DNA from: an uncultured Clostridia bacterium
GTDB taxonomy: Bacteria > Bacillota > Clostridia > Oscillospirales > Ruminococcaceae
Reading direction: 5' to 3'
NCBI GenBank assembly: GCA_947627905.1
Contig: CANQXX010000022.1
Location: forward strand, 1-32,156
Length of the DNA: 32,156 nt
Shown: in pieces, positions 1 to 32,156 of the stretch
Numbering within the stretch: position 1 is the first letter of the stretch
How the letters are laid out: each line of letters begins with the position of its first letter
Notes under the pieces: model-generated
Told to the model about the DNA's origin: nothing
Databases searched by the model: none
The model's input: the letters and a program-made list of their open reading frames with translations, nothing else
Program-made: the position numbers and the translations under genes

Positions 1-30
1 GAGGGCGCCCCCTTGGCACTAACGATTATT

Positions 31-143
31 ATAGTTTAAGCCTTGCCAAACAGCCCAGTGAGCTGTTTGGCAACACAACTTAATAAATTTGTGCTTCCCC
101 GAAAATTATCATTTATCTCAACTCTTAACTCTTAACTCTCAAC
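31..143. repeat. Dispersed hairpin repeat, left copy, with heptad tail
   Basis: This copy is matched in inverted orientation at the right end of the window. The first 47 bases (31-77) are identical to the reverse complement of the last 47 bases, and similarity continues, with scattered differences, to the heptad tract. It contains an 11-bp stem (44-54 with 62-72, core GCCAAACAGC/GCTGTTTGGC, loop of 7), a GCTTCCCCG block, and then four imperfect heptads CTCAACT/CTTAACT at 117-143. No reading frame or transposase lies inside. It is probably a non-coding dispersed element; its true outer boundary is unknown because the right copy is cut by the window end. Confidence 0.85.
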
Positions 144-171
144 ACCCAATGATAAAAATTTCCCAAAAGCA

Positions 172-200
172 TTGCAGATATATATGAAAAATGATATAAT
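172..200 (+). promoter_or_regulatory. Promoter of the serine hydrolase gene
   Basis: TTGCAG (172-177), a 17-base spacer and TATAAT (195-200) give a good SigA-type promoter. Transcription would start near 207, about 30 bases before the TTG start codon at 238. Confidence 0.65.
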
Positions 201-237
201 TCTATTGTAAAACATTTCTTGAAAGGAAGTGACCGCT

Positions 238-1500
238 TTGCACCACGGAAAAATTCTGCCGATGATCATTACTGCTGTCCTGCTTTGCGGCTGCAATGGC
301 GGCAGCGAGACCGTCCCTGCGGATGTGTCCGTGCCGGAAACGGTATCGGTCGCGGAAGAAATTACGGAAACTCTTACCGTAACGGAGAGTTTGGCAGCGG
401 AAACTTCTGCGGTCACGGAAACGGAACTTTCCGCTTCATCGGCTGCTACGGAAATATCCGAGCCGTCCTATGATCTTCCGGAAGAATTTTATAATGAGCT
501 TGAAGAAATTATCCGGAAATATCCTCATTTTGAGTATTACGATATTTCCCTTGCCTATGAAGATATAGAGACCGGATTTACATTTATGCTGAATCCGGAC
601 AAGCATTATTTTTCAGCATCGGTAATGAAAGCACCGTATATGCTTTACATATACAGAATGGCTTTTGCCGGAAAAGCCGACACAGAGCAGCGGCTTATAT
701 ATTCGGAAGAATACAAGCGCAGCGGCACGGGCACACTGCAATATGAAGAATACGGAACGGAATGGACCGTTGAGGAGCTTATCGGTCTGTGCCTTGAGGA
801 AAGCGATAACTCGGCTTTTGCCATGCTCCGGGAACTTTACCCAGAGGACGGTTACAAAGAATTTATGCGATCTTCGGGAATTGTTCATGAGGAGGACGCT
901 AAAGCGTCCGGTCAGCCGCAGATATGCTGTGAGTCTGCTCTTGCTATCTCCCGTGAGATATATGATTTTATCAAGGAGGGCAACCCGTATTCCGAGCGGC
1001 TTGAATATCATCTTACCCACAGCCGCAACGCAATGATACTCGGCGGAGAAAATGCCGAGGTAATACGAAAATACGGCTGGTATGACGGATATTTTCACGA
1101 CATGGCTGTTATACTCGGGAACAGGGATTACTGCCTTACAATAATGACAAACCTTGATATGCTTGAAATAAATACCCGTGAATACAAACTTTTCGGCGAA
1201 CTTTCATCGCTTATTGCCGGATATTCGGAAAAACTCATAAGGAATGACGCTTCCGGGAACAGATCCGTTATCACATATGAAAGACAGGAGGTAAAAGATA
1301 TGGCTTTGCCAAAAGATCCGTATATGCTTCTGAGTGTTCTGAACATGAAGCTCCGCGACGTTTATCAGAGCCTTGAGGAGCTTTGCAGCGATATGGGCGC
1401 AGATATGAACGGCATTTCTGCGGCTATGGAAAAGCTCGGCTATGAGTATAACAATGCGGAAAATCAATTTATCCCCATTGAAAGCTCGGACGAAGAATAA
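238..1500 (+). CDS. Beta-lactamase-fold serine hydrolase lipoprotein fused to C-terminal DUF4250 domain
   Basis: The start is taken as TTG at 238 because AAAGGAAG (222-229) sits 8 bases before it; a GTG at 229 overlaps that site. The protein is 420 residues. It begins with a short lipoprotein signal ending LLCGC, followed by a Thr/Glu/Ser-rich linker to about residue 75. The hydrolase domain then shows S-V-M-K (Ser128/Lys131), S-D-N (189-191) and K-Y-G at 278 in the place of KTG, the three class A beta-lactamase/PBP-like motifs. It is probably an exported peptidoglycan-related or beta-lactamase-like serine hydrolase; substrate unknown. From residue 355 (MALPKDPYMLLSVLNMKLRD) the sequence matches the small DUF4250 family, normally a free-standing protein of about 55-65 residues, with no stop codon between the two parts. 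A terminator follows. Confidence 0.82.
   Translation: MHHGKILPMIITAVLLCGCNGGSETVPADVSVPETVSVAEEITETLTVTESLAAETSAVTETELSASSAATEISEPSYDLPEEFYNELEEIIRKYPHFEYYDISLAYEDIETGFTFMLNPDKHYFSASVMKAPYMLYIYRMAFAGKADTEQRLIYSEEYKRSGTGTLQYEEYGTEWTVEELIGLCLEESDNSAFAMLRELYPEDGYKEFMRSSGIVHEEDAKASGQPQICCESALAISREIYDFIKEGNPYSERLEYHLTHSRNAMILGGENAEVIRKYGWYDGYFHDMAVILGNRDYCLTIMTNLDMLEINTREYKLFGELSSLIAGYSEKLIRNDASGNRSVITYERQEVKDMALPKDPYMLLSVLNMKLRDVYQSLEELCSDMGADMNGISAAMEKLGYEYNNAENQFIPIESSDEE
1300..1500 (+). CDS. DUF4250 protein, internal in-frame translation start
   Basis: Inside the serine hydrolase frame an ATG at 1300 is preceded at 8 bases by a perfect AGGAGG (1286-1291). The 66 residues from here look like a complete DUF4250 protein, a family of unknown function common in Clostridia. 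The site therefore looks like the original start of a separate gene that is now also reachable by translation from upstream. Both a fused 420-residue protein and a free 66-residue protein may be made. A sequencing error that removed an upstream stop codon would give the same picture. Confidence 0.5.
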   Translation: MALPKDPYMLLSVLNMKLRDVYQSLEELCSDMGADMNGISAAMEKLGYEYNNAENQFIPIESSDEE

Positions 1501-1506
1501 AAACTT

Positions 1507-1534
1507 TGCCGCGGATATTCCGCGGCAGTTTTTT
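1507..1534 (+). terminator. Intrinsic terminator after serine hydrolase
   Basis: A 9-bp GC-rich stem (1507-1515 with 1519-1527, TGCCGCGGA/TCCGCGGCA) with a 3-base loop is followed by GTTTTTT. It ends the upstream transcript just before the tRNA promoter. Confidence 0.85.
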
Positions 1535-1545
1535 GCTAAAAGCAC

Positions 1546-1574
1546 TTGCTTTTTCCAAATGGATATGTTATAAT
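1546..1574 (+). promoter_or_regulatory. Promoter of tRNA-Ser
   Basis: TTGCTT (1546-1551), 17 bases, TATAAT (1569-1574). The mature tRNA starts 13 bases downstream of the -10 box, so the 5' leader is very short. Confidence 0.7.
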
Positions 1575-1586
1575 GTTATTTGTCAC

Positions 1587-1675
1587 GGAAGCGTATCGAA
1601 GTGGTCATAACGGGACTGACTCGAAATCAGTTGTACTTTCGGGTACCGAGGGTTCGAATCCCTCCGCTTCCGCCA
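1587..1675 (+). tRNA. tRNA-Ser (anticodon CGA)
   Basis: The acceptor stem GGAAGCG/CGCTTCC closes with discriminator G and an encoded CCA (1673-1675). The anticodon stem ACTGA/TCAGT holds the loop CTCGAAA, giving anticodon CGA (1622-1624), which reads UCG. The T arm contains GGTTCGAATCC, and the long variable arm (about 1632-1648) is the class II feature expected of tRNA-Ser. Length is 89 nt. Confidence 0.95.
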
Positions 1676-1680
1676 AATAA

Positions 1681-1720
1681 AAAACCGTGCAATTCTTTTA
1701 TAAGGATCGCACGGTTTTTT
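1681..1720. terminator. Bidirectional terminator between tRNA-Ser and flavodiiron gene
   Basis: AAAACCGTGC (1681-1690) pairs with GCACGGTTTT (1709-1718), and there are A and T runs on either side, so it can serve both the rightward tRNA and the leftward fprA transcript. The fprA stop codon lies at 1725. Confidence 0.8.
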
Positions 1721-1724
1721 ATTT

Positions 1725-2909
1725 TTACTTTATAACTTCTGCAAACTGACAGGCAAGCTTGTCTATTTCCTCAAAGTCAGCCTCAGAGGGCTTCATCAGC
1801 CACCTGTACGGCTCGTGTATCTTTTTGAGCCCAAGGGTGACACATCTGGAATCCAGAGCCGCACACGCTTCTCCGCTCCAGCCGTAAGAACCTATTACCG
1901 CAAACGGTTTTCCTTTGTTCGTTATGGCATCTATCGAAGAAATCACGTCCCATACAGGTTTAAGGGCGTCTCTGTTGATAGTAGGCGAACCGAATACAAG
2001 TCCTGCCGCACCCGAAACGGCTTCGGCTATTTCACCGGCGCTGTGCCTGATTATGTTCATGCACTTTACCGATATGCCCTGTTCCTCCAGCTTTTTTGCA
2101 TAACGCTTTGCAGCGGCTTCCGTATAACCGTAAGCGGATACATAAAGAACCGCAGCCGTTCCCTTAGGAGCTTCCGGCACTGCCCATTCGCTGTACTTGG
2201 CAATAGCTTTCTTTATGCCGTTTTTCAGCACCGGACCGTGAGAACAGCAAACCATGTCAAAGTCAAGTCCTTCGAGCTTGGCAACGCCGTCCTTAACAAA
2301 CTTCGGGAACGGTCCGAATATGGCTTTGTAGTAATATGCAAAGGCTGCTTCATATTCGTCGGGATAGGTTATCACATCGTCGGTTATAAGCGGCTCACAG
2401 TAGTGAGAACCAAGAAAATCACAGGTAAATACCGTTTTCCTTGACGGCAGATAGGTAAATATACTGTCAGGCCAATGAAGATTAGGAGCGGAAATGAACT
2501 GAAGCTCCATTCCTTTTCCAAGGTCAAGAGTATCGCCGTTCTTGACGGTCATACTTTTGAAATCGTTTCTGTTGGAAACATTTGCAATATTCTTTATTGC
2601 CGCCGCAGAACCAACTATAACAACGTCCGGATTGGCTTCCAGTATTTTTTCTACCGAACCGCTGTGATCCGGCTCCGTGTGATTGAAAATGATATAGTCT
2701 ATCTCGGAAGGATCGCATATCTCACGGATATTATCAATCATGACGCCGCCGAAACGGTCATGGACAGTTTCCACCAGAGCGGTCTTTTCGCCTTTTATAA
2801 GATAGGAATTATACGTCGTTCCATAATCGGTCTTCATAATAATGTCGAATACCCTGAGGTTAGGGTTTATAGCGCCTACATAGTAGATATCGTCTTTCAG
2901 CTTGACCAT
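1725..2909 (-). CDS. fprA: A-type flavoprotein (flavodiiron protein, FprA/ROO family)
   Basis: This 394-residue protein has the two-domain layout of flavodiiron proteins, cytoplasmic enzymes that reduce O2 to water (or NO to N2O) and protect anaerobes. Residues 1-250 form a metallo-beta-lactamase-like domain with the full diiron ligand set visible: H77-x-E79-x-D81-H82 (in NHTEPDHSG), H145, D164 and H224. Residues 251-394 form a flavodoxin-like FMN domain. Length is typical of the family, and there is no extra C-terminal rubredoxin or reductase domain. GGAGGAG precedes the ATG. The gene lies 68 bases downstream of a rubredoxin gene on the same strand, so the electron route NAD(P)H to rubredoxin to FprA is likely encoded here in part; the rubredoxin reductase is not in the window. 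Confidence 0.95.
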   Translation of the reverse strand: MVKLKDDIYYVGAINPNLRVFDIIMKTDYGTTYNSYLIKGEKTALVETVHDRFGGVMIDNIREICDPSEIDYIIFNHTEPDHSGSVEKILEANPDVVIVGSAAAIKNIANVSNRNDFKSMTVKNGDTLDLGKGMELQFISAPNLHWPDSIFTYLPSRKTVFTCDFLGSHYCEPLITDDVITYPDEYEAAFAYYYKAIFGPFPKFVKDGVAKLEGLDFDMVCCSHGPVLKNGIKKAIAKYSEWAVPEAPKGTAAVLYVSAYGYTEAAAKRYAKKLEEQGISVKCMNIIRHSAGEIAEAVSGAAGLVFGSPTINRDALKPVWDVISSIDAITNKGKPFAVIGSYGWSGEACAALDSRCVTLGLKKIHEPYRWLMKPSEADFEEIDKLACQFAEVIK

Positions 2910-2920
2910 AAAGATCTCCT

Positions 2921-2947
2921 CCGTTCAAAAATTCAGCGGCTGAACGG
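2921..2947 (-). other. Intercistronic hairpin at the fprA ribosome binding site
   Basis: CCGTTCA (2921-2927) and TGAACGG (2941-2947) form a perfect 7-bp stem with a 13-base loop in the rubredoxin-fprA spacer. On the mRNA the last stem bases touch the fprA Shine-Dalgarno (CGGAGGAG), so it could tune translation or mark mRNA processing. The regulatory role is inference. Confidence 0.4.
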
Positions 2948-2977
2948 ATGCACCGAACTGCCGCCGCAGATATCTTA

Positions 2978-3136
2978 TCAGGATATCTTGGTAAATTCGC
3001 TCTTGCTCAGACCGCAGACGGGACATACCCAATCATCGGGGATATCTTCCCACTTTGTACCGGGAGCTATACCGCCGTCCGGATCTCCGACAGCTTCGTC
3101 ATAAACGTAAGAACATGGGCACTCGTACTTATCCAT
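2978..3136 (-). CDS. Rubredoxin with CxC first knuckle
   Basis: This 52-residue cytoplasmic iron-sulfur protein (one Fe bound by four Cys) carries single electrons. The signature C-P-V-C-G is at residues 38-42, together with the family blocks [16 protein letters not shown] and [14 protein letters not shown]. The first metal knuckle reads Y-E-C-P-C-S-Y, so its two Cys are separated by one residue instead of the usual two. AAGGAGAG stands just before the ATG. The gene is first in the rubredoxin-fprA unit and is the expected electron donor to FprA. It has its own consensus-like promoter at 3188-3216. Confidence 0.93.
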
Positions 3137-3163
3137 AATAAAACTCTCCTTTATACTAAATAT

Positions 3164-3186
3164 AAATATACCAAATTGATATATTT
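3164..3186. repeat. AT-rich inverted repeat in rubredoxin 5' UTR
   Basis: AAATATA (3164-3170) and TATATTT (3180-3186) flank 9 bases. It lies just downstream of the -10 box of the leftward promoter, a usual place for a repressor site. It does not match the PerR or Fur boxes I know. Confidence 0.3.
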
Positions 3187-3187
3187 G

Positions 3188-3216
3188 ATTTTACCATAGA
3201 TTTCTGTGCTTGTCAA
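3188..3216 (-). promoter_or_regulatory. Promoter of the rubredoxin-fprA operon
   Basis: On the minus strand TTGACA (3216-3211), 17 bases, TAAAAT (3193-3188). It reads toward the rubredoxin gene with a 5' UTR of about 45 bases. Confidence 0.75.
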
Positions 3217-3218
3217 TA

Positions 3219-3228
3219 CCCCATGGGG
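3219..3228. promoter_or_regulatory. CCCCATGGGG palindrome beside the rubredoxin promoter
   Basis: A perfect 10-bp GC palindrome in an otherwise AT-rich region, two bases upstream of the -35 hexamer of the rubredoxin promoter. The flanks extend the symmetry imperfectly. It is a possible regulator site; no protein can be named. Confidence 0.35.
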
Positions 3229-3302
3229 CATATCACCAAAAATAATATTTGCCGGCAGAGCCTGATTATTCCCAAAAACCGATTTTAAATTTTGAAAATA
3301 TA

Positions 3303-3331
3303 TTGCAATTCCGGAGAAAATATGATATACT
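3303..3331 (+). promoter_or_regulatory. Promoter of the GGDEF/HD-GYP operon
   Basis: TTGCAA (3303-3308), 17 bases, TATACT (3326-3331). Transcription would start near 3338, giving a leader of about 50 bases before the ATG at 3387, which has GGGGGAG as ribosome binding site. Confidence 0.65.
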
Positions 3332-3386
3332 TTCTATGTATTTTATCATTCTTTTATAATAAATTCTGTTTCTGGGGGAGATCCAA

Positions 3387-5306
3387 ATGAAGCGTAAAAC
3401 TATTGCAGTCTGCGTCACCGGGTTTAACTGGGAAAATGAATCAAGAATAATCAACGGTATATATGAGCAATGCCGGAAATTTGATATAAATCTGCTGGTA
3501 TTCGCTGCAATGGTAAGAAAGCCCGAATTTAATTCCGAATATTCTCTGCCTAAAAATGTAATTCTCGGAGAAACAGAAATATTTGAACTTATCAATTATG
3601 ACACTGCCGACGGTATAATAATACTTGGCGAATCAATTATCGACGAAAATGTTATTTCTTCGGTACATGAAAAAGCAAAAGCCCGCGGCATACCTGTAAT
3701 AAACATAAACGATCCCGGTCATAAGCTCGATAAAAATATAATACTGAGCGATCATATTGCCATGGAATTTATCGTACGCCATCTGGTGGAGGATCATGGT
3801 CTGAAAAAGATAAATTTCATAGGCGGCTTTCCCGGAAATATACAGACGGAGGAACGTCTTTCAGCCTACAAAAAAGTCCTGTCCGAGCATGGCATTCCCA
3901 TTGAGGAAAGCAGGATATCCTACGGTGAGTTCTGGAAAAAGGCTTATGAATGTACCGAGGATATAATAAAATCGGGCGATATCCCGGAGGCTATAGTCTG
4001 CGCCAGCGATACAATGGCATTCTTCTGTATGGACTGCCTCAAAAGCAACGGCTACAGTATTCCGGACGATATCATAGTTACCGGCTTTGACGGGATAAGC
4101 GACTGCGAAGCATATTCTCCGTCGCTGACTACGGCGAGACTTGCTTTTCAGGAGGCAGGAGAAAAAGCCGTGGAAATATTTGCGGATATCTGGAACGGCA
4201 GGGATACCGACGATACGGTGTATGTAAATTCCGTGCTGTTCAGGCAGCAGTCCTGCGGCTGCGTAAAGCCCGGAGACAAGGTGCGTTTTGATTTTTACAG
4301 CGAACGCTACGGAGAGCTCAATACATATAAGGAATTTAACTATCATCTTATTACGCTTAACACCATTTTTGCCAATGCGGAAAATTCCGCAGAGCTGTAT
4401 GAAGCTGCTCATGACGGAGCGGTATTTTTCAAGCTCAAAGAACTGTACATATGCGTTTGTCCCGATGTGGAAAGGGTTTCCAAGACCATAGGCGAAACGG
4501 AAAAAGGCTATAAAGGCATTTCTGAGAAAATGCTTTCAATGTACAGCTTCGGAGGCAATGTTCCGGCGGGAACGGAGTTCCGCTCGGCAGATTATGCTCC
4601 GGAGGATATCCTTAACGGTGAAGAAGCCTGCTTTTATGCTTTTTCATCAATGTATTTCAAGGACAGATATATAGGCTATGTGGCATATCAGCCGTCAAAG
4701 GTGAAAGGCTTCGGAGATTTCTTTGCAACGTGGCTGCTTGCACTGTCAAACAACGCCGGCAGCTTCTATATGCAGAACGATCTGAAATATGTGGTAGACG
4801 AGCTGGAAAATCTTTATATCCGAGACCCGCTCACCGGTCTTTACAACAGACGCGGCATGGATAAGCTCAAATACGGCATGATAGAGCAGGCAAGATCATT
4901 AGGCGGATTTGTTACGATAATATGCGCCGATATAGATAATCTCAAGCCGATAAACGACCTTTACGGTCATGAAGCCGGAGACAATGCCATTCTCCGCACG
5001 GCAAACGCTATAGAGGCTTCCATGCCCAAGGGAAGCATATGCACCCGTACAGGCGGAGACGAATTTTGCATAATACTTTCTCATGAAAATGAGGACGATG
5101 TAAACAGGTTTATAGAACAAATAGATAAATTCCTTGCGGATTACAATAAGATCAGCGGACTTCCCTACAAAATAGGCTGCAGCTGCGGATACAGCAGCAT
5201 ACATTCAGACAGGATAGTCTCGCTTGAAAATATGATGACGCTTGCCGACGAAGATATGTACAGGGTAAAGGCACGCAGGAAAACCAACAGAGCAATTATT
5301 CAATAA
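3387..5306 (+). CDS. LacI-type ligand-binding domain fused to GGDEF diguanylate cyclase
   Basis: This 639-residue protein starts directly in a type-1 periplasmic-binding/LacI sensor fold (about residues 4-290: repeated Rossmann-like halves, a VCASDTMAF block, DDIIVTGFDG). It has no signal peptide, membrane segment or helix-turn-helix, so the ligand is sensed in the cytoplasm. A middle region (about 300-470) resembles a GAF-like sensor. The C-terminus (about 485-639) is a GGDEF domain with DPLTGLYNRRG and the active-site sequence GGDEF at 556-560, which joins two GTP into c-di-GMP. No RxxD inhibitory I-site is present five residues before GGDEF, so product feedback is probably absent. The HD-GYP gene follows after 45 bases and probably shares the transcript. 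Confidence 0.9.
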   Translation: MKRKTIAVCVTGFNWENESRIINGIYEQCRKFDINLLVFAAMVRKPEFNSEYSLPKNVILGETEIFELINYDTADGIIILGESIIDENVISSVHEKAKARGIPVININDPGHKLDKNIILSDHIAMEFIVRHLVEDHGLKKINFIGGFPGNIQTEERLSAYKKVLSEHGIPIEESRISYGEFWKKAYECTEDIIKSGDIPEAIVCASDTMAFFCMDCLKSNGYSIPDDIIVTGFDGISDCEAYSPSLTTARLAFQEAGEKAVEIFADIWNGRDTDDTVYVNSVLFRQQSCGCVKPGDKVRFDFYSERYGELNTYKEFNYHLITLNTIFANAENSAELYEAAHDGAVFFKLKELYICVCPDVERVSKTIGETEKGYKGISEKMLSMYSFGGNVPAGTEFRSADYAPEDILNGEEACFYAFSSMYFKDRYIGYVAYQPSKVKGFGDFFATWLLALSNNAGSFYMQNDLKYVVDELENLYIRDPLTGLYNRRGMDKLKYGMIEQARSLGGFVTIICADIDNLKPINDLYGHEAGDNAILRTANAIEASMPKGSICTRTGGDEFCIILSHENEDDVNRFIEQIDKFLADYNKISGLPYKIGCSCGYSSIHSDRIVSLENMMTLADEDMYRVKARRKTNRAIIQ

Positions 5307-5351
5307 CGGACCATTATCCGGCTTTATATGCCAATGAAAGGATCTTGCGAA

Positions 5352-7223
5352 ATGGAAAACAGACCAACATATGAACAGCTTGAAGCCACAGTGAACGATC
5401 TTCAGAAACAGCTTCATTTTCTTGAATGTGTTTTTGATGCGATCCCGTTCAATGTGTTTGTAAAGAACACCGACTGCAAATACTGCTATACAAACAAAAT
5501 ATGCGATATGCTCAACGGAGTTGAGCGCGGAGGACTGAAAGGGCTGTCCGATTTTGACCTTCAGGGCTCGGAGGAGATAGCGCAGAGCTTTTACGACGAC
5601 GATATGAGCATAATGAAAAACAAGACCGGCAGCCGTATGCTTTCCCCTACAATGTGCGGCTCGGAAATAAAATATTACGATATTTTCAAGGAACCGGTGC
5701 TCGATACCGACGGGAATGTTATGGGCATAATGGGAATGGTAATAGACCCTAATGACAGCGGAGTAAAAAACGAACGTCTCGGAAACGATTTTGAAAAATA
5801 TTCCGAAGCCCTGGGAGAAGATTTTGACAGCTTTGCTTTTGATTACAGCATAGAAAACGGGAATACCATTATTCTCAAGGACATGGAAAACTGGCAGCTT
5901 TTTACTGCCGGCAAACCTCTTATCGAAAGCGCAGGAGAAAACGGAAAAATTTTTGAAGATGATATCCCTATTCTGGAAAGAATGCTTGAAAGCGTAAAGA
6001 ACGGTGCAGGTCAGGCGTCTGCCATAGTGCGTTTTTACGATAATGAAAATAAGCTTATGTGGTGCAGGCTTGCGCTTAATACGGTCCTTGACAACAGCAT
6101 GAAGCCTATCCGCGCGGTGGGACTTATCCGCCGTATCCCCGAAAATGTTGTCCGTGCCGAAAAAATGCGCATAGACGCCGAGCGGGTAAAGAACAGAGTG
6201 GCAAATGTGCTCGGAAACCGCTACGACGCTTTTATATATGTTAATTTCAGCGAAAAATATTACCGCATACTTGAGCATACCGGCGTTCTAGGAAATATGC
6301 CGGGAGACGGTTCGCTTGATGAACTGTACGGATTTTTCCGTGAGCGCATACATAAAGAAGATATTGAAAACGTAAGGAAAGCCGCAGCCTGCTTTACGAG
6401 CGATGAGCCTATGGAAATGCCTTCCGATTTCAGGTCGGTGGAATACCGCTTTACTTCCGACGGAGAAAATTACCGCTGGAAGGAGACGGATATTTTCAGC
6501 ACCGAGGATAATGTTGACCGTGAGATACTGCTTACTATATTCGACGTTGACGATGTTGTAAAAGAAAAGCAGGAACGCGAACTCAAAGAAATAAACAACG
6601 GGATAATAGATATCCTCAGTACGGTAGTTGAGTTCAGAAGCGTTGAATCGGGAGATCATGTAAGGCGCATAAAAGGATTTACGAAAATTCTTCTTAAATA
6701 TGTCAATGAAATGTTCGACGACGTAAATTATTCTCCCGAAACAATGGAAGTTATCTCCTCTGCGTCGGCAATGCACGACGTGGGAAAGATAGCTATCCCG
6801 GACAGCATACTTCTTAAACCCGGAAAGCTCACCGACGAAGAATACAGCGAAATGAAAACTCATACCGTCCGCGGCTGTGAGATACTGGATTCTATGGCGG
6901 CTTTGCAGGATAAGAATTATTACAAATACAGCTATGAGATATGCCGGTATCACCATGAACGCTATGACGGCAAGGGCTATCCCGACGGTCTTAAAGGCGA
7001 AGAAATACCTATCGAAGCGCAGGTAGTTGCCGTTGCGGACGTTTACGACGCGCTTATAAGCAAAAGGGTATACAAGGACGCATATTCCCTTGACGAAGCG
7101 TACAATATGATAATAAACGGCGAGTGCGGAGTTTTTTCCGACAGAATGATGGCTTGCTTCACAAAAGCAAGAGCGGAAATGGAAGAGTTTTCAAAGGCTC
7201 AATACAACGGAGCGGAAGCGTAA
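5352..7223 (+). CDS. PAS-containing HD-GYP c-di-GMP phosphodiesterase
   Basis: The start is the ATG at 5352 because GAAAGGA (5336-5342) precedes it by 9 bases; the in-frame ATG at 5328 has no such site. The 623-residue protein opens with a short coiled coil and a PAS domain (about residues 17-125, with FDAIPFNVFVKN), then a second, weaker PAS-like region (about 285-400). The HD-GYP domain (about 415-600) has the HD pair at 475-476 (MHDVGKIAIPD), HHERYDGKGYPDG near 534 and VVAVADVYDAL, all hallmark metal and substrate residues for hydrolysing c-di-GMP. No membrane segment is seen. It follows the cyclase gene in the same unit, so synthesis and breakdown are probably co-expressed and answer different signals. 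Confidence 0.93.
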   Translation: MENRPTYEQLEATVNDLQKQLHFLECVFDAIPFNVFVKNTDCKYCYTNKICDMLNGVERGGLKGLSDFDLQGSEEIAQSFYDDDMSIMKNKTGSRMLSPTMCGSEIKYYDIFKEPVLDTDGNVMGIMGMVIDPNDSGVKNERLGNDFEKYSEALGEDFDSFAFDYSIENGNTIILKDMENWQLFTAGKPLIESAGENGKIFEDDIPILERMLESVKNGAGQASAIVRFYDNENKLMWCRLALNTVLDNSMKPIRAVGLIRRIPENVVRAEKMRIDAERVKNRVANVLGNRYDAFIYVNFSEKYYRILEHTGVLGNMPGDGSLDELYGFFRERIHKEDIENVRKAAACFTSDEPMEMPSDFRSVEYRFTSDGENYRWKETDIFSTEDNVDREILLTIFDVDDVVKEKQERELKEINNGIIDILSTVVEFRSVESGDHVRRIKGFTKILLKYVNEMFDDVNYSPETMEVISSASAMHDVGKIAIPDSILLKPGKLTDEEYSEMKTHTVRGCEILDSMAALQDKNYYKYSYEICRYHHERYDGKGYPDGLKGEEIPIEAQVVAVADVYDALISKRVYKDAYSLDEAYNMIINGECGVFSDRMMACFTKARAEMEEFSKAQYNGAEA

Positions 7224-7227
7224 AAAA

Positions 7228-7256
7228 CAGGGACTGCAAAAGCAGTCCCTGTTTTT
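7228..7256. terminator. Bidirectional terminator between HD-GYP gene and bofA
   Basis: CAGGGACTGC (7228-7237), loop AAAA, GCAGTCCCTG (7242-7251), then TTTTT; six A's on the left give the T run for the opposite strand. It serves two converging transcripts. Confidence 0.92.
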
Positions 7257-7276
7257 ATATTCCCTCTTGCCGATAT

Positions 7277-7576
7277 CTACATTATCAGTGATATGACCGC
7301 CATAGCCGCTACTCCGGGCACTCCTAAAGTAAGCGCGATAAATGCAGTAAATCCGTTCAGCGGCATTTCCGGAAGAAAGGATATATCACCGCCGAAATAA
7401 TTCAGTAAAAGCAGCGCTGCCGTTCCGGACAACATTCCGCATAACGCAGTTCTGACAGGCTTTTCCGATCTTATGTAATGTATGAGCATTATAACTGCAA
7501 AAACCGCCGTTGCTCCGTAAAAAATCAGCTCCGGTATGTCGGACGCCGATACTATTCCCGTATATATATCCTGCAT
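7277..7576 (-). CDS. bofA: Pro-sigma-K processing inhibitor BofA family protein
   Basis: This 99-residue membrane protein has three hydrophobic stretches and the conserved C-terminal block N-x-F-T-A-F-I-A-L-x-L-G-V-P-G-V-A of BofA proteins. In Bacillus, BofA sits in the outer forespore membrane and holds back the SpoIVFB protease that activates sigma-K. The gene overlaps the end of the yaaL-like gene by 25 bases, the same yaaL-bofA neighbourhood as in Bacillus subtilis, which supports the name. A GGGAGA ribosome binding site lies inside yaaL. Confidence 0.85.
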   Translation of the reverse strand: MQDIYTGIVSASDIPELIFYGATAVFAVIMLIHYIRSEKPVRTALCGMLSGTAALLLLNYFGGDISFLPEMPLNGFTAFIALTLGVPGVAAMAVISLIM

Positions 7577-7797
7577 TTTATATCGTTCTCCCTTGCTATC
7601 CTTATAAGGTAATCAAATCTCGACTTCATAGCCATTTCTTCATAAATAAGCGCGTCAACGAGCTCCGGCTCGGAGGTCATATCATAGCTTTCACGGATAT
7701 GCTCCAGCCGCGCGGTAACAATTTCTATGTCCTCTAATATCTGTTTTTTTAATGCGGAATTTTCCTTTTCAGTATTCCTTTTTATCAATAAATTCAT
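7552..7797 (-). CDS. yaaL: YaaL-like protein (DUF2508)
   Basis: An 81-residue, mostly helical soluble protein with the pattern of the DUF2508/YaaL family (long N-terminal helix with many Glu/Lys, then ALIYEEMAMKSRFDYLIRIAREN). The function of the family is unknown. Its position directly before bofA, with an overlap, matches recR-yaaL-bofA in Bacillus, but here the genes upstream are three small unknown proteins instead of recR. AAGGAT stands 5 bases before the ATG. Confidence 0.8.
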   Translation of the reverse strand: MNLLIKRNTEKENSALKKQILEDIEIVTARLEHIRESYDMTSEPELVDALIYEEMAMKSRFDYLIRIARENDIKCRIYIRE

Positions 7798-7892
7798 ATT
7801 TTATCCTTGCTGAGCAAGTACTCCTCCTTTCCTTTCAGGATCGGACAGCATTTGAACATATGGCAGACGGTCGGCTGTTTTTCTTGGATCTT

Positions 7893-8363
7893 TTATAAAA
7901 GAAGATATCCTAACGCAAGCAGGAGCTTTATATCGGCTTTTTCGCGGATAAGCAGATACATAAGCAGAAGCAGCATGAGCTTTTCACTGTCGGCTGTAAG
8001 GTCGGGGAACATCATAGGACCTGAATTATGTATATTGCTCCTGTTTTTATTTTCCGGAACGGCAGGCGGGATATTTTCCGGCGGATGCGCTGCATTTGCG
8101 GTCTTTGCGGCGGTGCTTGGCGGAGAGTTCTGCCTGTTTCGTACACGCTGACCGGCAGCGGAAGTATTATTGTCTTGTCCTCTTTTTTCCTGAATGGAAG
8201 CCGGCGCGGCAGGCTCGAACCGGACCTGACGGGGCTGTCCTGCCTGAGGAGGCTCTCTCATGCTCCGGAGAAAGCGGTTGCCCTGTTCGGAATACTGCCG
8301 GGTCACTCTGTTCATCTCCCTTACACGCTGTTCGGCTTCCATGATACCGTTATCGTCTGACAT
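7893..8363 (-). CDS. Conserved small protein of unknown function, Pro/Asn-rich with hydrophobic tail
   Basis: The 156-residue protein has a polar, low-complexity middle (many Pro, Gln, Arg, Asn; about residues 35-115) and a C-terminal 30-residue segment, DSEKLMLLLLMYLLIREKAD followed by an LLLALGYLLL-like end, that could form a hydrophobic or amphipathic helix. I do not recognise a domain. Such tails recur in small clostridial proteins found near sporulation genes (general impression, not searched). It sits 29 bases after the preceding small gene and before yaaL-bofA, so a sporulation-linked role is possible but unproven. Confidence 0.7.
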   Translation of the reverse strand: MSDDNGIMEAEQRVREMNRVTRQYSEQGNRFLRSMREPPQAGQPRQVRFEPAAPASIQEKRGQDNNTSAAGQRVRNRQNSPPSTAAKTANAAHPPENIPPAVPENKNRSNIHNSGPMMFPDLTADSEKLMLLLLMYLLIREKADIKLLLALGYLLL

Positions 8364-8392
8364 TCTGATACTTCACTTCCTTATGCAGCAGC

Positions 8393-8764
8393 TCAGAGCA
8401 GCTTTTCAAGATCGTTCAGCATACCGCTTTCACGCATGGCGGTGAATATGTTGTACAGTTTCAGCAGCTTCATGGCGCGGTCAAGTTTCTGCTGCTTTTC
8501 GTCCGAAAGATGAGGGCGCAGAGCTTTCAGCAGATCAATATTCTTATCGCTTGCAGAGGCAGCGCTCATAAGCTGCATTATCATAACAGGGTCTATCCCT
8601 ATTCCTCCGGCAGAAGTATCCTGCCCGGCGGGAGCTTCTCCGTTTTCCCCGTCCGTCTCCTCACCGCCGGAGAACATGGCGGCGAGTTCTCTGAGCTGAC
8701 GCATACTTTCTTCATCGGAAAGAAGCTCTCCGATCTTTTCGGCAATATCGTCCAGAATGCTCAC
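8393..8764 (-). CDS. Small helical protein of unknown function
   Basis: A 123-residue protein that starts at GTG, 6 bases after AAAGGA. It has an N-terminal helix (IAEKIGELLSDEESMRQLRE), a polar Gly/Glu linker (about 33-55) and a C-terminal helical region with D-L-L-K-A-L-R-P-H-L-S-D-E-K-Q and LDRAMKLLKLYN. No catalytic motif is seen. It is spaced 26 bases from the gene before it and 29 from the one after, so all three are probably cotranscribed with yaaL and bofA. Function not recognised. Confidence 0.72.
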   Translation of the reverse strand: MSILDDIAEKIGELLSDEESMRQLRELAAMFSGGEETDGENGEAPAGQDTSAGGIGIDPVMIMQLMSAASASDKNIDLLKALRPHLSDEKQQKLDRAMKLLKLYNIFTAMRESGMLNDLEKLL

Positions 8765-8790
8765 CGTCCGTCCTTTGAATGGTCAGAAAA

Positions 8791-9042
8791 TTATTTTCCC
8801 TCCGTCAGCTTTTTGTAAAGCGCCTGCGCCTGAGGCGTGGTCATGAATTTTTCAAGCATTTTCGGATTGTTCACCATCTGATTGAATTTAGCCGCTTCCG
8901 AAGGCTTCATGTTCCTGATAGCAGAATCAAATTTTCCGCTTTCAAGGTCGTTTTTCAGGTTTTCCGGAGATACCCCCAGCTTGGAACTTACTATTTTCAG
9001 AAGCTGATCCATTTGTTTGGGATCAAAATTGAGATTTGCCAT
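8791..9042 (-). CDS. Small helical protein of unknown function, first gene of the bofA cluster
   Basis: The start is the ATG at 9042, with AAAGGAG 8 bases upstream; the frame is open further up but has no better start. The 83-residue protein is fully helical and charged, with DPKQMDQLLKIVSSKLGVSP, an ExxxFD block and a C-terminal SPxAxALYKKL-like end. I know no function. It is the first of five tightly spaced leftward genes ending in bofA, and its upstream region is shared with a divergent metallophosphoesterase gene. Confidence 0.75.
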   Translation of the reverse strand: MANLNFDPKQMDQLLKIVSSKLGVSPENLKNDLESGKFDSAIRNMKPSEAAKFNQMVNNPKMLEKFMTTPQAQALYKKLTEGK

Positions 9043-9122
9043 TGCTATGTCTCCTTTACGAAATATGTTGAAAAAATTATCCGCAAAGTTTTTAATTTGT
9101 TCTTTCTTTCTCTTACAGCATA

Positions 9123-9131
9123 TGTTATAAT
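9123..9131 (+). promoter_or_regulatory. Extended -10 promoter of the metallophosphoesterase-recG unit
   Basis: TGTTATAAT gives a perfect -10 (9126-9131) with the TG extension. The matching -35 region (TTTCTT-like, about 9103-9108) is weak. Transcription would start about 70 bases before the GTG at 9210. Confidence 0.5.
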
Positions 9132-9209
9132 ATTTGTAAACAGAACAAAGACGAAAATTTTCACCGCTCGGCGGATATATAATCAATATATGAAAAAGGA
9201 GGCGTTTTT

Positions 9210-9692
9210 GTGAGAGTGATCGTTATGTCCGATTCCCACGGTTCGCTTTATCAGGCGGAGAAAATAATAAAAGCCAATCCGGAAGCCGATATGTTCGTAC
9301 ATCTTGGCGACGGTGAAGCCGAGGTAGCGGCATTGAAAATAAAATATCCCGATCTTGATATCAGAAGCGTAAGAGGAAACTGCGATTTTTCCAACGATTC
9401 TCCAAGTTTTATAATTATTGAAGCCATGGGGAGAAAGATCTTCTGCGCCCACGGTCACAGATATCATGTCAGGGACGGCACGGACGCCCTTGTTTACGCC
9501 GCCATTCAGAACGACTGCGAAGCCGCTCTTTTCGGACATACTCATGAAAGATACATTGCCCGCGAGGAGGGCATAGACGTAATGAATCCGGGAAGCTGCG
9601 CTTTTCCAAGAGACGGCATGAAGCCGTCATACGGATTTATAGACATCACCGAATACGGGATATTTATGAATATAATAGATGTGGGATATTGA
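9210..9692 (+). CDS. YfcE/MJ0936-type metallophosphoesterase
   Basis: This 160-residue cytoplasmic protein starts at GTG, 7 bases after AAAGGAGG. It carries the complete two-metal calcineurin-like set: D8-x-H10 (MSDSHG), D34 (HLGDGE), N57 (RGNCD), H81 (CAHGH) and H110-x-H112 (FGHTHE), with the NPGS block near the end. Relatives hydrolyse phosphodiesters such as bis-p-nitrophenyl phosphate or small 2',3'-cyclic nucleotides; the natural substrate is uncertain. It is the first of four rightward genes. The next start codon follows after 14 bases. Confidence 0.93.
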   Translation: MRVIVMSDSHGSLYQAEKIIKANPEADMFVHLGDGEAEVAALKIKYPDLDIRSVRGNCDFSNDSPSFIIIEAMGRKIFCAHGHRYHVRDGTDALVYAAIQNDCEAALFGHTHERYIAREEGIDVMNPGSCAFPRDGMKPSYGFIDITEYGIFMNIIDVGY

Positions 9693-9706
9693 AAGGAAGT
9701 TTTGAT

Positions 9707-10990
9707 ATGAAAATATTGAAAAAATTTGCCGCTGTCCTGCTCACCGCTGCAATATGCCCGATGTTTTCGGCTTGCGGAGGAAATTCCGGCGCGGTTTCCG
9801 GAAGTGCGGAAAATTCTGCGGAAACTTCCGCCGAAACAACGGCAGCCTCACTTTCTCCCGAAGAGCAGATACATCGCGATATGGTGGAGCGTTCCCTTGT
9901 TTCTTTGGGAAACACATACCGTTTTGATAATAAAATAGCTAAAGCCGCAGACGGCGAAACGGTAACTGTGGCATATCTGGGCGGTTCGATCACCGAGGGG
10001 ATCGGCGCTCCCGACAAGGAAAACTGCTATGCAAAGCTGTCCTTTGACGCGCTTTCGGAAGTGTACGGCGGAAATTTTGAATACGTCAACGCAGGGGTAA
10101 GCGGAACGCCGTCCATTCTGGGAAATCTCCGCGTTCAAAAAGATGTTCTGGACTATTCTCCCGATATCGTTTTTCTGGAATTTGCAGTAAATGACGGCAT
10201 GGAACAGATCTATAAAGAATCTTACGAATCCCTTATCAGGACCATACTCAAGCAGGACAACGAGCCTGCGGTGATACTGCTTTTCACGGTCACAAAAACA
10301 GGGCATACCTGTCAGCCTCATATGTCCGAACTGGGGGAATATTATCAGCTGCCCATGATAAGCGTTCCCGACGCCATACAGCCCGAAATTGAAGCAGGCA
10401 GAATGACTTGGGAGGATTATTCCGCAGATGACGCTCACCCCAATACAGAGGGTCACAAGCTGGTTGCGGAATTTATTTCAAATTATTTCTTCCATGTTTT
10501 GATAAGAGATATTGCCGATCCGCTGTATCAAATGCCTGTACTTCCTAAGTTCGGCGCACCTTATGAAAGCGCGTTCCTTGCGGAAGCGGACTATGACAGT
10601 TCCAACGAAAATCTGCAGATATCCGAAACGGGAAGTTTTTCCCTTGAAGCAAGACGTATTGCCGACTTTGACAAAGGAGCATGGGTATATTCCGGCGAGG
10701 GAACCGAGCCGCTTAAAATGCACGTCCGGGGCAACAGTCTTTTCTTTGTCTGCAAAAGGAACAACAGCAGTTCCATGGGAAAATTCGATGTTTACATCGA
10801 CGGCGAAAAAATAACCACTATAGACACTAACCAGCCCGACGGCTGGGGCGAACCGTTCGCATTTCAGGCAATAAAATGGCAGAACGTTCATGATATGGAA
10901 GTTGAAGTCGTTCCCGCCGAGGACAGCGCCGGAAAGACCATTGAGATCTTTGGGATAGCCTGTTCTCAGAACGATAGTTTAAGTTTTTAA
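9707..10990 (+). CDS. SGNH/GDSL hydrolase lipoprotein
   Basis: The ATG at 9707 is preceded by GAAAGGAAG. The 427-residue protein has a lipoprotein signal (MKILKK...MFSAC, lipid-linked Cys23) and a Ser/Glu/Thr linker. The SGNH hydrolase domain (about residues 80-255) shows GGSIT (catalytic Ser94) with Gly and Asn blocks (NAGVSG, FAVNDG) and the C-terminal catalytic D-x-x-H in DDAHPN. A second all-beta region (about 300-427) looks like a carbohydrate- or ligand-binding module. It is probably a cell-surface esterase removing acetyl groups from polysaccharide or peptidoglycan; the substrate is inference. The next gene, a GH3 lipoprotein, starts 13 bases later. Confidence 0.88.
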   Translation: MKILKKFAAVLLTAAICPMFSACGGNSGAVSGSAENSAETSAETTAASLSPEEQIHRDMVERSLVSLGNTYRFDNKIAKAADGETVTVAYLGGSITEGIGAPDKENCYAKLSFDALSEVYGGNFEYVNAGVSGTPSILGNLRVQKDVLDYSPDIVFLEFAVNDGMEQIYKESYESLIRTILKQDNEPAVILLFTVTKTGHTCQPHMSELGEYYQLPMISVPDAIQPEIEAGRMTWEDYSADDAHPNTEGHKLVAEFISNYFFHVLIRDIADPLYQMPVLPKFGAPYESAFLAEADYDSSNENLQISETGSFSLEARRIADFDKGAWVYSGEGTEPLKMHVRGNSLFFVCKRNNSSSMGKFDVYIDGEKITTIDTNQPDGWGEPFAFQAIKWQNVHDMEVEVVPAEDSAGKTIEIFGIACSQNDSLSF

Positions 10991-11003
10991 GGAAGATACC
11001 GAT

Positions 11004-12296
11004 ATGAAAAGATCTTTAATATCACTTGTTCTTGCCGCAGGTATACTGCTCTGCGGCTGTGAAATATCCGACGATATACGGATATACACCCCGGAAGATA
11101 CGGTATCTGTATCAGCCGGAACGGAAAACGGCGCTCAGCTTTCCGATGACGATGATACGGCAGACGAAAATATCCCGGAAACGGTCGGCGGCATAACGGA
11201 GCAAACGGAAGAAGCCGTTCCTGCTGCCGATATGTCCGCAGAAGAATTTACCGAAAGTGAGGATATCACTTTCTCCGAAGAACAAAGCACGCAAAAGGAA
11301 CGGAAAATTTACGGCACTGTTCAGGAATATCTTGACAATATGACCGTTGAAGAAAAGCTGGGGCAGGTAATTCTTGCGCGTTTTCCGTCTGATCCTGCCG
11401 GACAGGCGTTTGAGTATGATTTCGGAGGATATACCCTTTACGCTGCGGATATTGAAAATGAAACTCCCGCAAGTCTTACGGAAAAGCTCGGCGAAATAAA
11501 TAATAACAGCGCCGTGCCTATGTTCTTTGCTGCCGATGAAGAGGGCGGAAATATAGTCCGCGTCAGCAGATATGCCGCTTTTGCGGAACGTCCGCTGCCG
11601 TCGGTGCAGGAAATGCTTTCCTCCGGCGGAGATATCGAAGCATGGGCGGACGAGCTTGCGGAAGGTCTTAACAATGCAGGAATAAATCTTGATCTTGCTC
11701 CCGTTGCAGATGTTGCCGAAAGCAAGTCGGATTATATCTATGACCGCACCTGCGGTCTGGACTATGAGGGAACGGCTGAAACGATAGGCGGGATAGTTTC
11801 TGCTCTTAATGCGCGGAATATAGTGAGCTGCCTTAAACATTTTCCGGGATACGGTCCGAATGTTGACACTCATACCGGCATAGCCGTTGACACCCGCAGC
11901 CGTGAAAATTTTGAAAGCAAGGATATACTTCCGTTCATAGGCGGAATTGAAGCAGGTTCGCCGATGATAATGGTAAATCATAATATAGTTGAAGCATATA
12001 ACGCCGATGTTCCGGCAAGCCTTGCTCCTGAAGTACATAATATGCTCCGCGGGCTCGGTTTTGACGGTATCATAATTACCGACGATCTGGGAATGGACGC
12101 AATAACCCTTTATACAGACGATCCCTATGCGGACGCCTTTATTGCAGGAAACGATATGCTTTGCGTAAGCGACGGAAAAGCCTGCTATGATTCGCTTTAC
12201 GCCGCGTTTGAAAGCGGCAGGATATCGGAAGAACGTCTTGATGAAAGCGTCGCAAGAATAATTTCCGTAAAACTAAGATACGGAGTAATATCCTGA
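11004..12296 (+). CDS. Glycoside hydrolase family 3 lipoprotein (beta-N-acetylhexosaminidase-like)
   Basis: This 430-residue protein has an N-terminal lipoprotein signal ending LLCGC (Cys19) and an acidic Ser/Thr/Glu spacer to about residue 100. The GH3 TIM-barrel domain has MTVEEKLGQ, the DEEGG loop (179-182), KHFPGYG (278-284), D-T-H-T (288-291) and the nucleophile Asp361 in TDDLGMDAI. The D-T-H loop (acid/base His290) is the mark of NagZ-type beta-N-acetylglucosaminidases, which trim peptidoglycan sugars or chitin-like substrates. As a lipoprotein it acts outside the membrane. There is no C-terminal GH3 domain. It lies between the SGNH lipoprotein and recG; the shared context with the SGNH enzyme suggests a cell-wall or glycan role. 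Confidence 0.92.
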   Translation: MKRSLISLVLAAGILLCGCEISDDIRIYTPEDTVSVSAGTENGAQLSDDDDTADENIPETVGGITEQTEEAVPAADMSAEEFTESEDITFSEEQSTQKERKIYGTVQEYLDNMTVEEKLGQVILARFPSDPAGQAFEYDFGGYTLYAADIENETPASLTEKLGEINNNSAVPMFFAADEEGGNIVRVSRYAAFAERPLPSVQEMLSSGGDIEAWADELAEGLNNAGINLDLAPVADVAESKSDYIYDRTCGLDYEGTAETIGGIVSALNARNIVSCLKHFPGYGPNVDTHTGIAVDTRSRENFESKDILPFIGGIEAGSPMIMVNHNIVEAYNADVPASLAPEVHNMLRGLGFDGIIITDDLGMDAITLYTDDPYADAFIAGNDMLCVSDGKACYDSLYAAFESGRISEERLDESVARIISVKLRYGVIS

Positions 12297-12344
12297 AAAC
12301 TGCACACGGCTGCTTATTTAAAATGATCTCAGGCAGGTGAAAAA

Positions 12345-14390
12345 ATGACAAGGAACACCCCTATAAGGGAACTGAAAGGCGTCGGTGAAAAGCGAGCCGG
12401 ACTTTACAATAAAATAGGCATAAATACCTTCGGCGATCTTGTTTTTCACTTTCCGAGGAGATATATAGACTATTCGGAGACCGTACCGGTATCAGCCGCG
12501 CAGATAGGCGAACACGCCGTTATAAAAGCTATGGTAATAAAGAAGAACGGCGCCGCGCGCATAAGGCAGGGACTTGTTCTTTATAAAGTATTTGCAGAGG
12601 ACGAAAACGGCGACCGCATTTCAATAGTTTTTTACAACAACAGATTTGCTTCGGAAGCGCTTTCGGTGGGCGAAGAATATTTTTTCAGCGGAAAGATATC
12701 CGGAAATCTTACCCGCAAGGAGATAAATTCCCCCACATTTCTGAAAACTTCCGAAAAAAACCTTCTCCGGCCGGTATATCCGCTTACCGAAGGTCTTACA
12801 TCAGCTATGGTAACAACAAACATTTCGGAAATACTTGACCGCGCCGACGACGGATTTTTTGCTGATCCTCTTCCGGACGGCATACGTCTGGAATATTCTC
12901 TCTCCACTCTTGAATATGCCCTTAGAAGCATACATTTTCCGAATGACAGCTATTCCGCAGAAACGGCAAGAAAGCGGCTCGCCTTTGACGAACTGCTCAA
13001 ACTCCAGCTTGGAATGATGATGATAAAAAACCGCACACGGTCTGCAAGTTCCTGCGTTATGACCGAAGAAAAAGCCGATATGAACAGCTTTTTTTCGGCG
13101 CTCCCGTTTGAGCTTACCGGCGCTCAGAAGCGCGCCATTGAGGAAATAAAAAAGGATATGTGCGGAAGTTTCCCCATGAACAGGCTCATTCAGGGCGATG
13201 TAGGCTCAGGAAAGACTGCCGTTGCCGCTGCGGCTGCTTATTTTGCCGCAAAGAACGGTTTCCGGACGGCTCTTATGGCTCCTACGGAAATACTTGCCGT
13301 TCAGCATTATGAAACTCTTTCAGGAATGTTGGAGTCTCTCGGCGTCGGAGTATGCCTTATAACAGGTTCTATGACAAAAAAGCAGCGCGCAGCCGCTGCC
13401 GAACGGCTTTGCAGCAGCGATTGCTTTGTGGCTGTCGGAACACACGCGCTTATATCCGAAACTACAGAGATACATGACCTCGGGCTTGTCATAACCGATG
13501 AGCAGCACCGCTTCGGAGTAAATCAGCGGGCGGCTCTTGCAGGAAAGGGAAACGATCCGCATAAGCTGGTAATGTCGGCAACGCCTATCCCGAGAACGCT
13601 GGCGCTGATAATTTACGGCGATCTTGACATCTCGGTGCTGAATGAGCTCCCAAAAGGACGAAGAAAGACAGAGACTTTTGCGGTGACCGCAAAACTCCGC
13701 GAACGGGCGCTGGGGTTTGTAAAAAAACTGCTTGACGAAGGACGGCAGGGATATATAATCTGTCCGATGATAGAGGAGGGCGGTTCGGAGCTTGCGGCGG
13801 CAAAGGGATATGCAGAAGGACTGAAAAAAACGATTCTTGCAGGATACAGGACCGGACTTCTGCACGGGAAAATGTCCGCGGCTGAAAAAGACAGGGTAAT
13901 GGAACAGTTCAAGGAACATGAGCTTGATCTGCTCGTTGCCACAACAGTCGTGGAGGTAGGCGTGGACGTTCCAAACGCAGCGGTGATAGTTATAGAAAAT
14001 GCAGACAGATTCGGGCTTTCGCAGCTTCATCAGCTTCGCGGACGAGTGGGAAGAGGACAGCATCAAAGCTATTGTATACTTATCGCAGGTTCACTTACGG
14101 AAGAATCCCGTCAGCGGCTCGAAGTAATGACAAAGACCTCCGACGGATTTGAAATATCGGAATATGACCTTAAAATGCGCGGAGCAGGTGATTTCTTCGG
14201 CAGCCGTCAGCATGGTCTGCCTGATCTTAAAATAGCCGATATTGCGGCGGACAGGGAGCTGCTTGCAAACTGTCAGCGTGCGGCAAGGGAGCTGCTGAAA
14301 AAAAGTCCCGATCTTTCGGAATATCCGGAGCTGCGCAAGGAGACAGAGGAGCTTTTCACTCAGAACGACAATGCAGCGGAATCTCTGTGA
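12345..14390 (+). CDS. recG: ATP-dependent DNA helicase RecG
   Basis: The 681-residue length is normal for RecG, the monomeric SF2 helicase that remodels stalled forks and branched recombination intermediates. The N-terminal wedge/OB region (about 1-230) opens with IRELKGVGEKRA. Helicase motifs follow: Walker A GDVGSGKT (284-291), the DEQH box (385-388, ITDEQHRFG), MSATPIPRT, ATTVVEVGVDVP and the QLRGRVGRG motif VI. The TRG-like segment SEYDLKMRGAGDFFGSRQHG is present near the end. It follows the GH3 gene after 48 bases and is closed by a bidirectional terminator. Confidence 0.97.
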   Translation: MTRNTPIRELKGVGEKRAGLYNKIGINTFGDLVFHFPRRYIDYSETVPVSAAQIGEHAVIKAMVIKKNGAARIRQGLVLYKVFAEDENGDRISIVFYNNRFASEALSVGEEYFFSGKISGNLTRKEINSPTFLKTSEKNLLRPVYPLTEGLTSAMVTTNISEILDRADDGFFADPLPDGIRLEYSLSTLEYALRSIHFPNDSYSAETARKRLAFDELLKLQLGMMMIKNRTRSASSCVMTEEKADMNSFFSALPFELTGAQKRAIEEIKKDMCGSFPMNRLIQGDVGSGKTAVAAAAAYFAAKNGFRTALMAPTEILAVQHYETLSGMLESLGVGVCLITGSMTKKQRAAAAERLCSSDCFVAVGTHALISETTEIHDLGLVITDEQHRFGVNQRAALAGKGNDPHKLVMSATPIPRTLALIIYGDLDISVLNELPKGRRKTETFAVTAKLRERALGFVKKLLDEGRQGYIICPMIEEGGSELAAAKGYAEGLKKTILAGYRTGLLHGKMSAAEKDRVMEQFKEHELDLLVATTVVEVGVDVPNAAVIVIENADRFGLSQLHQLRGRVGRGQHQSYCILIAGSLTEESRQRLEVMTKTSDGFEISEYDLKMRGAGDFFGSRQHGLPDLKIADIAADRELLANCQRAARELLKKSPDLSEYPELRKETEELFTQNDNAAESL

Positions 14391-14399
14391 ATATAAAAA

Positions 14400-14429
14400 A
14401 TACCGGAACAGATCGTTCCGGTATTTGTT
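14400..14429. terminator. Bidirectional terminator between recG and the corrinoid permease gene
   Basis: ATACCGGAAC (14400-14409), 5-base loop, GTTCCGGTAT (14415-14424), with TTTGTTT on the right and an A run on the left. Both converging genes end here. Confidence 0.9.
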
Positions 14430-15446
14430 TTATTTTTTCCTCTTTTTGAAAAATACCCATGCAAAAAACGGCGCTCCGAGCAGTGCCGTGACAGCTCCTA
14501 CCGGTATTTCATTCGGAGAAGCGACCGTCCGCGCGGCAAGGTCACACAGGACCATGAATATACCCCCTATCGCCGCCGACATGGGAAGAAGTATTTTATG
14601 CTTTGCCCCGAAAAGTTTCCTCGCAATGTGCGGCGCAATAAGATCTACAAAACCTATTACCCCCGTAAATGCTACCGCCGTTCCCGAAAGTACGGACACA
14701 GCCGCAAGCAGCGAAGCCTTTGCCGCACCGGTATTAAGTCCAGCGCTTCCTGCCTGTTCGTCGCCGAATGTCAGCATATCAAGCTCCTGCGATTTTATGA
14801 GCATAAAGCCTGCGCAGACAGCAAAGACCACAGCCAGAATAGCCGTGCTGTCCCATTTTTCACCGGAAAAGCTGCCGGTCTGCCATTTCATTATCTGTTT
14901 GTACTTGTCGTCATGAACATTTGCCATAAGAGTAACTACCCCGTTGACAAAAAGCGACAGTACCATTCCTGTAAGGACTATCGTACTTCCCTGCAAAGTG
15001 CGGTCGATCCTTGAAGCAAAAATTATCATCAGGAACATTGCCGCTATGCCGAATACCAGTCCTGCCGCCGGAAGAGTATATCTGCCAAGGAAGTAGAGCT
15101 CGGAAGCTATCACAAGTCCTGCGCCTAGAGAAGCTCCGCTCGATACCCCAAGCGTGAACGGCGAAGCAAGCGGATTGCGCAGTACGGACTGCACCACCGT
15201 TCCGCATACCGAAAGCGCCGCTCCCGTAAGAAAAGCAAGTATAACTCTCGGAAAGCGCAGTTCCATTATTATGCTTACATATGAAGCAGGGATATCGTTA
15301 AGCGGCGTTCCGAAAATGCGGTTGCCGAATATCCTTATCACCTGAACAGGAGATATCATCACGCTTCCTGCGGCAACACCAAGAATTATGACCGCGATCG
15401 AAGCTGCCAAGGCAGCGGCAAATTTAAGGCTCTTGTTTTTCATCAC
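14430..15446 (-). CDS. FecCD/BtuC-family ABC transporter permease
   Basis: This 338-residue protein has about ten hydrophobic segments and FecCD landmarks: LRFPRVILAFLTGAALSVCG, RNPLASPFTLGVSSGAS, and FVDLIAPHIARKLFGAKHK near the C-terminus. It forms the membrane channel for vitamin B12 or ferric-chelate uptake. The start overlaps the stop of the binding-protein gene by 4 bases, so translation is coupled. The cobalamin riboswitch upstream of the pair makes a corrinoid the best substrate guess. No ATP-binding subunit gene follows: the gene runs straight into a terminator and the end of recG. Confidence 0.93.
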   Translation of the reverse strand: MMKNKSLKFAAALAASIAVIILGVAAGSVMISPVQVIRIFGNRIFGTPLNDIPASYVSIIMELRFPRVILAFLTGAALSVCGTVVQSVLRNPLASPFTLGVSSGASLGAGLVIASELYFLGRYTLPAAGLVFGIAAMFLMIIFASRIDRTLQGSTIVLTGMVLSLFVNGVVTLMANVHDDKYKQIMKWQTGSFSGEKWDSTAILAVVFAVCAGFMLIKSQELDMLTFGDEQAGSAGLNTGAAKASLLAAVSVLSGTAVAFTGVIGFVDLIAPHIARKLFGAKHKILLPMSAAIGGIFMVLCDLAARTVASPNEIPVGAVTALLGAPFFAWVFFKKRKK

Positions 15447-16483
15447 CGGTAGATCTCCGGATAAACGGCTTCTGCTATATCATAAATGCCCTTTACTATA
15501 TTCTGCGAAGCGCGGCTGGTGTCATTGGCGTCAACATAGTATACATTTCCGTTCACAACGGCGGAAATGCCCTCCCAGCCGGCACGGGTCTTTATTTCGT
15601 TGAAATCATATCCGTCGTATGTCACGTTTGTAAGGATAACATCCGGATTGGCAGCAATAACGCTTTCCTCGGAATTGGACAGCCAGCCCTCCTCGTCGCC
15701 GTAGATATTTTCAGCGCCTATGAGATCGAGTATCTCGTCAATGAACGTACCGCTTCCGCAGGAATAAAGGTAAGGAGCCGCGCCTATTTCAAAATAAACG
15801 GACTTTTTCTCGGTAATTCCTGCTGCCTTGGCGGAAACATCGGCAACGGCAGCGTCAATATCGGCAATAAGCTCTGCGCCCTTGTCCTGAGTTCCGGTGT
15901 AAGCCGCAAGAAATTCTATATCCAGCTTAACGGAAGATATTGATGATGATGTCGGGATATATATAACATTTGCTCCGGCGTCCTTGAGCGAAGCATACGG
16001 GTCGTCCGCACCGGTCATTGAAATGCCGTTGATTATCACAAGGTCAGGATCAAGAGCGACCAGCTCTTCAATGTTAAGATTATAAAAATCCAGCGTGCAT
16101 ATTGCCGGATCTATCCCTTCCACATCGGCGGAATAAACATCTGCGGCAATTATCCTGCTCCCAAGACCAAGACCGGTAAGTATTTCCGTCACCGACGGAG
16201 CAGCGGAAACAATGGTATTTATAGAAGCCGGTATTTCGACCTCGTTGCCCTCTCTGTCCTCAATAACATTCAGAACGCTGACGTTATCTTCCGGAGCTTT
16301 CTCCTGAGCGTCATCTTCAATCACATCGGCAGCTTCATCCGTTTCGGTGACTGTTTCGGCAAAGGTCACATCAGCGGTGGTTATTTCGCCGCCCTCGGGA
16401 GTGTAATGATCGTTGGCGCAGGAGGTCATCATTGCAGCGATAGACACAGCCGCCAGCAGCGCAGTAAGTTTACGGAATTTCAT
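15443..16483 (-). CDS. ABC transporter substrate-binding lipoprotein, BtuF/FepB type (probable corrinoid)
   Basis: The 346-residue protein starts with a lipoprotein signal (MKFRKLTALL...MMTSC, Cys22) and an acidic linker. From about residue 70 it is a helical-backbone binding protein of the PF01497 type: VSAAPSVTEILTGLGLGSRI, ALDPDLVIINGIS, ESVIAANPDVILT, and a long helix linking the two lobes. It captures substrate outside the membrane and hands it to the FecCD permease. The gene is controlled by the cobalamin riboswitch and terminator at 16515-16878, which supports a cobalamin or precursor as ligand. Heme or siderophore would be the alternative on domain evidence alone. Confidence 0.92.
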   Translation of the reverse strand: MKFRKLTALLAAVSIAAMMTSCANDHYTPEGGEITTADVTFAETVTETDEAADVIEDDAQEKAPEDNVSVLNVIEDREGNEVEIPASINTIVSAAPSVTEILTGLGLGSRIIAADVYSADVEGIDPAICTLDFYNLNIEELVALDPDLVIINGISMTGADDPYASLKDAGANVIYIPTSSSISSVKLDIEFLAAYTGTQDKGAELIADIDAAVADVSAKAAGITEKKSVYFEIGAAPYLYSCGSGTFIDEILDLIGAENIYGDEEGWLSNSEESVIAANPDVILTNVTYDGYDFNEIKTRAGWEGISAVVNGNVYYVDANDTSRASQNIVKGIYDIAEAVYPEIYR

Positions 16484-16514
16484 TTTATCATATCCTTTCT
16501 TTTTGTTTCAGAAT

Positions 16515-16547
16515 AAAAAGCTCTTTCTGCAAGCCGCAGAAAGAGCT
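16515..16547 (-). terminator. Intrinsic terminator forming the riboswitch expression platform
   Basis: On the minus strand AGCTCTTTCTGC (16547-16536), 5-base loop, GCAGAAAGAGCT (16530-16519), then five T's (16519-16515). It lies after the aptamer and 31 bases before the binding-protein gene, so it is the likely off switch when cobalamin is bound. Confidence 0.9.
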
Positions 16548-16644
16548 GATAAGTCTGTATACGGAATTTTTGCAAAAGCAAAGCTAAGCGGTCTGTAGCA
16601 GCCGCTTTTTTCCGCACAGACTGCATCGACCGTTCACTGCGGCG

Positions 16645-16878
16645 CACAGCCAACGGAAATCTCCTGAAGATCAGGTATTTCCGTAACTACGGGCAGGTCT
16701 TCCGACTCAGACTATCCGCTTTTATCACAGCGGAACTCTGCGCGCCTTCCCGACAAAAGCTGTCAGTGACATAATGCGCAGAGCGGATATTACCTCATCA
16801 TTACGGCGGCAGGACCGTGCATACGCTTCCCTATTATCCCCGTCCGCGGAAAACCGCCCCGGGGCACCCGTATAAATA
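16645..16878 (-). promoter_or_regulatory. Cobalamin riboswitch aptamer
   Basis: Read on the minus strand, the region holds the class hallmarks in order: GGTGCC near 16867, AATAGGGAAG near 16835, GTCCTGCCGCC near 16810, TCACTGAC near 16768, a second GGGAAGGC near 16750, and AGTCGGAAGACCTGCC at 16707-16692, which is the most conserved cobalamin-riboswitch block. A 3' hairpin (16653-16684) fits P13, which can kiss with L5. The exact ends are approximate. It lies between a consensus promoter and an intrinsic terminator, so control is by premature termination. Confidence 0.9.
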
Positions 16879-16902
16879 AGTGCAATTTATCTGACATGGA
16901 TA

Positions 16903-16931
16903 ATTATATCACAGCCGTTATTGTTTGTCAA
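16903..16931 (-). promoter_or_regulatory. Promoter of the cobalamin riboswitch transcript
   Basis: On the minus strand TTGACA (16931-16926), 17 bases, TATAAT (16908-16903): a full consensus match. Transcription would begin near 16896, just before the aptamer. Confidence 0.9.
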
Positions 16932-16945
16932 CATATCCGGGCGCT

Positions 16946-16978
16946 AAAAAGCCCTCACTTTCTATAGTGAGGGCTTTT
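16946..16978. terminator. Terminator after the CE2-type esterase gene
   Basis: GCCCTCACT (16951-16959), 6-base loop, AGTGAGGGC (16966-16974), with five A's on the left and TTTT on the right. The T run on the minus strand serves the esterase gene ending at 16986; it may also block rightward reading. Confidence 0.9.
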
Positions 16979-16985
16979 GCTGCTG

Positions 16986-18191
16986 TTAAAGTCCAAGGAT
17001 CGCTTTGATCTCGGCGGTGAGCTTTTCAGCTGCCTTGTCATGAGTTGTAATGGACGGATGCCAGTCGGCGGAATAACCGTCCGCAGGATCCTGAACATCG
17101 AATTTCATGGCAGAAATATTGGTATCGCCTGTTTCTTCGGTATAATTATTGACCGCAAGCTGAACATGATCAAACAGTCTGTCTCCCATTATTCCGAGAA
17201 CACAAAGTATCCTTGCGTCCGGATTGTTTGCGCGGATAGTTTTCAGGAACTCTGTATATGCCGTGCTGTATTCTTCCTGCTTGTCAGGATCGTTCTGCGT
17301 GTAGCTGTCGTCGTTAGTTCCAAGATTGAGCACGATAATATCCGGCTGACGTTTTGAAAAATCCCATTCAACATTTGCCGGCGTAAAGCTGCCGTTAGTT
17401 GACCATGAATATCCGAGCTTTGTATAGAACTGCGGCACTGTCTGTGCAGAGACCTTTTTATCTCCGTTAGTGTAGCCGGAAATAATTCCGTAGCCGCTGA
17501 AAGATACCATGCTGTAATCGGCGTTCAGAGCCTGTGCGGTCTTGTAAGCATAGGCTTTTGTAACATCTTCTGTCTTGGTGGAGAAGTGATGATCCTTGTC
17601 CGGATCGTCGATGCCGTAGCCGCAGGTAATTGAATCTCCTATAAATTCTATAAGGATATCCTTATTTTCCGTAGGTTTTATCGGAGTTCCCTTAACGGTG
17701 ATATTTCCTATACCCATTGTTGACATAGGCGATTCGGACAGCTTTACTATTGAAACGGTAACGTCCTCCGCAGTATCGCTTGAAAATACATCATATGTCT
17801 CCTGAAGATTGTCTATCATATCGTCAATTACTCTTTCACCGTTTACATATATTCCCACGCGCACCTGATTATCGGCGTTTGTAGGGCTTAAAGACGTTGA
17901 ATCTCCGGTGATAGAAACGGTACACTTTGTTCCTGTAAAGGAAAATTCCGCGCCGCTTCCGGAAAGCGCACAGTACAGCTTGTCTTCATTGAAGTATGTA
18001 CGTCCAAGCGCCTTTACGTTGTCATAATTTGCCTTATATGCTGTTTCGGTATTCATATCGTAAGTTACCTCCGTTGTTTGTTCTGCCGTATTTTCGCCGC
18101 CGTCTCCGGCATCGTTTTTATTGCAGCCGGCAAATACCGCCGCCGACACAGCAGCAGCGCTTATCAAAGAAACAATTTTTAAAAATTTCAT
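16986..18191 (-). CDS. CE2-type SGNH acetyl esterase lipoprotein
   Basis: Two ATGs stand side by side (18194 and 18191); the second has better spacing from AGGAGG and is used, giving 401 residues. A lipoprotein signal ends VFAGC. Residues about 60-170 form a beta-sandwich like the CE2 N-terminal domain. The SGNH domain follows with IEFIGDSITCGYG (catalytic Ser187), NLGTNDDS and the C-terminal D-W-H-P (Asp376/His378). CE2 enzymes remove acetyl groups from xylan or other glycans at the cell surface. The gene has its own promoter (18215-18243) and terminator, so it is monocistronic. It is a second SGNH lipoprotein in the window but is not closely similar to the one at 9707. Confidence 0.88.
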   Translation of the reverse strand: MKFLKIVSLISAAAVSAAVFAGCNKNDAGDGGENTAEQTTEVTYDMNTETAYKANYDNVKALGRTYFNEDKLYCALSGSGAEFSFTGTKCTVSITGDSTSLSPTNADNQVRVGIYVNGERVIDDMIDNLQETYDVFSSDTAEDVTVSIVKLSESPMSTMGIGNITVKGTPIKPTENKDILIEFIGDSITCGYGIDDPDKDHHFSTKTEDVTKAYAYKTAQALNADYSMVSFSGYGIISGYTNGDKKVSAQTVPQFYTKLGYSWSTNGSFTPANVEWDFSKRQPDIIVLNLGTNDDSYTQNDPDKQEEYSTAYTEFLKTIRANNPDARILCVLGIMGDRLFDHVQLAVNNYTEETGDTNISAMKFDVQDPADGYSADWHPSITTHDKAAEKLTAEIKAILGL

Positions 18192-18214
18192 CATATCCCT
18201 CCTCGGATAGTATC

Positions 18215-18243
18215 ATTTTACCACATTCGTCATTCAAAATCAA
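18215..18243 (-). promoter_or_regulatory. Promoter of the CE2-type esterase gene
   Basis: On the minus strand TTGATT (18243-18238), 17 bases, TAAAAT (18220-18215). The start codon lies about 24 bases after the -10. Confidence 0.65.
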
Positions 18244-18256
18244 TAGCAAAGACAAT

Positions 18257-18280
18257 TGTTTATAAAAATGTTTATAAAAA
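18257..18280. repeat. Tandem 12-bp repeat upstream of the esterase promoter
   Basis: TGTTTATAAAAA occurs twice head to tail (18257-18268 and 18269-18280), 14 bases upstream of the -35 box on the minus strand. It could be an AT-rich UP-like or regulator-binding element; it may also be chance. Confidence 0.4.
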
Positions 18281-18287
18281 ATCCGGC

Positions 18288-18317
18288 AAAAACCTGCGCA
18301 TACATGGTATTGCGCAG
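18288..18317 (-). terminator. Probable terminator of the XRE regulator gene
   Basis: On the minus strand CTGCGCA (18317-18311) and TGCGCAG (18300-18294) form a stem extended by three more pairs past a bulge, followed by GTTTTTGCC. It lies about 110 bases beyond the XRE stop codon; the 18318-18425 stretch between holds nothing else I can identify. Confidence 0.6.
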
Positions 18318-18425
18318 ATCTCCGGACTGTATGTTCAGATCGCATTTATATTTTTTTGTAAGACCGCGTGCTGAATAAGATTTTAAAGATTTAACGCTGA
18401 ACATGACCGCCGCCTGAGGAGACGG

Positions 18426-18980
18426 TTATATTTTGGAAATAAGCCCGGCATAATATCTGCTGAGCTTTTCGGCAATGGAGTTGAGCAGTTTCAGGGAATC
18501 GTTTTTAAGCTGTTCATTGGCATAAAATCCGCGTTCGGACATTTCCGCGGCGCGCTTTGCATATTCCACGGCTTTTACGGCGTCGCTCTCGGCAAGCGTT
18601 TCCGCCAGTTTGTAGAAGCATTTCGCCGAAAGTGCGGTAAATTCATCGGCAAAAGCGCCCCATTCTTCTTCGTTTTCCGCAAGCTCCGCCGCTTCGGCAT
18701 ACCTGCCCTCAAAGAAAAGCATTTTTGCGCGAATGAACCTTTCGCTGCCGGAGACCGTACCGGTATCTTCCGCATCGTCTCCCTGAGGCATAAGCGACGC
18801 TACGGGAATATCAAGAACATTTGCAAGGTATTCCAGCGTTTTTACCGAAGGAGTTGCGCTGCCGCTTTCTATCTGGCTAAGCATATTGCGCGTTATAAAA
18901 TCGCCGACCACTTCGCTCTGGGTCATTTTTTTGGATATACGGGCTTCCTTTATTATTCTTCCTCTCTCAGCAGGCGTCAT
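18426..18980 (-). CDS. XRE-family regulator with C-terminal helical repeat domain
   Basis: This 184-residue protein has an HTH_3/Cro-CI domain at about residues 6-62 (GRIIKEARISKKMTQSEVVG, then N-M-L-S-Q-I-E-S-G-S-A-T-P-S in the recognition region, LANVLDIPVASLM). A helical, TPR-like C-terminal part follows (about 78-184), which probably dimerises or senses a partner. GGGAGGGAT precedes the ATG. A perfect 15-bp palindrome covers its transcription start, and the same palindrome sits at two promoters on the other side of the intergenic region. I infer that this protein binds those sites and represses itself, the membrane peptide at 19152 and the NfeD-like gene at 19338. Confidence 0.9.
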   Translation of the reverse strand: MTPAERGRIIKEARISKKMTQSEVVGDFITRNMLSQIESGSATPSVKTLEYLANVLDIPVASLMPQGDDAEDTGTVSGSERFIRAKMLFFEGRYAEAAELAENEEEWGAFADEFTALSAKCFYKLAETLAESDAVKAVEYAKRAAEMSERGFYANEQLKNDSLKLLNSIAEKLSRYYAGLISKI

Positions 18981-19000
18981 GCTATCCCTCCCAATCTAAA

Positions 19001-19015
19001 GTAAATTCAATTTAC
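19001..19015. promoter_or_regulatory. Operator O1, GTAAATTCAATTTAC
   Basis: A perfect palindrome around a central C, three bases after the -10 box of the XRE promoter, covering the expected transcription start. It is the first of three copies in 306 bases. The binding protein is inferred to be the XRE regulator itself. Confidence 0.8.
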
Positions 19016-19018
19016 TAT

Positions 19019-19047
19019 ATTGTAACACGTTTTTTTGCGGATTGCAA
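19019..19047 (-). promoter_or_regulatory. Promoter P1 of the XRE regulator gene
   Basis: On the minus strand TTGCAA (19047-19042), 17 bases, TACAAT (19024-19019). O1 follows directly. Confidence 0.7.
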
Positions 19048-19078
19048 TAGAAAAAAATAATTTTTTTCAAAAATATCC

Positions 19079-19107
19079 TTGACAAACGGGAAATATCCCG
19101 CTATAAT
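19079..19107 (+). promoter_or_regulatory. Promoter P2 of the 40-residue membrane peptide
   Basis: TTGACA (19079-19084), 17 bases, TATAAT (19102-19107): a full consensus promoter. The spacer holds the palindromic run CGGGAAATATCCCG. O2 begins 7 bases after the -10. Confidence 0.88.
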
Positions 19108-19114
19108 CATATTA

Positions 19115-19129
19115 GTAAATTAAATTTAC
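19115..19129. promoter_or_regulatory. Operator O2, GTAAATTAAATTTAC
   Basis: A perfect palindrome covering the expected start of the P2 transcript. Same sequence as O1 except for the central base. Confidence 0.8.
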
Positions 19130-19151
19130 CTTATAGGAGAGCCGGTAAGAT

Positions 19152-19274
19152 ATGTACATTCCCGATAATTTGTTTGAATTTTTTCTTTGGCTCTGGAGCC
19201 TGCTTTATGTGATAATATCTCCTTTTGGAAATATTTTGTGGATATTTATTGAAAAGTACTTGACAAATTTTTGA
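19152..19274 (+). CDS. 40-residue aromatic-rich membrane miniprotein
   Basis: ATG at 19152 follows AGGAGA (19135-19140) and has its own consensus promoter and operator. The 40 codons give a very hydrophobic peptide rich in Phe, Trp, Leu and Ile: an acidic N-terminus (MYIPDNLFEF), a membrane-spanning stretch (FLWLWSLLYVIISPFG), then an amphipathic end (IFIEKYLTNF). No known family is recognised. The last codons overlap the -35 box of P3, so gene and promoter are interlocked. It could be a small membrane sensor or regulator of the NfeD/flotillin system, or a toxin-like peptide. The independent, operator-controlled promoter and good ribosome site are the main evidence that it is real. Confidence 0.65.
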   Translation: MYIPDNLFEFFLWLWSLLYVIISPFGNILWIFIEKYLTNF

Positions 19275-19288
19275 TGTGGGAGTATAAT
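19260..19288 (+). promoter_or_regulatory. Promoter P3 of the NfeD-like gene
   Basis: TTGACA (19260-19265), 17 bases, TATAAT (19283-19288): a full consensus promoter whose -35 lies inside the end of the miniprotein gene. Confidence 0.88.
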
Positions 19289-19291
19289 AAA

Positions 19292-19306
19292 GTAAATGAA
19301 ATTTAC
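19292..19306. promoter_or_regulatory. Operator O3, GTAAATGAAATTTAC
   Basis: Third copy of the palindrome with one mismatch in the left arm (G for T), three bases after the P3 -10 box, as in O1. Confidence 0.75.
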
Positions 19307-19337
19307 ACGATAATATGAAAATGAAAGGGGTAGTATT

Positions 19338-20036
19338 ATGTCCGAGTGGTGGGGAGCGCTTTCAACTCTGCTTAAAGTGCTTTATCTCATAGCGGTGCCG
19401 TCAACTCTTGTACTGCTTTTGCAGACGTTTTTTTCAATAGCCGGCTTCGGGCATGACGGAGATATAAACATCAGCGACACAAGCGGTCTGGACGGCGGCT
19501 TTGACGTTCCCGACGGCGGTGTTGATCTTGACGTGAACACCGATATTGACGCGAATTTTGACACGGATATGAACACCGATGTTTGCCCTCACGGCGATGT
19601 AGATATGAACGTTCACGTTCACGGCGATCATTCACCGTTAAGGCTCTTTACCGTTCAGGGAATAGTTGCGTTTTTTGCAGTTTCCGGCTGGGTATCAATT
19701 GCGGCAATAAGCAGCGGTATGCCTGCGGTGGGCGGTATCCCACTTGGGATAGTAGCAGGATTTTTTGCAATGTACGGGATCGCAAAGCTCATACAGATAA
19801 GCAAGAAACTTACCGAAAACGGAACTATAGATTTCCGCAACGCCATAGGAGAAAGCGCCACCGTATATATCCCCATACCGCCCAACGGAGAGGGCGAGGG
19901 GAAAGTTACCCTGACCTTGCAGGGACGCTTTATGGAATGTGACGCTGTTTCTTTCGGCAGGGAAACTTTAACGACCGGCACGCAGGTGCGGGTTACCGAC
20001 CTTAACGGCGAAGCTCTTGTTGTGGAACGGGAATAG
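19338..20036 (+). CDS. NfeD-like membrane protein with OB-fold domain and Asp/His-rich loop
   Basis: This 232-residue protein has one membrane segment near the N-terminus (about 10-33), then an unusual loop (about 38-95) rich in Asp with D-x-D-x-N and H-x-H-x-D patterns. Two more membrane segments follow (about 102-148), and a C-terminal beta-rich OB-like domain (about 160-232, GESATVYIPIPPNG...GRFMECDAVSF) like NfeD/YuaF proteins. NfeD proteins partner flotillins; in Bacillus yuaF (nfeD2) sits beside floT. Here the flotillin gene lies 2.2 kb downstream. The Asp/His loop may bind divalent metal outside the membrane (inference). GAAAGGGG precedes the ATG. Expression is expected to be controlled by P3/O3. 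Confidence 0.82.
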   Translation: MSEWWGALSTLLKVLYLIAVPSTLVLLLQTFFSIAGFGHDGDINISDTSGLDGGFDVPDGGVDLDVNTDIDANFDTDMNTDVCPHGDVDMNVHVHGDHSPLRLFTVQGIVAFFAVSGWVSIAAISSGMPAVGGIPLGIVAGFFAMYGIAKLIQISKKLTENGTIDFRNAIGESATVYIPIPPNGEGEGKVTLTLQGRFMECDAVSFGRETLTTGTQVRVTDLNGEALVVERE

Positions 20037-20075
20037 TTTGTTCCGGACGAATACCATATTGTTGGAGGAATTTTT

Positions 20076-20510
20076 ATGATAGATAAAAGCGGAAAATGGT
20101 GGACGGGAGACTGTCCGGACGATATTGATGAATACCTGAGGGAATATTCGGAAGATGAAACTTTAGATATCAAGCCTGTAAAATGCAATAACTGCGGCAG
20201 CGACGCTTTGCTTGTACGGCTTGACCATAATGAAGATGTCATTCAGGTAGTATGCCCCGTATGCAAAACAAAAAAGATACTTCTGGATTGTGAAGAAATA
20301 TGGGACGAAGCCAATCCAAGGGCGTACAGGTGTCCGATATGTAAAAAAAGAACGGCTTATCATATAAAGGTAGGCTTCGCAAGGCGTGAAAACGGCAGCG
20401 CCAAATGGGTTTATATCGGAGAAATGTGTACCGAGTGCAAAACGCTGGGTTCATTTATGGATTGGAAGATAAGCTATGAACCCACCGACGAAATGGAAAA
20501 AAATATCTGA
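20076..20510 (+). CDS. Double zinc-ribbon protein of unknown function
   Basis: This 144-residue soluble protein has four CxxC pairs: CNNC (about 48-51), CPVC (70-73), CPIC (91-94) and CTEC (124-127). They fit two zinc-ribbon folds with an acidic N-terminus. No enzyme motif is seen, and I do not recognise a named family. GGAGG stands 8 bases before the ATG. It is 39 bases after the NfeD-like gene and probably shares its transcript. Its codon use resembles the flanking host genes more than the AT-rich genes that follow. Confidence 0.75.
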   Translation: MIDKSGKWWTGDCPDDIDEYLREYSEDETLDIKPVKCNNCGSDALLVRLDHNEDVIQVVCPVCKTKKILLDCEEIWDEANPRAYRCPICKKRTAYHIKVGFARRENGSAKWVYIGEMCTECKTLGSFMDWKISYEPTDEMEKNI

Positions 20511-20541
20511 TGTGATAAATATTTTAAAGGGGACATCAGAT

Positions 20542-21297
20542 ATGAATACATTAAATGATCTGCTTGAGATCTTTGTCGCTCAAAGTCAAAAAATATTAGG
20601 AGATAATATTGTTGGGATCTATCTTCACGGCTCTGCTGTTATGGGGTGCTATAACGAAAAGAAAAGTGATATTGATTTGTTAGTTGTAGTAAAGGAAGTT
20701 ATCCCGAATGACATAAAACGTCGCTTTATGGATATGATTGCAGAATTGAATGCATATGCACCTCCAAAAGGGATAGAACTAAGTATTGTTAAAAGAGAGG
20801 TATGCGATCCGTTTGTTTATCCGACGCCTTTTGAACTGCACTTTTCCATTGCACATTCAGAATGGTATAAAACCGATCCTTCAGATTATATTGATAAAAT
20901 GAATGGAACGGATAAAGATCTGGCAGCTCACTTTACTATTATTTATCATAGGGGAAAATGTCTTTACGGAAAAGATATAAAAGATGTTTTTGGAGAGGTC
21001 AGCAAAGAAGATTACTTTGACAGTATTTTCAGTGATATTAAAGATGCTGAAACCGAAATAATGAATGATCCTACTTACATTATTCTGAACTTGTGCAGAG
21101 TATTGGCATACAAAAAAGAAGAGCTTATCCTGTCAAAGCAGGAGGGCGGCAAATGGGGAATATGCAATGTTCCCGAAAAGTACAAAAATTTAATAGCGCA
21201 GGCACTGGAAGAATATTCATCTGACAGAATAACAAAATGGGAAGAAAACAATGCCCGTGAATTTGCTGAATATATGATAACACAGATAAGAAATTAA
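20542..21297 (+). CDS. ANT(3'')/ANT(9)-like nucleotidyltransferase (AadA family)
   Basis: The start is the ATG at 20542 with AAAGGGG 10 bases upstream, giving 251 residues, close to AadA size. It shows the polymerase-beta-type nucleotidyltransferase motif G30-S31 ... D43-I-D45 (HGSAVMGCYNEKKSDIDLLV), a likely third acidic residue at Glu79 (GIELSIV), and the C-terminal helical DUF4111-like part with LNLCRVLAYKKEELILSKQEGG and KWG. Relatives adenylylate streptomycin or spectinomycin. Whether this copy gives resistance cannot be told from sequence. It is more AT-rich than the surrounding genes, which suggests transfer. The chorismate mutase and VOC genes that follow are similar in composition. 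Confidence 0.8.
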   Translation: MNTLNDLLEIFVAQSQKILGDNIVGIYLHGSAVMGCYNEKKSDIDLLVVVKEVIPNDIKRRFMDMIAELNAYAPPKGIELSIVKREVCDPFVYPTPFELHFSIAHSEWYKTDPSDYIDKMNGTDKDLAAHFTIIYHRGKCLYGKDIKDVFGEVSKEDYFDSIFSDIKDAETEIMNDPTYIILNLCRVLAYKKEELILSKQEGGKWGICNVPEKYKNLIAQALEEYSSDRITKWEENNAREFAEYMITQIRN

Positions 21298-21300
21298 ATC

Positions 21301-21322
21301 TGACTTTTACGATATAATCGTA
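21301..21322 (+). promoter_or_regulatory. Possible promoter with LytTR-box-like sequence
   Basis: TGACTTTTACGATAT (21301-21315) matches the boxes at 31945-31980 in 14 of 15 bases for the closer one. It overlaps a TATAAT (21313-21318) and an inverted repeat TACGAT-ata-ATCGTA (21308-21322) ahead of the chorismate mutase gene. No good -35 is seen. It may be a regulated promoter or a chance match. Confidence 0.35.
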
Positions 21323-21369
21323 ATGCCTGGTATTTATAACGGCAAATCGGAATATATGGAGGTTATTTT

Positions 21370-21657
21370 ATGATATGTTCAAGTTTAGAAGAAGTCCGTT
21401 CAAATATTGATAGGATTGATAACGAAATTATTAAACTTATTGCTGAAAGGACAGACTATGTTAAACAGGCTTCATCTTTCAAAAAGAACGAAAATGGAGT
21501 AAAAGCACCAAATCGTGTTGAGGCTGTCATTCAAAAAGCAAGGAAAAAGGCTTTAGAATATGGTGCAAATCCAGATATGATTGAAACTCTTTACAGAGAA
21601 ATGATTTCAAGTTTTATAAATTTGGAAATGGACGAGTTTAAGAAAACTCAAGGCTAA
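21370..21657 (+). CDS. Chorismate mutase, AroQ/PchB-like
   Basis: This 95-residue all-helical protein has the AroQ chorismate mutase pattern: SLEEVRSNIDRIDNEIIKLI, ERTDYVKQASSFKK, a PNRVE turn, and a last helix with LYREMISSFINLEM. It would convert chorismate to prephenate in the cytoplasm. The A-x-x-F-K and P-x-R-V-E spacing also resembles the isochorismate-pyruvate lyase PchB, so salicylate-type chemistry cannot be excluded, though no isochorismate synthase is near. It stands alone from aromatic-pathway genes. Low GC and the AadA-like neighbour suggest an acquired block. A GGAGG ribosome site precedes the ATG. Confidence 0.85.
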   Translation: MICSSLEEVRSNIDRIDNEIIKLIAERTDYVKQASSFKKNENGVKAPNRVEAVIQKARKKALEYGANPDMIETLYREMISSFINLEMDEFKKTQG

Positions 21658-21776
21658 ATTCTAATTTGTAGAGTAGTCTCAAAATTTTTATAGATGAAAA
21701 GATACATTTTATGTTTAGGCAGTGTTATGTAAAAATGCCGAATATTGACAAATAGGAACTTGTGGGGGCATAATTA

Positions 21777-22124
21777 ATGAATTGCAATATTTGTTCTCTT
21801 TATATCTGCGTAATGGATATGGATAGAGCTATAAAGTTTTATGAGGATCTCTTTGAACAGCTCGTGACAGAAAGAGATAATATATACAGCGTTTTTGATA
21901 TAAACGGTTTTCGCTTCGGATTGTTTGCGTATCAAGAAGTAAAGGAAACGCATATTTTTGGAAGCAATTGTCTGCCGAGTATCAGTGTAGACAATATTGA
22001 GATCCTTAAATGTAAAATCAAGAATAAAGAAATATGTTTTCCCTTGACTCGAATTGGCAAAAATTGGGTTGCGGAATTTGTGGATTCAGAGGGTAATCAT
22101 ATAGAGATAACTGCGCCTGCATAG
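21777..22124 (+). CDS. VOC-superfamily (glyoxalase/bleomycin-resistance fold) protein
   Basis: The 115-residue protein has the paired beta-alpha-beta-beta-beta modules of the vicinal-oxygen-chelate fold: MNCNICSLYICVMDMDRAIKFYEDLF at the start, FRFGLFAY in the middle, and W-V-A-E-F-V-D-S-E-G-N-H-I-E-I at the end. It could be a small metal enzyme or a drug-binding protein; the metal residues are not certain enough to choose. It lies last in the three-gene AT-rich block, 119 bases after the chorismate mutase gene and just before a heptad repeat tract. The region 21658-21776 shows no other gene. Confidence 0.82.
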   Translation: MNCNICSLYICVMDMDRAIKFYEDLFEQLVTERDNIYSVFDINGFRFGLFAYQEVKETHIFGSNCLPSISVDNIEILKCKIKNKEICFPLTRIGKNWVAEFVDSEGNHIEITAPA

Positions 22125-22163
22125 TATAATAAATTCTGATCTATATTGTCAAACCATTAATAT

Positions 22164-22179
22164 CTCAACTCTCAACTCT
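22164..22179. repeat. CTCAACT heptad tract
   Basis: Two tandem CTCAACT units plus CT, preceded by TAT as in the heptad tails of the repeats at both window ends (TTTATCTCAACTCT). No hairpin part is attached here. It marks the junction between the AT-rich gene block and the flotillin gene. Confidence 0.6.
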
Positions 22180-22187
22180 GTATAAAC

Positions 22188-22215
22188 TTGTCAACAATGT
22201 TGAAAAATTTAAAAT
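22188..22215 (+). promoter_or_regulatory. Doubtful flotillin promoter with TCAACAATGTTGA palindrome
   Basis: TTGTCA (22188-22193), 16 bases, TAAAAT (22210-22215). A perfect 13-bp palindrome lies at 22191-22203 in the spacer. The predicted start would fall on the Shine-Dalgarno (GGGAGG, 22220-22225), which argues against normal use; the palindrome may still be a regulator site. Confidence 0.3.
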
Positions 22216-22233
22216 AAACGGGAGGTCTTTTAT

Positions 22234-23847
22234 ATGCAAAATGTTGAAACCCTTATTGCCGTATGCGTAATTGTCGTAGTGCTTTTTGCGGCAGTTGCGG
22301 CGATCCTGTCGCGGTACAGAAAATGTCCGTCGGACAAGATCATGGTAATTTACGGTAAAGTCGGCACTGACAAGAACGGTCAGGCTCGCAGCGCAAAATG
22401 TATCCACGGCGGCGCGGCGTTCATCGTGCCGATAATCCAATCCTATCAGTACCTTGACCTGACGCCTATTTCCATTAACGTTGACCTGAAAAACGCCCTT
22501 TCAAAGCAGAATATCCGTGTTGACGTTCCGTCAAGATTTACGGTAGGAATTTCCACCGAGCCGGGCATTATGCAGAACGCCGCAGAACGTCTGCTTGGTC
22601 TGAAAATGATGGAAATTCAGGAGCTTGCAAAGGATATCATCTTCGGACAGCTCCGTCTTGTTATCGCAACAATGGAGATCGAGGAGATCAACACAGACCG
22701 TGATAAATTCCTCGTTGCAGTTTCAAACAACGTTGAGATCGAACTTAAAAAGATCGGTCTGCGGCTCATAAACGTAAACGTTACCGATATCAACGACGAA
22801 TCCGGCTACATTGACGCTCTCGGTAAAGAAGCCGCCGCAAAGGCTATCAACGACGCCAAAAAGAGCGTTGCCGAAAAGGACAGAGACGGTGCTATCGGTG
22901 AAGCGAATGCCAAGAAGGATCAGCGTATTCAGGTTGCTGCTGCAAACGCTTCCGCTATCGAGGGTGAAAACGATGCAAAGATAGCAGTTGCTCAGTCCGA
23001 AGCTATCCGCCGCCAGAAAGAGGCCGAAGCCGACGCTAAAGCTACAAACGACGCAAAAGTTGCCGTTGCTGAGACGAGCCGCGACGGTGAGATCGGTCAG
23101 GCAAACGCTATGAAGGACCAGCGTATACAGGTGGCTGCCGCAAACGCCGCTGCTATCGAGGGTGAAAACAACGCCAAGATCGCAGTTGCCCAGTCGGAAG
23201 CAAAGCGCCGCGAAAAAGAAGCCGAAGCCCTCAAAACGGCTATTACCGCAGAAGCAGTTCAGGCTGCAAAGGCAAAGGAAGAAGCCTACATTGCTCAGCA
23301 GGAAGCCGAAAATAAACGTGCCGAGCTGGAAATGGCAACTCAGAAAGCCGATATCATCGTAAAGGCTCAGATAGAAAAGGAAAAAGCCGAGATCGCTGCA
23401 GAAGCCGAAGCGGAAGTCCTCCGCAGAAAAGCACGAGGCGAAGCGGACGCTATCTATGCGAAAATGGCTGCCGAAGCAAAGGGTGCAATGGAAATTCTCC
23501 AGAAGCAGGCAGAAGGTATGCGCGCGCTTGTTGACGCTGCCGGAGACGCGGATTCCGCAGTAAAAATGGTAATTGCCGACAAGCTGGAGGACCTGATGAG
23601 GATTCAGGTAGACGCTATCAAGAATATCAAGATAGACAAGATAACCGTCTGGGACGGCGGCAAAAATCCCGACGGGAACACTGCCACTGCGGATTTTATC
23701 GCAGGAATGATGAAGTCCGTTCCGCCGCTCAATGAAGTTTTCAAGCAGGCAGGAATGGAGCTCCCCGCGCTTCTGGGAAAAGAGCTTGAAAATCCGGCTG
23801 ACGAAGCAGAAAACGCTGCTGCCGAAGAGACTGAAGCGGATATCTGA
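22234..23847 (+). CDS. Flotillin-like SPFH-domain membrane protein
   Basis: This 537-residue protein has an N-terminal membrane segment (residues 6-26), an SPFH/band-7 domain (about 30-200, YRKCPSDKIMVIYGKVG ... LRLINVNVTDIND), and a long Ala/Glu-rich coiled coil (about 200-425) with the EA repeats typical of flotillins. A C-terminal part (about 430-537) ends in an acidic tail. Flotillins scaffold membrane microdomains and pair with NfeD proteins. The coiled coil contains a near-perfect tandem duplication of 66 residues (205-270 and 271-336). GGGAGG stands 8 bases before the ATG. It is separated from the NfeD-like gene by the zinc-ribbon gene and a three-gene AT-rich block. Confidence 0.93.
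   Translation: MQNVETLIAVCVIVVVLFAAVAAILSRYRKCPSDKIMVIYGKVGTDKNGQARSAKCIHGGAAFIVPIIQSYQYLDLTPISINVDLKNALSKQNIRVDVPSRFTVGISTEPGIMQNAAERLLGLKMMEIQELAKDIIFGQLRLVIATMEIEEINTDRDKFLVAVSNNVEIELKKIGLRLINVNVTDINDESGYIDALGKEAAAKAINDAKKSVAEKDRDGAIGEANAKKDQRIQVAAANASAIEGENDAKIAVAQSEAIRRQKEAEADAKATNDAKVAVAETSRDGEIGQANAMKDQRIQVAAANAAAIEGENNAKIAVAQSEAKRREKEAEALKTAITAEAVQAAKAKEEAYIAQQEAENKRAELEMATQKADIIVKAQIEKEKAEIAAEAEAEVLRRKARGEADAIYAKMAAEAKGAMEILQKQAEGMRALVDAAGDADSAVKMVIADKLEDLMRIQVDAIKNIKIDKITVWDGGKNPDGNTATADFIAGMMKSVPPLNEVFKQAGMELPALLGKELENPADEAENAAAEETEADI
22846..23241 (+). repeat. Tandem 198-bp duplication within the flotillin coiled coil
   Basis: Unit 1 (22846-23043) and unit 2 (23044-23241) encode 66 residues each. 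Both contain NDAK, an R-D-G-x-I-G-x-A-N-A block, KDQRIQVAAANA, AIEGEN and AKIAVAQSEA at the same offset. Many differences are silent, so the duplication is old or under selection at protein level. Confidence 0.85.
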
Positions 23848-23881
23848 AAAACTCCCGCAGGATCAATATAAAAACTTAAAG

Positions 23882-23920
23882 GACCGTTCGTACAGAAATG
23901 TGTGAACGGTTCTATTCTTT
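23882..23920 (+). terminator. Terminator after flotillin
   Basis: ACCGTTCGTACA (23883-23894) and TGTGTGAACGGT (23899-23910) form a 12-bp stem with G-U pairs and a GAAA tetraloop, followed by TCTATTCTTTT. Confidence 0.75.
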
Positions 23921-23962
23921 TCCCGGGAAGAATATATATATCCTAAAAAGGAGGATAAAATC

Positions 23963-24244
23963 ATGAACGATGTAAACAAGCCTATGCCCGTACACAATAT
24001 TATCCTTGAAGGGAGAAAAAAACTGTCGGTGTCGGGCGTTACGGACGTTGACAGATTTGACGAAAATACGGTGCTTCTTTATACCAGCATGGGAGAAATG
24101 ACTATCAAAGGCACTGACCTGCACGTCAATGGACTTTCCGTTGAAAGCGGAGAAATGAGCGTTGAGGGAGAAATAAAAAGCATACTGTACGGCGATCCGG
24201 ACAGGAAAGCCCCTCTTTCACTGTTTGATAAAATTTTTCACTGA
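23963..24244 (+). CDS. yabP: Sporulation protein YabP
   Basis: This 93-residue protein matches YabP: HNIILEGRKKLSVSGVTDVD, F-D-E-x-T-V-L-L-Y-T, L-H-V-N-G-L-S-V-E-S-G-E. YabP is made in the mother cell under sigma-E; in Bacillus it is linked with YabQ in spore cortex formation. The next gene is yabQ, 12 bases later, then divIC and yabR, the Bacillus order. AAGGAGG precedes the ATG. Confidence 0.95.
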   Translation: MNDVNKPMPVHNIILEGRKKLSVSGVTDVDRFDENTVLLYTSMGEMTIKGTDLHVNGLSVESGEMSVEGEIKSILYGDPDRKAPLSLFDKIFH

Positions 24245-24256
24245 CGAGGTGACGAT

Positions 24257-24808
24257 TTGCATTTAGATACATTTTTTTCAGTTTCTCAGCATACTGCAAT
24301 GTTCCTGCTTTCCGTCGTCCTCGGAGCGGCTCTCGGAGTGGTATATGACTGCTTCCGCGCGTTAAGGGTGATATTTCCGCCGGCAGCCAAAAAAAATGCG
24401 GTCATAGCGGAGGATATCATCTTCTGGCTCATATACGGCTTCTGTATATTCTGTTATGCGGCGTCATTTGCACGCGGACAGGTAAGATTTTTTATGTTTT
24501 TCGGGTCGCTTATTGGATTTGTCCTTTACCTTGTCACCGTGGGCAGCATAGTTATAGGCATAATAAGAAGCGTTTTCGGAGCATTTTACAAAATATTACA
24601 TCAAGTATATTCGCGCTTGATTGAACCTTTTGTAAAAATATTTAAAACTATTTGTCAAAAAATTGTGCCGCTTTTTGTGCGAAATCATAAAAATGCAGAA
24701 ATTCCCGAAAGAAGTGTTAAAAACCACTTGAAAAATGCCGTCTCTATGGTGTATAATAAGTACATTAGTGTAGAGAAAAACATTCGGGGAAAGGAAACAG
24801 GAAGGTGA
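24257..24808 (+). CDS. yabQ: Spore cortex biosynthesis protein YabQ
   Basis: The start is TTG at 24257, 5 bases after GAGGTGA. The 183-residue protein has three to four membrane segments in the first 110 residues, with the YabQ landmarks G-V-V-Y-D-C-F-R-A-L-R, EDIIFWLIYGF and ARGQVRFFMFFG. YabQ lies in the forespore membrane and is needed for cortex assembly. The C-terminal 70 residues are basic and cytoplasmic. The stop is 4 bases before the divIC ATG. Confidence 0.92.
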   Translation: MHLDTFFSVSQHTAMFLLSVVLGAALGVVYDCFRALRVIFPPAAKKNAVIAEDIIFWLIYGFCIFCYAASFARGQVRFFMFFGSLIGFVLYLVTVGSIVIGIIRSVFGAFYKILHQVYSRLIEPFVKIFKTICQKIVPLFVRNHKNAEIPERSVKNHLKNAVSMVYNKYISVEKNIRGKETGR

Positions 24809-24812
24809 AGGC

Positions 24813-25163
24813 ATGAACGAAGCGGAAGTGCTCAATGCCCAAAAAAATAAAAAGAACCTCAAGCACCTGAAAAAAAAGAAAAACAGTCACCCGCTCCTCG
24901 GCGCTCTGGGATTTATAGCAGGCTCTGCTTTTGTTCTGTACTGCTGCGCCTCAATAGTTTTGACCAAGGCGGAGATCGCCGAGAAAAAACAGGAACTTGC
25001 TGTACTGTCCGAAAAAGCCGAACAGCTTGAAGAGGAAAACGACGAGTACCAGAGCATTCTTTCCGAAGAGGACGAAAGAGAATTTATGGAGCGCTATGCA
25101 ATAGAGGTGCTCGGATACGCTTATCCGAACGAAAGACGTTTCTACGATACTATGGGAAATTAA
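24813..25163 (+). CDS. divIC: Cell-division septum protein DivIC (FtsB family)
   Basis: This 116-residue bitopic protein has a very basic cytoplasmic N-terminus (about 1-30, KNLKHLKKKKNSH), one membrane segment (about 32-53) and an external coiled coil (about 55-90, leucine-spaced EKKQELAVLSEKAEQLEEEN). The end, M-E-R-Y-A-I-E-V-L-G-Y-A-Y-P-N-E-R-R-F, is the FtsB/DivIC signature. It would join FtsL and DivIB at the division and sporulation septum. AGGAAGG lies before the ATG. Confidence 0.93.
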   Translation: MNEAEVLNAQKNKKNLKHLKKKKNSHPLLGALGFIAGSAFVLYCCASIVLTKAEIAEKKQELAVLSEKAEQLEEENDEYQSILSEEDEREFMERYAIEVLGYAYPNERRFYDTMGN

Positions 25164-25238
25164 AAAAGGAACATTCCCCTTTAAAGGAATGCCCCGAAAG
25201 GGATATATAAAATCAAACGAGAGGATCAAAAATTTTTT

Positions 25239-25682
25239 ATGCAGCTTGAAACTGGAAAGATCTACGAAGGCAAAGTGACCGGAATAACCAAATTCGGAGC
25301 ATTCGTGGAAATAGAGCCGGGTACTACCGGAATGGTACATATCAGCGAGGTCGCCAACACCTATGTAAACGAGATCAAGGATCATCTTACCGAGGGACAA
25401 ACGGTAAAGGTAAAAGTGCTTTCGGTAAGCGGAGAGGGCAAGATATCACTGTCTATCAAAAAAGCCATGGACAGTTCCGCTCCGAAAAAGGACAGCAGAC
25501 ACAGCGGAAACGGCGGCAGACGTCCGGACGCTTCCAGACCCGCTCAGGAGAAAGCCCCCCAGTCTCCCGAAGCTGCTTTTGAGGATATGCTCAACAAGTT
25601 CAAGCAAAGCTCGGACGAGCGCATGGGCGATCTTAAAAAAGTCCTTGACGTCAAGCGCAGAAATCCTTCAAGAAGAAAGTAA
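25239..25682 (+). CDS. yabR: S1-domain RNA-binding protein YabR
   Basis: This 147-residue protein has an S1 RNA-binding domain in residues 1-72 (GKIYEGKVTGITKFGAFVEI, GMVHISEV, GEGKISLSIKKA) and a basic, disordered tail. The order divIC-yabR agrees with Bacillus; the family also resembles general stress protein 13. It probably binds ribosomes or mRNA; the exact role is unknown. The spacing from the GAGAGGA site to the ATG is long (about 13 bases). Confidence 0.92.
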   Translation: MQLETGKIYEGKVTGITKFGAFVEIEPGTTGMVHISEVANTYVNEIKDHLTEGQTVKVKVLSVSGEGKISLSIKKAMDSSAPKKDSRHSGNGGRRPDASRPAQEKAPQSPEAAFEDMLNKFKQSSDERMGDLKKVLDVKRRNPSRRK

Positions 25683-25688
25683 GCAGCA

Positions 25689-25717
25689 AGCCGTACTCAA
25701 AAAGTACGGCTGTTTTT
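25689..25717 (+). terminator. Terminator after yabR
   Basis: AGCCGTACT (25689-25697), loop CAAAA, AGTACGGCT (25703-25711), GTTTTT. It separates the yab operon from the next gene. Confidence 0.9.
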
Positions 25718-25735
25718 GTAAAAGGGGCATTTTAA

Positions 25736-26854
25736 ATGGGAAGCGAAAAAATAAGTGAAATTTTCCCCGAAGACCATGACGCGGAGAAAATTTATCCGCA
25801 GGAAATAAAAATCGTTGAAAATGACGTTCTGGATATTGAACTTCCGCCATACGAAGAAAATTTTTCGCATATCGGAGACGTGGATAACGAAGAACCGTTC
25901 TATGAAAAAAAACAGGAAGTTTACGAGCGGAATATAAAAATTGCCGAAAAGAAATTTTCCCTTGAAAAAGCAAAAAAAGAAGCTCTTGAAAATAAAGAAA
26001 AAGCATTGCAGCGCGAACAGGCTATACGGAATTACAAAGAAAATAACAAAGGTCCTGACAGAAAAAAGATAAATATGCTCATAGGCGCGGGAGTTTGTCT
26101 GCTGCTGGTAATATTTTTCATAGGTATAACTGCGCTTCAAAGTGCAGCGCCTGCGCAGCCTATAGTTGAGTTTACGACAGTTGCCGTCAATGAATTTATT
26201 CCGGACAGCGATGAAGAGGAGAAACTGCCGGAATTGACCGAGGTCATCGCGGAAGAAGCTGCGGAAGATGCGGAAGAACATTTGCCGGAAATTACCGAAG
26301 TAATTCCGGAAGAAGTTATTGAAGATGAAGAAGAACAGGTGCCGGAAGCTGACGAAGTAATTCCGGAAGAAGTTACGGAAACGGAACTTGACCTTTCTCC
26401 GCTGAAAGCTACGGTAGGTTCATACGTTTACAATACCGATGATATTTCTTACAGATTTACACCGTCAGAATATGTGAACGAGTACGGCGTTGACTGCATA
26501 AGGCTAAAGGTAGAGGCAAAAAGGATCTCCGACAAGGAAAAACTTTGCGTTGTTCCGTCCTTTTATCTTCACAACAGCATTACAAGGATCGAGGACAGAG
26601 GAAATGTAGTTGCTTTTGACAGCGCAACGGCTGAATACACAAGTCCGACGATATATGAATACAGTGACGGCACTGTAAGTGAACCTGAACAGTCTATGGT
26701 CGCGGTCTACCTTGAGGGAGACGGCACATACAGTATGGAATTTGATTTTTATATTCATGACGGAGAAAGCTATGACAGTCTGCGTTATTATCCCGATCTG
26801 AATACATTTCCTCGCCATACCGACAATGCCGACCAATATTTTGAGCTTTCATGA
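25736..26854 (+). CDS. Single-pass membrane protein with Glu-rich tandem repeats, unknown function
   Basis: This 372-residue protein has a charged cytoplasmic N-terminus with a predicted coiled coil (about 55-105), one membrane segment (about 113-134), then an extracellular stalk made of three 19-residue repeats (164-182, 183-201, 202-220; pattern [LV]PExxEVIxEE). A beta-rich C-terminal domain follows (about 225-372). I do not recognise that domain; it has no visible catalytic motif. The layout suits a surface sensor or adhesin-like protein. It is preceded by a terminator, so it needs its own promoter, which I could not identify. The last 6 bases overlap the end of gpr on the opposite strand. 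Confidence 0.75.
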   Translation: MGSEKISEIFPEDHDAEKIYPQEIKIVENDVLDIELPPYEENFSHIGDVDNEEPFYEKKQEVYERNIKIAEKKFSLEKAKKEALENKEKALQREQAIRNYKENNKGPDRKKINMLIGAGVCLLLVIFFIGITALQSAAPAQPIVEFTTVAVNEFIPDSDEEEKLPELTEVIAEEAAEDAEEHLPEITEVIPEEVIEDEEEQVPEADEVIPEEVTETELDLSPLKATVGSYVYNTDDISYRFTPSEYVNEYGVDCIRLKVEAKRISDKEKLCVVPSFYLHNSITRIEDRGNVVAFDSATAEYTSPTIYEYSDGTVSEPEQSMVAVYLEGDGTYSMEFDFYIHDGESYDSLRYYPDLNTFPRHTDNADQYFELS

Positions 26855-27706
26855 CAGGGCAGTGATATCTTCAATTGAAAGCCCCGGCTGTAACGCTTTG
26901 TTTATGGAAAAGGCAAGCAGCCGCGATGTGCGTTCGATAAGTTTGTCAACATCACGGGGAGTTACCATCATATTCGGCAGGTGCTTATCAGGCGGATCGC
27001 CGGTTATATTTTCTACAATTGTGTGCATATCCACAACGGTGGGAACGCCTATGGCAATCACCGGTATTCCGAGCGTTGCTTCGGAAAGCTCTCTGCGGCG
27101 GTTCTGGACGCCGGAGCCGGGAGATATCCCCGAATCGCTTAGCTGTATGGTAGAGCCGAGACGGGAAATATCCGAGCAGGCAAGGGCGTCTATGGCGATG
27201 ACTATATCCGGCTTTGTTTCGGCACATATGGAACGGATAATTTCGGCGGCTTCTATACCCGTCTGACCCAGAACTCCCGGAGCGATAGCGGAGACCTTGT
27301 TTAATCTGCGGAGTTCGTGTCCTTCGGGAAGCTCGTCATGGAGATGTCTTGTGGCTATTATCTGTGACGTTACCATAGGACCGAGGGCGTCGGGAGTTAT
27401 GTCTGCATTTCCCAGACCGGCTATAAGTGCGGAGCTGCGCCCCTCGCCTTTCAGACGTATTATTTCGTCGGCTATGTTTGAAACCTGTTCGCTGAGATCC
27501 TCCGGAGCGGCGGAAAGACGATCCGTTTCTATGGTGATGTAGCGCCCTTTGGGCTTGCCTATCCTTACTCCGGCAACATCGTCGGTAACGATTATTTCGG
27601 TTATCGAGCAGGCGGAGCTTTTCCGCAGCTTTCTTTTTATCCCTTTCGGGAGTTCTGCGGCGTTTTCGTCTATCATTTCAACTGCAAGATCTGTTCGTAT
27701 GGACAT
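26849..27706 (-). CDS. gpr: Germination protease GPR
   Basis: The 285-residue protein shows the GPR N-terminus R-T-D-L-A-V-E, where the propeptide is removed, and the conserved core VAGVRIGKPKGRYITIE, GLGNADITPDALGP, APGVLGQTGIE, AIDALA and the P-G-S-G-V-Q-N-R-R block. GPR is the aspartate-type protease that degrades small acid-soluble spore proteins at germination. It is somewhat shorter than Bacillus GPR. AAAGGAA precedes the ATG. No sigma-G promoter could be placed with confidence in 27707-27800. Confidence 0.95.
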   Translation of the reverse strand: MSIRTDLAVEMIDENAAELPKGIKRKLRKSSACSITEIIVTDDVAGVRIGKPKGRYITIETDRLSAAPEDLSEQVSNIADEIIRLKGEGRSSALIAGLGNADITPDALGPMVTSQIIATRHLHDELPEGHELRRLNKVSAIAPGVLGQTGIEAAEIIRSICAETKPDIVIAIDALACSDISRLGSTIQLSDSGISPGSGVQNRRRELSEATLGIPVIAIGVPTVVDMHTIVENITGDPPDKHLPNMMVTPRDVDKLIERTSRLLAFSINKALQPGLSIEDITALS

Positions 27707-27800
27707 ATTGAAAATTCCTTTCCGGTTATTTTCGGCATGGATTTGTATAAATTGCTTAAAAAACCATGTGAAAATTTTCTGTCTTTTTTGATGTTGCCTA

Positions 27801-27829
27801 TTGAAAAAAAACTGGAAAAATGTTAATAT
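27801..27829 (+). promoter_or_regulatory. Promoter of rpsT
   Basis: TTGAAA (27801-27806), 17 bases, TAATAT (27824-27829). Transcription would start near 27836 and leave an untranslated leader of about 230 bases before rpsT. Confidence 0.6.
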
Positions 27830-27835
27830 TATTAT

Positions 27836-28068
27836 TAGGCTTGCGCAGGGATATTAAAGGATTAGGGCAGCCGTACTGTCAAATCGCTGAAATTCCTGCG
27901 GCTGAGATGAGTCATTACATCTTTGCTCAGCCGGAAAAAATGTACAAATGACATTTTTATCGGTAACCGGTATCGCAAAGCCGTCCGTGTCAGGCTTTGA
28001 ATGTCGTTCATGCCGAATTTTATTTTAGTGTTTCCGAAAAACGTAAAATTATTTAAGGAGAGAAAAGT
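27836..28068 (+). promoter_or_regulatory. Long structured leader of rpsT, candidate regulatory RNA
   Basis: No reading frame of note is present. CGGCTGAG (27899-27906) can pair with CTCAGCCG (27926-27933) or, through its first six bases, with an earlier CAGCCG (27868-27873), so two exclusive hairpins are possible. A third hairpin joins CAAAGCC (27976-27982) and GGCTTTG (27993-27999). There is no U-run terminator, so any control would act on translation or RNA stability. S20 autoregulation is known in E. coli; a relation here is inference. Confidence 0.45.
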
Positions 28069-28332
28069 ATGCCAAACATCAAATCCGCAAAGAAAAGAGT
28101 AAAGGTCATCAAGGCTAAGGCTATGCAGAACAAAATGGTAAAGTCCAACCTCAAGACTATTCTTAAAAACGCCGATGCTGCCTGTGCAGAAAAGGCTGAA
28201 AATTCCGAGGCTGCTATCAGACTGGCTATGAAGAAAGTGGATCAGGCTGCCGCAAAGAATATCATTCACAAGAATGCCGCAGCAAGAAAGAAATCCCAGC
28301 TTGCCAAGAAGCTGAATGCTACCAAGGCATAA
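28069..28332 (+). CDS. rpsT: 30S ribosomal protein S20
   Basis: This 87-residue, very basic helical protein begins MPNIKSAKKRVKVIKAKAMQN, the standard S20 start, and ends with the Lys/Ala-rich H-K-N-A-A-A-R-K-K-S-Q-L-A-K-K-L. It binds 16S rRNA early in 30S assembly. AAGGAGAG stands 8 bases before the ATG. The gene is monocistronic, with a long leader and its own terminator. Confidence 0.98.
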   Translation: MPNIKSAKKRVKVIKAKAMQNKMVKSNLKTILKNADAACAEKAENSEAAIRLAMKKVDQAAAKNIIHKNAAARKKSQLAKKLNATKA

Positions 28333-28351
28333 AGTCAAAAAATAGCTATTT

Positions 28352-28380
28352 AACGGCTGTCCGGTAAGGGCAGCCGTTTT
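28352..28380 (+). terminator. Terminator after rpsT
   Basis: AACGGCTG with CC forms a stem with GG and CAGCCGTT (28352-28378) around a short loop, followed by TTTTATTT. Confidence 0.88.
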
Positions 28381-28413
28381 ATTTCGGTATTTATAATATA
28401 AAGCAATAAATTT

Positions 28414-29607
28414 TTACCATTCAATAAAATCAAGAGTAAAAGCGTCCATTATGGTATCAATATTAGGCAGAACTCTTTCCTTTATTATATCGGCAGCATT
28501 TTTTACCCTTTCTTCATATGTAAGATCTGTATCGTCCGCAGAAAGATAAACATATGCCTTGCGGTATTCGCCGAATATCTTTACTGCATTTACGGCTTTT
28601 TCACGGTCTTCCTGTATTGAACCGGTAAAATACACAGCAGTGAATTTATCAAGAAAATGCATACTTATATCATTTTCAGAGCCGGTAAGTTCTCCGTCCT
28701 TTCCTGATTCAAGAAAATATGTGCAGGCAAAATAAACTTCACAGATATCATATATCGGATGACCGCGCATAAGTTCTCCTGTGCCGATCATAAGCAGTTC
28801 GTCGTCCCGTATCATTATGTTATTTTTGTTGTAAAGATCTCCGTGTATCATTGTATTTCTTTCCGGGACGGAATCAATAAGCCTGTTGAGTTCGGACATT
28901 TCATCATCGGTCAGAACGCCCTCAAGCTCTGCAAAGCGTTGACGGTAAACATCATTTGCGCTGACAAGCTCACCGCAGCCGAGCTCTGTTGAATGAAGTT
29001 TTTTTGTAAGCGCGGCAAACTTTTCAACATATTCGTCAAAATGTTCCGGATCGTTTTTCAGGCGGTCAACAAGCGTATCCGACTGTACAATCTCAAAAAT
29101 AACGCCGTATCTTTCTCCGCATTTTACAATATCGAATGAAATTGCAGTCGGTATCCCGTTTATAAAAGCCTGTTTGGCAAAATTCATTTCACGTCTTATA
29201 TCTTCAAGATCGGATCTGTTATATATCTTTACTATCGTGTCACGATCAAGACGATAGACCGTATATATTTCACATTCTTCTATTACCTTGCAGTCCTCAA
29301 CGGATATTTCGCGCAGGATCTTGCGAGTATCTATGATATCGGTAATGCCTTCCATGTCGAGCAATTCATATACATCGCATGAAGCGTTTACAATCTGCAG
29401 ATCCGGCTTTGCCTTTTTCACTTTAAGTATGGCTTTCATTCCTGCGCTTGAGATATATTTCAGTTCTTCCGCGTCAATAATGACTTTTTCGGCATTATGT
29501 TCATCTATTGCGCGCAGTATTTTTTTGCCGACAGATACTGCGTTTGCAGAGTCTACTCTTCCGGTCAGTCTTACTGTCAGGGTATCGTTATTGAAGTTCA
29601 TTTTCAC
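28414..29607 (-). CDS. STAS domain fused to APH-family phosphotransferase
   Basis: The 397-residue protein has a STAS anti-anti-sigma domain (about residues 1-98) with the phospho-acceptor region D-A-E-E-L-K-Y-I-S-S-A-G-M (Ser53/54), followed by an aminoglycoside-phosphotransferase/kinase-like domain (about 110-397). The catalytic loop H255-G-D257 with N262 is present (IHGDLYNKNN). The usual metal-binding Asp about 18 residues later is Gly275 (MIGTGELMRGHP), and the codon GGC differs from Asp GAC by one base. It may be a weak kinase or a pseudokinase. The start is GTG at 29607 or ATG at 29601; the ribosome site is weak for both. Such a fusion could link nutrient or stress signals to sigma-factor partner switching (inference). 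No anti-sigma gene is near. Confidence 0.85.
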   Translation of the reverse strand: MKMNFNNDTLTVRLTGRVDSANAVSVGKKILRAIDEHNAEKVIIDAEELKYISSAGMKAILKVKKAKPDLQIVNASCDVYELLDMEGITDIIDTRKILREISVEDCKVIEECEIYTVYRLDRDTIVKIYNRSDLEDIRREMNFAKQAFINGIPTAISFDIVKCGERYGVIFEIVQSDTLVDRLKNDPEHFDEYVEKFAALTKKLHSTELGCGELVSANDVYRQRFAELEGVLTDDEMSELNRLIDSVPERNTMIHGDLYNKNNIMIRDDELLMIGTGELMRGHPIYDICEVYFACTYFLESGKDGELTGSENDISMHFLDKFTAVYFTGSIQEDREKAVNAVKIFGEYRKAYVYLSADDTDLTYEERVKNAADIIKERVLPNIDTIMDAFTLDFIEW

Positions 29608-29721
29608 GGTATAACACTTTCTTCTGAAAAAATTTTTAATAATCGGTATCCATTTTTATTTTTCGTATATTGCCGCAGCCTATGGTCTGTTCATTAAAAG
29701 AAAAATAAGCTCGATCCCGGC

Positions 29722-31098
29722 TCATGCGTCGGTATGCATATTCAGCCTGATACGCGCCGTAAATATTCCTTTGCTCTCGTCAAAGCAGAATTTTGCGCTT
29801 CCGCTGTATTTCTGCGCGGTATGGGCAATGCTGCGCAGACCGTACCTGCTGCCTGAACCTACGAGAAATGCTTCGGCAGGCAGGAATTTTTCTTCCGAAT
29901 GAAAATGGCGGTCGAGCTGGACCTCCGTACAGGAATTTGATATTTCGATAGCAAATGAACCCTGCACTGTACCTAATCTGATTGATATCCACTTGTTATT
30001 GTCATCGGGACATTTTTTGCAGGCTTTTATAGCGTTTTCCATAGTGTTGCCAAAAAGCACGGTAAGATCTGACGGCTCTATCGCAAGATCGTCACACTCT
30101 GCGCTGACTTCGCATTTTATGCCTTCGTCTCTTGCAATGCCGATATAATATTGAAGCAAACCGTTTACCGTCATGTTTTTGCAGTATACTTCGTTATCGC
30201 GCTTTACCGTAGTATCTATCAGCTTGGAGAGATAATCTTTCATTTCGTCAAGCTGACCCCTGTCCAGCATATCATTCAGGGAATTATAATGGTGCCGCAT
30301 ATCATGACGCATACGGCGGGTATTTTCCATATCGCCGACGATCTTTTCATATTGAAGCTGCTGTATCTCCATTGCGCGGCGCTGCTCGCTGTCATACTTG
30401 CGCCTTACGGATTCACGGAATATAAGCCAGTATATCAATATCTGATCCAGCGTCATAAATATCATAGGTGTAGAAAAATATCCGAAAATACCGGCTTTTC
30501 CTGTTATTATCGCATAGTAGACCGTCATTATAAAATAAAACACCGTGAAAAAAGTAACTATAAAAAATTCCCGGCGAATATTCTTGGTATCTATGATCTG
30601 GATATATTCCTTCAGCGGACGTATCACAATAATAAGAAGCAGAGGCAGAAGCACAGCCGTTACTATTGAATACAATACAAGAAATCTGACTGTATAGGGA
30701 TATATCGTTGTATCCACCTGATCGGGATATAAGAATGAATATGTGATATTAACGATCAGGAATACCGTTACCGCATAGAACATCACAATGAAAAATACAA
30801 GCAGTTTTTTCATCACGGATTCTTTTATCAGCCAGATATACGCCGATAAAATAAGTATTATGGCAAGCATCATAAGCGGATCGGATATAACAACGTGTCT
30901 TGGATATTTTTCCATATCCCGCAGGCATAATATTGCCGAAAATCCTGCCGCCATTACCACGGAAGAGATCGTCATCCATATAAATACCGATCTGCGCTTA
31001 AAGCGATAGACCTCCTGAGAAAAAGGAATAAATATCAGCAGCGCACATGGGAAAAACTGCAAAAGAAATCCAAAAGCATTCTGTAAAAAAGCAGCCAC
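29722..31098 (-). CDS. AgrC-like sensor histidine kinase (GHKL ATPase)
   Basis: This 458-residue protein has six or so membrane segments in the first 230 residues, then a dimerisation region with the phospho-acceptor His265 in R-M-R-H-D-M-R-H-H-Y-N-S-L, and a GHKL ATPase domain with the N-box N-T-M-E-N-A-I-K-A-C and G-box G-S-R-Y-G-L-R-S-I. This is the HPK10/AgrC type that senses extracellular peptides. The GTG start is 3 bases after the stop of the response regulator, with AAGGAGGG as ribosome site, so both are cotranscribed. No AgrB or AgrD gene lies in the window, so the signal is unknown. Confidence 0.92.
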   Translation of the reverse strand: MAAFLQNAFGFLLQFFPCALLIFIPFSQEVYRFKRRSVFIWMTISSVVMAAGFSAILCLRDMEKYPRHVVISDPLMMLAIILILSAYIWLIKESVMKKLLVFFIVMFYAVTVFLIVNITYSFLYPDQVDTTIYPYTVRFLVLYSIVTAVLLPLLLIIVIRPLKEYIQIIDTKNIRREFFIVTFFTVFYFIMTVYYAIITGKAGIFGYFSTPMIFMTLDQILIYWLIFRESVRRKYDSEQRRAMEIQQLQYEKIVGDMENTRRMRHDMRHHYNSLNDMLDRGQLDEMKDYLSKLIDTTVKRDNEVYCKNMTVNGLLQYYIGIARDEGIKCEVSAECDDLAIEPSDLTVLFGNTMENAIKACKKCPDDNNKWISIRLGTVQGSFAIEISNSCTEVQLDRHFHSEEKFLPAEAFLVGSGSRYGLRSIAHTAQKYSGSAKFCFDESKGIFTARIRLNMHTDA

Positions 31099-31101
31099 GG
31101 C

Positions 31102-31827
31102 TCATCCCTCCTTAAATCCTCTCCGCTTTGAAAGCCGGTCAAACACATAATTATCATACGCAGCACGGATAGCGGCGCTATGGCGTATCGCGATAGGCAG
31201 CTTTCTGCTTCCCTGAAGAATACAGGTGTTCGCTCCCATTTGCGCAATATAGTCCATATTGACGATGATACCGCGGTTTATTTTCAGAAAATTGCCGTTC
31301 ATTTTTTTCTCCAGTTCGCTGAATGACATCCATACTTTAAGTTTTTGCCCGTCAGCAAGCTGAACATTTACCGCATGATTGTCGTTTTCAAGAAAACATA
31401 TCTGATCCAGAAATACCGCATGTCTTTCAGAGCCTACCGTCAGAGTGATACGTTCACGATATTCCGAGCGCAGCTCTGCAAGCCGGCGGAACGCCTCCGC
31501 TATTCCCTCCGGCGTGACCGGTTTTACCAGATAATGCAGAGCGTACAGAGAAAATGCGTCTACGGCGTGGTCCCGGCTCGCAGTAACAAAAACAATGCCT
31601 GTTTCCGGAGATACCGCCTGCAATTCCTTAGCAATATCTATACCGTTCTCATTTGGCATATATATATCCAGAAATACTATATCAAACGGCGGATATTTCT
31701 TTGCCGCAGTCAGCAAAGACGCGCCGTTATTGAATTTTTCGGCTCTTTGCGCAGTATCAAGGCATTTAAGTGCTTCTTCAAATTGTTTTTGCTCCTGCAG
31801 ATCATCATCACATACCGCGATCCGCAT
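31102..31827 (-). CDS. LytTR-family response regulator (AgrA/LytR type)
   Basis: This 241-residue protein has a receiver domain (about 1-120) with acidic pocket residues D8/D9 (AVCDDD), phospho-acceptor Asp in F-D-I-V-F-L-D-I-Y-M-P-N near residue 55, and T/K switch residues. A LytTR DNA-binding domain follows (about 135-235: VFLDQICFLENDNHAVNV, F-L-K-I-N-R-G-I-I-V-N-M-D-Y-I). LytTR proteins bind pairs of short direct repeats, two turns of DNA apart. Two 15-bp direct repeats with 21-bp spacing occur upstream of its own promoter. It is the first gene of the two-component operon, with AGGAGG before the ATG. Confidence 0.93.
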   Translation of the reverse strand: MRIAVCDDDLQEQKQFEEALKCLDTAQRAEKFNNGASLLTAAKKYPPFDIVFLDIYMPNENGIDIAKELQAVSPETGIVFVTASRDHAVDAFSLYALHYLVKPVTPEGIAEAFRRLAELRSEYRERITLTVGSERHAVFLDQICFLENDNHAVNVQLADGQKLKVWMSFSELEKKMNGNFLKINRGIIVNMDYIAQMGANTCILQGSRKLPIAIRHSAAIRAAYDNYVFDRLSKRRGFKEG

Positions 31828-31903
31828 ATAACATTCCTCCTAAAACGATCCGGAAAAGTTATCCGGCATCACAATATATCATTTTTCGGGATATTACAGT
31901 TAT

Positions 31904-31933
31904 ATTATACCATAACTCGGGCAGTATTTTCAA
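31904..31933 (-). promoter_or_regulatory. Promoter of the two-component operon
   Basis: On the minus strand TTGAAA (31933-31928), 18 bases, TATAAT (31909-31904). The leader is about 70 bases. Confidence 0.65.
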
Positions 31934-31944
31934 TGCAAATGACA

Positions 31945-31980
31945 TGACGTTTACGAAATAAAAACTGACTTTTACGAAAT
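31945..31980 (-). promoter_or_regulatory. Two direct repeats, candidate LytTR-binding site
   Basis: TGACGTTTACGAAAT (31945-31959) and TGACTTTTACGAAAT (31966-31980) differ in one base and begin 21 bases apart, two helical turns. They lie 12-47 bases upstream of the -35 box of the two-component operon, the usual activator position. Binding by the LytTR regulator is inference from family behaviour. Confidence 0.75.
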
Positions 31981-32057
31981 CCCCACTCAGGACATATGTC
32001 ATAATTAACAAATTTCAAGCTGTAAAATAGTTAAAAATAACGAATCGGAATATAGCT

Positions 32058-32156
32058 TTGAGAGTTGAGATAAATGATTATTTAGCGGGGAAGCGCAAAT
32101 TTATTTATCTGTGTTGCCAAACAGCTCACTGGGCTGTTTGGCAAGGCTTAAACTAT
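32058..32156. repeat. Dispersed hairpin repeat, right copy, inverted
   Basis: This is the reverse complement of the left copy: heptad remains (AGTTGAG, 32063-32069), CGGGGAAGC (about 32086-32094), then the hairpin core (GCCAAACAGC/GCTGTTTGGC) and AAACTAT at the last base. The copy is cut by the window end at the place matching position 31. Apart from the LytTR boxes, 31981-32057 shows no gene or clear site. Confidence 0.85.

Follow-up and report, generated by a model that had tools for sequence, protein, structure and literature searches.

We propose that an XRE-family protein encoded in the 32,156-nucleotide stretch of Clostridia DNA analysed here (the window) is most probably a one-component repressor that controls its own gene together with the SPFH/NfeD genes of membrane platforms, judging from a palindrome that recurs in front of its own gene, a membrane miniprotein gene and an NfeD gene (Table 1) and that follows the regulator through related genomes. 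Rumen and gut Clostridia would thereby possess a dedicated autoregulated repressor for flotillin-NfeD platforms. Control of such platforms is described for Bacillus under sigma-W in PMC8581546 and PMC2636767; a search of the open-access literature found no description of an XRE repressor of NfeD/flotillin genes. If the proposal is correct, deletion of one small gene should turn the platform genes on, which would provide a genetic handle; regulon content would hint at which exporters and SPFH proteins cooperate with flotillin-NfeD platforms, and the conserved 40-residue membrane peptide in the circuit would be a candidate small platform partner.

Table 1. Features of the XRE-NfeD-flotillin locus (positions within the window)
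Feature	Position	Strand	Description
XRE-family regulator, 184 aa	18426..18980	-	HTH ~1-65 and predicted five-helix TPR-like tail 78-183
Operator 1 (putative), XRE gene	19001-19015		GTAAATTCAATTTAC; motif search, operator comparison
XRE promoter (predicted)	19019..19047	-	TTGCAA-17-TACAAT with TG; 9/12
Miniprotein promoter (predicted)	19079..19107	+	TTGACA-17-TATAAT; 12/12
Operator 2 (putative), miniprotein	19115-19129		GTAAATTAAATTTAC; motif search
Membrane miniprotein, 40 residues	19152..19274	+	one hydrophobic span; ORF conserved in clade
NfeD promoter (predicted)	19260..19288	+	TTGACA-17-TATAAT; 12/12
Operator 3 (putative), NfeD	19292-19306		GTAAATGAAATTTAC; exact 6-3-6 palindrome
NfeD-like protein, 232 aa	19338..20036	+	three membrane helices, C-terminal beta domain
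144-aa protein with CxxC pairs	20076..20510	+	no Pfam match; between NfeD and flotillin; zinc ribbon in our reading
AadA-like nucleotidyltransferase	20542..21297	+	AadA_C E 7.7e-31; between NfeD and flotillin
Chorismate mutase type II	21370..21657	+	CM_2 E 4e-22; between NfeD and flotillin
Glyoxalase-like protein	21777..22124	+	PF00903 E 3.6e-4; between NfeD and flotillin
Flotillin (SPFH), 537 aa	22234..23847	+	Band_7 E 2.3e-25
Intrinsic terminator-like hairpin	23880..23913	+	after flotillin; sole + strand one in 18000-24500

The actual motif is GTAAATnnnATTTAC; across 158 putative operators it has fixed 6+6 bases that flank 3 free central bases. All three copies that the sequence-only reading had placed before the XRE, miniprotein and NfeD genes (starting at 19001, 19115 and 19292) were present; the one mismatch it had assigned to the third falls in the free centre, so that this copy counts as perfect under GTAAATnnnATTTAC. 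The window contained 3 matches at ≤2 mismatches against 0.31 expected, and 0/100 shuffles reached 3. The earlier remark that no other copy was noticed in the window could be extended to the whole genome (2,061,269 bases; 74 contigs; 96% complete), where no motif copy beyond the three locus sites was found either as an exact match to GTAAATnnnATTTAC or with the earlier pattern at ≤1 mismatch. The predicted regulon of this genome comprises only these three promoters and is wider in relatives.

Comparison with relatives established the motif, its positions, the predicted promoters, the co-occurrence of motif and regulator, the linked gene content and the coding nature of the miniprotein. Relatives of XRE were collected by genome scan, and the best 80 of 245 were taken as the named loci to which the counts in this paragraph refer. 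The motif (≤1 mismatch) lay within 1.5 kb upstream of XRE in 79/80 named loci, 68 of which had an exact copy there; L119, with no operator, has only 224 bases upstream. NfeD was present at the XRE locus in 68/80, and flotillin followed downstream, directly or past other genes, in 61 of these 68, which bears out the NfeD and flotillin neighbourhood described earlier; the remaining 7 lie within 2.9 kb of a contig end. XRE and motif occurred without NfeD at 9/80 loci, and L162 and L177, without NfeD, have only 110 and 271 bases upstream. Across 1.04 Mb around the named loci, 158 putative operators were found upstream of XRE versus 5 elsewhere, and a reversed control pattern occurred 3 times. Absence of the palindrome upstream of orthologous genes in relatives had been named as grounds for giving up the proposal; the palindrome was looked for and found there. 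In a family sample, 18/19 XRE loci had the motif, and regulator and operators were found in both Oscillospiraceae and Anaerovoracaceae. The commoner form of the locus has two operators (XRE and NfeD), and of the three-operator layout first proposed the palindrome set before XRE and NfeD is conserved, whereas the miniprotein version is the elaboration of one lineage. The 170-aa membrane protein adjoining XRE in L133 had no Pfam match at E 0.01.

Each putative operator in the window begins just past the -10 box of a predicted promoter (3 bases for operator 1, on the minus strand, 7 for operator 2 and 3 for operator 3). This agrees with the 3 to 7 bases read earlier from the sequence, and the accompanying description of the promoters as near-consensus holds for two of the three, because the XRE promoter scores only 9/12. 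The -35 box of the NfeD promoter lies inside the last miniprotein codons, an overlap shared by 14/15 relatives. At the place of the XRE promoter, a promoter of at least 9/12 was found in 33/61 relatives tested. NfeD operators of the best 80 of 245 relatives were scanned for promoters whose -10 box ends ≤12 bases before the operator: a predicted sigma-A promoter of at least 11/12 preceded the operator in 66/68 loci, operators started 3-10 bases after the -10 box, and 0/332 shifted control positions reached 10/12. These 66 were of the TTGACA-TATAAT type, and ECF sigma-type promoters were not the pattern. The position of the putative operators favours repression.

The motif adjoined NfeD in 16/16 genomes with XRE versus 0/11 without it (no XRE match at E 1e-15; Fisher's exact test p 7.7e-8, which treats genomes as unrelated). 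Exact sites numbered 55 in 19 XRE-bearing genomes (control 11) versus 51 in 178 genomes without XRE (control 40). A set of 40 hand-picked from these 178 after initial counts were seen had 6 exact sites (control 5); as the whole sample has the higher site rate, the whole sample was used. The exact motif also fronted a second SPFH gene in 6/13 XRE-bearing loci, which, with the copy at the NfeD-flotillin locus, would put several SPFH/NfeD genes under one regulator, versus 0/30 loci without XRE (p 2.8e-4; control drawn from the 40 hand-picked genomes, 33 with a match and 30 loci compared), where 1/30 (L252) matched at 1 mismatch. No motif stood at the second SPFH gene in the 3/3 genomes from the genus of the window.

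For sites away from the locus, two sets of XRE-bearing genomes were considered (R. albus is in both, G158 and G198 being apparently a single genome). The XRE locus accounted for 29/55 and 49/81 exact sites, which leaves 26 and 32 off-locus ones; in these genomes the reversed pattern matched 11 and 13 times, 0.4 times the off-locus count, so that about 40% of off-locus sites may be chance. Among the matches listed, 49 off-locus stretches (L324, an XRE locus, excluded) comprised 16 that front ABC exporters, 9 that front SPFH genes and 19 that front none of ten query proteins, which were picked from the same stretches, several of these being near-copies from one genus. A promoter of at least 11/12 lay beside the site in 12 of these 49, including 3/16 exporters; among the 6 listed off-locus NfeD-paraslipin pairs it was found in 0 (9/12 in 4; none scored in 2). 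Unlinked NfeD-SPFH, SPFH and exporter genes are thus softer candidates for regulon membership than the linked ones, most of them predicted. The gene content of the putative regulon supports an envelope role.

XRE scored above the curated cut-off of Pfam HTH_3 (E 6.7e-10; 39.3 bits versus 23). Its structure model (pLDDT 85.2) shows the RRNPP-type architecture, in which a TPR-type helical domain comes after the HTH; the tail comprises about 105 residues in five helices, and the peptide-binding groove of RRNPP receptors is large and built of several TPRs. By sequence profile the solved protein closest to XRE was PlcR (E 1.3e-10; residues 1-129), and the best Foldseek matches of the model were PlcR (3.1e-4), ComR and Rgg. 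The HTH string FITRNMLS was invariant among 19 homologues found without that pattern, which we regard as the fair test, because FITRNMLS was one of two patterns used in the genome scan and its invariance in the XRE alignment (62 rows of 80, window included; L116 without stop codon before the contig end) is partly by construction. D112-E113 and G151 of XRE are also invariant and are candidate positions for a ligand pocket.

The window NfeD alone had no Pfam match at E 0.001 (PF01957 at E 0.007, below the family cut-off); in the NfeD alignment (39 rows; row L179 visibly out of frame), PF01957 was detected at E ≤1 in 34/39 members, the best value being 1.2e-5. The NfeD model (pLDDT 70.6; residues 39-98 disordered) contains three long helices and five strands and has the predicted family architecture of membrane helices with a C-terminal OB-like beta domain; its best solved match in Foldseek was YuaF 2k14 (E 1.2e-5), and QmcA-YbbJ 8z5g was also matched. 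The NfeD genes of the 11 genomes without XRE were more distant in sequence than most of those from genomes with it. The AadA-like product fell under the NCBIfam cut-offs of named ANT families. Flotillin carries an SPFH/Band_7 domain and its gene lies on the NfeD side of the locus, as in the 61 named loci (best 80 of 245); against the NCBI FloT equivalog model it reached 148 bits (E 4.1e-43), below the cut-off of 700. By tblastn, flotillin was found beside XRE in 13/18 relatives (stretches 58-95% identical). NfeD and flotillin are 2.2 kb apart in the window, and flotillin may be driven from its own candidate promoter (10/12; 22188-22215). The genome has two Band_7 genes, this flotillin and another on contig C13, for which no motif at ≤2 mismatches was found in 3.9 kb examined.

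The miniprotein is, by comparison with relatives, a coding gene of one lineage. A similar ORF was found in 15/16 named loci of its clade (best 80 of 245 relatives), which consists of the window, L101-L114, L116 and L117 (L109 without the ORF; L102 and L114 seen with looser criteria), and a small ORF after the operator was confined to one clade of the 80. The tree held 13 miniprotein carriers; its group statistics compare only against five T4P rows, so the clade was taken from the drawn branch instead. In the nearest set of seven, pN/pS was 0.12-0.64, with the last codons (overlapping the -35 box) left out and the ratios standing without a neutral control. Searches against Pfam and NCBIfam gave no match at E 0.001. 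Derivation from the first NfeD membrane helix was considered and dropped (profile comparison probability 0.6%). We infer that the miniprotein would work alongside the NfeD/flotillin platform as its small partner.

PlcR is an activator, and its standing as closest solved relative of XRE, by sequence profile (E 1.3e-10) and at the head of the Foldseek matches (3.1e-4) with ComR and Rgg, would suit an activator or dual-acting, PlcR-like protein that, once on the palindrome, would bring in polymerase during stress. We consider this improbable: a protein bound just past the -10 box of a strong promoter, where the NfeD operators lie (3-10 bases past it, promoters 11-12/12, 66/68 loci of the best 80 of 245 relatives), would block polymerase, and an activator would be superfluous. 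The HTH and TPR-like fold of the model, with an ORF of about 40 residues adjoining the regulator under the same operator, could also point to an RRNPP-like pro-peptide whose processed tail binds the TPR-like domain. However, the ORF is limited to one clade whereas regulator and operators span Oscillospiraceae and Anaerovoracaceae; a pro-peptide gene conserved with the regulator, as in RRNPP, was not found among the 80 loci (best 80 of 245); and the XRE tail has about two TPR pairs, fewer than RRNPP receptors have. The miniprotein had been a candidate for a conserved C-terminal pheromone, and its conserved LTN proved to be a translation of the TTGACA box belonging to the promoter that follows. 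L110, with this box at a different place, has a different tail, and L112, L114 and L116 translate the box in a different frame. As LTN is encoded by this -35 box, we retain the pheromone reading solely as a rival, and a quite improbable one.

Binding of the palindrome by XRE is itself a prediction, and the palindrome could belong to another DNA-binding protein, the XRE gene being a mere neighbour or another target. This is very improbable given that the motif follows the XRE gene (16/16 versus 0/11 genomes beside NfeD; 55 exact sites in 19 genomes versus 51 in 178) and fronts that gene itself. Their location at transcript starts would also allow the palindromes to be transcribed hairpins or chance AT-rich repeats that bind no protein, which we regard as extremely unlikely: the stem is short and AT-rich, and the fixed 6+6 frame with a free centre (158 copies), the narrow -10 spacing and the absence beside NfeD in genomes without XRE fit a protein operator.

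Under the preferred reading of XRE as a repressor, a dimer of its HTH domains would bind GTAAATnnnATTTAC over the transcription start, just past the -10 box, and would keep RNA polymerase off the weak promoter of XRE itself and the two strong ones of the miniprotein and NfeD; flotillin would be transcribed by readthrough or have a promoter to itself. On encountering a signal through its TPR-like tail, XRE would release the DNA and the strong promoters would fire, so that NfeD, flotillin and the membrane peptide would accumulate, and XRE, also made, would reset the switch. The reach of this protein probably extends, in some relatives, to ABC exporters, a further SPFH gene and NfeD-paraslipin operons that are not linked to the locus. 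Binding, repression, an inducer and an envelope-stress role are what we infer from the comparisons above. It is doubtful, though conceivable, that XRE is the master SPFH/NfeD switch replacing sigma-W in many Clostridia, that its short tail is the direct sensor of a ligand in the membrane or cytoplasm, and that the 40-residue peptide, co-repressed in the lineage of the window, feeds back membrane state.

By analogy, the best reading is that the XRE regulon would fill the role that sigma-W has for flotillins in Bacillus. According to PMC8581546 and PMC2636767, sigma-W in Bacillus subtilis governs floT (yuaFGI), floA and pspA-ydjGHI, and here too a single regulator would unite NfeD-flotillin with other SPFH genes; in contrast, an ECF sigma factor activates there, whereas here sigma-A-type promoters stand under a palindrome beside a one-component XRE. 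As in the YuaF-FloT and QmcA-YbbJ operons, NfeD and SPFH families lie side by side, and the NfeD model matches the structures YuaF 2k14 and QmcA-YbbJ 8z5g. PMC2636767 treats NfeD-SPFH operon structure and sigma-W; 'helix-turn-helix' and 'transcription factor' are absent from its main text. The XRE-type HTH is shared with PlcR, ComR and Rgg (RRNPP) and with SinR, and the helical TPR-like tail with the first three, from which XRE differs in its shorter tail, in having no pheromone gene kept with the regulator and in an operator whose position suits repression. According to PMC11237479, LiaRS, PspF and ClgR control Psp/Lia envelope-stress genes, and likewise place membrane-maintenance genes under dedicated transcriptional control, ClgR also with a Cro-type HTH, whereas their target sets and signals differ; 'XRE' and 'NfeD' are absent from the main text of that source, which mentions YuaF-flotillin operons.

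In the window we looked for the palindrome, promoters and genes and searched its proteins against Pfam and NCBIfam; the scan for further sites took in the whole genome. Palindromes were confirmed at each of the three positions proposed by the sequence-only reading, and these are the only copies in the genome. A match to the window XRE protein at E 1e-15 was present in 19 of 197 genomes of the same family (XRE+), and across their XRE loci the operator motif is GTAAATnnnATTTAC, with a centre that varies between loci; with at most one mismatch it lies within 1.5 kb of the XRE gene in 18 of these 19 loci. We then use 80 named loci (L1xx), the best 80 of 245 relatives, obtained by scanning whole genomes with the aligned XRE proteins of the family sample. 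The palindrome was sought beside their XRE genes and recurs within 1.5 kb upstream in 79 of the 80, with at least two copies in 62 and at least three in 17. Over 158 operators, six outer bases per side are nearly fixed and three centre bases are variable. The named loci are mostly Oscillospiraceae, for example Ruminococcus albus (L144, L145) and R. bicirculans (L141), and include Sinanaerobacter chloroacetimidivorans (Anaerovoracaceae; L149); the window XRE protein shares 98% identity with its counterpart in L101 (isolate Lapin-017 bin19, an uncultured Clostridia MAG). One locus titled Bacteroides sp. (L151) falls among Oscillospiraceae in the XRE tree and is perhaps a misnamed MAG or a transfer.

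Promoters were scored as matches out of 12 to TTGACA / TATAAT. A promoter scoring 11 or 12 precedes the last operator in 66 of 68 loci with NfeD, where the spacing from -10 to operator is 3 (17 loci), 4 (36), 7 (12), 8 (1) or 10 (1) bases; among 332 control positions shifted by 45-105 bases, 15 scored 9 and none 10. Middle operators are alike (at least 11 in 15/17), and XRE promoters are weaker (at least 9 in 33/61, at least 11 in 4/61). From this layout we infer a repressor that would stop polymerase where transcription begins, its targets strongly expressed when free and its own gene weak and self-controlled. The XRE protein is likely to be an autoregulated repressor of platform genes (flotillin, or SPFH, and NfeD), some of them unlinked; we place our confidence no higher because the unlinked members are soft.

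The motif also tracks the regulator. The NfeD type of this locus was found at E 1e-5 in 27 family-sample genomes, and the motif stands beside it in 16/16 of those with the XRE gene (14 exact) and 0/11 of those without, a comparison limited by the greater sequence distance of the 11 control genes. In genome G122 NfeD and XRE lie on different contigs, yet the motif (one mismatch) stands beside NfeD, as expected of a trans-acting protein. Genome-wide, exact sites outnumbered sites of the reversed control pattern by 55 to 11 in the 19 XRE+ genomes and by 81 to 13 in a second set of 26, compared with 51 to 40 in 178 XRE- genomes.

Most exact sites in the two XRE+ sets belong to the XRE locus itself (29/55 and 49/81). 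Off-locus sites (26 and 32) are enriched over control; since control sites number 11 and 13, a good part of them may be chance. The motif lies within about 290 bases before an ABC exporter in 16 of 49 off-locus stretches, before a second NfeD with a paraslipin-type SPFH gene in 6, before another SPFH gene in 3, before surface-protein genes in 3, before an HlyD-like gene and a CAAX-protease family gene in 1 each, and before none of the ten query proteins in 19; the queries were drawn from the same 49 stretches, several of which are near-copies from one genus. Pfam searches of representatives confirmed ABC_tran, ABC2_membrane_3, two Band_7, NfeD and Rce1-like matches. The 12 stretches with a promoter of at least 11/12 beside the motif are the firmest candidate unlinked members: the 3 SPFH and 3 surface-protein stretches, 3 of the exporter stretches, the CAAX-protease stretch, L205 and L220. 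None of six exact sites in a hand-picked XRE- set adjoins any of the ten query proteins. A second SPFH gene carries the exact motif in 6/13 XRE+ loci (four genera) and 0/30 XRE- loci; in the window's genus this gene is present and the motif absent.

In the predicted model, the XRE protein combines an HTH with a tail of five helices resembling two TPR pairs and a cap. It is like PlcR, ComR and Rgg in sequence and fold, with low whole-chain TM-scores. Tail residues D112, E113 and G151, invariant in sets of 19 and 62 homologues, may, as a guess, mark a ligand or dimer site. In the portions consulted of two B. subtilis sources, FloT, FloA and pspA-ydjGHI are under sigma-W (PMC8581546, PMC2636767); the Clostridia XRE system would do the same gathering job by another mechanism. 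Regulator class and platform are already known. The pairing of the two, the operator and the peptide are undescribed in the open-access literature searched.

Both the window and 15 named loci (L101-L108, L110-L114, L116, L117) have an ORF of 38-48 residues after operator 2. The 13 carriers included in the XRE tree form one branch with L109, which lacks the ORF (support 97/91). The 14 sequences compared share a hydrophobic span in which one proline is fixed, an IF motif and, after that, mainly basic residues. Nonsynonymous/synonymous per-site ratios are 0.12 to 0.64 within the nearest set of seven; in three other small sets they are 0.17 in one pair and 0.35-0.99 in five others, one pair being too close for a ratio. 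From these ratios, the miniprotein ORF is very likely to be genuinely coding in the nearest lineage and probably so in the rest. Its conserved LTN ending is explained by overlap, the last codons overlying the NfeD promoter -35 box in 14/15 relatives.

Wherever a locus has both NfeD and flotillin (61 loci), less than 3.5 kb separates their starts, in some with genes between; the L101 spacing (2.2 kb between starts) is similar to the window's, and most relatives have a shorter one. Flotillin could be transcribed by readthrough, which is possible because no + strand terminator-like site was found from operator 3 to the flotillin end in the window; a separate promoter is also possible.

Features of the window and of off-locus stretches
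Feature	Stretch	Position	Strand	Remark
402-residue lipoprotein	window	16986-18194	-	beyond XRE gene; judged by eye, resembles GDSL esterases
CxxC protein, AadA-like nucleotidyltransferase, chorismate mutase, glyoxalase	window	20076-22124		four genes between NfeD and flotillin
Presumed YabP/YabQ-, DivIC- and S1-domain-like genes	window	23963-25682		after flotillin
Second exact operator	L202	2731-2745		beyond paraslipin gene 3' end
Second exact operator	L203	2577-2591		beyond paraslipin gene 3' end
Off-locus operator	L205	2273-2287		by 11/12 promoter on minus strand

The second operators of L202 and L203 (two genomes, one genus) have no adjoining promoter of at least 8/12; the second NfeD-SPFH pair is flanked by what we take to be YabQ-, DivIC- and S1-like genes in L202 and DivIC- and S1-like genes in L203. 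No ORF of 60 residues directly follows the L205 operator, which perhaps fronts another short gene. In three genomes (L301, L305, L308) operators, single or in pairs, stand with 11/12 promoters before genes for secreted proteins whose repeats look Fn3-like by eye. Five loci (L107, L110, L112, L113, L114) have a gene of 95-96 residues separating operator 3 from NfeD, the L112 copy giving a GRAM match at E 0.003, below the cut-off. In L140, L154 and L158 the first gene after the operator, before NfeD, encodes a lipoprotein-like product some 200 residues long; Pfam gave nothing convincing for the L140 copy. Nine loci have XRE and one operator without NfeD (L118, L122, L126, L129, L133, L137, L139, L143, L152), and in two genomes of this type (G156, G063) the motif also precedes an unlinked NfeD-paraslipin pair. 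In the three of the nine that were read (L133, L137, L126), the genes that follow are membrane-protein genes and an operon that by eye is type IV pilus-like, presumably with PilC and PilM.
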